64,000 nt of DNA from Mya arenaria (taxonomy: Eukaryota > Mollusca > Bivalvia > Myida > Myidae), in NCBI RefSeq assembly GCF_026914265.1, contig NC_069125.1, positions 66,887,479 through 66,951,478 of the forward strand, in the 5' to 3' direction. Below, piece by piece: positions 1 to 64,000 of this stretch. Both the position numbers and the translations under genes were made by a program. The number at the start of each line of letters is the position of its first letter. Within the stretch, counting starts at the first letter, position 1. The notes beneath the pieces were generated by a model that worked only from the letters and a program-made list of their open reading frames with translations, was not told the origin of the DNA and did not search any database.

Positions 1-1
1 A

Positions 2-1321
2 GATCGAGCGCAGTGTTACGATGGGACATCAAACATGTCGGGGAAATATCGAGGAGTTCAGGCTCTTGTTCGTGAAAGATCACCGTATGCCAATTACGTA
101 CACTGCAAAGCTCATTGCCTAAATCTCGCGTTGGTTCACAGCTCCAATATTCCTTGTGTTCGAACAATGATGTCAATAATTCCCTGGCGACGTTCAATAA
201 CGCATTTCCCGTTGTAGTTCATACGCTTGAAACACTAAATGACGACGGAGATAACAAAGCAGGGCAAAATCTGGCAGGAATACTTTGCTTTGACTTCATT
301 ATAGCATTGATTGTGGCTGAATATGTGCTTAAGTTCCACGGTTGCATTAACAAACCTATTGGAAAAAGATGATAATGATCTATTGCATGCAATTGGTGAG
401 GCTAAGGTCGTCATTCAGCTAATGAATAATGAGCGAAACGACCCAGACGTGCGGGGCGCTCTCTATGAAAAAGCTACAAATAATGCCGCGAAATTTGATT
501 TATTCCCATCGAGACAAAGAAGAGCTGGTAGGCAGGATGTAGATACAGTTTCCGAATATTGGAGAATAACACTGTTCAATGTATTCCTTGACCATTTGAT
601 ACTGGAACTGATGGAGACCCGCATTTTAAGCACCGAAGAACGCCCCGCGGCACAGTATCTTCTGCCAAACCGATTGCCAGGTTTACAAGATGAAATGCTT
701 CCGTCCATATATGCCGCATATGCTCCAGATCTCCAGCATCCATTTGAAGCTTTCGGTAACGAAGTTGCGAGGTGGAGAGTTCGGTGGAATATCGCGGAAA
801 CGAGCAAAGATTTGTACCCGAGTATTTATAGCATTTTCGGAGTACTGTTGACAATGCCAGCGACATTAGCATCATGCGAAAGGTCGTTTACTGTATGAAG
901 CGAATCAAGAACTTTTTGCGGTCGACCATGAGCACAGACAGGATGTCATCTTAAATAAGATATAAATACATTAGCTTCAAGGAAGTGCAGGAAGCTAAAC
1001 TTTTACTGAAGCAAGTGTAGCCGGCCTTTGCTATTAATACATGTAATAATAATTCTGAATACAGTACGGAGAGTTTTTCAATTATCGTTAATTTATTTTT
1101 GGTTGAAAATTTGAACTGCTGTAAAACATATATGCAATATACTTTTAAGCTTTCCAAAAAGTGCAAAATAATAAAATTTGTTTTCCTTCAAAACATGCCT
1201 CAAAAATGCCCCAAAATACAGCTGCGGCGATATAGGATTTCAAAACTATTCGGGGGGGGGGGAGCCGGGGGCCCTAGAACAACGGGGCTTAAACATTAAT
1301 TTTGGCCAAACGACGCCACTG
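2..1321 (+). mobile_element. hAT DNA transposon (ZMYM1-like transposase), 3' part, dead
   Basis: Seen: the first reading frame gives DRAQCYDGTSNMSGKYRGVQ and then YVHCKAHCLNLAL. This is the conserved RNase-H-like core of hAT transposases of the ZMYM1/DUF4371 type. Downstream frames continue with an alpha-helical part (about 311-898) and the hAT dimerisation end LASCERSFTV, followed in another frame by MKRIKNFLRSTMSTDRM. The coding region changes frame at least three times (near 170, 340 and 895), so no transposase can be made. The element ends in TTTGGCCAAACGACGCCACTG at 1301-1321. Read inward this is CAGTGGCGTCG, a typical hAT terminal inverted repeat. The left end lies outside the window. 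A run of 11 G (1252-1262) sits in the 3' non-coding part. Frames and motifs are seen; family assignment rests on remembered hAT sequence. Confidence 0.85.
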
Positions 1322-1829
1322 AAATGCACCAGCCCTTTTCAATCCAATAGCTGTTACAACTTCGGTTGTGAGAGCGCAAATATAAATTGTATAATAAAAA
1401 AGTGAGGCGAGCCAATGTCTTATGCAGTTGGAGAGGAGGAGGTGGTTTTCCAAAATTTTAGCGTGGTTCCGCTTTATATATCAACGAATAGTGATGGAGT
1501 AAGAGTGCCTTGATTGGCTAATATTAGACACGTGGTTTTAATGCTTCGAACGGAATCGTGCACTATACAAAAAAATACATTAAACGGTTTATAGTTTATT
1601 TCAGTATCCCTTTAAATGAATTGGATTTAAATATTGTCTGTCATCGCCTGATGTTTGGAAAACTATAAAGAAAAAAGCAAATTTCAAAACTTCGATACAA
1701 ATGATCAAAGGTAGTTACTCCTAACGTTTCGGTAACAACAGAATAAAAAAACGTGTATTGTACACAACCTTTGTGTATTGATCTAAATCTAATTGCCTAA
1801 TTATCTTATCAAATCTCCGATCTGAATAT
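1322..1829. other. spacer, nothing recognised
   Basis: About 500 bases of AT-rich DNA after the hAT end. I see no open frame with protein-like composition, no tRNA-like box and no clear repeat. Confidence 0.4.
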
Positions 1830-1957
1830 CCTGCTGTGCAGTTTTGGGGGTTTTATTATAGAAATGGACCCTAAATGGCCCTGAGCCAATAAACAATTAA
1901 ACGGGAAATTGGCCCCTACTGTGATATCAGTGCAATTAGCAGGAGATGCACAGCAGG
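1830..1957. repeat. possible 128-bp MITE with 11-bp inverted ends
   Basis: CCTGCTGTGCA at 1830-1840 is matched by its exact reverse complement TGCACAGCAGG at 1947-1957. Nothing between them is coding. The size and ends suit a miniature inverted-repeat element, but no target-site duplication is evident, and an 11-bp match could be chance. Confidence 0.3.
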
Positions 1958-2519
1958 GGATTGTCCTGCCAAACAATCCTTAAACTAGGCCTTTAGGTCG
2001 TCCAGTCACACATATTAATGTTTATATGTTAAAGTAAATACACAAAAAGATATAAGTAACAGTAGTTTAATGTTTTCACAGGGTTCTAGTATGATTACCT
2101 AAACCATGTACATTTCATAAATGGCTTGCCACTACTGTATATGTCTTTATTTATTGTTTCTACTTTTTACTGAAAGAAGAGTGTATCAGTGTTAATATGG
2201 CATGTTTGCCGTTTACCACTGATGTATATTCGCATAATATGGCCTAAGATGAGAAACACCCCAATCCATATATCATATATCGTTCAGACACTACAGGCAG
2301 AACTAGACTGGCAATAGATAAGAAAACAGCTCAACAGGGAATAGTCGCACTTTACATCTGGCAGCATTCACTGCTGGTTTTAGCAGTATGATCTCTTCTG
2401 TTTCTCTGCAGGGCACATGTTTATTACCCAACGATATAAATTGTCTTCGATTATATTCTTTAAACATGGTTTGATCAATATAGTATCTCATTATGCAAGT
2501 CTTTTATGAGTGAGGTTGT

Positions 2520-2740
2520 GCACACAGACTAGTTTAGGCCCCCAGTAAATTTACAGTTTACTGATCGTTCCAAGGCGGTGATGTAGTGTGTTGTTTGTGT
2601 AATAGTGTGCTGTTGTTCCATGTTTCTGGTTTGCGGTTGTTTTTGTGTTCAATGTCTTTGGCGTAGACCCTATGCCATTAAATGGGGTTTATGGTTAAAC
2701 TTTCGACTACTGTACTTGTTTCTGTAGTTTTTCATATAAG
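2520..2740. repeat. probable dispersed repeat
   Basis: A block with a more even base composition than its flanks, containing runs such as CAGTTTACTGATCGTTCCAA and CTTTGGCGTAGACCCTATGC. It resembles a dispersed intergenic sequence I recall from clam genomes, but that is memory and not something this window can show. No coding frame. Confidence 0.3.
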
Positions 2741-2959
2741 CATTTATAAATTGATGTCAATTGCATATGTATGTCTCTCTTGCTACTCTTGTTACAATTT
2801 ATAGCATACATACAAAATGTTGTTCTCTTTGCTGCGCGGCATGCACTTCGAATTCTACAGCACACATATCCTTTTTGTTTAAATACGTTTTAGGACAAAA
2901 GTCAATAATTTCGGTTTTTACTGCTTATATTTTATGTACCGACATATATAACTGAATTA

Positions 2960-3920
2960 TGCATGGACTGTCGGATTACGGCTGTGTGCCTATGTACAAT
3001 GGATTTTAGGATATCGGTTGTGATTCTTTTCAAAATGGATGAATATTTGGGTTATCATGGATTTTCGGATGTGTGTTAATTAAGTGCTTATTTCCAATCC
3101 TGATCATGTTCTGAATACATTTTCAAATTTCAGTTGTATGTCCATTCCTTCTTTAGTAATGAATGGTTATTGAGGCATCGGTTGTTTGTCTTTTCCCAAA
3201 AGTTATGGATATATTTTTTTGCTAGTATATATTTTCTTATGTTTAACCAGTATATAAGATGAAATATTTTGGAGGCTGTATACCAGTGTGCCGTTTCTGG
3301 TCCGGATACCGATAAATATCTGTACAATTTGCTAGGGTATGCTAATTTACATTGGCGTTGGTTTAACATTCATCTGTATAATATACTTCAGATATACTCT
3401 TATATACATATTATTGCATCCAGCTGATTTACATGGGCATATGGTTATCTTGGTATTGTACCTTTAAAGTATTTACGTGTGGACAATTTGCTGAAGTATG
3501 GTAAATTACATGGGCATCATAAGCGGTGTGCTCATCTTTCTAAGAATTTATACAATTTGCTGAATTATGCTGCTGTACATAGGCCCTGTTTATCTGTATA
3601 ATAAGTTTCTCTACAATATGATGAAATATGCTGATTTATGAGTGTATCTACTATCTACACAATTAGCTGATTAACATAGGCATTAATTGTGAGTTTATCG
3701 TTTATAACATATAGAACCTATACATAGAAGTAAATTATGCTTATTTATTTGGGCATTGGTCGTGTTTTCATCTTTATAAAACACTTTAGAGTTTGCTAAT
3801 TTAAATGAGCATTGATTGTGTGATCATCTGTAAATAAGTATCTATACAAAATGTTGAATTATGCTTATTAACACGTGAATTTTTTGTATGCTAATCTTTT
3901 ATGATACATTCTAAAGAACC
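2960..3920. repeat. old, degenerate tandem array, about 90-110 bp period
   Basis: The words TACAATTTGCTGAATTATGC, then TGATTTACATGGGCAT, then TTCATCTGTATAATA recur in the same order with substitutions and small indels. Clear copies lie near 3320-3400, 3410-3480, 3490-3545, 3550-3610, 3615-3700, 3725-3800 and 3800-3870. Copies are too diverged to give an exact period by eye. This is a decayed satellite, with no coding content. Confidence 0.55.
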
Positions 3921-4348
3921 ATCTTGGTTGATTTTGCTGGTTAACGTTTCAATCGGATGTGTGCAGATCTATATATTATACCCAAAATAACGCTACAATT
4001 TGCTTGCTTATATGCTAATGAAATGAGATTGTGCTCACCTCTTCCGATGCCTTTTTAATGACTGCAGGTTGCATCATGCAAATTATACTGCATATTGCAC
4101 TGGTCCTACATCAACTTTATTGTTATAGTTTACATCCGGTTTATCCAACATGTTAATCCTTATACTATGCCATTTTTGTTGTTTTGTGTTTTGTTGTTTT
4201 GTTTTTACTACAACAAAATCATACATAACTGGTTCTATTTCAAAACCAGAATGTCTGCGCTTTCCCCTTTCGGTCTGACATGGAATTGAGCTTTTACATA
4301 CGGCCAACTTTACTCATAGTCTGATTGATATAATCGAACAAAAAATAC

Positions 4349-5737
4349 CACAGTGGCTTGATGACAAAGGCTCATTAAAGTCACAATAAATAATTTCAAC
4401 TAGCCAAAATTATATTTTATACATACTTGAACATGTATATCACCAAAATAATACATTGCCATAAACATAAAACGAGATTTGACAAAATTCAAAAATACCA
4501 TATATATGGTATTTTTGAATTTTGTCAAATCTCGTTTTATGAAGAAGAAGAAGAAGAATAGTTTATTTGGATTTAAACATACAGTTCATCATCCATCAAC
4601 ATGATCATACATATATACAATAGTCAATATACCATTTAGTATTACATTTAGAATACATTACAAACATATCAAATATATACTATTACTAAGGAGAACATGC
4701 ATCAAAACATATTATCAAAGGAAATATTATACTTGTATCAATGATAACAAATATTCAATTTATGAGCATATAGCATAGTTTTAAGTCATATTTTTATGAA
4801 ACATACATGATACAAAAAAGCAATATCAACGAAACAACATCAACACATCATTGAGTTAACAAATTAGTTCGTATTTTACGCGCACAATTTATGAAAGTCA
4901 CTATTTTCAGAATGAGTGTCTCATTTCTTGTGTTTATCAACTCTAAAAATTTTATCATGTTAGGTCTTTCAATATAATATTTGGGTAAATATCGCTTGCG
5001 TATAACTTTATATTTATTACAAATGCACAAGAAGTGATACTCATCTTCTATGTCCACAGTATCACATAGTTCACAGTATCTTTGATTTCTGTCAATGCGA
5101 TTTCTTCCATATCGCCCAGTTTCGATTCTTAGACTGTGACATGATATTCTCATGTGTGTAAATAATTTTAACAGATAGTGGGGAATATTACCTTTAAGAA
5201 ATATTTCGTATTCAAAGCTAACCTTAATTTCCTTATACACATTTAATACTGAATTTTTCATTATATCATCTCTCCAGTTTTGCATATAACAATCATATAA
5301 TCTTTGTTTAAAGCTTAGTAAAAATATATCTTTATCAACTAAATATGGCTGTTCCCACACCTCACCAAAACCATATATATACAACAAGTTTTTCACATTT
5401 GACAACCAGTTATTTTTGTTATTCAGTAAATCATTCAAGGAACATACATATAATGTGTTCATTATGCAATTCTCTGAACACAGCAACTTAAACCAGTACT
5501 TTATTATTCTATAATATATATTTATGAATAGCGGGCGTCTTCCAAGTTCACCATAGATAGCAGCATTACTTGCAGGCAATTTAACACCTAAAATTTGTTT
5601 GCAGAAACGCAATGTTTATGTTTATGGCAATGTATTATTTTGGTGATATACATGTTCAAGTATGTATAAAATATAATTTTGGCTAGTTGAAATTATTTAT
5701 TGTGACTTTAATGAGCCTTTGTCATCAAGCCACTGTG
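4349..5737. mobile_element. palindromic hAT-like foldback element (155-bp arms), interrupted by a LINE
   Basis: The left arm 4349-4503 is the reverse complement of 4504-4541 joined to 5621-5737. Both arms are 155 bp, and wherever I compared them they match base for base with no indel. The centre is an ACCATATATATGGT turn at 4497-4510. The arms begin CACAGTGGCTTGATGAC, which recalls hAT ends. The flanks AAAAATAC (4341-4348) and ATAAATAC (5738-5745) agree at 7 of 8 bases, as an 8-bp hAT target duplication should. Between 4541 and 5621 lies a separately inserted LINE 3' end. There is no coding capacity of its own, so it would need a transposase supplied by another copy. Arms and flanks are seen; the hAT assignment is inference. 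Confidence 0.8.
4542..5620 (-). mobile_element. non-LTR retrotransposon (LINE), 5'-truncated C-terminal part
   Basis: On the minus strand an open frame of 254 codons (5612-4848) encodes the region after the reverse transcriptase of a LINE. It includes a CELCDTVDIEDEYHFLCICN knuckle (CxxC...HxxxC), the zinc-knuckle pattern seen at LINE C-termini. The reverse-transcriptase domain itself is absent, so the copy is strongly 5'-truncated. After the stop comes about 300 bp of 3' UTR ending in a (TTC)n tail, seen on the plus strand as (GAA)n at 4542-4558. The insertion split the right arm of the palindrome. TTTATG stands on both sides (4536-4541 and 5615-5620) as a likely short target duplication. 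The frame is still open over 254 codons, so the insertion may be fairly recent. Confidence 0.8.
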
Positions 5738-5745
5738 ATAAATAC

Positions 5746-6230
5746 TAGCTTATGATAATGAACGTGCCCATTCCAATCTAAAAGCTGCTCGTGCTACTTG
5801 TCCAATATGTGAACTTCGCCGATTTGAGAGAGCGCAATGATAAAATAATTCATTAAGAAAGTACTGCCCCAAAACAATCCCGAATGCCTCTGGTCAGACA
5901 GAAATATCGACTACTCATTTTCAGTTTTGGCAATTTGTCAAAACCGATCGCATAAAATAGATGAATATTGAGAAGATATTTTACACGCCTTTGTGGTTTT
6001 GGTATATACAACACGTAAAATTTGTAATCGTGAAACTATGTAAGGTCGTAACATACGTCCATTGAAAACTTTCCGTTTCATTCAGACAGCAAAGGGGCGA
6101 GTGGTTAACCATCCATCTATGATCTATACACTGCGTGGATGGATGTGAACAATTTATTGCGCCCTTAGCTGGTTCACTCTAGACCTGATCGTTGACGCAT
6201 TCAGTGTTTTATTTTGGAGTTGCGCATTAT
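5746..6230. other. upstream region of the EF-hand gene
   Basis: No coding frame. CATTATCA followed by GTAAGT at 6233 looks like the donor of a short untranslated leader exon. It would pair with the acceptor ending at 6886, eleven bases before the EF-hand start codon. If so, the promoter lies somewhere in 5750-6200. No convincing TATA box stands out. Confidence 0.35.
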
Positions 6231-6897
6231 CAGTAAGTAAACTTTTACAGTACTTTTTTTTAAAATGATAGTTTTTGGCATTTTAATAGTAAACCATATT
6301 GTTTGTATTGTATGTGTTATATACTGTTGTACATGTTTACTGTTGTACGTATTTTAAATGTTTAGAAATAAAAACACATTTTGTCGAGCGGTCACGCCCT
6401 CCGCTTTAAGTACAAGTTTAGTCATTAAGTATGCTTTTTTAATGAAGTAACAGTTGAGGCCTATTACATCTGTTTCACTTATTAACAGTTGGAAATAAAG
6501 TGATTTTAGAAACTGGTTGCTATTTTCTGGTGTTTAGAAATATATAAGGCTTCACATTTTGTACCGCTAATGCTACCGTACGTGGGCGTAAATGCACCTT
6601 GACTTAAAGCTCGATATACCCGTTTAAACGCCCACAGCATACTTTTTAAGTCTCGCGTTGCTAATAAAAAACAAATTAATTTTGTCTGCGCTCGTTTTAT
6701 TTTACACAGGTCCGAGATGATAAAAAAACTTATTTCAATATCAAACTGTAAACTAGCGATGGGCACATTATTTGTTTGAGATGTATTTGGGATGCATATT
6801 TGAAGTGATCGGAAGTTTTTTTAAAATATTTAATATGATAGACACGCACTAATCCGACTGGTTTTTTTTCTTTCTTACCTATCCAGGAAAAATCAGC

Positions 6898-7916
6898 ATG
6901 GCCCGTCCAATTCCCAGTGAAGAGCAGGCCAATAAGTTTTTCGACGAGGTTAATACAGATGGTAATGATGAAGTCAGTATCCAGGAGCTGATAAACAAAC
7001 TCGAACAGTGCGGCTACAGCCAGGATAAGTGCATTGTAAGTATTGATTTTGTATTTCTTTCGTTATCTGCATCTTCATATATTATTTATCCATAATCTAT
7101 GATTAGTCAAAAGAAAGTTCCATACAGCATTGATCAAGATTTAAAAAAAATACTTTTATTTTTTAGAGCATCTTCACCGACATTGATAAAAACTGCGACA
7201 AAAAAATAAGCAGACACGAATTTGTCGATGAAGTCTGCAAGAAAGCGAGAGAGTGAGTTGTTCGTTGCTTTGTAATTAGTTATGCTTGAAATGACATATT
7301 TTACTCTGACTTGTAAATAATTGTGTAAACGTTTTTCGTGAACGTATACAGTAAAGACACAAAACATTATGCATATCTTAAAAACAACGTGTTTCATACA
7401 CCGATAACGCCAATATCTACATCGATATAGGGATGCAGTGGCCGATATTTTTGCGGCTGCGGACAGGGACGGTTCTGGCCAAATTAGCCGGGATGAGATG
7501 ATCAACTACCTTAAGGAAACTGGAGCTCGTAAGTCCAATTCAGTCATCTTATTTCCATTAATATAAGCTCAAATGTTATATGCCCTTTAATTTGATAGTT
7601 TCGAGATAGCAGCACGTTTTCTTTTTTTATCAAAAATAACTGTACGGATAATTATATTCATCATGATGAAAAATAACAGACACCTTAATCGAAGGCACTG
7701 ACGAGTATAATTGTTTCAAACGACGTTTTATTCCACTGTGTTTCAGTTGATCGTTAAAAATGTTGTGCAATTATACTACATATAAAACAGTTTATTTCTG
7801 TTTCAGTTGATAAGGATATTCAGAGGATAGACGAACAGTTCCAGAAAGCGGATGCGGATGGCTCTGGTTTCATGGATAGGGGAGAGTTTGAAAATGTTAT
7901 GAAGAAAGGCTGTTGA
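6898..7916 (+). CDS. four-EF-hand calcium-binding protein (calmodulin-like), 143 aa
   Basis: Role (from the family): binds Ca2+ in the cytosol as a sensor or buffer; the partner is unknown. Coding exons by GT-AG junctions with phase kept: 6898-7035, 7167-7252, 7431-7528, 7807-7916; stop TGA at 7914-7916. Four EF-hand loops are visible: NTDGNDEVSIQE, DKNCDKKISRHE, DRDGSGQISRDE and DADGSGFMDRGE. Loops 3 and 4 are canonical. Loop 1 starts with Asn and has Asp, not Gly, at position 6. Loop 2 has Lys at position 6. The N-terminal pair may therefore bind more weakly. There is no signal peptide and no membrane segment. The start is the ATG eleven bases after an acceptor (6886). Length and layout suit the small calmodulin-like proteins that are numerous in molluscs rather than calmodulin itself (149 aa, more conserved loops). 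The acceptor of exon 4 is duplicated 60 bp upstream (see findings). Confidence 0.88.
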
Positions 7917-8435
7917 GCGACCGTTCCCTCGTTCGTCTGGAATACCAGGAAATCATGTGTACCATATACCACTAGATAGAGGGCTGGCTACGGAAAAACA
8001 CTTTGGTTTCTGAATACAGCTTGTGTAAATGTGCGCAAGTTCAGTCTTAACTTATATGTGTTGGCTTGTATATTAAACATATGTTCTTTGAGCCCGTGTT
8101 TAGTCTTACAATATGTGATCTGGTTTAAAAAAAAGTTCGTGTAGAAATATATTAAACATCTCTTTGTTGAGCCCTGAATGCTTATTATATATCTGCGGTG
8201 TATTTTATACATAGTGGATTTTATCATCTTACTTATAACAATCCGTATTAGATACAAAAAAGATCAAATTCGTCGTAGTTGGACAAAGTACCATCCGTCT
8301 GACATCGCAACAATACTTACTCACAATTGTTGGAACAAACATAGTTTATAGTTGTATACCATTGACTTGTTCATACTATATGGCAATATAAAATTTGTTG
8401 TAATTACAGCAACTGTTAGTTATCTACATTATGCC

Positions 8436-8441
8436 AATAAA
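8436..8441 (+). promoter_or_regulatory. poly(A) signal of the EF-hand gene
   Basis: AATAAA about 520 bases after the stop codon, the first convincing signal downstream. It implies a 3' UTR of about half a kilobase. Confidence 0.45.
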
Positions 8442-8459
8442 TAACTGTTTGGAAGACGT

Positions 8460-10300
8460 ATTCATGCCTTTCTTGTATTACTGGACTCAGGACTACGGGT
8501 AAAATAATGACGCAGTATTAATTTTCTATACTAAAAAAGAATCAATATTTCGCAAAGCGAATCTGTACCGTATCGCAGTATATCTGACGCCTCCAACGTG
8601 AATGACGTAACGCGTTTGGTTAGAACAGGTCTCGCGGTAACCCCATACATTGGGTCGCTCATCTTTATATCGTACCAAAATGGCCTCTATTTTCCGACCC
8701 GACGAATAAATAAAACATATCCCAGATAGTGATGGCATCTTGATCAATGCAAACTGTTTATTGATGAGATATATACGTTACGGGGTTAGTACGTGACCCG
8801 AAATTGGATATACGGGGCAAAAAAATATAGGTGGTTTCGAGCTTTCCTCTAACCCGATGTGGTGTCCTATGCCCCATCATCTATTATATCGCACATCAAT
8901 ACTGAGGAGAACATTTAATAATTATTGAGATCAGTTTGAGGATTTTTAAACCATAATTAATAATATATAAACGGTGTAACGTTAAACGGGTTTTTATCCC
9001 CAAGGATGATTTTCGCAATAACAAACATGCAACAAATCCGAAAAAAAATCCAAATTTAGCGCCCACGTATCGCGAAACTACCTATAACCCTCGCTCTCTT
9101 ATTTGAAAAAGAGAGTATTATATCATGATATACGGGATGGGTTAAGGATTTGACGTTAAGGGGACGTAGCTTAGTGGTGGACGCTTTTAACATGCGCCCC
9201 TCCCTCTAAACCAAGTTTATATAGTTTATAAATATTTGCAACAACAGTTTTTTGACCGATAAATGGTCTTTATAGAAACCAAACTACAATGAAAACGATT
9301 ATGCAAACATCAGTGACTGACATATTATGGTTGGTAATTTTATGGGATATTTAATAAGAATAACGATTTGTTGCATGTGTTGCCTTAGAAAAAGACGAAA
9401 TAAGGTCATACTAAGGTCACAATGACTAACGATAGTTAATGCAAAAGTTGTGCATTGGTAAGGCGATCGTTTCGCGAACTTCTGGTATCCATAACATAAA
9501 AATATATATCATTTAAGCTCAGTTTTGAAGATATATGGATGTAAAAAAAAACACGTTCATATCATGCGAATTTGATCTAAAAATTCTAAAAATTAGGTAC
9601 CCTATCCAGTAAATTTCTGAAAATTTTCAGTTCAGCGTTTGTTTTCATTTTAGAAACTATACACTTTTAATTTAATGAAAATGAGGCGAAGCTAATAAAA
9701 CTCAAACAGGTAAAACGGTGACCTAGTATTTTGATATGATTAATGTATGCTGATATACCGATCGATGTTTTCGCAAAAGGATGGGCATGAGATTGATAAA
9801 AAATGTTTCAGCGACTTTCTTGTCATTAATATAAGATATCTTTATATAAAAAGAAACCATTTATCAACAGTTTGGGGACTTTTCATTTCAAAGTAACTCA
9901 GTCGTAAGGTGCATGCACCGTATCGAAGAAACTTGAATAAGAGGGTCGATTATATCTGATGTATATTCATCCAAAAACTGTGACAAATGTGATTAATATG
10001 TATCCGAAAACGAAATCTGATATTGGCATTTATCAAAGATAAATACTTCAAACTTAGAACATGAATTAAGTATGAGTTAAAAACTGATCATGTGGCACAA
10101 TTAATAATAAATGGATACATTTTAGCTCTGCCATCGTACGTGATTGTTTTTATATCTCCCATACAGTGATTCGATAATTGAGATCTGCCTTCAAACAGGA
10201 TTTCAATGCACCTTGACAAGTCGCTCGATTGAATGACTTGGACAAGAAGTTGCGCTTTTTGTAGACTTGACTACACACCCTCGTTCTGGCCTATGTCATA
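8460..10300. other. spacer, no gene recognised
   Basis: AT-rich DNA without a protein-like frame. A 73-codon minus-strand frame at 8526-8747 has no recognisable motif and no exon signals. The only structured item is the tRNA-like head near 9161, listed separately. Confidence 0.4.
9161..9215 (+). repeat. possible tRNA-derived SINE head, broken
   Basis: GGGGACGTAGCTTAGTGG followed by TGGACGC matches an RNA polymerase III A box (TAGCTTAGTGG) at the right distance from a tRNA-like 5' end. The usual B box (GGTTCGANNCC) is missing downstream, so this is at best a truncated SINE head. It is not a tRNA gene. Confidence 0.35.
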
Positions 10301-10309
10301 TACGTAAAA

Positions 10310-11160
10310 AACATTTTAGTTGTATCATGACACCATTTTTTAGCATATATTTTACAAGGGAAAACAATGGTAAGTTGTATACGTGCTCATTTGATGTCGA
10401 TCAGGCGTTTAATCATGTTAATTTTACAATTCTGCATACATAGATATACGATGCCGTTGTCAACCCATATTTGTTAAAAGTTTGCATTTATGTGTCCTAG
10501 AACGTTAATAGTTCTCGTACGAATACAATGAATACAGGTATCCGAATGGTTCCCTTTACAGCAATAAACGAGGCTGGGCCAATGCTGTTCAGAGTCCATT
10601 TTTTGAATCTCCTTGAAATTATTAATCTTATGTACACAATTTAGAAATCAAGGAACTCCTCGACTATATTAGATGACAGTGTAGGTTGTCCAAGTTACGC
10701 CGACGACATGGTACTACTCTCACTCAGCAAAAGTGGCCTGAGCGAGCTTATGGACATTTGATATTCTAATTCAATCAAAGGACAATATCAGTATAATGTT
10801 AGTAAAACAAAAGTAGTTGTAGTAAACGTGTCAAAGTCTATAATCTCACGTAGTGTACGATCGTGATGTTTAGGAACCGACTGTTTAGAATAAACAGTCA
10901 GTTACGTGCATCTTGGGGTTCTATGCGACAAGTATAATTATGAACTTAAATAAAATTTTAGAAGATGCATGCAGTAAATTAAGAAAAACTTAGTTCAGTC
11001 TTACATGTTGCGGAGCATCAGATGACAGAAGTATCCACTCCCTTACCATGAAACATAGTTCTTCCAAAGGCTTTGTACGATTGCGAGTTTTGGAACATTA
11101 TCGTAGTTTAAACACAAATAAACTCCCTTAATCGTGTCCATAAACAATGATTGAATGATG
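10310..11160 (+). mobile_element. decayed LINE reverse-transcriptase relic
   Basis: Scattered frames keep reverse-transcriptase landmarks. FDVDQAFNHVNFTILH (about 10393-10440) is the first catalytic-Asp region. PSYADDMVLLSLSKSGLSEL (about 10690-10750) holds the A/YADD box. Stops and frame changes lie between and after them, and the reading breaks up before 11160. It is an old copy, separate from the LINEs that follow. Confidence 0.65.
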
Positions 11161-11220
11161 TTCACGTGCATGTAGATCAGACGTGGCACTAGGCTTTATC
11201 GGTATTTTATCTATTAACTA

Positions 11221-11221
<1 letters not shown>

Positions 11222-11283
<62 letters not shown>
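11222..11283. repeat. (AAT)n microsatellite, LINE tail
   Basis: About 20 uninterrupted AAT units. On the minus strand this is the (ATT)n tail that ends the CR1/Jockey-like LINE lying to its right, so it probably arose as that element's 3' tail. Confidence 0.8.
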
Positions 11284-11284
<1 letters not shown>

Positions 11285-12196
11285 TCTTTATTTAGAGAAG
11301 GTATAAACACATTATGACATAATTACAGGTTCAACCATAACAACATCATATGTTCAATGTGGCCTTCTATGAAGAAAAATTAACAAACAAAAACAAAATG
11401 TATTTGGCAAATCATAACACATCTGCATCGCACTTATACATTCCTATACAAGCACTTTTGATGTTTTGAATATAATTATTCTATACAAATAATGTTTAAT
11501 TAACATAACAATTATTTCAATATACATCATGTACACGCCGACAGACACTCAATAAAACACAACAATTTATAAAACAACAGTTATTTCAATCTTTAAGATA
11601 ATGAAAAGATGATATACCTTTTTGAAACTAATGATATGCACATTTCAAGAGGTGCACTTTATAATTATGCTTAAATGTGTTTAACTTTTTTGTATTTCGT
11701 ATCTCATCCGGAATAGTTTTCCAAACCTTCATACTGTAGTACGAAAAGGAATCCATGAAATAGTTAGTTCGCGGTGTTTGTATCAAAACTAAATCTTGTT
11801 TTGAAGTTGATCTTAGAGAATAGTGTTCATTATTTGCAAAGATTAGCAATTCAGACATATACCTCGGAGCCTTTCCACTAAGGGTATTATAGACAAGGGT
11901 TGCACAGTGATATTTACACCTGTCTGTTAACGTTAGCCACTGAAGTTCTTGTAACAATCCGTTTGAAGATGATCGTTTAGGAATTTAAAGAATGATTTTT
12001 GCAGCCCTATTCTGCAAGGATTTAACTTTATGTAAGTAACTTGAGTTTCCTTTGCCCCAAATATGACAACAACAATCTAAAATTGGAAGGATATATGCAT
12101 TGTAAAACAAACGTTTCATCTCATCGTGGAGGTAGAACAATAGACGTTTCAAACGTGAGATTTTACAGTTTATTTTTTTGCAAACATTTTCTATTT
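11284..12196 (-). mobile_element. CR1/Jockey-like LINE, 3' half of an interrupted copy
   Basis: Minus-strand frames 12200-11985 and 11957-11628 encode the region after the reverse transcriptase: KRLFYNAYILPILDCCCHIWG, LQNRAAKIIL, then LVYNTLSGKAPRYMSELL and FMDSFSYYSMKVWKTIPDEIR. This is the familiar C-terminal domain of CR1/Jockey-type elements. One frame change separates the two blocks. About 340 bp of 3' UTR and an (ATT)n tail follow. The upstream half of the same copy lies at 15882-17655, beyond an inserted L1-like LINE. The protein text stops at IENV on one side and resumes at IENVCKKIN on the other. Confidence 0.85.
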
Positions 12197-15100
12197 TCAT
12201 ACAGTAAATAATGATGATGACTGGAAGAAACCTTGGGCAGGCCAGTGCTTTCTTAGTGGAGACAGTACAAATAGTAAGGGCGTGGGAATTTTCTTAAATA
12301 CAAACATCAATTACAGTTGAAGAATATAAAGAAATAATACCAGGCCGATTACAGCTTCTAAATATCAAAATAAATGATATGAGTATAATAGTTATTAATG
12401 TTTATGGTCCGAATTCAGATGATTTAGAATTTATACAAACTTTAGAAGAACATATTGACCTCTACAAGGATAAAACACTTTTAATAGGTGGTGATGTTAA
12501 TACTGTTTTAGACCCTAAAGTAGATCAACTTAACGGTAACATAACAACGCATAACAATTGCAGGAGACAGCTTAACATCATACTAGAAAGTTATGATATG
12601 TGTGATATATGGCGCGTCAAAAATAAAGACAAACGGAGGTACACATGGCACTCTAATAGCAAACCAACAATTTTTTGTAGACTTGATTACTTTTTGGCAT
12701 CAAATGAACTCTTCAATAAAGTTATCGCATGCAAAATAAAACCAGGTTTTAAATCTGACCACTCACTAGTAAGCATACAAATTAATTTAAATGAAAATAG
12801 CATACAAATTAATTTAAATGAAAATAACCGAGGTCCAGGATATTTTAAATTTAATAACTCAATCCTTGCAGATAACAATTTTCAAAATCAAATCAAGCGA
12901 TGTATAACAGAGATCGTAGAATTAAATAGAGAATCAAACCCAAATACCCTATGGGAAATAATTAAAGGCCGCATCCGTGATGAATCTATAAAGTATTCAA
13001 GCAATAAAAAGAAAACAACAATAGAACATGAAATTTTGAAAAACATTACTAAAATTGAACAAGAACTTCTGGAATCGAACAACGCCGAAATACTGGATAA
13101 ACTTAATCAAGAAAAAGAAAAACTCGATAAAATTAATGAAGAAAAAATAAAAGGTATATTACTACGGTCTAAAGAAGAATGGATAGAAGGTTTTGAAAAG
13201 AACACAAAATATTTCGCTAATTTAGAAAAGAAACGTGCACAGCATAAAACAATCACACAATTAAATATTAATGAAAATACTGAAACTGATAGACATAAAA
13301 TATTAGAGTATGTAAAGTCGTATTATGAATCTTTCTACAGACAGGACGAAAATATAGAAGAATCTATTAATTCACGATTTCTGACAAATATTACAAACAC
13401 TGTTACTGAAGAAAACATGCATCCCGAACATTTATCTGAAACTGAATGCTATAATGCTCTTAAAGATATGAAACTTGATAAAAGCCCAGGGTCTGACGGT
13501 TTGACTGCAGAATTTTACAAAATGTTTTGGAATGAAATAAAAACTTATCTAAAAGCCTCTCTCAATTTTTCATTAGACAATGCGTCATAACACTTCTTCC
13601 AAAAAAAGACAAGGACACAAGTAACATCAATAACTGGAGACCTATTTCCTTATTAAACATTGACTATAAAATAGCTTCAAAAGCAATTGCTAATAGGATA
13701 AAACCCTGCTAAATAATATAATCGGTAATGAACAAACAGGATTTATAAAAGGAAGATATATTGGGGAAAATGTTCGTATATTACAAGAAGCTATTAATTT
13801 TGTAAATGAAAATGATATAAATGGCTCATATTTTTTTCAGACTTTAACAAAGCATTCGACAGCTTAGGTCACAAATTTATGTTTGAATGTCTTTTAATGA
13901 AAATTTAATTTCAGTGAAAATATAATTAAATGGGTTCGATTATTTTATAAAAATGCAATGGCTTGTGTTACCAACAACGGTTATCTTTCTGACTTTTTCA
14001 ACATTAAAAAAGGTGTACGCCAAGGATGCCCGTTATCTCCGTACTTATTCCTTATCTGTATAGAAGCGCTTGTTGTTGAAATCAATACAAACAAAAATAT
14101 TAAAGGTATAAATGTACATAATACATAACTGAAACAAACCTTATTTGCTGATGATGCCAGTTTCCTTATGGATGGAACACAAAAATCTTTCGAAGAGCTT
14201 ATGATTAGTCTAAACGATTTTGGAAAAGTTTCAGGGTTAACATTTAATAAAGCTAAATGTGCAGTTTTACGATTAGGTCCACTTAAATAATAATATGAAA
14301 ATGGTGGTTTAAAAATGCTCAATATATCTATTTTGTCAAAGCAATTAAAGCAAGCTGGGTAAAAAGAATTGTTTTAAACAAACAATCTATATGGGTTAAA
14401 TTATATATGCAAATGACCAAACAGTTGGAGAAGATCTAATTCTTAAAAGTTGTATGGATCCGAAAAGCACTCAAAATCTTAGTTTAAAATCTGTTTTTCT
14501 CACAGAAGTCATACAATCATGGGCATCGTTTACATATAAGACGGATACTGCGATCGTAGCAAAAGAAATTATATGGAACAACAGCAAAATAAAACTCCCT
14601 AATAATAAAACATTTTTTTACAAAGAATGGCATAATAGGGGTCTAAAATATGTCGAACATTTGTATGACTACAGAAAAAAAACTTTTTATGACTTTAACG
14701 ACTTATCGAGACTATACGATCTTGGTACACATGATTTTTTTGAAATACCATGCTTTAATCAGCAGTATTCCTGATGACTGGAAAACCCGGTTGAAAAATG
14801 AAGGCATATCATATAACACACCGACTTACTTTGTAGATAAAATGGAGGAAAATACAAAAATTAGTAAAATAGTCTACAAGAATCTTATTATACAACTTAA
14901 ACCTGAAAATAGAACTCGAGAAGAAAACTGGGAATCTCAATTTGATCTTAACTCTATACAATGGAAAAATGTATACACACAGGCGCTCAAACTAACAATA
15001 GATACGACACTTCGGGAATTTCAATATAAATACATAATGAATATCCTTCCAAACAATGATAAGCTTTACACGTACAATATTGTTGCATCAAGGTTATGTG

Positions 15101-15881
15101 ATTTTTGTGTAATGAACATCGACTCAAACATCCATATGTTTTGGGAATGTCATATTTCGCAGACGTTTTGGGGTGAATTTAGAACATTCATAACAAATTC
15201 TTTCAATGAATTGAGCTTTAGAGAACTATCATATAAAACCATTAGCTTTTGTGATTTAATGCCAAACAAAGAAAAATTTGGTTATCAAATAAATTTTATG
15301 ATACTTCTAGGAAAATATTTCATTTTTAAATCAAAATGTGAAGGAAAAATACCAACATGTGCCATGTTTGTCCAATATCTCAATAAACGACTAAAAATAG
15401 AGAAAACAATAGCAACAATGAAGAATAAAATCAACACCTATAATAGACGATGGCAACAATTAGAGCACTTATTATCTTAGTAAAACAGCTCCAGTATATA
15501 GTAGTATTGTAAAGCGCATTTGAATGAAATATCCACCAAAGAACTGTACTTTATAAGATCCATTTTTTTAAAGCAAGTAGGTTTTTTAAAGTTAGAAGGT
15601 GTTTTTTCTTCATTTTTAAATTTAACATTTATATTAGGAACACTATTCCGAAACATCAAATACACACCACCTCTCCCATTTTTTTTTGTCTACCTTTTTT
15701 ATTTGAAAACAAGTCCCAAACGCTAATAGGAGTTTCAAACAAAGAGTTAGATCAATATTTATTTGTTTACATTGATATTATTTAGTATAACGGTTTGTAT
15801 TAAATGGTATACATATATAATTATGTCATTTATAAATGTTTGTATGATTGAACATTTGGGCAATAAAAAAACAGAAACCAG
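12197..15881 (+). mobile_element. L1-like LINE inserted in the CR1/Jockey-like LINE, 5'-truncated
   Basis: Plus-strand element of 3,685 bp flanked by AACATTTTCTATTT on both sides (12183-12196 and 15882-15895). It starts inside an apurinic-type endonuclease (DDWKKPWAGQCFLSGD from about 12214), then GGDVNTVLD, LDYFLASNELF and FKSDHSLVSIQINL. Next come a linker helix and reverse-transcriptase landmarks: LDKSPGSDGLTAEFYKMFW, KKGVRQGCPLSPYLF (about 14011), LFADDASFLMDG (about 14140). A GGLKML block follows, and a C-terminal frame to 15480 carries CDFCVMNIDSNIHMFWEC. Stops and frame changes break the polymerase, and coding sequence between the FADD box and the GGLKML block looks shortened. About 400 bp of 3' UTR ends in CAATAAAAAAA. 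It belongs to the L1/Tx1 side of LINEs by motif style. Not functional. Confidence 0.88.
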
Positions 15882-17655
15882 AACATTTTCTATTTGCGGA
15901 CGCCATTTTAGGTTATTATCAATATAGATTCCAAGTAGTTTTTGCACAGTCACATTTTCTAATGCTGTTCCATCGATTGTAAGATTTAATTTACTAACTT
16001 TTTTTTGTTTTATATATAGTTCCAATAACCATACACTTGGATTTAGTTGGATGCAATGACATGTTATTTATTTGGCACCAATCGACAACGAGATCAAGAT
16101 GTCGTTGTAGTTTACTTTCAATGATGTTTACATTACTACCGGTTTCATGCAATGTTGAGTCATCTGCAAATAAATCGATGTTTATATTCGTTTTACAAAG
16201 CGCAATGTCATTGATATAGATAAGAAACAGCAGTGGACCTAGCATGGATCCCTGCGGTACTCCTGATGATATTGGAAGCAAGCCAGACTGTATGTTTCCG
16301 ACTTTAACTAATTGTTTTCTATTAGATAAGTAGGATTTAAAAAACTTTATCGAATTTTCAGAAAAATGATACAAGTTTAATTTATGTAGTAGAATTAAAT
16401 GAGCCACTAGATCAAATGCCTTTCGTAGGTCTAGAAAGACAGCACCAACAAATTTGCCACTGTCAATATCTTTTACCCATGCATCTATTAAACTTGTTAA
16501 CGCTGTACAACAGGAATGGTTTTTCCTAAATCCAGACTGTTTAGTGTGTATAATGTTTGTAGAATGGAAGTAATCTTGAACTTGGTTTGCAATGTGCCTT
16601 TCAAATATTTTTGATATTGTTGGCAATATCGAAATTGGACGATAATTACTTGGATCATCTTTACATCCTAATTTAAACAAAGGTAATACACGTGCAGTTT
16701 TCAAGGAGTCAGGAAATATTCCGTTCATGATACTGATATTTATAATAGACGAAATGCATGGTGTGATGAAGTCACCAAAATGTTTAATTACTCTTGGGCC
16801 AATCTCATCTATCCCAGTTGATTTACTTATATCAAGTTTATCAATGATCTGTTTTACCTCAAGTGGTGATATATAATTCAATTCGAACGTTTTGTGCCCT
16901 AATTTAACGTTTAGGTCATATTTCAGTTTACTAAAACGTTCGGGTGTAAAGGGCGTTTTTTTCTATTATATTTGATATATTGGTAAAGTGAATGTTAAGT
17001 TCATTAAAAATATCGAGTCCTCCAGAAACTTCTCTATCACCAATTTGTAGTTGCTCCGGTAAAATTATCTTGCTATTTTTTTCAAATGAGAAATATCCTT
17101 TAAATTCTTCCAGATAAAGCTTGGATCCTTTTTATCCTTCACCGCTTGATTAAAAAATGCCTTCTTACTTTTTGTTAATTAAGGCTGTAATTTCATTTCT
17201 TAATATCTTATATTTGTCGTGTTCACCATTTCTATGGTACTTGTCTCTTTCAAATATCATTGCTTTTATTATATCAGTAAACCAGTTAGGTTGAAAATCA
17301 TGTTTTACTCTTTTTTGCTTAATAGGAGCATGTTTAGATAAAACTTGATTTACAATAGAATAAAATACATTTAAAGCATCGTTCGGATTGACTATTGTTT
17401 CAATCATATCAACTCCTGATGAGATAAGATCATTTTGAAATGATTGTTCATTGAAATTCTTAAAACATCGGTAAGATATCGTTTTGTGATCAATTCGTTC
17501 AAAACATTTGAAATTATTTATCTTATGTCCAGTGAAACATATTGGAAACTGATTACTTAATGACAATGGTGTTACATGAACGTTAAGCACGTTTTTAATA
17601 CAATTTGTATAAATATGGTCAATTATCGTTGATGAATTTTTCATGATAATCATGA
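15882..17655 (-). mobile_element. CR1/Jockey-like LINE, 5' half of the interrupted copy
   Basis: Minus strand. 17653-17165 encodes the end of an endonuclease (NSSTIIDHIYTN) and linker. 16881-15994 is a 295-codon open frame covering the reverse transcriptase: KSTGIDEIGPRVIK, NYRPISILPTISKIFER, QSGFRKNHSC, LDLRKAFD, GVPQGSMLGPLLFLIYINDI and LFADDSTLH. A further block (16025-15885) has KLLGIYIDNNLKWRPQIENV, where the L1-like insertion cuts in. At least two frame changes separate these blocks. The 5' end is truncated inside the endonuclease near 17655. The long intact polymerase frame suggests moderate age. Confidence 0.88.
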
Positions 17656-18450
17656 GACAAACGAAAACTTTTGTTCTTCAGACACTTTGTAAACTGGACT
17701 CCGTGAAAAAAATTAATCGAATGTTTATGTACAGACTTCATGAATTCCTTGATAATACGTCAAATGACAGGATTTCTCCCCGATCCCAAAATGGTATGTT
17801 TTAAGAGACGTGTACGTGAAAAAAACTCGTTAAGAAATCTATCAGGGCTATAGAGACAGTTTGGGTTGTTTTCCTCCATTAGTAACAAAAAACCACCATG
17901 TATTATATGGAGTCTCAATCAAATATATCGTGAGCAACTCAAATATTGCAGGACGGGACAGGATTTTCAGCAGACATTATTATTATTATTAGAAATGTTA
18001 TTATTCTCAGCAAAACAGTATGATAAATTTGGTCATATGCATTATTTAGAATAATTCATAGAAACGATGTCCAATTTCCAATCATTTACGCTCTGCGGCC
18101 ATAGTCAAGTAATTATTTTCACTGAGACGGCACCAAAATTTTCACAGCAGGATACATGCTCCTTTTCACCACATAAGCCTAATTACATGTACAATGGGTG
18201 TGAACATACTCTCATTTGAAATTTTAAATTTGTTTGTTTTTGTAAAAGTAACTATTTATTTCACTGTATTAACTGCACTCATAAATATCACTTCTTTATC
18301 ATTGTCATAATTCGTATCTAAATGCAGGAATGAAATAATGATCTATATATCTACTACGTAGGTTAAGTGTAGGGACATGGCAATTATTTCCTATTCTTTG
18401 CGTTACGTACCCTGAAATTGATTTCATGCATTTCATTTACCTATTCTGTT
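17656..18450. other. spacer, nothing recognised
   Basis: AT-rich DNA left of a LINE-like 3' tail. A plus-strand frame at about 17866-18054 shows no domain I know and contains a short ATT run (17976-17991). Confidence 0.35.
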
Positions 18451-18560
18451 CTATGTTATAATTATATGTGAACTGTATATTAATGTATTATGTGTTATAA
18501 ATATGTTATGTTCTACATTGCTGGAGAAATACATTAAAACATCTATCTATCTACCCCTAC
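18450..18560 (+). repeat. possible LINE/SINE 3' end with (ATCT)n tail
   Basis: TTGCTGGAGAAATACATTAA followed by AACATCTATCTATCTACC resembles the short 3' ends with simple-repeat tails left by truncated LINE insertions. No coding part is attached. Confidence 0.4.
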
Positions 18561-19000
18561 CCACCGGCACTACACATGTTGGTCTTTATACGTCCGAGGA
18601 CTGAAGTTTTGTTCTGGGTAAATTTGTGAGGAAGTATTTTTTAAGGACAATCTGTATACCAATGGTCACTTTAAACAAAAACACATTAAGTTTCAGCTGA
18701 TGGGCTTACCTCTGTTGTGAACATTATTGCAATCATAGTTAATTAATACCTACGGTAATTATAAGCTATATGGCATCTTAAGTGGACAGGTTCCCTTAAT
18801 GACATGTTTAAACGTACATTTTGAAAAACTCCACAACCTACTTATAAGGGGAGACAGCCGCGTATGGATGGATATTTTGATTAGTATTCATAGAATCTAA
18901 CATTCACGGAGAACAAGATTGCTTTTCTTACATCTAAATATTTTATCAAAAAGTCAATACTCATTTTCGTTTAAAAAACAAAACTGCTACTAAATAAAAT

Positions 19001-22000
19001 ATGATGGCAACATCTCCGGATTCACATGGTAATTTTTTAAAACCTATTTATAAAAACTGTCAGCTTTTGAAATCTATTCTCACTGATGGTTGCCGTTGGA
19101 ATTTATTTGAATTGATCTTTAAAAAAAGCAAACTGGCAGCATCTTACAGCATGTACAGTACTGTACATAAACTTCTACCAGTTCTGCCATACCATGTCAT
19201 TTGAAACACTTCAGATATTTGGATATTGACATGTGATTTTAATTTCCTCTCCTTTTGCGATGCTATGCGTCCTAGTCTAAAATAATAGACCTGTTATACG
19301 GGATTCTTCCAATCCCTAACGTCTAATCGGGTTTGTGCAAAAACAGGGGAGGGGGGAATATAGAAATAAGATTTACCAAGGCCAAAGTGATCCGATTGTC
19401 GTAAAACTGTGAACCGCAGCCTTGCACCTGCCCTTCATGTATATATCGTTATGTTTAGACAGCATGGAATGGAGAAAAACACATCATAATTATTTGTTGG
19501 ATATTTATTTTTTTCTGTACGGAACTAATATAAAATAACATTATCTGGTAATATGTCTTGTTTTTATTATATTTTATAGACCCAATATGCTTAAATGCGG
19601 AATCCCGACCGGAATAATGACCCACTTATGGTTCAAAACAATTTGTACGTGACAGATTTGCCATATCAAAAAATCGTAAAAAAATCTGTATATGCACAAT
19701 TATTTGGACTACTATGCGTCCATACTCAACTGTGTTTCCCTAGCCAAGATCCCACCTATCCGAGCGCTAAGTATATCTAGCAGACAGATAATACAGGGCT
19801 CGACATTAACCACTGCCCGATTGCCCTGGGCAAGTAATTTTTGCAGGCGGGCAGTAGTTTTTAGAATCTACCTGCCCGATCAGGCAGTAACAAAAAAAAC
19901 TCGTCATAGTGGCGACTTTTCGGGTAAAAAATAGTAGTCCGTACTCTCCTTCTTGGAGAGTATTAATCAAACCGAAACTAATGCACTCATTGGTTGTTGA
20001 CTCGAAAAATCGGGCCAAACGGAGCTCCTCTGACATTTTCATTCGAAACTACGATGGCGAAGACTGCCAAATATTTTCAGATAGAGCTGGAGTAATTCCG
20101 TCTAGATCCGTAGGCCAATCACATGAGCTGCACCAAATCCATATAGCTAACATTCCAGTTAATGCCCTCACAATGTACACAAATGGTGTTTTGACAGTCG
20201 ACACTGTCAAGTTTTTTTGATGTTTCAAACGAAAAACGGCTAAGTCATCCGAGAAAAAGACCAGCTATGAAAAGAAACGAAAACGACGCTGGGTCGAGTC
20301 TTGGGGAAACAATTTTCCTGGACTCAGACACAGCGAGAATGGTCATTTTGGCTATTTTTCGGACTGCTCCAATTTTCGGATGCTCGGTGTTTGGAACTTT
20401 ACGATTTCACTTTACATTGCGATAAATTGTAATTTACTTCAAAATAAATGTAAGATTACAAGGCTAAGATAATAAGAGATTGACTGTTCGTTCTAATAAT
20501 TCAATTTTATTTCATCCTTAATAATTTGAATGTATGTGCTATTAGTTACAAATTTCATGACAACTGATTTATTTCAAATACAGCAAGCCCTGATGTGCAG
20601 GTTGAATCTGGAAATGGGTTTTGATGTGAAGTATAACAACAAAATGAGCCCAAAAAAAATGGGCAAGTAAAAAATCCATTCGGGCAAGTGAAAATGGCTA
20701 GGTGGTTGCCCGAAGGGCAACCAAGTATTAGAATAAGCGTCAAGCCCTGTAATACTGCTTTTATCTGCCAGGACCCGGGACTGTCGGGACCCAGGACCCA
20801 AATTTTAATATCTGATTTACCTACATGCATATGATAGTATGAAAATATTATTATATACGTTATGAATATGCGAGGATGCCGAGGATGTTGTAAAATGTCC
20901 TGTGTAAAAAAAATGCTTAAGTCGCATAGCAGTGGAACAAAATGTCAAGAGTGCCAAAAATGTATTTGTGTACACAGCATTTTCTACCTAAAAATGGGCT
21001 TTAAAAGGACTATAGCCACACAAGATTGGTAATTTGGTTAGATAAATGGAAAGTAAGCGATCAATCATGACATGTACCTGCTACTCACCTGGATAGTATT
21101 TGTTTAAACAGGTCACCATGGGAGTGAGCCAATGGCAATGGGCACGCCCACGAGCCCTGTCAGCCCAGGGTCTGGCCACACCTCCCAGTACCTGCCAAGC
21201 TACCTCCTGGGAGACTCCATGTCACACTCTGTAAGATAAAACACAGATAAACTCCCTGTTATTGGGTATTATTACCATGCATACCATAAACATAAGTGTA
21301 GATCAAAATTATACCTTGTCAATTATTTTAGATGTTCTGCAAAAATACTACAATTAACTGATGATTCATCTGAGTCAAACATATAATGCTTAACATAAAA
21401 AACTACTGCTCATAAAAATTAAAAACATAATTCTACCAGAACCTAGCCATAGTTTTCTGAATTCTTTTTATTTCAGGAATAATATTTTGTGTGATATTTC
21501 TCTGGCCCATTTCAGCCTGTGTCTTCACGGCTGTGGTCTGGTGGGAGTGGAAGCCCCCCACGTTCATCACATAGGCCCAGTTCCCTCACCTCCCAGTCAT
21601 CCAGCCATCATGCTACACCAAGGTGAGTTTGTGTTATGTGTGCTTTTGTGCAGTGAATTTATAGCCGGATCTTGATTTACTTTACAGCAATAATTGGATT
21701 TTGTTTTAAAGTATAACATTTTGCTTTTGATAATTTGTAGACCAATGTTATATCTTATTGAAATTTAAATAAACAAATTAGTAAATTACCAATGTAGACC
21801 TTATGAAGATGGTCTAGAGAGAATTCATCATGATTATAATTCAGGTCAATGGAGGTCAAAGGTCATATAACAATGCAATGTGTCTGTCTCCTACAACTCG
21901 CAATGTCCCATATTTTTAAAGCACTTCTGAAATAGTATTACATTACATAATTTAATGTTCTAGAAACTGTCACATTTTCACACTTTCAAATGGTTAGTAT

Positions 22001-25000
22001 TTTGTTCATGAAAAATTAACATCTATTTCACTATATTTAATGCAAAATGATTGCATGTACTTTTAAAAACGCATGAAACAACATCAAAAACTTGTACAAT
22101 TGTAGCATGATCAATTTTGGATTATGAATAACTTACAAATTTTAATTATGCAACCAAGGCTGGACACAAGTATTCGAGGGAAGGAGAAGGCAGGTGCTCC
22201 ACCAATCAGAAGCCTGCTTCAGACAACAAGCCCTGCCCAATCCGGATCAGCAAGCCCTTTCAGTACACCCTCACAGGTAAATGAAGTAATGTAATGTTAG
22301 TTTTAGTTTATTACTACCATAAATATTTGAAGTGTTCTTTCTTCATAAAAAGTAGGGATGGAAACCGGATACCAAATCGGTATCAAGTATTCGAATACTA
22401 TACGGATACTCGTATCAAATTGTTTTCATAATTAGTAAATTTCCTATTATATGTCATTCACCTTCGGTTTTTTGACATCATTGTGCACTTAATTTATAAT
22501 TCGTTATATGGCAATTTCACTTTTTCATTTATTCTTTCTCAGTCTTAATAATTTATAATGTTATAATCAAAGCTAAACAACTCATTTTACTTCATAAAAC
22601 TCATGATGAATACCACATAAACAACTCACGAATTTGATAGTCACTTCGGCTGAGGTGGTTGCGTGGTTACTGCCACGTCACGTGACGTGCTTTTGAGTTT
22701 GTTATTTATCAGCAGGTTTCATGTTAAATGACGCTTTGATTATTTAATAGTCGATTGTAAATTTATTTCATTACATTGTTTGATTTAATGCAATACCTAC
22801 AATATCTGCGGTGTTTTGTAATGAAGGATATAATTGCGGAAAAGATAAGAAGACAAAAAGACGATCTGATTTTTCTTCATTTACATGTGTGTACTTTTTT
22901 TATTTATCAATAAACTAAACATGTTTACATATCGCATGAAAAATAAAATACACTACACAAAATAAAACGTGAATAAATACTAAATAGGAAATAAATCATT
23001 AATATATTTGATAATTTAATTAAACACTGTACCCACACTACTTTCAAGTCCGAAATGTTCGAATACTTCACAACAGTTTTCATTCGATATCTTTCTTAAT
23101 CGAACGCATGTTCTTGTTCAGAAACAAGATAGCATCCAGCATGTTACTGTTGAGGCGATGATACAAGAATAACGATTAATAATTCAAAACACAATTACAA
23201 GATGCAAATGATGGAAATTTGATTGAAAAGTGAAAAGATAAACAAATTTGTTTTTGTATTTATTGTTCAGATAGCAATAATTTCTTCATGCATATTCATC
23301 AAAAATACGATTGGTCATTAATAGCTTTGATTGCACGACCCTTAACTTGTGATCAGACGGATTAATAATCAATCCGTTTAATATCAACTAGTACCAATTA
23401 GTGTCAATTAAGCACATCTGAGATCATAAAACAACACTTGTCATTGTAAACAAGGTCATAGAACTTCACAGGGTGCTGCACAAGGACACAATATCACGCC
23501 TTGTGCAAACACCCAATTAGCAGACGATTTGTGACACATACCCGCTTCGCGACAGACACTGTTGATCACCTGAAATATTTCATCTGAAAAGTTTTATAAC
23601 AATTGCTATGTCTCAGCTAAGCTATTTTATTGAAATTTTAATTCTTAACGAATATTCGAATACCCATTTTGGTATCCGAATACTTAAGTGATATCCTGAT
23701 ATCCAGATACTCGGATATTCGCTTCCATCCCTAATAAAAAGTTATTGTTAATAATTAGATTTATGTTTGAAAAGTTGTCTCTTCCTAAATTTCAGGAATT
23801 TTGTTTAATGTTTCAGTATTCCAGCAGAAATGCCGGATTATCAACACCAGCCCCTCCCACAACAGGTAGGCTACAGCAAAGTGTTCACACTAGCTTCTTC
23901 CACTACCGGTATGTTACAGTGTTATCTACTCCAGCACCTCCCAATACAGGTAGGATACAGCGTTGTGCACACCATCCCATCTGGAACACGTAGGTTACAG
24001 TATTGTCTACACCATCCCCATCCTTTACAGGTGGGTTACACCATTTTCCACACCAACCACCTCAACAACAGGTAGGTTACAGCACTGTATCATCACCAGC
24101 CCCTCCCAATACAGGTAGGATACAGCGTTGTGCACACCATCCCATCTGGAACAGGCAGGTTACAGTATTGTCTACACCATCCCCACCCTCTACAGGTAGG
24201 TTACACAATTTTCCACACCAACCACCTCCACAACAGGTAGGTTACAGCACTGTATCATCACCAGCCCCTCCCAATACTGGTAGGATACAGCGTTGTGCAC
24301 ACCATCCCATCTGGAACAGGTAGGATACAGTATTGTCTACACCATCCCCACCCTCTACAGGTGGGTTACACCATTTTCCACACCAACCACCTCAACAACA
24401 GGTAGGTTACAGCACTGTATCATCACCAGCCCCTCCAGGGAAGGCCACAGTAAACAGTTCACACCAGCCCCTCCTATTTAAGCTATGTTACAAGGTTCCT
24501 CTACAGGTATGAAACGGCTTTGTCCTCTCCACCCCTCCAGCTACAGGTTGGTTACAGTAAAGTGTTCACACTAGCCTCACCTGCTTCATGTATTTGCCCC
24601 CTCCCAATACTGGTTGGTAACTGCAAAGTGTTCACTCCAACCGCACCCACTACAGGTAGGTTACAGCAAAGTGTTTACTTTCCCCCTCCCAAAACTGGTA
24701 CATAACTGCATTTTTTCACATAAACCCCATCCACTACAGGAAGGTTACAGCAAAGTGTTCGTGCCAGCCTGTCCCAATAAAGGTTGGTTACAGGAAAGTG
24801 TTTACACCAGTCCCTCATAGTACAGGTAGATTACGGCAAAATGTTCACACCAGCCCGAACACTACAGGTGGTTTACATCAAAGTGTTCACACCAGCCTCT
24901 CCCAGTACAGATAAAATACAGCAATTTATTCACACTTCCAATCCCAATGCTGGTAGGTTACTGCAAAGTGTTCACACAAAGCCCTCCCATTACAGGTTGG

Positions 25001-28000
25001 TTACAACAAAAGTGTTCACACCAACCCCACCCTCTTCAGGTAGGTTACAACAAAGTGTTCACACTGCCCCTCCAAATACTGGTAGGTTACTGCAAATGTT
25101 ACACCAACCTCACCCACTACAGGTAGGATACAACAGTGTTCACACCAACCCCACCCACTACAGGTAGGTTACAACAAAGTGTTCACACTGCCCCTCCCAA
25201 TACTGGTAGGTTACTGCAAATGCTACACCAACCTCACCTGCTACAGAAAGGCTACACCAAAGTGTTCACACCAACCCCACCCACTACAGGTAGGTTACAA
25301 CTTACAACTAAGTGTTCACACTGCCCCTCCCAATACTGGTAGGTTACTGGAAAATGTGTTTACACCAACCCCACCCACTACAAGTGGGATACAACAAAGT
25401 GTTCACACTGCCCCTCCCAATGCTGGTAGGATTCTGCAACATCTATATGATATTTTCACAATCAGCTCCAGACAGTTTATTTTATAGGCATACTTTTACT
25501 GAAATTATTGTCTAGTTGTTTAAAAACAGGTTGCATTGATGATACATGTTTATATTGATTTGTTGCAACAAAGATATAGACTATCTGGAGTACACAACTG
25601 GAATTATATATCACTGGTACTTAATACCAGTTTTAGTATCTTTTGAATTAAGTGCTGGGACAACACTTTTTTATGAGCAGGTTTGTCAGCGAACCTGCAT
25701 GAGACTATATACCACACTCCGGACCAGGGTGGACTGGGCGTTTCCAGAGTCTTTATGTCCCCTGCACAGATCGACCCTTTCTATACACAGGGGTATGGAA
25801 ATTTTCAAAGATGCATCATTTAGAGTTTGGACATGAGAGTTTAAAAATGAGCTTATGAAATTAATTTGTTTCTATTCCTCTCAAATCACCATTAAAATTG
25901 TAGAATATTTTGTTTATTGCATGGCTTGTGTTAAGGGCTTCGAGTGAAAAGGTGTTATCTCCTTCGTTTTTGAATATCACATTGAACTTTTCTGCCTTCA
26001 CCCCTCCATGTTCAGCTATTCAATTTATAAATTTTACTTGTGGTCTCGTAAAATAGGGTATCCTGTCCTTTTTACAAAAACAACAACACATTTTGACATT
26101 GTCCTGTCATACATACAGTCATGCATGTAGTCAATACAGGCCACATTAATTTACAGGGAGTCACTCACCACTGATGATTTCCTTGATGAGACATGGATTA
26201 CAGTGTTTGGGTAAGTGACATACACAAATAAAGTTAAAAAAAAAAAATATGGCAGAGGATTTTAGCTCGACTTTTTGAAACACATGTATAAGAAGTGCTA
26301 TTATACTCATCCTTCATCCTTTTACAGTTAAAAGGGAGGTTGTTTTTTTCATCTTTGTCATAAACCAGTCTTTCAATTGACCTGATACGTCACACAAATG
26401 TTCAAGGTCATTCATAAGAAAAGTAAGGCAACTCGTATAAGATCCTCAATACAAATATCGCCCCTGAATGACTTGTTTTAGACATTGACATTCTACCCTA
26501 GTGCTCAGTGCCTTCAGACAAATATGTTACATACCTGGCACTTCTCATTGATCTGAAGTTATGGACCCTGACCCTGGGGCTTTAAACTGTTACTTATATT
26601 GAACTTAAATTTAAGATTAAAAACTAAGTGCTTTGATTGGCATGTATATTTAGCTGACAATTATGCTGAATGGAATCACTGAAGCATTTCTAAGGATAAG
26701 GATAAGATCAATATTGAATACTGGCCCTGGATTTAGAAAGTTTGGTAAAAGTTTTACGGCAAGTAGGGAATTTTGGTCATATCTCAAATACCTTTCATGC
26801 AATTTATATAATAGTTCACTGTAGTGTTTAATTCCATCAGACAAGCAAGCAGATACATGGTTATCATTGTCATAGACAAAGCAGTTTAAAAGTGAAGCAC
26901 TCTGTCTTACTGGCAGCTCCTGTTTAACAGTATCTTTATCTAAGGCTGCATTACATTATCCATTAAAGAACGTAAAGGTATTTTATGACATTAGAAGCAT
27001 ATAACTGTATGCATCTATTTTGTGAGTCTATTTGTTTATTCTACCACATGTATGTTTAATGTTGATACAGATTTCCACCACCTGCAGCCTCCTATGTGCT
27101 TCAACAGTTCTCCCAGTATGGAAATATACTGAAACATGTTGTAAGTATATCATCCGAATACAGTTGACAAGGAAGAACATAATCTTTTATCTTGTGGCAT
27201 TTTATACCTCAACAAATAAAGTTTGAAGGGAGTTATATTGCAGTCACCATACAGTTGGTTTGTCAGATGGGGGGTATGTTGCAAAAAGTCACATTTCTTA
27301 TCAGTTGCTGCAATATTTTAAAGAACTATGGCTGTTTGTCTTGTTTTTGAAACAGTTCAACCATAACTTATTGAGAACTCTGCTTAAAGTATCTATACCA
27401 TCTTGTGCTTTGAATGCTTGTGGGGACAGTTCTCCGACAACAGCAGGAGATTTTTCAGTTTGACAGGTTCTTTAATGTTTTTCTACTTAGATGTATTTTT
27501 GTTATTTTTGAATGTCCTCTTCCTTGTCTCAACTCTTCTTTCAATAGCATGCCTTTAATTTTTATTCCTCTTAAATATCTTAATTGCCATTCAACTATCA
27601 TTTGCCAAGGATTTATTTAGAAAATAAAAGCTGGCTCAGAAGGAATTGATGTAACTAAAATGTATTTACTTTTTGCAAGGTTTGATGTTTCCAAAAGACC
27701 ACTTCTATTGCATGTTTCAGATATCGAGTGAAGGTAACTGGATGCACATTCACTACCAGTCCAAGATCCAGGCCAAGAAGGCCCTCAGTAAGAATGGCAA
27801 GATCCTAGGAAACAACATCATGGTCGGAATCTCCCACTGCATAGACAAGGTGGGCTATTTTTTGGCTAAGTTGAGCCTTGTTTTTAGGATGTAATAATGC
27901 ATCTGTCATCTGTCATTTTTCCATGGTTTAAAGTTTTAATTCCATGATGTTTATTGTCAAGATTTGTCCCTTGCAATGACAAACATGCTTTGTTGCAACA

Positions 28001-28556
28001 AGTCCATGCATTAATTTGAAATGAGTTAACATTGCTATCATTGCTGTGTATACAGAAGGTGATGGGAATTGATCATAGAGAGAAGGAAAATGAGAGCCTG
28101 ATGTTGACCCCGGGTGTCGTCCCCAACCTTGGGCTGGGCCAGGTCACCTCCCCCTCAACTCCAGGACAACTCAAGAACACGCCCATACGCCCCCTGACTG
28201 CCGCCTATCTAGCTGCAAAGAGTGAAAATGAGGTAGTCCATTTAATTTTTTTTTTCATTTTGATTTTACCTTATAGAACCATAACTTATATTAGGTATAA
28301 ACCTGTATAATGGCATTACATAGTCTCCCCTGTCTTACTCTGGAAATATATTTTCTTTCTATTCGTCACATTTCGTTCTGTGTTGGAAATCAATTCATGA
28401 AAACTTTGCTAAGGTAGATATTCATGCTTTGTACACTGTACAAGGATATGTCTGACACAACTTTTACTACATTTGCAGGTGATACAGAGCAGCCAAGCGC
28501 CAAGAAAAAACACTGGTTTTATGAGTAAAGCAATGGAATACATGTTTGGATGGTAG
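19001..28556 (+). CDS. NUP35: nucleoporin NUP35 (Nup53/MPPN family), 346 aa, 11 exons
   Basis: Role (known): scaffold nucleoporin of the inner ring of the nuclear pore; binds NUP93, NUP155 and NDC1 and touches the membrane. Exons: 19001-19028, 21112-21230, 21516-21622, 22159-22276, 23817-23865, 25681-25792, 26157-26210, 27071-27140, 27721-27849, 28056-28232, 28479-28556. All junctions are GT-AG and phases agree. Landmarks: [16 protein letters not shown] near the N-terminus; [16 protein letters not shown]; the atypical RRM from about residue 178 ([62 protein letters not shown]); [10 protein letters not shown]; and the C-terminal amphipathic helix [10 protein letters not shown] at the stop, the membrane-binding end. 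The human protein is 326 aa. The first exon codes only MMATSPDSH; it fits by phase and position and is the least certain exon. Introns 1 and 4 contain hAT-type elements. Intron 5 begins with a minisatellite made from the exon end. Confidence 0.93.
19794..20749 (+). mobile_element. hAT-type transposon remnant in NUP35 intron 1
   Basis: Ends CAGGGCTCGACATTA (19794-) and, read inward from 20749, CAGGGCTTGACGCTTA; the first 11 bases differ at one place. TAATA stands directly outside both ends, so any target duplication is short or eroded. Inside, about 20225-20390 reads [19 protein letters not shown] with Cys/His further on. This is like the RW...FPWL zinc-finger start of hAT proteins. The motif GGGCAAGT/TTGCCCG recurs near both ends (19829, 20660, 20688, 20706). 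A 103-codon frame at 19909-20220 has no known domain. There is no transposase core, so the copy is an internally deleted, non-autonomous remnant. Ends are seen; family is inference. Confidence 0.6.
22353..23733. mobile_element. non-autonomous hAT-type element with 8-bp target duplication
   Basis: 1,381-bp element in NUP35 intron 4. It starts TAGGGATGGAAACCGGATAC and ends with CGCTTCCATCCCTA, which is an inverted match of TAGGGATGGAA. It is flanked by a perfect direct repeat ATAAAAAG (22345-22352 and 23734-23741). Sub-terminal GGTATCAAGTATTCGAATAC and TGGTATCCGAATACTT also form inverted matches. There is no transposase-like frame. An exact 8-bp duplication with short inverted ends is the hAT signature; lack of coding makes it non-autonomous. 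Confidence 0.78.
23845..25440 (+). repeat. 42-bp minisatellite containing the NUP35 exon-5 splice donor
   Basis: Units of about 42 bp of the type CCAGCCCCTCCCAATACAG / GTAGGTTACAGCAAAGTG / TTCACA run for 1.6 kb. The first unit is the last 21 bases of NUP35 exon 5 plus its donor and following intron. The left part (23930-24420) also has a 165-bp higher-order period: GTAGGATACAGCG at 23950, 24115 and 24280. About 17 units contain CAGGT(A/G)GG-like donor sequences by eye. Because 42 and 165 are multiples of three, open frames run through many units (for example 24003-24323 and 24784-25167). These are not taken as genes. Confidence 0.92.
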
Positions 28557-29470
28557 CACAACAGAACGAAAAGGACACTTATTGGGATACTTATACACAG
28601 GGCTTCTGTTTTAGACAGATTGCCACCACATTAATTCCCCCAAAAAAGCCAAAACTTTCAAAGTAAAATCCTTGGAAGTACAAAAACCTTCGTGATATTG
28701 GATAAAACTTACAATGGTGAATTCATGGCTTGGATGCTCAACATATTAAAAACCTGCTGCCAATCTTACTTTAAGAGCCTTCTACAGTGCAAAAGTTGTT
28801 TCAAAAACCAAAACAATTAATGTTTAAAAAAAATAATTTTTAGGTTCAAAACTTAAAAACCTATATGAGATCTATTGCAACATGTGTAGCTGTGATTAAG
28901 AGTTGAGTAATTTTTATGGAAAAAGATTTTCCCTCATTTCCAATCAGGCATTTGCATTTTTCTTGAAAAGCTTTTATACAAGTATATATGTTTTTGTGTC
29001 AAATTAGTCAATACTACCCAATCAACAATGTCTTGTCACATTTTGGTGATTGCTGCTTCTTTAAGAATGATATTTGCAAAGGGTCAGTTTTAAATTCTTA
29101 ATGGAAGCTGTGCTTAAACGCCGTGATATTTGTGATTTAGATTTAGTTACTAAGGTGTTCATATTTGTTTTAAACTTTGCCATGTATGGCAATGTGCAAT
29201 ATCATTATATATAAGCAGTTATGAGAAAATATTTGTAAATCAGGACATAGTAATGATATGTTTATCAAAGATTGTGAATATTGGTACATACTTGAACTGC
29301 AAACAATATTCACCAATTCTATAAAAAAAAATTGGTAGTTCTGTTAATTTTTTCCTTATATATTTTATTGTAAAACAGCTGTATTTCATACAAATTTTAA
29401 ATATGGCGTATACATGTAAAAACAATTATGAATTGCTATACATTTAGCAAATTAGCACATACACGTACTC
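28557..29470. other. NUP35 3' untranslated region and downstream
   Basis: AT-rich, without protein-like frames. The NUP35 3' UTR starts here and probably continues through the minisatellite, since no strong poly(A) signal appears before about 30.2 kb. Confidence 0.4.
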
Positions 29471-29479
29471 ATGTCATTT

Positions 29480-29661
29480 CTACAGCAAAACTGTTGTGTG
29501 TTTCACATTCTGTAGAGTGGTATACAGCAAAATCATTGTGTGTTTCACATACTGTAGAGCTGTCTACAGCAAAACTGTCATGTGTTTCACATACTGTAGA
29601 GCTGTCTACAGCAAAACCGTTGTGTGTTTCACATACTGTAGAGCTGTCTTTAGCAAAATTG
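29480..29661 (+). repeat. 42-bp minisatellite with hairpin units
   Basis: Four to five units of AGCAAAACTGTCATGTGTTT + CACATACTGTAGAGCTGTCT + AC. Each unit contains CTGTAGA-GCTG-TCTACAG, a 7-bp stem with a 4-base loop. The first unit is more diverged (ATTCTGTAGAGTGGTATACAG). The 14-codon period leaves an open frame at 29428-29667, taken as a by-product. Confidence 0.88.
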
Positions 29662-30511
29662 TTTTAGAAGTAAGGGTTTTGGTGATATTTTTTAATCAAA
29701 TGTTATGAAAATTGGCTGAAATAATGTTTCTTCAAAAACAACTGGACAAAATGATTTTAAACTTTCCAAATGTCTTAGGATGCTCGACACTAAGTTATGC
29801 ATTTATTTTTATTTAAGTTATGTTTTTGTTTTATATTTTTCTTAAATTATTACTTATTGAATTGGAAAATCATTTTTCTATCAACCTTCTTTCAGTATTA
29901 ATTGTGAGGTCCAAAAATACTTACTTCAAATTTCATTGTTAATTGTTAAATAACATAGAAAAATATTGTAAAAAAAAACTGAGTTCTATAGTTCTACTGT
30001 ATGTGAAATGCACAGACCGAATGTTTTAGAGAGCGAACTGCATAATAATGTATTCTAAAAATGTCAGGCCTGTTGAGCATTTCTACATGTATTCAAATTA
30101 TTAAGACTGAGGTGGATTGCTCTCTAAAGAATCTGCTACTCAGATTTATACCTTACACATGGATGTAGTATAAAAAAATTATGAGTCAGAATTTGCAATT
30201 GCATTTTAAGTTTGAAAGCATCATTTTGTAAATAAATTATAAAGCAGTTTCATTATATTAAACATCACTTTCAAACATTCATAATAAGTGTATACTTGTT
30301 TGTACATTTCTTCTGAATCTGTATACATGTATGATAGTTTTATGAGGTTAACTGATGTGTGAATATCAGATAACATGAACTGATGGATATAACTATTGTC
30401 TTTCAGATACTTCATGTACAACATACATACATGTTCAGTAATCATGTTGTTAAATGGATAATATGTGTGCCTTCTAACATTGATTCGTCAGTATCACATG
30501 CATTTGTACAA

Positions 30512-30529
30512 AATAAAGGTGTGAATAAA
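30512..30529 (+). promoter_or_regulatory. NUP35: paired poly(A) signals, probable NUP35 3' end
   Basis: AATAAA at 30512-30517 and again at 30524-30529, about 2 kb after the NUP35 stop. If used, the 3' UTR includes the 42-bp hairpin minisatellite. Confidence 0.4.
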
Positions 30530-30559
30530 AAAACAATTTTGCAATTTTAACGTCATCTG

Positions 30560-31330
30560 TGTTTGATATTGTCATAGCTTGGTGTCCTTGTCCCATGCAA
30601 AAACTTGGAATTTTGGTCACAGAGTTGATAACGGACCAAAGATTCCAATCCTGTCAATTTAGTTTGAGTATGAAGGATTCAGGCCCAAAGCAGTGCTAAG
30701 AGAATTCGACCTCTGTTGAATTTTTTTCTTAAGTCATATATCAACTTCAAGATCCTTCTTACTAATTAAGTGCCAAATTCCAGCAAAAACAAACTTGACA
30801 ACTGTACAGTAGCTCTCAATCCTGATTTCGGGATTTCAGGATTTATCCAAAACCTTATTACCTTTGTTTGCCATAACTCAAAAACCATTAAAAGATATTT
30901 CAATGAAGCATGTTGCTGGAGACAATACACTCACATCTAAGGCAAGTCCCATAACTATTGAGTGATGATTATTAAGTTAGGCCCTTTTTTGACTGAGAAA
31001 TAGAATGCCTTTACTATCTTGTATCATTTTGGTATGATTATTTTGTAAATTTGATAGCTAGAAAGAGGGAATAGCTGCAGTAAAACTAGAGGGAGAGTTA
31101 TGGAACCTGATATACCTGTAATAATAATGGTCTTAAACTATTGATACAGACAGTCCAGAGGATCCCATACAACAATGTCGGGCAAACCAAGTCTGCTTTA
31201 TGATCCAAACCTTCTATACAAAATACAACCGGTTGAAATAAAAATTGGACCACTCCTGTCAAACTATTTCCAAATCATTATATACATCTAACTAGATTAA
31301 TTATTGTTTCAATGTAGCCAAATAGTGAAA
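30560..31330. repeat. probable dispersed repeat region
   Basis: Sequence such as CCATAACTCAAAAACCATTA and TTAGGCCCTTTTTTGACTGA is of the kind found in dispersed, non-coding bivalve repeats, by memory. There is no open frame. Part of the motif style recurs near 26340-26480 in NUP35 intron 7 (TTCAATTGACCTGATACG). Confidence 0.3.
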
Positions 31331-31379
31331 GATGGCCTGTTCCTTGCAGCTATACATCAGATTGGCACCAAAAATATTT

Positions 31380-31452
31380 TTTTCTGTAACAAATCGAACA
31401 TGTGTCGCCAAAATTGCAATCCAGTGGTGTATCCACTGTGCTACGAAGGCTA
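31380..31452 (-). repeat. tRNA-derived SINE head
   Basis: On the minus strand 31450 starts GCCTTCGTAGCACAGTGGAT. This has an A box (TAGCACAGTGG) at the tRNA position. A B-box-like TGTTCGATTTG lies about 40 bases further on (near 31400-31390). Spacing and order match an RNA polymerase III internal promoter. The stems do not pair well enough for a working tRNA, and AT-rich sequence follows, so a SINE head fits best. Confidence 0.5.
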
Positions 31453-31969
31453 ACCCTAAACGGTTGTAATATCTAAGCTATATATACCTAACTTGGTAAA
31501 ATCATGTTTTAACATCGACTAGCCTATCACGCATAAGGAATTAATTCTACTAGGTAGTCATACTCCGGTACCTAGTAATCTTTTTTAATGAAAACAAAAC
31601 AAAATAACTGCGAAAATAGATTATTTGTAAACTATGTGGTACTTCAGTTAGTAAGTTTCAATGCATTGTACACATCTATATCAAATTTATGTCAGTTTTT
31701 CGACAATTTTCTCTCTTTTTTCGCTATTTCATCATACGGAGTGCAGTCCCTTTAAATAAAACAGTTTAAGCAAAGGCTGTCCTAAGGTTCACAATCTTGC
31801 GGTCTGTGTGTGATAATAGATTTTTTAAAGCTTTTATCCCCTGTCGAAACAAAGTTTATTTTCAGAAGGGGTATATTGTTTTGTGTTGTCCCTTCATCCT
31901 TCTGTGCTTTCATTTTTCTATCCCTCCTGTCTGTCTTTTTTTCTCTCTGGAACCATATCATGGCAGGAT

Positions 31970-32830
31970 TTTAACAGATTATGTTCAAATTTGATCTGAA
32001 TGGGTCAGAATGTTCCACTTGATGAAATCTCGACCACGTGTAAAAGTGGGTCATGCGGGGTCAAATACAAGGTCACTAGGTCAAATCTTAGAAGAAAAAT
32101 GTAACACACTAGAGGCATTATATTTGGTTCACAATTAATCACTTGATGAACTCTTGAATAATTTAAAACTGAGACAGTTGATAAAAAATATATTTTGTCT
32201 GGAACCACATCATGATTATGATTGTTATGATTATGTTACCCTTGATGAAAACTCACCACAATTTAAAGTGGGTCACATTGGGTCAAAAACTAGGTCAAAT
32301 CTTTAAAAAAAATCAGGCAATATATCTGGTCCAATATTTATGAATTTTAATCAGAATATTTTCCTTGATAAAATCTTTGACTTGTTGAAACTGGGTCACA
32401 GGAGGTCAAAATCTAGGTTACTTAGTCATATCTTTGAAAAATCATGTCTGGAACCATTTAGTGGTATTGATTGATCAGAATTTCTTCAATCTGTGGTCAG
32501 AATGTTCAGTTGATGTAATCTTTTGAGCCTTTAAAAGTGGGTCACATGGGTCAAAGACTAGGTAATGAGGTCAAATCTTTTGGACAAACAGAGGCAATAT
32601 TCTTAATGACACTTAATCAGAATATTTGCCTCCATGAAATCTTGGCTTAGTTTGAAACTAGGTCAAATGGGGTCAAAAACTAACCATCAAGTCAAATCTT
32701 AGAAAAACCTTGGGAACACTAGAAGCATTATTTTTTGCAATATTTCTGGTGCCATCTTCAAAAAACTTTAGAATACTGCCTTGATTAACTCTTTTATTGA
32801 AACTGTATACTGTAGGGTGAAAAATTTGGA
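31970..32830 (+). repeat. diverged tandem repeat rich in GGTCA words, about 5 units
   Basis: A unit of about 140-190 bp recurs: CAGAATGTT...TTGATGAAATCT, then AAAGTGGGTCACATGGGGTC, then AAAACTAGGTCA..AGGTCAAATCTT, then a GGAACCA/AGAGGCA segment. Copies begin near 31995, 32230, 32350, 32480 and 32610. Each unit holds several GGTCA half-sites. Non-coding. Confidence 0.7.
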
Positions 32831-35138
32831 AACACGTGATTAATAATTATAGTGTTATTATTGCTGTAATTATAAACAAACCCAGGAAAAAATGACTTAA
32901 TGAATTACAATGAATATATTATATGCTTTCCAGTGATTTATAGAGATTTATCAGTGAAAGAAAAATGGTATTCCACTGTTTTATTATGTAAAAGAGGAAT
33001 TACTCCTATGTAATTGAATCAATTTATCTAACAATAAAGCACATGCTTTTCACTTTGTCGAATCAGGTTGGATTCCTAGCCAGTTTGGTTTCTGGTCACC
33101 AAGCCAGACAAGTACATTGGTATTCCACTGTTTCAAACAGTGAAAATAAATATTTGTTACTGTCTTGAAATTTTAGCTCGCTCTCTTTTCCAGATCAAAC
33201 ATCAATTTGGCATCCTTTTCTCAAAAAAAACTACAATAACTTGTCATTTTATATATTTTTAGGCATGTATTAAAAAGGAAAACTGTTTGTGATCACAAAA
33301 TATTTCACCTTGTGAATACCAAAAGTCAATATTTCATGAGTGGCTATATCATGTGAAATACAGCTTTGGTGCTCACTCAATCTTGCTCTGAAACAAACAA
33401 TTATCCTCTATATACATGTACCTGGTAATGTTGTAATAAGTTATAACTTGATTCATAATCACTGTAAAATAAATTAGTTTAAACTAAAAAAAGGTTTAAT
33501 CAACACGTCATAGACAGCCCACAAACACCGTCACCAAATTTCATGATGATTGGATACTAACTATGTACTAGTACCATATGATGATTAACATTATTGATAG
33601 TTTTAGCACAGCACCTACAAGCTATATTATGAATACATGAATATCGCAATAAAAACAAGAGAAAGGCAGAAAAGCTTGAACATTTTAATACAAGTATAAT
33701 CCTTATTTATATATTATGCATGAGAGGATAGGAAGATGAAATGACAGCTACAATATGAATGGTTTGTAGAAATGCAATAAATGCAGATAAAATCACAATG
33801 TACATCTACAAAATATACAATCATGTACAGTACACAGTATTCACAATCAAAATCACAACACCAAAAATATGATTATTTGCAAAAATATTCAGAAAGAATA
33901 TATTTGTATACGCTTATATACAATATAAAGTTCAGACGAAATATAACATGTATAAAGGATAAATTATACTATTGATATTATGAAAATGTTATCAAATTGA
34001 AAAATGGCAAGTTTTACTTAAAGTAAATTCCCTTCCTTTTTTCTCTGAACAAGTAGTGTTATGTTGAGTCTTTTCAAGAGGCGTACTCAATTACTGATAT
34101 TTTCGCTGACATTGTCACATTATACAATTTTGATGATGATTTTAACATAATTCATTCACCATGCTTTCAATAGTTGACGGTAAATAGTGATTTATCATAC
34201 ATAAAAAATGTAATAAATGCAGAAGGTAAAAAGTGATTATAAATTAACAAATTGTTCACAAATCTATAATCTGCTTTACACAATTATATCTTCACAAAGA
34301 TACACAAACTATACAGTACATGAGAAAGGCTACATGTAATTATTTGGTGAAGTTATTTAAATGGCTCCTCTGTACAATAGAAGAACAATATTTTTTTGTG
34401 TACTTAGCAATTTAAATATTTAAAACTTTTAATGAGTTTAGTCACAATTTCCAGTAGAGGGGCCTAATCTGATATCAAGAATGAGTCTGTCTCTTTGTAC
34501 ACACTAAGCCTTTAAAACTAAGCGAAAGAGGAACATGAAAAAATAAACATTTTTCAAAAGTTCTGTTTTTAACAACCAATATATTTCTTCTACACCAACA
34601 TAGGACAATGCACATAAAAACATATAATCTGCAGTTTTAGTGAAAGACAGTTGTTGCTCAATATAGAAGAAGGCCTCACAACTGTCTGGCATTAGAACTT
34701 CAAATATCAAATTGCTTAACAAATTTACTCTGTAAACTTTGTGAACACAGTCTATTTAGAATTCTAGCTACCAGTACACAAAGCAAGGGGAAAGAAGCCA
34801 TTTGTACAAAAGTCAAAATAAGCACAAGCCTGAAAGCCCTGGAATGGTACTATGTTTTCAAAGCTTGCTCAAAATTTTATAAATATTAGCCAGCTATTTT
34901 GCAATTTCTTTATATTTTTTAAGTTATTTCAAATTCCGAACTGACAGGTGATTTTTAAAAAATCTTATAATCTTATTTCATTCTTCAAATATCATGGCAA
35001 ACAATTTCATTCCTGCCAAGTATCAGAAAATGAATCATATCAGGAAAGCAGCTTAAATTGTATTCACAAGTATTATGTACAAAGCAATACAATTTTACTA
35101 AATAAATACATAATATTTCACTGTATCAGATCTATCTT
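32831..35138. other. convergent spacer, nothing recognised
   Basis: AT-rich DNA between the 3' ends of NUP35 and LIX1. Only short frames are present. CAGGTTGGATTCC at about 33066 recalls a tRNA B box but has no A box. It may include a long LIX1 3' UTR if the proximal signal is not used. Confidence 0.35.
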
Positions 35139-35144
35139 TTATTT
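35139..35144 (-). promoter_or_regulatory. LIX1L: poly(A) signal of the LIX1 gene
   Basis: TTTATT on the plus strand reads AATAAA on the minus strand, about 110 bases past the LIX1 stop codon. It is the nearest signal in the right orientation. Confidence 0.4.
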
Positions 35145-35253
35145 AGTTCATTGATGTCCCAACTGCATAGTGTTATCAACAACTTCAGCATCTAAGTCCA
35201 TCCCAACCAAAGGCATTCGCATTTGCGAGTCAGTATGTTTCACATGTTACTGC

Positions 35254-42507
<7,254 letters not shown>

Positions 42508-42894
42508 TTATATCAGGCTGCATGAGTACAATATATATGGAATGCATTTATGTATGGTAAATATTGCACAATTAAGATCAACACCATTGGATATCATTGT
42601 TTATGGGTCCAGCATTTCGATTCACATATCACACTTCACAATAAAATCTTCTTGACTATTTATTTTATAGCGTTTTTTCACAAAGATTGCATTTATAAAA
42701 TGTCAGTGATATAGTTTTCTGTCACATTCAGGTTTTATCGAAAATCTTTCAAACATACACCAGTATACGTCCAAGTATTTCACCGTGGCTAAAGCACGTT
42801 TTATTCCAAATCTTAAAGAATCGAAAGAAATAAGTTATCTCTAATGAACAAAATTCTTGGTTCAAAATAAAAAGCACCACAATTCTATTATTTT

Positions 42895-42945
42895 ATTTAT
42901 TTATAGTGTGTTCTGTTATAACGGCTCAGTTATAACGGCCTCCTC
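42895..42945. repeat. possible end of a Tigger/jerky-type mariner relative
   Basis: GTGTTCTGTTATAACGGCTC followed by AGTTATAACGGCC carries two TTATAACGG words in tandem. That is the style of pogo/Tigger terminal repeats. I could not find the opposite end, so only a fragment is proposed. Confidence 0.3.
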
Positions 42946-44080
42946 CGAAAAAGTAGCAGACAACAGTTTTAAATATAGAGACAGTGGTTTGAGAATCTTA
43001 TGTGAATTAAATATACCCTGACACATAAGTCGTAACATAGTTGCATTCCTATCTGAGATTGTTGGTCCAAGTTTATATGGATAAAATAGGTTAAATGATT
43101 GAGTCCAACATTATCCAGAATTGTCTGGTATGCAAGAATGCATGTTATATGTCGAGGTGTGGGAAATATGATGTTAGGCTTATTTCAAGATTATAACTAT
43201 CCTCAGTCCACCAACTTTAACTCATTACCTCTGATCTTGTTAGCCACAAAATGGCGCTACATGTACAGAGAGCCAGTCTAAAGTAATATGCACCTTTTAG
43301 ACTCAATTCCAAACATTATCGGATTGGTTATGCTACTAGTCTGTGATGCCGTAGTCCTGATATTTGTGTCTGAGGACACCGCTGGTCAGAATAAATCTCA
43401 CTCTACATATTTGCAAAGACAAGTGCTATGACAAGGAGTGCAACGTGCCGAGCGAAAGAGTAGCAGTCACGTTTCCATAGAAAATGCTTGAATTTTTAAT
43501 AAAAATGAGTCAAAGCTGACCCCCACAAACGACAAACGGTTTACTTTAAATATAATACATATTATATTTAAGATAAATATATTTAATATATTCAAGGTAT
43601 ATATATAAATATATTTATCTACATATTATATATATATATATATATATACCCCAATCGTAACGGCTTGGCTATCTCCGGCAAGCTTCGATTCGATAATGGC
43701 TGAGGTGTTCCAATTGAATACACGATTGTTTAATAATGTACAGAAATGTGCTTAAAAGTATTCAGGACTTGTTAGAAAAATCAGTAGTATTCAGGACTCG
43801 CACACAAATTATACAAAAATCGGGTCTCAGGAAGGAAATTACACCCACATTTTCAAAACAATTTAATTATACACGATGACCGACAATAAAGCCATTCGAT
43901 AGATTTCTCGTGCGCACGTATGCATGCGCAGTTCATATGAAATTTACTGGCGTGGTGCGTAATTACTGTATAAGTTGTATGTTTTAGTATTTGTGTTGCT
44001 ACTTCAGCCGTAATTAAGATGCTTGAACCATCAAACAGGCGCGACCTTATTTTCTGAATATGCGAACCTCAGACAAATTG
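42946..44080. other. divergent spacer between LIX1 and the FAD oxidoreductase
   Basis: No gene seen. It contains AT-only inverted sequence at 43545-43640 (GATAAATATATTTA facing TAAATATATTTATC) and a (TA)n run at 43622-43648. Confidence 0.4.
43622..43648. repeat. (TA)n microsatellite
   Basis: About 13 uninterrupted TA units next to an AT-only inverted repeat (43575-43617). Confidence 0.85.
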
Positions 44081-44154
44081 ATACGGTACGGACGTAGGAC
44101 GGGAAATTGCTACATTTAAGTTAGTTACATCGACTTATAACAGAACGGCGAAGA
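44080..44154 (+). other. candidate untranslated leader exon of the FAD oxidoreductase
   Basis: CAGAACGGCGAAGA is followed by GTGAGT at 44155, a good donor. It would splice to the acceptor at 45525-45526, eleven bases before the start codon. There is no transcript evidence; an inference from splice signals only. Confidence 0.25.
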
Positions 44155-45537
44155 GTGAGTTACTTAATTTTAGGTCAATTACAATCTTACTCCCAGGCTA
44201 AATTAAATTTTAAGATATCTGCTTAATTTAGTGTATTTAATTCTAGTGCAAGTGTCGTTCTTTCAACTTTTATTCGCTGATTCCACCATTCCATTTTACA
44301 TAACCTGGTAAGTGGTCAGCTGGTCAGATGAATAAACTATTATGTAACCTGTTCTATTTGGCATTTAACGTTATATATATCAAATAAATGATGGAAAATA
44401 CATTACTGTAAATTAATGAGCGTATGAAACAGTGCTGCTCTTGCGACTGAAAATGTAGGTCTCATGAATAACTTGAAAAATAATAAATAATTCATATGAA
44501 ATTTCACAAGGAAAAGTTAAACCCCTGATCTAAAAATCAGTATGATAAGATTGATTATGTTTGTTAATTTAAAAAAAGAATTTCTGTGCTATTATAAAAA
44601 GAACAGTAAATGAACAGACTTGTGCCTTCAATCAATACGCAGGTGTCTGTTGGGTTGTTTTGACCCCCTGCCCCCCTCTACTAATTCCCCCTATCTACAA
44701 CCCACCAAGTAAAAGATATCCAAAATCTCTCAAACATACCCAAATATTGTACACCATATGACATTATATCCAACTTCTAACAATTTCCCATAGATCTGTG
44801 ACAAAGAATATTATTAATAACAGATATTTCTTCTGTTGGCTTGTAAGGGGGTTGGGGGTCAAAACAATGTAACGGACACCTGTGAACTAGTATAGAAAAT
44901 TGTCAAATATCTGAAAAAAAATGTTCCCTGCTGACAACAAAATATTTTTATCGTATTGCTTATTTCAGAGAAAAATATAAGGTTTTCTTCTTCATGTATG
45001 TTGAAGATTCATTTTAACACAAACTATCATTTGTTTGAAAAAACAATTGTACCATAATGAAATTGCCAAACGGGGGATTTCCAGGGTGAGCAAAGAACTG
45101 GGACAGGCGACAAAGTGGTCCCTTACCTGTACAGTTGTCAGGTCAGATAAAGTAATGGAAGTATTGGCCGCTGAAAGAACAACTCCTTGGCAGACCACTG
45201 CTAGTCTAAATAATCAGACTCTATTTTGTGGATTTGATTAATTCTGATAAAGTGAGATTTGCCATTATTAAAAATCTTGGATGTTTTTATCTTTACGTAC
45301 ACTTATTTGGACTGTGTGAAGGCCACTGCAAACTAATCTTTGATGATATTCAAAGAGTCCAAATGAAATGATGAAGTGCAGTGTGTAATCGAATACTTGG
45401 GGTACCCCAAACCAATATTGTTTTTAATCTGATATTAGTAATAAAGTAGATTTCTTTATATACTTGGATTATTCTCTATTTGTTATTTGATTATCCATTG
45501 GCATAAGTAATCTGTTTGTCTTGCAGACACTTAAACA

Positions 45538-48500
45538 ATGAGTCGCGGACCTTCCGTGGCTGTAATTGGTGGAGGTATAGCGGGCTTGGTGTGCGCCAAC
45601 AGACTGGCTCAGCTTGGTATTTCCAATGTTGTTGTGTTTGACACAGGTAAGTCATATCAAATAATTGAACTTCTGTTAAATAGTTTCAAACTAATTTTAG
45701 ATAAAAAGTAGAGTTTCCTTTTTATTTCACTGCCATAAAAGTAGGGTAGATAAATAATTTTTTATGTATTGTTTATGTTCAGTGTTGTCTGTCAAGGTAA
45801 TTTTCACAAATAAAATTGTTCACTGTGTTGACAAGAAGCCTTATGAAAAATGTTACATACTACGCCTTTTAATATATAAATGCTGTCACAATTTTTTTTA
45901 AAACGTTTGTGTAGTCGCAATTGAAAAATTGAGGTTGTGTGTAAAATAAATTAGAGCTAGATTAATTATTTTTTTTCCATTATATGGAAGATAACATAAC
46001 TTTGATGGATTACTGCCAGTTTTCCATGACAGGTAGACATGGCCCAGGAGGCAGGTGCTCTAGTCGGCACGTGAACATCTCTGGCAGGCTACAGACCTTT
46101 GACCACTCAGCTCAATACTTCACTGTAAGTGATTCAAGGTATGTAATAATGACAAAATATTGAATGATTCTATTGAATTCATTTTTAAGGTATATGAGTA
46201 GCATTCAGTACGTACATTTTATGGAAATGGAAGCTGTACGGGTCTTTTTAGCCCAAGTACATAAGAATTTAAAACAAATCATTCTTAAATGTTTTCCATA
46301 TATGAACAATTTAAGGTTAATATACAATTACAAAAGGAAGTTAATACAATTAACAATTAAATATATTTATTTTATTTTTTTGGTATAATATAGGTTTGCC
46401 AAGGTAGTCTCCTATCTGGACAGAAAAGGAGCTATAAAAATATGGCATGGAAAACTTGGAACATTAAAGAGAGGCAAATTTACTGAAGATAAGAACTTAA
46501 CACAGGCCTTCATTGGGAAAACTGGAATGGAGGATATTCCTAAATGTTTAGCAGAGACATTGAATGTTAAACAAGGCACTTGGGCTGGAAACGTTGTATG
46601 GGAAGGCACTGCAGGAAAATGGAATGTGGACAGACATGGCATGTTTGATTATCTAGTGATTGCACACAATGGTAAATGTGCAGATAAACTCATGTCAAAT
46701 GCTGGTGCAGCAGCTGTTCACAAGTTGACTCAGGTGCGATTTAGTGATAGACTGAACCCAAAGGACAAGAGAATGCACTTGTGCTCAATTTGGGCCCTTC
46801 TTGTATGCTTCCCCAAATCACTGGAGCTCAAGTTTGAAGGTAGCCATTTTATCTGAATGTTAACTGTTCCGGATCGGTTTATTCTACATGTACTATGATT
46901 TATAATATATTTATTAGCGCATTAATATTATGACAAACCTTATATTGTATAGAATAACGCTCCTGTCTGCTCTTTTTGGTAGAAACCAATACCTGTGTGC
47001 ATTAATAGAGACTCTGATAGAGAAAGTGCCCAGGTGGGACTTGAACCTCTTTGTTAAATTTCATGATTATATAAGACAAGTATCTGCAGCAATTACTGAT
47101 CTTACTCTGAAACCCACAACAATTTTCCAGTTTTCTGTATTTGAAATAATGCAGCGCTCAATGTTATTGCAAGTCTGTTGTTATTTGGATAACAGGTGCA
47201 CATGTGTTTGATGATGAAGATATATCTTGGTTGGCCAACAACACAGCAAAACTGTCTAATGGCCATCAGTCTCCGCAGCAAGAATGCTGGACAGTCTTCA
47301 GCACAAGGCAGTTTGGAACCAAGTAAATTCTATATTCAGTTTTTTTACAGCCCCTTTGTAAGAACTCAATATCGGCCCCATTCCCAAAGAAATCTTGTCT
47401 ATATTTTTCTCAATCACCAGAAAAAAATACCATTAAAAAAACTAAATTATTTTCTTTACTATTTTTATAAAAAAAATAATTTCAGAATGTAAATGTAAGA
47501 CTGGTATTTTTAATAGCAGTACTTACATGTTCTTAATTTTTTTTTACATTATAGCAAATTTTAAGGGTTTATTTGAAAGCAACTTGGCATGCAAATTCCT
47601 AAATAGACCTGAAACACTGTAAATTTTCCCAATTTTGAGTAGCGTCATTTTTCCAAAGGAGATTGACAATTTATTAATATTCAGTTGTCAAAAGTCTATG
47701 GAAACTAGTAGTCTTGAATGTTCACCATTTCTCATAGCCAACTCTCATAAGTTGTAAGTTATATGTTAATGTAAACGTTTGAAAATCAAATGAATTAATG
47801 TTTTAGGCACAAGTGTTCTCAAGAGAACATTCCACCTGGGGTGGAGAGGGAGGTTAAGAGCCGCCTACTGGAGGGGGTGAGGCGTGTTATTGGCGTGACC
47901 TGCCTTCCGGAACCCATCTACACCCGTGTACAACTGTGGGGTGCAGCTGTCCCTCTCAATGTCTTACAGGTCTGTGCCTCTGTGGTATATAGTTCAGAAA
48001 TGAGACAATGTAGTATGGTTTAAAATATGAAATGAAATCATAAGTCTTTAAAAGATTTTGTTATCATGATTCTTATTTTTGTTTGATGTATCACTGACTA
48101 AGTTGTATTTGCTCTCAGGACTTTCAAATAAGCTTTTTATAAAGAATTTTTATTCAAAAGTCTTATTTATAAATGTATAGTTCTTATCATATTTAAGCTC
48201 CATATTTCCACTTTCAGGGAGGGGAGGAGTGTGTGTTCGATGGTAGATGTAATGTGGGCATTTGTGGAGACTGGCTGACCTCCCCCTGTATTCAAGGAGC
48301 TGCAGTCAGTGGTCTTGCTCTTGCTGAGAAGATTCACAAGCATGCTACAGGTACACATTCAGACAAGTTGTAATATTTACTGTTTACAACAATCTGAAAG
48401 TACAATACAGCAGCCTTGAGTTGTCCTTGTAAAAACTTCAGCAAGAAATATTTATGCACCTACTATTATTCATCAAATGCGGTGTACTGAAGATGTTATA

Positions 48501-48808
48501 CGTTTTCAAATGCTGATGTCATCAGATTTTCTTATGCAAGTATTTTGTTGCTTTGATATTAATATCATCAGACATCAAAACTCACTTTAAGATACCTTTT
48601 GCTGATATATTATAGAGTGCAGTTTCTTGAAGAAAAGACATCTTAATTTTTCTTGAAATAAAGTTTTAGTGCTTGATATATATAAGTATGTTATTTGACA
48701 GGTGAGAATAAATCCAGCACATCAATATTGCCGGAGTTTAAAGCTGCAGATGGTGAAGTTATAGGAGCATTTCCAACAAACTCGCAAATGGTTTTCCACA
48801 AGACATGA
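45538..48808 (+). CDS. renalase-like FAD-dependent oxidoreductase (plant At3g04650-type), 396 aa, 7 exons
   Basis: Role: flavoprotein oxidoreductase of unknown substrate. Exons: 45538-45646, 46033-46138, 46394-46839, 47196-47322, 47807-47969, 48218-48350, 48702-48808; all phases agree, stop TGA at 48806-48808. Motifs: FAD-binding GGGIAG in SVAVIGGGIAGLVCANRL (residues 6-23); the GGR box RHGPGGRCSSR; FDHSAQYFT; DYLVIAHNGKCADKL; LCSIWALLVCF; WLANNTAKL; ECWTVFSTRQFGTK; PEPIYTRVQLWGAAVPLN; and the closing FAD motif VGICGDWLTSPCIQGAAVSG. These match the plant/algal renalase-like family more closely than vertebrate renalase (RNLS), which lacks the IAHNGKC and SIWAL blocks as I recall it. There is no clear targeting peptide before the FAD fold. 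The last exon adds a poorly conserved 35-residue tail. In exon 2 an earlier donor (46125) would break phase, so 46139 is preferred. The match to plants is by memory. Confidence 0.9.
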
Positions 48809-48813
48809 TGAAG

Positions 48814-48865
48814 AATAAATTATACATGTAGTTGTTAGGGGCTGAACCTGCAGTATGACAATAAA
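48814..48865 (+). promoter_or_regulatory. poly(A) signals of the FAD oxidoreductase
   Basis: AATAAA at 48814-48819, only five bases after the stop, and again at 48860-48865. The second is the likelier, giving a very short 3' UTR. Confidence 0.4.
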
Positions 48866-48869
48866 AATG

Positions 48870-49560
48870 GCAGTTATTAATATTATTGTTTAGGTTGTTT
48901 GTTAAGAAGTTATTATATAGCAAAGTGTTGTTGTAGGCGGTAGTGTCATGCAATAGCTAATTAGCGAATGATTTTGATGGAATTCAGGGGAATTTGTTTA
49001 GAAGGTCTCAGTTGGCAAAATATAAAAATAATTGAAGACTCAAGTACGAAAACATGTATTCACATTATTTGTTGTTATGAAAACCTTTACCTTTTTGTAC
49101 ATATAGAAGTATTTTATAAATCATCATATTCTTATGAGACACTGTTATGTCATATGCCCATACTGTATACTGTAAATGCACTTGCAGAATATGTCATAAA
49201 AAAATATGCTTTTGAGACAATTCTTGTTTGCTCCTTGATCAAGTGAGAAACTGACAAATAAGGACAAGTGTTGGTATCCACTTCAGGTGCTACATTTCTG
49301 GTGTCTCTAAATATGGACAGACTCAATAGTGTTATTATAAGCTTTTTATTTGCTTTCATTATGATATCATAAATTAATTAAATGTTGCTTAAAGTTGGAC
49401 ATTCATTGAACAGGTATCATATCATACAAATGACTCCAAGGCATATATTCCTGCCTTTAAAAAAAGATGTAAGCACTTATACATCACCTATAATAATCTA
49501 AACAACTATTTTTATGATTTGTAATATAGCTGTTGTTCAACCTTTAACCAACAAGTTTTA
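48870..49560. other. spacer, nothing recognised
   Basis: AT-rich; frames at 48968-49246 and 49150-49359 overlap on opposite strands and show no motif. Confidence 0.35.
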
Positions 49561-49589
49561 CTGTTCAGATATTTAACCAAATTTTCCTA

Positions 49590-50190
49590 AGCCCTAGGTA
49601 ATTAAATTGGGTATGACGTTGGGTTCAACCAGTTGCCTTGGCGTCTTCAATTGTGACATGGTGGTTACTTGGTCATGGATAAGGGGATTATGAAATATTG
49701 CGTGTAATTTGGCTTGTTGAGGCTGCAGCCATGCATAAGGTTTTTTACAAAAAATCTTGGAACAAATGTTCACCATGACAAGACAGTGGTTTGTTATGTG
49801 CAATATGCAGGTCTGAAGTCACACTTAAATGTTGTTGGTCAAAATTCATTGGCTTGTCCGGGCTTAAATTTGGCCATGCATCAGGGGATCTTAAAATAAC
49901 CTGTCACATATGTTGACCATGACAAGGTGGCGTGCCACCAGCAAGAAACATGTTTGTTGGTCAAAGGTCAAGGTCACACTCTAGGGTCACTGGTGAAATT
50001 TGCTTTAAGATTAACTTGTAAGACCCATATCAGTAGTTCAACGCACAAAATGGTCATTGGTAAAAATTCCTTTATTTTGGCTTGTCCTGGCTGCAGCTTG
50101 TGTTTATACGGTATTTCAAATCTTATTTCAAGTGGTCTTATCAGTAGTTGGATTCTAATCACTGTTAATTGCATACTTGCATAAGCCATG
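49590..50190. repeat. diverged tandem repeat, about 160-bp units
   Basis: Recurring order: TTGGCTTGT(T/C)...GGCTGCAGC, then ATTTC.. GGATCTTA/GGTCTTA, then an ATTGGT/CATGACAAG segment. Copies start near 49700, 49850 and 50075. GGTCAAAGGTCAAGGTCACA at 49959-49978 is a run of nuclear-receptor-type half-sites. Non-coding. Confidence 0.5.
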
Positions 50191-50449
50191 TTATAATTTG
50201 TTCAGGGATATTTCCAATTTCTAAACATCACACATTGTTGTTGTTTTTTTTAGCTCAGTTTTTAAAAAAATGAAAATAAGTACTTGGAAAATTCCATGTT
50301 TTTAACCTTGGCCACAACTAAAAAAAGATCTAGATATTCAAATGAAACTAGGTACACATGTTGTCAGAAATGATGAGCACATGTAAAGCAAGGTGCATGA
50401 CTCTGGCTTTAATAATTAATGAGTTATTTACCTCGTTTTACTAAACACA

Positions 50450-50910
50450 AGAACAGACGAGTCATGGCCTTCCAAGGTACTCAAATGTTGAAGAGAGGTA
50501 TGTAGGTCAAAGGTCTAAGTCGCAGTGACCTTGAACATAAAAAGCTTGTGTGATTGATAACTAGAGTATGCTTGGTCCTATGGCCCTATGGTCCTCAAAC
50601 TAGCCAGGGAGGTTGGTCATGACCAGCAGGTGACCCCTATTGATTTTGAGGTCAGTAGGTCAACGGTTGCGGTGACCTTAGACACATAAAGGCTTTTCTG
50701 ATCGATAACTGAAGAATGCTTAGGCCTTTGGTCCTCAAACCTGGCAGAGTGGCTGATCAGCAGATGGGTCTTATCTATTTTGTGGTCAGCAAGGTCTCAG
50801 TGACCTTGAACACAATAACTCTGTCTGATAAATATAAACAGACACTTTGACTAACATTTCTCAAACCTGTTCGAGAGGTTGGTCAAGACATGTAGATCAC
50901 CAGATAATAT
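50450..50910. repeat. diverged tandem repeat with GTGACCTTGA words
   Basis: Three units of about 140 bp. Each has GGTCA..GGT, then GCAGTGACCTTGAACA, a TAACT..A(A/G)TGCTT.GG.CCT core, CCTCAAACT.GCCAG.G.GG and a GGTCAT/GATCAG piece (50505-50640, 50650-50770, 50775-50900). Non-coding. Confidence 0.6.
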
Positions 50911-51920
50911 TATACTTTTGCTATGTAACACTCATTTCGACAGTTTGCTAAGGGTACATCCGTGGACTGATATATAGATCATCGGCCGTTTCAAACAATT
51001 TTGAACTATTGGCTTACCTTGAAAGCTTGCTGCAGTTCAATGAAGGTGGACAGCATTAAATGTTATTGTGAGATTCAACTGTTGACGCCTTAGGACTGTA
51101 CTTTTGGGCATCAAACTCGTTGCTGAACAAATATTCTTACAAGTTTAAGCAGCCAAAGACATCTCATGAAACAGGATTCTGTTTAGACCAGGTGTCCATA
51201 CCAAGCGAAATTCAGTATCAGTACAGCAACTGTTCCTTCCACACTACCTTCTTCTCCGAGCATTAGTATGTAAAATTGACTACAATCATGGTCATCGCTC
51301 AAAGCAGGTATTTAACAAAAGATAAATAACTAAAATGTTTTGCTCGTCTAAACCACCTATTACCCATTTAACCAATTCACCACTGTTGGGTGGATGCGTA
51401 CATGTTTCACTTGAAACTATAACTCATCAATTCCAATAACAAAAAACCCAACAGGTCAATAGCTAACACACAGACATTTTATGGGAAATGACTTATTGAC
51501 TGTCATTAGATGGCTTATAATGGCTATCCGCCCGACAAGGCCCAATCGGGGGCATTTCTCAAGTGACTGTGACATATCTTGTTGTAATCTTTGTTGCAGT
51601 TGAGTTCTGCTTTTTTACTTTGATAAAAAAACAGCACGACAGACCGCAACTGCCAGATAATTATTTGAACAGAATGTTGTTAAATCCAGGCTTTAAAAAA
51701 TCTTGGATTTTCAAAAGCGTTGGCTCTGGCTCGGTTGACTCTGGCTTTAAAAATTATAGTTATTCACGTTTTCGACTTTAAAATAACAGACGAGCGTTGG
51801 CATTCGCTCGGCGACGCTTTTGTAAAAGTATTCTCTTATTTGAACTTTTGTTTTTATTTCATTATTAAACAAGTATATTGTTCACATTTCACACAAACTT
51901 AGTAGAGAAAGTGAAGGAAT
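50911..51920. other. spacer, nothing recognised
   Basis: No protein-like exon and no strong repeat. A 72-codon frame at 51563-51781 begins with a hydrophobic stretch (TYLVVIFVAVEFCFFTLI) but has no homologue I recognise. Confidence 0.35.
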
Positions 51921-51929
51921 TCTCCTCAA

Positions 51930-52385
51930 CAGTCATTATGTTAACGAAGTCAAATACCTCGAAAACATGTAGAGTTATTAAAAGGGAAGCTATAAAAGAA
52001 GAATAAAGCAAATCAAAGGGCAATAACAATAAAATAATACCATATTCAAAATAATGTTATTTAAGCACAGTACTTTTCCTCAAAACAGCCAATATGTGTA
52101 CGAAGTTTGAAGTCAATACCTCAAAAACCTATGAAGTCGATGTTTCCCAGTTTAAAATAAGTACAAAAAATAATAGGGCAATACTTCTAAAAGTATCATA
52201 CAAATAATAATGTTTCTTTGCCTCAAGACAGTCAATATGTGTATGAAGTTTGAAGGTACATGTACTACCTTAAAAGCATATGGAGTTATGGAGAATAGCA
52301 AACTTGTCCCGATGGCATAGGACGGACCGACGGACGGGACAGGGTGTATATAAAAAACCCTTCCAAGTGCTGGGGGTATAACATT
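51930..52385. repeat. dispersed repeat, three diverged copies
   Basis: CAGCCAATATGTGTACGAAG + TTTGAAGTCAATACCTCAAA (about 52085) recurs near 51930 and 52225 with changes. The block ends GACGGACCGACGGACGGGAC followed by GGGTATAAC at 52373. This is the GACGGAC-rich tail common in bivalve repeats, by memory. Non-coding. Confidence 0.6.
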
Positions 52386-52394
52386 TATATCAGA

Positions 52395-52433
52395 TGAGCG
52401 CTTACTGCCAACAGCGCTTACTGCCGACAGCGC
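52395..52433. repeat. short tandem duplication
   Basis: AGCGCTTACTGCCAACAGCG is followed at once by CTTACTGCCGACAGCGC: two 17-bp copies with one change. Confidence 0.7.
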
Positions 52434-52439
52434 ACCGGC

Positions 52440-53142
52440 ATACAGAAGACAACTAAAAATTGTATACTGTTTAAGAAGTCTTTATTTTTGCACACTATTG
52501 ATACAAGCACATTGAAAGCAGTTACATGTAAAATTGGCATGACTAAATTGTTAGCTGAATACGTATATTTGTGTTCAGAAGCTTCCAGTGATATTTTGTA
52601 AAGCCTTTAAAAGCCGAAGTTATTACTCAAAAAAAGTATACACAATAACATTTTGTAGCAAGGCACATCAATCTGGCTAAAATGATAGTTAAGTTATTCC
52701 CCTTGGTCAATTGAGATTAACAGGGATGTGTTGGCATCTGCTTGCTGTGTTCTTGTGTTTATTAATAATGCATCAATTTCAATATGTTGACTTTTTTAGC
52801 AAATTTACCTCGAATAATGACTAGATACAAGTGCACAATACATGCTGTCTTGATTTTCCCTGTTATATGGGTGGCACATACTTCCACTAGGTTAATGCAG
52901 ACTTTGTACCACTGTTCATCCTAGAACAATAATGTGTCCGATACAGAACCCAGTGTAATGTGGAAGACAGGGTTGTTTTGTCGACGCTACTAGTATCACA
53001 TTTCATCATTATCACACATGTTTTTTATGTTCATATAACACAATGTTCGTAAAAAGTTCAATTGGTCTGCTTCTTGGTCAGCACACACAGTAAATGAATG
53101 CATATAATTTAAACAAATTACATAAGTTTGCTTGGTTCGATT
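52440..53142. other. probable 3' untranslated region of the HSPA12-like gene
   Basis: No coding frame. AATAAA on the minus strand occurs at 52758-52763 and 52481-52486, so a 3' UTR of about 400-660 bases is plausible. Confidence 0.4.
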
Positions 53143-56100
53143 TTAATGCGAAAGGAAGTCGAAACAGTTGATACGCTTCACCCCCGTCTCTAAATCAGTA
53201 ATCTGCAGTGTGAACTCTGTGCCACCAAACTGCATTTCATTGAGAAGTCTATGCCTTGCCTCCTCAAGAACAATGCTTCCTAGCTTAAAGCAGGATTTCT
53301 CCGTAACATACTGCGGGTCTGGGTCTGAGGATGCATAAATACCAACTCCTTCGGCAACGTCGAATGTATCGGATATAAAATCCATAGACACGACAGCATT
53401 CACTGGCACTGCTTCACCGGCTCGTACATATATTTCAAACAGATATCTACATTTGTACCTTCCGTTCTCAAAGACTCTGTACTTTTCGGGGTGAACCCCG
53501 TCAACAAATGTGTTGATGATCTCAGTTCCATATGTGTATTTGCTGATACGGGACGTCACTATGTTCGGGTTGTGGCCAAAAAGGACTGCACCCTTCACGA
53601 CAACTAGACCAGAATCATTTGGAATAATTATCTTCTTATCTAGAAAAGTTTCTTTTATCTTGTTCTGTACTATTTCAGATTCTGCAAACCCACCAACAAG
53701 CAGCATCGTATCAATTGATCGAAAGTCATTACCTTTGAGGATTTCCCGTACATGGGCGATTGTTGTTTGAACAGATTTATCAAAAAAGCCTTTAAAAACC
53801 TCTGCGTCGATCAGGATCTTGTCTCTCTTGAAATCGACCTTGCCAGCATGACCACTTTTTCTTACATCGTCCACGAGTAGTCTCCCCTTCCTCGTCTTGT
53901 AGTTTGACACCAATGATGCCGGAATTCTCATGGTAATCATCCCGGACTTGTTGCTGGTAACTGTCCGCTTCTTCACCTCAAACTCTCTCATCATGTCCAG
54001 AAAATCACCGGTGAACTCCTTCTGGTACTCGGTCATAAAGCCTTTTCCTACGAGTGCCTCGAGTAGAGCCTGAAACTGTGCGTCCACCTGAGTACCGCCC
54101 CATGCGCCACCGCTGGCCTTCGCCACTTCTGTCAGACTGCCGTCACCCTGTACCTGATGCACAGTTATGTCTACGGTCCCACCTGTAAAAAGAAAGCAAT
54201 AAATGAGAACTTTCTGCTCATCTGAACAGGACCGGCTTGGGTGAGGTATGAGGATCGTTGAAGATGCGTCCAGCGTCGTCCACAATTTGTTTGGAACACT
54301 TTAGACGCCACAATCCTGACCCACTCTGTTCAGAAGTTTAACGACTAGTATATCCATTATGGGTAAATCTAGGGAATTAAATAAAGTGTCAACATCTAGA
54401 ACCCGAATCTCCTAGTCTGAGTAAGAATGATGCTGTTGTTTTTAAATGTACTGGTAACCAAATTTGATTACATGTCTTGTGCGGGAAAATGTATCATTAG
54501 ATCAATTGTTCAAACACCTTATAAGCACACCAATGACCACACTTTCTACCCAATCTGCATTAAAAACAAGTGTGCGTGCGTGCGTGCGTGAATTCTTAGC
54601 CAAGTCATGTTTAAAATGCCTTGTGATGACTGGGGGCAAATTATCTTCTGACTTTTTATGAAATTTGGTGAAAATGTTTGTTTTCCTTAAACTGTTTCCT
54701 AGGTCAGTTTCGACTATGGGTTATGTCAGATCAATGGGTTGGGTACATCGTCAAAATTTCGTTAAAACCGTGGCTACATTAAATTACCAACCTTCATGAG
54801 AATGTAACATATGGGTTAAGTTTGATAACATGTCATGTTACTTAAAAATGATTCACAAGTTCAAAATATCGTTAACATGCTGAAGTAATTTTCAAAATGG
54901 CCTCCTAGAACAAAACACACTGACATTCAGCTTTACACAATTCACACATGTATACATACTATTATTCAAATATCATCAAAAACGATAAACAACAAGTCAT
55001 ATAAAGTATTAATGAATAATTAAACATGTTAATTATGTTAAACACATGTATACAATTCACACATGTATACTATCATTCAAATAGCAAAAAAAGGGTCAAA
55101 AATAAATCGTCATATGAAGCAGTAATGAATAATAAACAGTGGTAAACACATGTATCATTTCAGTGAATTTCAAGCACTTACCGACAAACACCCAATTTAT
55201 TTTACAATAAGTGAGAAATATAATAATGAATATAACGTTTTAACAAATTGTTTAAATATATATTCAGTCGGATTTACTAAGTCTTTACTAGAAATGAACT
55301 CTTAATTAACAGGGGGTCCAGCGTGTTTTGTGTTTTCCGAATTTTGTGTGAGGGAAATGTGTGATGCGGAATAAAATGGCGGTGTTCAAAGAGATTTTGG
55401 TATTTTGGGAGAATATTGTCACCTGGTAAGTAAGTTTTATCACTTTTCTCGCAATATAAATACGCCTACCCGGAGGCCACACGTGTAAGCTTCTATCAGT
55501 TTTTTAACCTATGTTTCTGTTTCTAGAGGCATTAACAAAAAAGTTATTGAATGTATATAAGCTGAACGATTGCTTGTTAACAAAGTGAAAATAGAAAATT
55601 ACGTGACTCGAAACTGTGTTTTTAGTCAAAGTACACCATTATTGTACCTATTCTAGCTATTTTTCATTGATTTTTTGCCTATTTTTTCTTTTCGACGGTT
55701 AGTGCACTTACATGGCACTATATACGGCCGATTTTATTTTGTGATTTAAATTAAACTTCCCATAATTGTAGCAAACGATGAAAATGTGTGTCGCGCATTC
55801 TTTTTGTGACTTAAAGGCCAAGGTCACACTTGCAGGTAATTGTCCTAAATATTTATTTCATTCTTAGCCATACACTTTAAGCTAAACTGAGCACGAAGTA
55901 CTCAAAGTGAGCTCTGGTGATCGCCCAATGTCCGTCGTCCGTCATCCAGCGTCAACATTTTAAATCTTTAAACATCTTTTTCTCTGAAACCGCAAGACCA
56001 AAACCCTTGATATTTGGTATGCAGTCTCATGTAGTGATCCTTTACCACGATTTTTCAAATCATGTACCTTGGGTCAAAAATAGCCACGCCCAAGGAGCCA

Positions 56101-59100
56101 CAAGCTTTCAATATACAAAATGTACTTATAAAAAATCTACAAAATGTACTTATAAAAATCGTCTTCTCTGAAACCGCAAGGCCAAGATTTCTTTGGCATG
56201 CAACCTCAGTTAGTGGTCCTTTACCAATATTGTTTAAATGTTGTCCATATGGTCAGAAATGGCCCCGCCTCGAGAGGTCACATGTTTTCTGTATATTTAT
56301 TAAATCAAATCTTTGGAGAACGTCTTCTCTGAAACCGCAAGACCCAGCCCTATACATTTGATATGCAACCTCATATAGTGGTCCTTAACCAAGGTAGTTT
56401 GAATCATCTACATGGGGTGGAAAATGGCTCTGCCACAGGGGTCACAAGTTTTCGATATTCTTTGATACTTTCGATGAAACAATTTTGGAAATCTTCTTTT
56501 CAGACAACCGCACGGCCAAGACTTTTGTTAACTGGTATGGAAAGATATGTTATCTAGTTAACCACTGTTACTGCTAGGAGCCAAAAGTGCATTAATAGAT
56601 GAGTGGTAAAACGAATCTTTTCTAGTTAGCTAGTTATTATGTTACATACTAAGTGGAATTCGCAAAACCATGCTTGAAGCGAAAAGTGCAATTATAGATC
56701 AAGTGGTAACACGAATATATCTAGTCAACCAGTTAGTATGCTACTTATAAAGTGGAATTCGCAAAACCATAACTAGATAACCAGTTACTGCTTGAACCTG
56801 TTATAGTTGTACAGCTAAAAAAGGTAATAGGTGGCATTTCTGGGCATTTTCAAGTCTGTTTTAGTCTTATGATATTTATTTTACCAAAAAAGTAACACGT
56901 ATATTAACTAGTTAGCTAGATAATTATCGCGAACATTAAGTGGTTAACACGAAACAATTCGCAAACGTTAACAGATTATCTTACGGCAGTTATATTTATG
57001 CCACCATATGAATCTTCGCAAAGTTTTCAAATTGCGGGTAAGAAATTGTTCACAGTGGGTTGAGAAATTAGTCATGTGCCCCTGATTTATCAAAAATGAA
57101 GATATTGCCATGATACTTTTTCACTATGCACATTCACCCTTATTTCTATGCCATTAATCACATTATATTTATCAGATGCTTGAAAAACACTAAACGTGTG
57201 TACCTCCAAGATCAAGGACTATGTAACACTTTCCAGGCTGGAAAATGTCCATCCCTCCCGATTTGGTGAGACGTTCTACCGGCAGTGTTTTACACCAGAA
57301 TGAGGCTGCCTCAGGTTCCAAGGCTAGAATCAGACGGTCATTCCGTAAACCTCCCTTTCAAAAGAAATTGAAAATAATTATGTGGAAGCTAGATTTAAAA
57401 ATATGTTTCCAAACAATATAACGCTTTATTAGTCGCGTGTTTTAAACATCTCATTCGACGTGTTTACCATTTCAGCAGCCCGTCGCATGAACTGTTTTGC
57501 AGAATCGTTCCAGATGGCAGGTAGAGTGAGAACCCAGTGGATGTCGCCCTCCTCGATTTCAGGCACGCGTTTCAAAAGCGTCTGAAAGAGGTGCCCGCGC
57601 AGAAAGTTGATGGCGGCGGAGAAGACAGTCAATGCCTCCAGTGGCTTCTTGTGCTCGTCGTCGAGCAGTGTCTTCCGGGATAGCGCCTATATTGAGAAAA
57701 ACAAAAACTGCAAAACATTGTGCGTTTACACTTGTTTCAAATAGTTCAACTAGCAAGAAGATGACATTCAACAAAGAGTTCAGAATTCTACGTTTAGTAT
57801 ATCTAGATTAGAAACTAGGATCGATAAATGCATGTAGATACCCTCCTTGGTACCTCATTGTTGTGAAGCATCATTTTGAAGCGGCGGAAGTAGAACCAGT
57901 CTGCGTGGTGGCCGTCCTCAGCCAGTTCCGAGTACTTGTCCTCCGCCTCATACCCGAAACTATGGAACACTTTCCCAGGCGTGAACAGCACGCTCGTCGG
58001 CGCCTTAAACACATGTGAATATCGTGCCAATGTTGCAAATATGTTCTATGATACAACGTACATGTACTTTAAATCATCAATTTAAATATTCACCTTTAAA
58101 TAAAAAGGGCATATATAGGTTTGCAGATGTATGTTGGTCTGTCAATTGGTTGGTCGGTAATCAATGATTTTCCGAATGCTAATTTTAAAACAACTGGAGT
58201 CAAAACATTGAACATGGTAGGTTGCAATTAAGCAGTAAATGACCCCTTTCGTTGTGGGAATCAGTTGACTACACTGTATATGCCACAGCCAACAATAGTT
58301 TTGAAAACATCTATGTAAGCCTTGATCTAGTGATATCGTAATTCACTGGAAGGGTGTCCTTGACCGTTAGATGACCTATCGTTTAGGGTGCCAGTAGGCC
58401 AAAGGTAAAGGCCGTGACCAATACCAGTTTTCAATCTTTGTCCGAACATGAATTATGGTTTAGCATAGGACAGTGAAACGTCACTGATTTGTTGTAATTA
58501 ATCAGTAAAGTTCATGAATCTGATTGTATTTTGGGTCAGTAAGTCTAGGTCAAGGCCATTGTGAATGTTGTTTAAAATACGCATTCCGCACAAACTGACA
58601 TGAAGCATAAACAACAGGCTGTATTTGACCAGATATATGACCGTGTTCGTTTTGTTTCGACAACTAAAGTGCTAGCTATATACATTATCTTTCGAGTAAG
58701 GTTCTCCTTGACCAGAAGATGTTGCGTATTGTTCTTAGATCAGTGAATCCAGCACAATTTTGAGCAAAAAATGTTTTACCTAGAATCCTATAACTTAAGT
58801 GATACAGTGGTACGGTTTGCTTTCGAATAAATGCACTTAAAGTTTACGATAAGGCGAAGGTCAATGTAACAGTCAGTGTTGTTTGAAATACTGATATGTT
58901 GTTTCAATATGACAAACTGTAGCTGCGTGAGCCAAAGGGCAAGATCATGGACAACGTGATTGTGTCAATAAATTAATTAAGACTTATGGTATACATACCT
59001 TAAGGGATATGTGTCCACCGCCTATCCATGTATTGGTCTGTATTTTGGTCTGATCGCTGGCATACTCGTGCGAAAATGAGAAAGCGTAACCGGAATACGT

Positions 59101-59142
59101 CGTCCCGAAATCTATCGCCGCCACAAGCAGTTTATCCGACAT
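53143..59142 (-). CDS. heat shock 70 kDa protein 12-like (HSPA12A/B family), 567 aa, 5 exons
   Basis: Role (known of the family): distant Hsp70 relatives with the actin/Hsp70 ATPase fold and no canonical peptide-binding domain; many copies in bivalves, often stress- or infection-responsive. Minus-strand exons: 59142-58999, 58003-57854, 57686-57468, 57354-57204, 54182-53143; all phases agree; stop at 53143-53145. Motifs: phosphate-1 loop VAAIDFGTTYSGYAFSF (residues 7-23); HWVLTLPAIWNDSAKQFMRR; LILALEPEAASFWC; phosphate-2 loop CYIVLDLGGGTVDITVHQV split by an intron; connect/adenosine motif IDTMLLVGGFAESEIVQNKI; and the HSPA12-type end with GHNPNIVTSRISKYTYGTEI and EFTLQITDLETGVKRI. The human paralogues are about 675-690 aa; bivalve copies of this size are common. 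Exons are much GC-richer than the introns. All key nucleotide-binding residues are present, so it looks functional. Confidence 0.93.
54935..55165. repeat. diverged tandem duplication, about 115-bp unit
   Basis: AATTCACACATGTATAC + ATACTATTATTCAAATA ... AATGAATAATTAAACATG (54937-55050) is repeated at 55052-55160 with small gaps. Confidence 0.65.
55960..56560 (+). repeat. four-unit tandem repeat, 160-180 bp
   Basis: CTTCTCTGAAACCGCAAGGC begins units near 55979, 56161, 56323 and 56489. Each unit is followed by TTTGGTATGCA.CCTCA, TAGTGGTCCTTTACCA, a TCAAAAATGGCC segment and GGTCACA. Open frames at 55917-56171 and 56062-56361 are by-products. By memory this repeat style is widespread in bivalve introns. 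Confidence 0.75.
56560..56790. repeat. two-copy direct repeat, about 105 bp
   Basis: AAAAGTGCATTAATAGAT ... GTGGAATTCGCAAAACCATG (56582-56672) recurs as AAAAGTGCAATTATAGAT ... GTGGAATTCGCAAAACCATA (56682-56771). CTAGTTAACCA-type words repeat to 56980 and suggest older copies. Confidence 0.7.
58004..58998 (-). other. HSPA12-like intron 1
   Basis: Non-coding intron with GGTCA-rich sequence (GTAGGCCAAAGGTAAAGGCC, AGTCTAGGTCAAGGCCATTG) resembling the diverged repeats at 50 kb. Confidence 0.45.
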
Positions 59143-60990
59143 GGTGCAGATGTGCCGTTTAAAAGTCCGGTTTTCAATCGTCTATTTCCATGTCCTTAAA
59201 TAGAATAATCAACATATATATGTTTAAGAGTGCATGCACTTTCGGTTCGGATGGCATTCAAGCAGGAAGTAATTTTTCAAGGGACATTATCATCTATGTT
59301 ATACTGGTATAAATGTCCTTGTATAACCCAGGTTACCTCGTTTATTTCTTTCATACCCATTGAGGCGCTCACATAAACATCCGAGCAAACTTATCATTTA
59401 CAGCCAAATATTTAACTAGTCATGCCCAGTCACATGTAAATTCAAGCCAAGTCACCAGTATATTTTCGCGGAACAGGGTAATTAGCATGTGTTACAAGTG
59501 AAAGTATATTTTTTAATGTTGTATCAGGACAGTGAAAATTGTCAGTTCGTTTATCGTTGTAAATTATTGTTAATGAAACACTAAAAACGATCATAGTTTG
59601 ATCATTTCAAAAATCGTGGTTATTAAATTTGTGTACGCGGTTGATGAGGCGTGAACAGGTGGTTTAAATATGCCCTATTACTTTAGTTTAAGAATTGATA
59701 AGTTGGGTCAATAGGCTCAAAGTCGCCGTTACTAAGAAAAATGGTTTCAACTTAATTACTTAAATAAAAATCATGTATTGTGATAAAAGTTAGTTTTAAG
59801 GAAGCTTTGTGCAAATGTAGCTTAAGTTTGTTTTGTTTTTTTGTGTCAAAGTTACTGTTCAAAACTAGAAATTAATGTTTACACTCGGTAACTTGAGTTG
59901 AAGATTATTTAATGCGATGTAGCTTTGTATATATAGTATACAGTTATAGTGTTATAGTATACAATTAATGTATAGTGGTGAAATTTGTTGTGTAAGAAGC
60001 GTAATTGTTGACGTAGCTTAGGATTTCTTTTCGGATGGTGGGATCAAGGTCGTTGAAATTGTAAATGGTTTTCGCTCAATAGCTTAGGTTAAGATTGGAG
60101 TGTACTATTGATACTTGTTTGAAGACATGGGTGAGTATGATTACGTACATTATAGGTTATTGCTAAACATAGAAAAATGATATGTATGCAACTTGGTGTG
60201 TAGGTATATTAAGTGAAGACTTAGCCTTGGATTGCTCTCTTGGGTTGGTGGGAACAAGATCAAGGTCTTTATTACTTAAAATATGACTACGTGTTGTCTC
60301 TAGGTATTAATTAATTTAGTTTTGAATAAATACAGTATTATTGAGTGTGTATTAATATTTTTTTAATTTAATTTATTTACTAAAAAAGAACATTGCGTGC
60401 GATTGATCACTGGATTAATGTAAACCAATCAACATTCCAGCCAGTCCAGTCGATGTATTGTCCTGGTGTTTTTATGTATCAACTGTTTAAATGTCATTTT
60501 CCCTAAACAGTTAGTAACATTTAAACAGTAAGTTACATTTCCGGATTATTTAGAATGTTGTTTATCGTCAAATCAGTTGATATATCTACATTAAATTCAA
60601 TTAAAGGCTGAACTTAAGTTGAGACTGAATGCATTACGAAGCGGATTTGACAAATAATACGCACATGATTCTGCAGTGACTGTAATGTAAAAAAGCCCAT
60701 CAAATAACCGTTTTAAAGAAAGTTCTTTTTATGATTTTAATCAATGCATAAAGGATGCCGTTTCATTAAAGAACTAAGTCGATTTTAGTCGTAATTTGAA
60801 ATTATCCTAATGTCAGATTATACCTTGTTTTCGCCACTTTTTTGAGTGAATTGAATTGAACAAGTATTAGTGGTCAACAATTTATTTTGTTCAATGGAAT
60901 AGGTGATAAAAGTTTGTGTCAGTGTCAGATCGTAATACATTTTTGTAATTATATTTTACCGAGTAAGCTATATTTCACGAGTGGCGAGGC
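59143..60990. other. spacer upstream of the HSPA12-like gene
   Basis: AT-rich. The promoter of the HSPA12-like gene should lie just right of 59142. ATATATATG at 59213 is the only TATA-like word in reach. I see no clear run of heat-shock elements (alternating GAA/TTC). Confidence 0.35.
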
Positions 60991-61345
60991 CTGAAGTGAA
61001 ATATTTACTTTAGGTGTCCACGAGGTGAAATATATATTGCGACCTTACACTGAAAGCAACACTTTTCCCTCTAATTATATGCCTAAACTAGTAAAAGGGA
61101 TATAAAATGACATTTTTTTGTAGTTATTCAGAAAAGTGCGACAAATTGTATGCGAACGCAACGTCATTTCGTAGATGACGTCATTGGAAAATTGTCCCAG
61201 CCCCGTGCGCACTGACGTTTGATTTTGAAGTGAGAGTGGGCTATAATTTCAAAACAGTGAACAATATCGAAATGTTATTTCTCTGTTTGAAACAGTGAAA
61301 TGTCATTTTCGTTTCACTAGTAAGCCGTATAAATCACCGGAAAGC
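60990..61345. repeat. probable dispersed repeat with GTGAAAT words
   Basis: CGAGTGGCGAGGC, AGGTGAAATATATATTGCG, TGACGTCATTGG (61181-61192) and the partly palindromic AGTGAAATGTCATTTTCGTT + TCACTAG. This combination of GTGAAAT and TTTCACT words recalls a dispersed bivalve repeat. The CRE-like TGACGTCA could equally be regulatory. Confidence 0.35.
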
Positions 61346-62290
61346 ATATATTCTTGTATAATAATAAAAGGCAGTTTTTCTCATGTTTTCCAATACATTT
61401 TTCGAGTAAATCAGTTTTCTTTATTGAAATCAGTTAAAGGGATATATATATTAACAGTGGATGGCCTATTAAGTAGTAAGTTTACACACTGAAATGTAGA
61501 CCACTACAAAAGTCAAGATTGGTTTATAATTATATGTACTTACACAAAAATAAATGGTTAATCGTCTTACACAAAACTAAATGGTAATCGTCTGCGTCGA
61601 ATAAAAAATCAGTTGCCATTTGTGATGTTTATACAATTTTAACATTATTTTCGTTACGAAGAAACTCGAAAATTCATACTTCCATGTGGCGTATTATCTG
61701 GGAGACAAACACACTATTAAATTGAATGTTCAGACTCATCTAAAACCCTTAAAACCCTGTGAACAAGTCAAACATGTTTTACTGGTTGGTCGGTAATAAA
61801 GGTTGCAGTGACTGGCTCTTGTTAAATGCGCACATATAGGTCGATGCAAAAACTATATGTTTAATTATAATGCATAATCATGTTTAAATCATTTGTTTGA
61901 ATTGTTTAAATATTGGCAACATTTTGCACTTTTTGCTGGGGACTTTGTGGCTTCGTAGCTATAATTAATAAAATAGTTTATTATTTTTAAGGCTAATCTT
62001 TTTGTTTTCGTACACACATCATGCAGTACGCTTTTTGTTTTTATCATTTAAGTCAAATGAGTTAAACATATTAATGCATAAAAAACGAAATTATTATTTT
62101 GTTTCACCAACATATATGGTGCGCCTTTATTTTTCAAATAGCCGTATTGCTTTATGACTATCATATCAACCAATCTAGATCTTGTAACACGACATTGACC
62201 TCTGTAGGCTAGATTGTATGACAATTGAAGCATTGTTCGTTATAGTTAGAAATTGATATGAAAGGAATTAAATACTAAACATGTCACAAA
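61346..62290. other. spacer before the secreted-protein gene
   Basis: AT-rich, no gene. AAAGACAG ending at 62296 could be the acceptor of the first coding exon downstream, implying an untranslated exon further left. Confidence 0.3.
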
Positions 62291-62341
62291 GACAGTCTTA
62301 AATTGGCAGAATATTTCAACGATAACTTTCTGACCACTACG

Positions 62342-64000
62342 ATGATTTCCGTACATGGATATATCCTGTTGTCTTTTTTGCTGCTGCTGATGGCTAATGG
62401 GATGATCGTCTGTGAACGGGGGGTCCGGGCGCCTCGTCAAAAGTACGCCATGTATGTGTGGACGGATGGTTTCGACAAGGGAGTCAGCGGATGTGGTCTA
62501 TCAGAGTTCCTCGCCTGGGACTCCCGAGGCCCGTGTTTCACGCACACATGGAACACGGCAGAGAAGCGCGCCTGGCTGTGGAACACGTGCAACCTGCCGG
62601 GGCGGGAAGTATCCGCCATCTTTGTAAGCGACGTCCACCACAACTTGAAGCGAGCCAAGGAGACAGGGGACTGCTCCAGTGCCGATATTTCTACTGTCAG
62701 ACTAATGTTGTCTGAGGGACACAGTCAGGTACAGATCCGATTACTTTTTACGTTTTACTTGCATAATTTAGGCTCAGAAATTAGGGACTAATAATTTATA
62801 AAGTTGCATTTTAGCACTTATCAGAATATTATAAGTTGATTAATCAGAACAGTCTGTGTATACCTACTGGTCATTACATTCCAGGTCCCAAACCTGAAGA
62901 TCTACGGTTTATACGCAGTAAGCGACCTGGCCGTGTCCGAGAGGAGTCTTGTCCAGTATATCGTCCACTACAACGACCACTGTGCAAGTATTAAATTCTT
63001 TATACATGTAGTTATAAGTGTTATAATGATGCTGCATTGCTGGCCTATTCTGAATCAAGTCAAACACGAAGTTTCGTACAAAACAAAAACGCTGTATTGT
63101 CAAGATTACATCGCAATCTGCTGGATAATATTTACCATGAACTTATTCCAGGAAATCCTAATGAGCGTTTCGATGGCGTTGCCGTGAACAACGAAGCTTA
63201 TGCCGGAATCAAGTGTAAGTCTGATGCCGAGAGAACACAATACCTTCACGCCCTGGCTGAGATCACTCTTGAGGCGGGAAAACAGACAAACGGTCGCCTG
63301 CTTACACACTACTCCATGGGCTGGCATTGGGGCATATGCGACGGCGCACCCAGTGACATCACGTGGCGGGGAAATACATATAACGCTAACCACCACATGA
63401 TTGATATATTCGACAGTACTGATGTCCAGGTCATATAAGTTGTCTGTCTTTTTAGTATTTAGTTTTTAATAACCTGCAATTATTCACTTTTTAAAAAAAA
63501 TGCTTCTTCTTATGATGAGCACGTTTGTGTTTGTACAGGTGGGCTACATCATCCACCCGCAGATAGCCGACCGGATGCGGCACGCCGGCTATGATCATGC
63601 CCTGGCGGCCGGCAAACCCATCTACACCACCGTCTACACTAACCGCGTACGTTTATCAAGATTTAGTGGCATACACTGTAGATGCACATATACGCGTATT
63701 TTATAAGTTTAATTTAATATACAATGTACGTACTTATTTCAATTTGATAGTAAAAACATGCAGCTAATCTTAACCACTCTCACCCTCACTCACCCCCGTG
63801 CATTGATTAAAACAAAACTTATTCTGCCGGTGATTCTGAGGTTGTTGTTTTTCTACTCTGAACACCAATCGGCGCTTCTATTACAGGCGACATCCCTCTG
63901 TCAGACCTCTTTCTTCCCGGACAACACGTGTCACGTCCACGGGCACAGTGAGGCCGCCATGTTTGAGAGGTTTGACGACTTCTCCAATAACGGCATTGCG
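62342..64000 (+). CDS. secreted protein of unknown family, possible TIM-barrel hydrolase, partial
   Basis: Not recognised. Exons so far: 62342-62728, 62885-62987, 63152-63429, 63539-63646, 63887-64000 (continues past the window), all in phase. The ATG at 62342 starts MISVHGYILLSFLLLLMANG, a clear signal peptide with cleavage likely soon after. The mature part has many Cys and Trp: YAMYVWTDGFD, CGLSEFLAW, WLWNTCNLPG. Strand-like segments with conserved-looking ends follow: VSAIFVSDVHHN, NLKIYGLYAVSD, FDGVAVNNEAY, GRLLTHYSMGWHWG, HHMIDIFDSTDV, KPIYTTVYTNR. A series of hydrophobic strands each ending in D/N/E, with NNE after the fourth or so, is how the active-site rim of a beta/alpha barrel glycosidase looks; this is inference. 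Exons are GC-richer than the flanks, which supports coding. It could also be a non-catalytic barrel lectin. Confidence 0.75.

Follow-up and report, generated by a model that had tools for sequence, protein, structure and literature searches.

The closest described counterpart of the locus reported here is the human gene 6-16/IFI6 (G1P3), whose repeat unit is reportedly 12 bp long and steps in frame; in-frame use of downstream donors is a possible defining feature of IFI6-type boundary minisatellites. Recursive splice sites, or ratchet points, form another class of repeated splicing signal: they are single AG/GT sites in long introns and follow T-rich tracts. The IFI6 minisatellite was reported in 1995 to provide several splice donors (Turri, Cuin and Porter, NAR 23:1854), and PMC4526556 describes transcripts spliced from the normal donor and from two repeat units downstream of it. 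Tandemly duplicated segments that carry AGGT are described as a source of new introns in PMC4974935 and PMC3629103, with the Rogers model, ATP2A1 and the Schizosaccharomyces genes SPOG_01682/SOCG_00815. The introns gained in the fission yeasts are surrounded by many copies of a 24-nt unit, whose site PMC3629103 calls AGGC. DDX3Y/MSY2 is a promoter minisatellite and not a boundary repeat (PMC3039753). Literature searches for NUP35 with tandem repeat and intron returned no such array by title, and searches for recursive splicing with minisatellite found nothing.

We analysed a 64,000-nucleotide window of the bivalve Mya arenaria; positions count from its first base. On its predicted protein, the gene considered here is an animal NUP35. 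The joined exons match PDB chain 7r5j_F0 'Nucleoporin NUP35' with E=3.1e-70, and the first version of the model matched Pfam RRM_Nup35 at 3.2e-32. No first exon with a start codon was identified for the NUP35 model. Exon E2 has a hand-placed, approximate left edge that is off by at least 2 bases, and its acceptor score of -20.5 is meaningless. All splice sites were inferred from sequence; the weight matrices were built from metazoan frequencies.

21114-28556, + strand: NUP35 coding exons E2-E11 of the sequence model
23817-23865, + strand: predicted exon 5, 49 nt, encoding 16 residues plus one base, acceptor score 7.76
25681-25792, + strand: predicted exon 6, acceptor TTTTTTATGAGCAG/GT, acceptor score 7.59, with the needed phase 1, encoding 37 residues

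Exon 4 ends in phase 0 and exon 6 at 25681 requires phase 1; skipping of exon 5 in the best model leads to a stop at residue 190 of 320. An exon 6 starting at 25750, as in the first model, was rejected: its acceptor scores -4.45, and position 25681 is better in score, phase and protein match (240.5 bits against 7r5j, compared with 232 bits). Two other exon 6 starts remain, at 25728 (phase 0, score 3.67), with which skipping of exon 5 would be in frame, and at 25748 (score 0.10), a weak acceptor that phase 2 donors, for example those of units 2 and 4 of the array described below, would match. The frame outcome of each donor therefore depends on the choice of exon 6 acceptor. Exon 5 also has an alternative in-frame acceptor upstream, at 23796 (score 10.64), which would give a 70-nt exon.

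The predicted intron 5 spans about 1.8 kb, and the intronic part of an imperfect tandem array makes up about 87% of it. Wraparound alignment resolves 39 units of about 42 bp; the array starts at 23837 or 23844, depending on the method, and ends at 25440. TRF reports periods of 41, 43, 85, 124, 127 and 165 within it.

23844-25440, + strand: minisatellite of 39 units, consensus TTCACACCAACCCCTCCCACTACAGGTAGGTTACAGCAAAGTG (wraparound alignment, TRF)
23844-23883, + strand: unit 1, the end of exon 5 plus its predicted authentic donor; the one coding unit (consensus match)
23866-23871, + strand: putative authentic 5' splice site of exon 5, CAG/GTAGGC, score 8.74; joined to exon 6 at 25681, it leaves the NUP35 frame intact
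23924-24418, + strand: four-unit, 165-bp higher-order repeat present three times (units 3-14; inter-copy identity)
24419-24630, + strand: decayed middle of the array (units 15-20), with several donors gone (wraparound alignment)
25015-25440, + strand: right-hand section, where a higher-order period of three units (about 127 bp) prevails (TRF period 127; lag-3 identity)

A sequence-only reading had taken the repeat unit for an exon/intron boundary, consisting of the TPAPPTT-coding end of the exon and a GTAGG donor, and the alignment bears this out. The exon part of unit 1 is formed by the last 22 bases of exon 5, ACACCAGCCCCTCCCACAACAG, which encode TPAPPTT plus one base. Unit 1 agrees with the consensus of units 2-39 at 37/40 bases (20/22 in the exon part and 17/18 in the intron part), while the best ungapped matches elsewhere reach 23/40 on the + strand and 22/40 on the - strand. 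No repeat homology was found in the 27 bases 5' of unit 1 (6/27 matching), indicating that the array begins inside exon 5.

The array is internally structured. The three 165-bp copies on the left are 93-96% identical to each other (154/165, 156/165 and 159/165), with a lag-4 unit identity of 0.954; across units 28-39 the lag-3 identity is 0.856. In the decayed middle, GT is absent from units 15, 16 and 19 and present in units 17, 18 and 20. This combination of higher-order blocks and a decayed middle is typical of minisatellite turnover. The recent 165-bp duplications suggest that array length may vary among individuals. We also considered the array as one long coding exon and rejected this, as stop-free stretches (up to 133 codons) switch frames and many units have a length not divisible by 3.

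The arrangement is probably best explained (probability roughly 0.6) by a minisatellite that arose from the junction of exon 5 and intron 5. A founding segment of 22 exon bases and about 20 intron bases would have been duplicated in tandem downstream into the intron, and the array would then have grown by ordinary minisatellite turnover, with recent four-unit block duplications on the left. Because the unit contains a 5' splice site, the intron holds a row of donor-like sites. The donor of unit 1 would stay productive, and the downstream donors would be by-products tolerated by the gene as pseudo-donors, mostly non-productive; any low-level use of them would mostly break the frame, with the exception of unit 3. 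The array, its overlap with the exon, the identity of the gene and the number, scores and phases of the donors are observed; the donor used, the order of growth from the exon junction outwards, the tolerance and any low-level use are what we infer in this explanation. In identity to the leave-one-out consensus, unit 1 comes 4th among the 39 units, a position that fits a founder fixed by coding constraint.

It is possible, although unlikely, that the order of events was the reverse: a minisatellite would have been present in the intron first, and the end of the exon would have shifted into it, making TPAPPTT and the present donor descendants of a repeat unit. The array starts within the exon, about 27 nt past the acceptor at 23817. 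The closest relative of unit 1 is the distant unit 36 (0.88) and not the adjacent unit 2, whose own best match is unit 10, at 0.70. The human NUP35 chain 7r5j aligns only weakly here, with low posteriors, so the alignment gives no proof of an ancient exon end. Such a capture has to be reconciled with the phase that exon 5 provides for exon 6, given the early stop on skipping, and with the linker length, which with exon 5 included looks similar to that of the human chain in the 7r5j alignment.

An origin as the tandem core of a transposable element or as a dispersed satellite, located here by chance, is scarcely credible. While transposon remains are present elsewhere in the window, the homology of the array extends into a coding exon. 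No further copies of the array were found by blastn in the 64-kb window, and no flanking inverted repeats of at least 14 nt were present, apart from one palindrome in intron 4. One exact 20-base unit pattern had 0 matches in viral_contigs, an uninformative result. A second 42-bp array, at 29479-29658, was not accepted as a relative: it scores 19, which 3/200 shuffled tilings reach, yet scores of up to 25 occur at unrelated places in the window.

The string of candidate 5' splice sites proposed from the letters alone is present. GT is kept in 32/39 units, 31 of them downstream of unit 1, where the earlier count of about 17 further units had rightly seen donors persisting and had fallen short of their number. 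Ten downstream units score above the authentic donor in our matrices. The 1.6-kb array contains 20 donor-like sites with scores of at least 8 on its + strand, a density of 12.5 per kb, compared with 0.40 on the remaining + strand (about 30 times lower) and 0.48 on the whole - strand. These ten would be within reach of the spliceosome, so that splicing need not be confined to unit 1.

The same reading had placed all donors in one phase, on the basis of a 42-bp period. Unit spacings in fact range from 38 to 49 bp and are exactly 42 in just 7/34 measured cases, and the 31 downstream GTs fall into phases 1, 0 and 2 in the numbers 14, 9 and 8. With exon 6 at 25681, an intact reading frame results from donors 1 and 3 only, and 30/32 GT-bearing units break it in the best gene model. 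With nearly every downstream donor breaking the frame in this model, the suggested tuning of exon length by in-phase donors is not supported.

23950-23955, + strand: predicted donor of unit 3, CAG/GTAGGA, score 8.65, the sole frame-keeping downstream donor of 31

Use of the unit 3 donor would add 84 nt, or 28 residues, in frame; the exon 5 frame is open until a stop codon at 23991.

The abundance of strong, frame-breaking sites could also mean that the array is a regulated decoy, as had been suggested. Downstream donors would compete with unit 1 and give rise to frame-shifted, degraded transcripts, so that array length sets the output of NUP35. The possible length variation would fit such a role. 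Nothing we found shows it, and we consider it quite improbable. The donor columns have a mean conservation of 0.832, compared with 0.785 overall, a value reached by 9.4% of random 9-column sets. They are not clearly better conserved than the remainder and give no sign of selection for working donors; the slight excess over the average may reflect weak selection on them. Units 15-20 are badly decayed, and the accessibility of the donors in the RNA is nothing special. RNA structure that hides the donors was considered on the basis of a first look, before shuffle controls, in which donor 9-mers had a median unpaired probability of 0.0, compared with 0.019 for array 9-mers. This effect vanishes when the donors are kept fixed and the rest of each unit is shuffled (mean log10 of -3.80 compared with -3.73, sd 0.14; 20/60 controls as low), and the idea was rejected. 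Per base, the unpaired probability is 0.331, compared with 0.309; 57/60 controls are at or below the observed value, meaning that the donors are, if anything, more open.

Since AG directly precedes GT in 21/39 units, these could act as acceptor and donor at once, allowing recursive splicing or occasional 42-nt microexons. Wherever donor 1 joined the acceptor of a unit, a donor would form again. AG is present in 25 units; their median acceptor score is 4.88, compared with 0.16 for 254 background AGs, and 4/25 exceed the 7.59 of the exon 6 acceptor; 5/20 single-unit exons would be in frame and stop-free. Yet the tracts are C-rich and not T-rich, most scores lie below those of the real acceptors of the gene, and 114/130 possible unit-exons of up to 300 nt break the frame. 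An intron of only about 1.8 kb also makes stepwise removal unnecessary. We give this dual role a very slim chance. Scarcely less slim is that of a length-variable splicing rheostat, in which dual AG/GT units would compete for U1/U2 factors and their number would set the ratio of productive to frame-shifted, degraded NUP35 mRNA.

The locus is a natural experiment on how the spliceosome settles on one donor when dozens of equal or better ones lie within 1.6 kb, and on how a gene encoding an essential part of the nuclear pore tolerates the expansion of a minisatellite at a splice junction. Should the array differ in length between individuals, existing RNA data would show directly how the number of donors affects splicing. 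Should unit 1 alone be used, the array is a neat but ordinary tolerated repeat.

With the repeats of intron gain the array shares tandem units with a proto-splice site, one giving GT and another AG. In intron gain the units lie in exons and a new intron arises from them, while the NUP35 unit is half intronic and its intron pre-existing or merely lengthened. Like ratchet points, the units have an acceptor directly abutting a donor, AG/GT. Unlike them, the 21 candidate sites share one intron of 1.8 kb, and their tracts are C-rich. The resemblance to IFI6 is closest: in both cases a minisatellite lies at an exon/intron boundary and several units carry a donor consensus. Use of downstream donors is shown for IFI6, and those of NUP35 are candidates. 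Unlike IFI6, the array belongs to a different gene and organism, has a unit of about 42 bp with mixed phases, and offers almost exclusively frame-breaking downstream donors; with the frame kept by unit 3 alone of the 31 downstream GT units, the in-frame property of the IFI6 type is not found here. The novelty claimed in the earlier reading, which knew of no description of such an exon-boundary satellite in a nucleoporin gene, was too strong, given this human precedent of 1995. The NUP35 array is a striking new example of an arrangement similar to one already known in a human gene.

The minisatellite of NUP35 begins within exon 5. In a wraparound alignment it consists of 39 units at 23844-25440, and Tandem Repeats Finder returns periods of 41, 43, 85, 124, 127 and 165 for this stretch. 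Unit 1 joins the final 22 bases of exon 5 to the initial 18 bases of intron 5. Compared with a consensus built from units 2-39, it is identical at 37 of 40 bases, with both the exon half (20/22) and the intron half (17/18) matching well, while the 27 bases preceding it do not resemble the unit (6/27). The array therefore starts inside the exon and spans the splice junction, as the sequence-only reading had claimed when it described the repeat unit as an exon/intron boundary. No further copies of the unit were found in the window (the best ungapped match elsewhere on the + strand is 23/40), nor were inverted repeats flanking the array. Amplification of a splice junction by minisatellite turnover is the best-supported reading.

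The array has a higher-order structure. Units 3-14 form three copies of a 165-bp, four-unit block, with 154, 156 and 159 of 165 positions identical between copies, and a weaker three-unit period is present in units 28-39 (lag-3 identity 0.856). Unit 1 ranks fourth of 39 by identity to a leave-one-out consensus (0.925), after units 33, 36 and 21. This closeness is consistent with a little-changed founder anchored at the exon, from which the array would have grown. On the other hand, the nearest relative of unit 1 is unit 36, located far along the array, and the end of exon 5 may instead, though less probably, have been taken over from an older array. Multiplication of the exon 5/intron 5 junction by minisatellite turnover remains our preferred reading. 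The window contains the following other features:

311-895 (+): open frame with a match to the hAT transposase dimerisation region, below cut-off (E=9e-4, 19.4 vs 21.4 bits)
11221-11284: perfect (AAT)21 microsatellite
12298-13587 (+) and 15997-16962 (-): non-LTR retrotransposon remains, with endonuclease (Exo_endo_phos_2, Pfam, 1e-6) and reverse transcriptase (RVT_1, 3.1e-30) domains
29479-29658: second tandem array about 0.9 kb after the NUP35 stop codon, period exactly 42 bp, 4.3 copies, 86% matches; its unit has CTACAG at the start and CTGTAG near the end, an inverted pair; comparison with the intron-5 array did not show kinship
53146-54300 (-): open frame of 385 codons, matching Pfam BcrAD_BadFG below cut-off only; by eye, we take its product to resemble HSP70/HSPA12-type ATPases
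56160-56453: tandem duplication, 1.8 copies, with the same 165-bp period as the intron-5 block, probably a coincidence

The NUP35 gene is of the animal type and lies on the + strand. Our model contains ten coding exons (E2-E11), hand-joined on the basis of splice sites and reading frames; it lacks the first exon, which was not found. Over almost the entire length, the corrected product aligns with the NUP35 chain of PDB 7r5j (E=3.1e-70, 240.5 bits; E=1e-67 for the first model), and the first-model product matches Pfam RRM_Nup35 (E=3.2e-32). Exon 6 (25681-25792) has several candidate acceptor AGs of differing phases, at 25681, 25690, 25728, 25748 and 25750. The best start is 25681, with an acceptor score of 7.59 and a frame that requires phase 1. 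When exon 5 is omitted from the corrected model, the frame is interrupted by a stop codon at residue 190 of 320. By phase match only, the weak start at 25728 (score 3.67, phase 0) would suit exon-5 skipping and that at 25748 (score 0.10, phase 2) would suit units 2 and 4; some exon 6 AGs would restore the frame after skipping or phase-2 donor use.

GT occupies the donor position in 32 of 39 units and AG/GT in 21. The estimate of about 17 further donor-like units was too low, as 31 downstream units retain GT. Unit-by-unit scoring, a check that the sequence-only reading had proposed, was done with a weight matrix built on metazoan frequencies and places ten downstream units (9.77 or 10.27) above the authentic donor CAG/GTAGGC (8.74). 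At a score of at least 8, the array has 20 sites on its + strand (12.5 per kb) and two on its - strand; the density is 0.40 per kb for the remainder of the + strand and 0.48 per kb for the whole - strand.

Agreement with the consensus averages 0.832 across the nine donor columns vs 0.785 for all columns; 9.4% of random nine-column sets reach the donor level, and several non-donor columns are conserved to an equal degree. In the decayed middle of the array (units 15-20), GT is lost in three of six units. Concealment of donors by RNA folding was suggested at first and rejected, since shuffled controls with fixed donors give a like result. Taken together, donors persist roughly like any other part of the unit.

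The downstream donors were claimed to share one phase, which the spacing contradicts. Adjacent units are 38-49 bp apart (n=34; 41 bp in ten cases, 43 bp in nine, 42 bp in seven), and the 31 downstream GTs fall into phases 1, 0 and 2 in 14, 9 and 8 cases. The exon-5 frame read into the intron meets a stop at 23991. With exon 6 at 25681, the frame is intact for the donors of units 1 and 3 and broken for the other 30 of 32. The exon-proximal donor is presumably still the productive one, and the remaining units would be tolerated pseudo-donors whose use would mostly disrupt the frame.

As acceptors, units with AG are middling: their median score is 4.88 (25 units) vs 0.16 for 254 background AGs, and 4 of the 25 surpass the exon-6 acceptor. 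Of 20 exons consisting of one unit, 5 would be in frame and stop-free, as would 16 of the 130 unit-exons no longer than 300 nt. Joining donor 1 to the AG of an AG/GT unit would regenerate a donor at the junction, so a second splicing step could correct mis-splicing within the array. The bold reading of the array as a length-dependent splicing rheostat is unsupported, and the interpretation offered by the sequence-only reading holds in part.

A minisatellite with multiple splice donors was described in 1995 for 6-16/IFI6, as cited in PMC3618361, PMC2915984 and PMC2572611. In human IFI6, two downstream repeat units act as donors, giving three mRNAs (excerpt of PMC4526556), whereas those of NUP35 are candidate donors. 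Passages of PMC4974935 and PMC3629103 connect intron gain with tandem repeats carrying AGGT or AGGC proto-splice sites. Literature on NUP35 with tandem repeat and intron included no comparable array by title. The supposed novelty is thus reduced, as the kind is already known from IFI6; within the limits of our literature search, the new aspects in NUP35 are the nucleoporin gene itself, the length of the unit, the mixture of phases and the dual AG/GT character.
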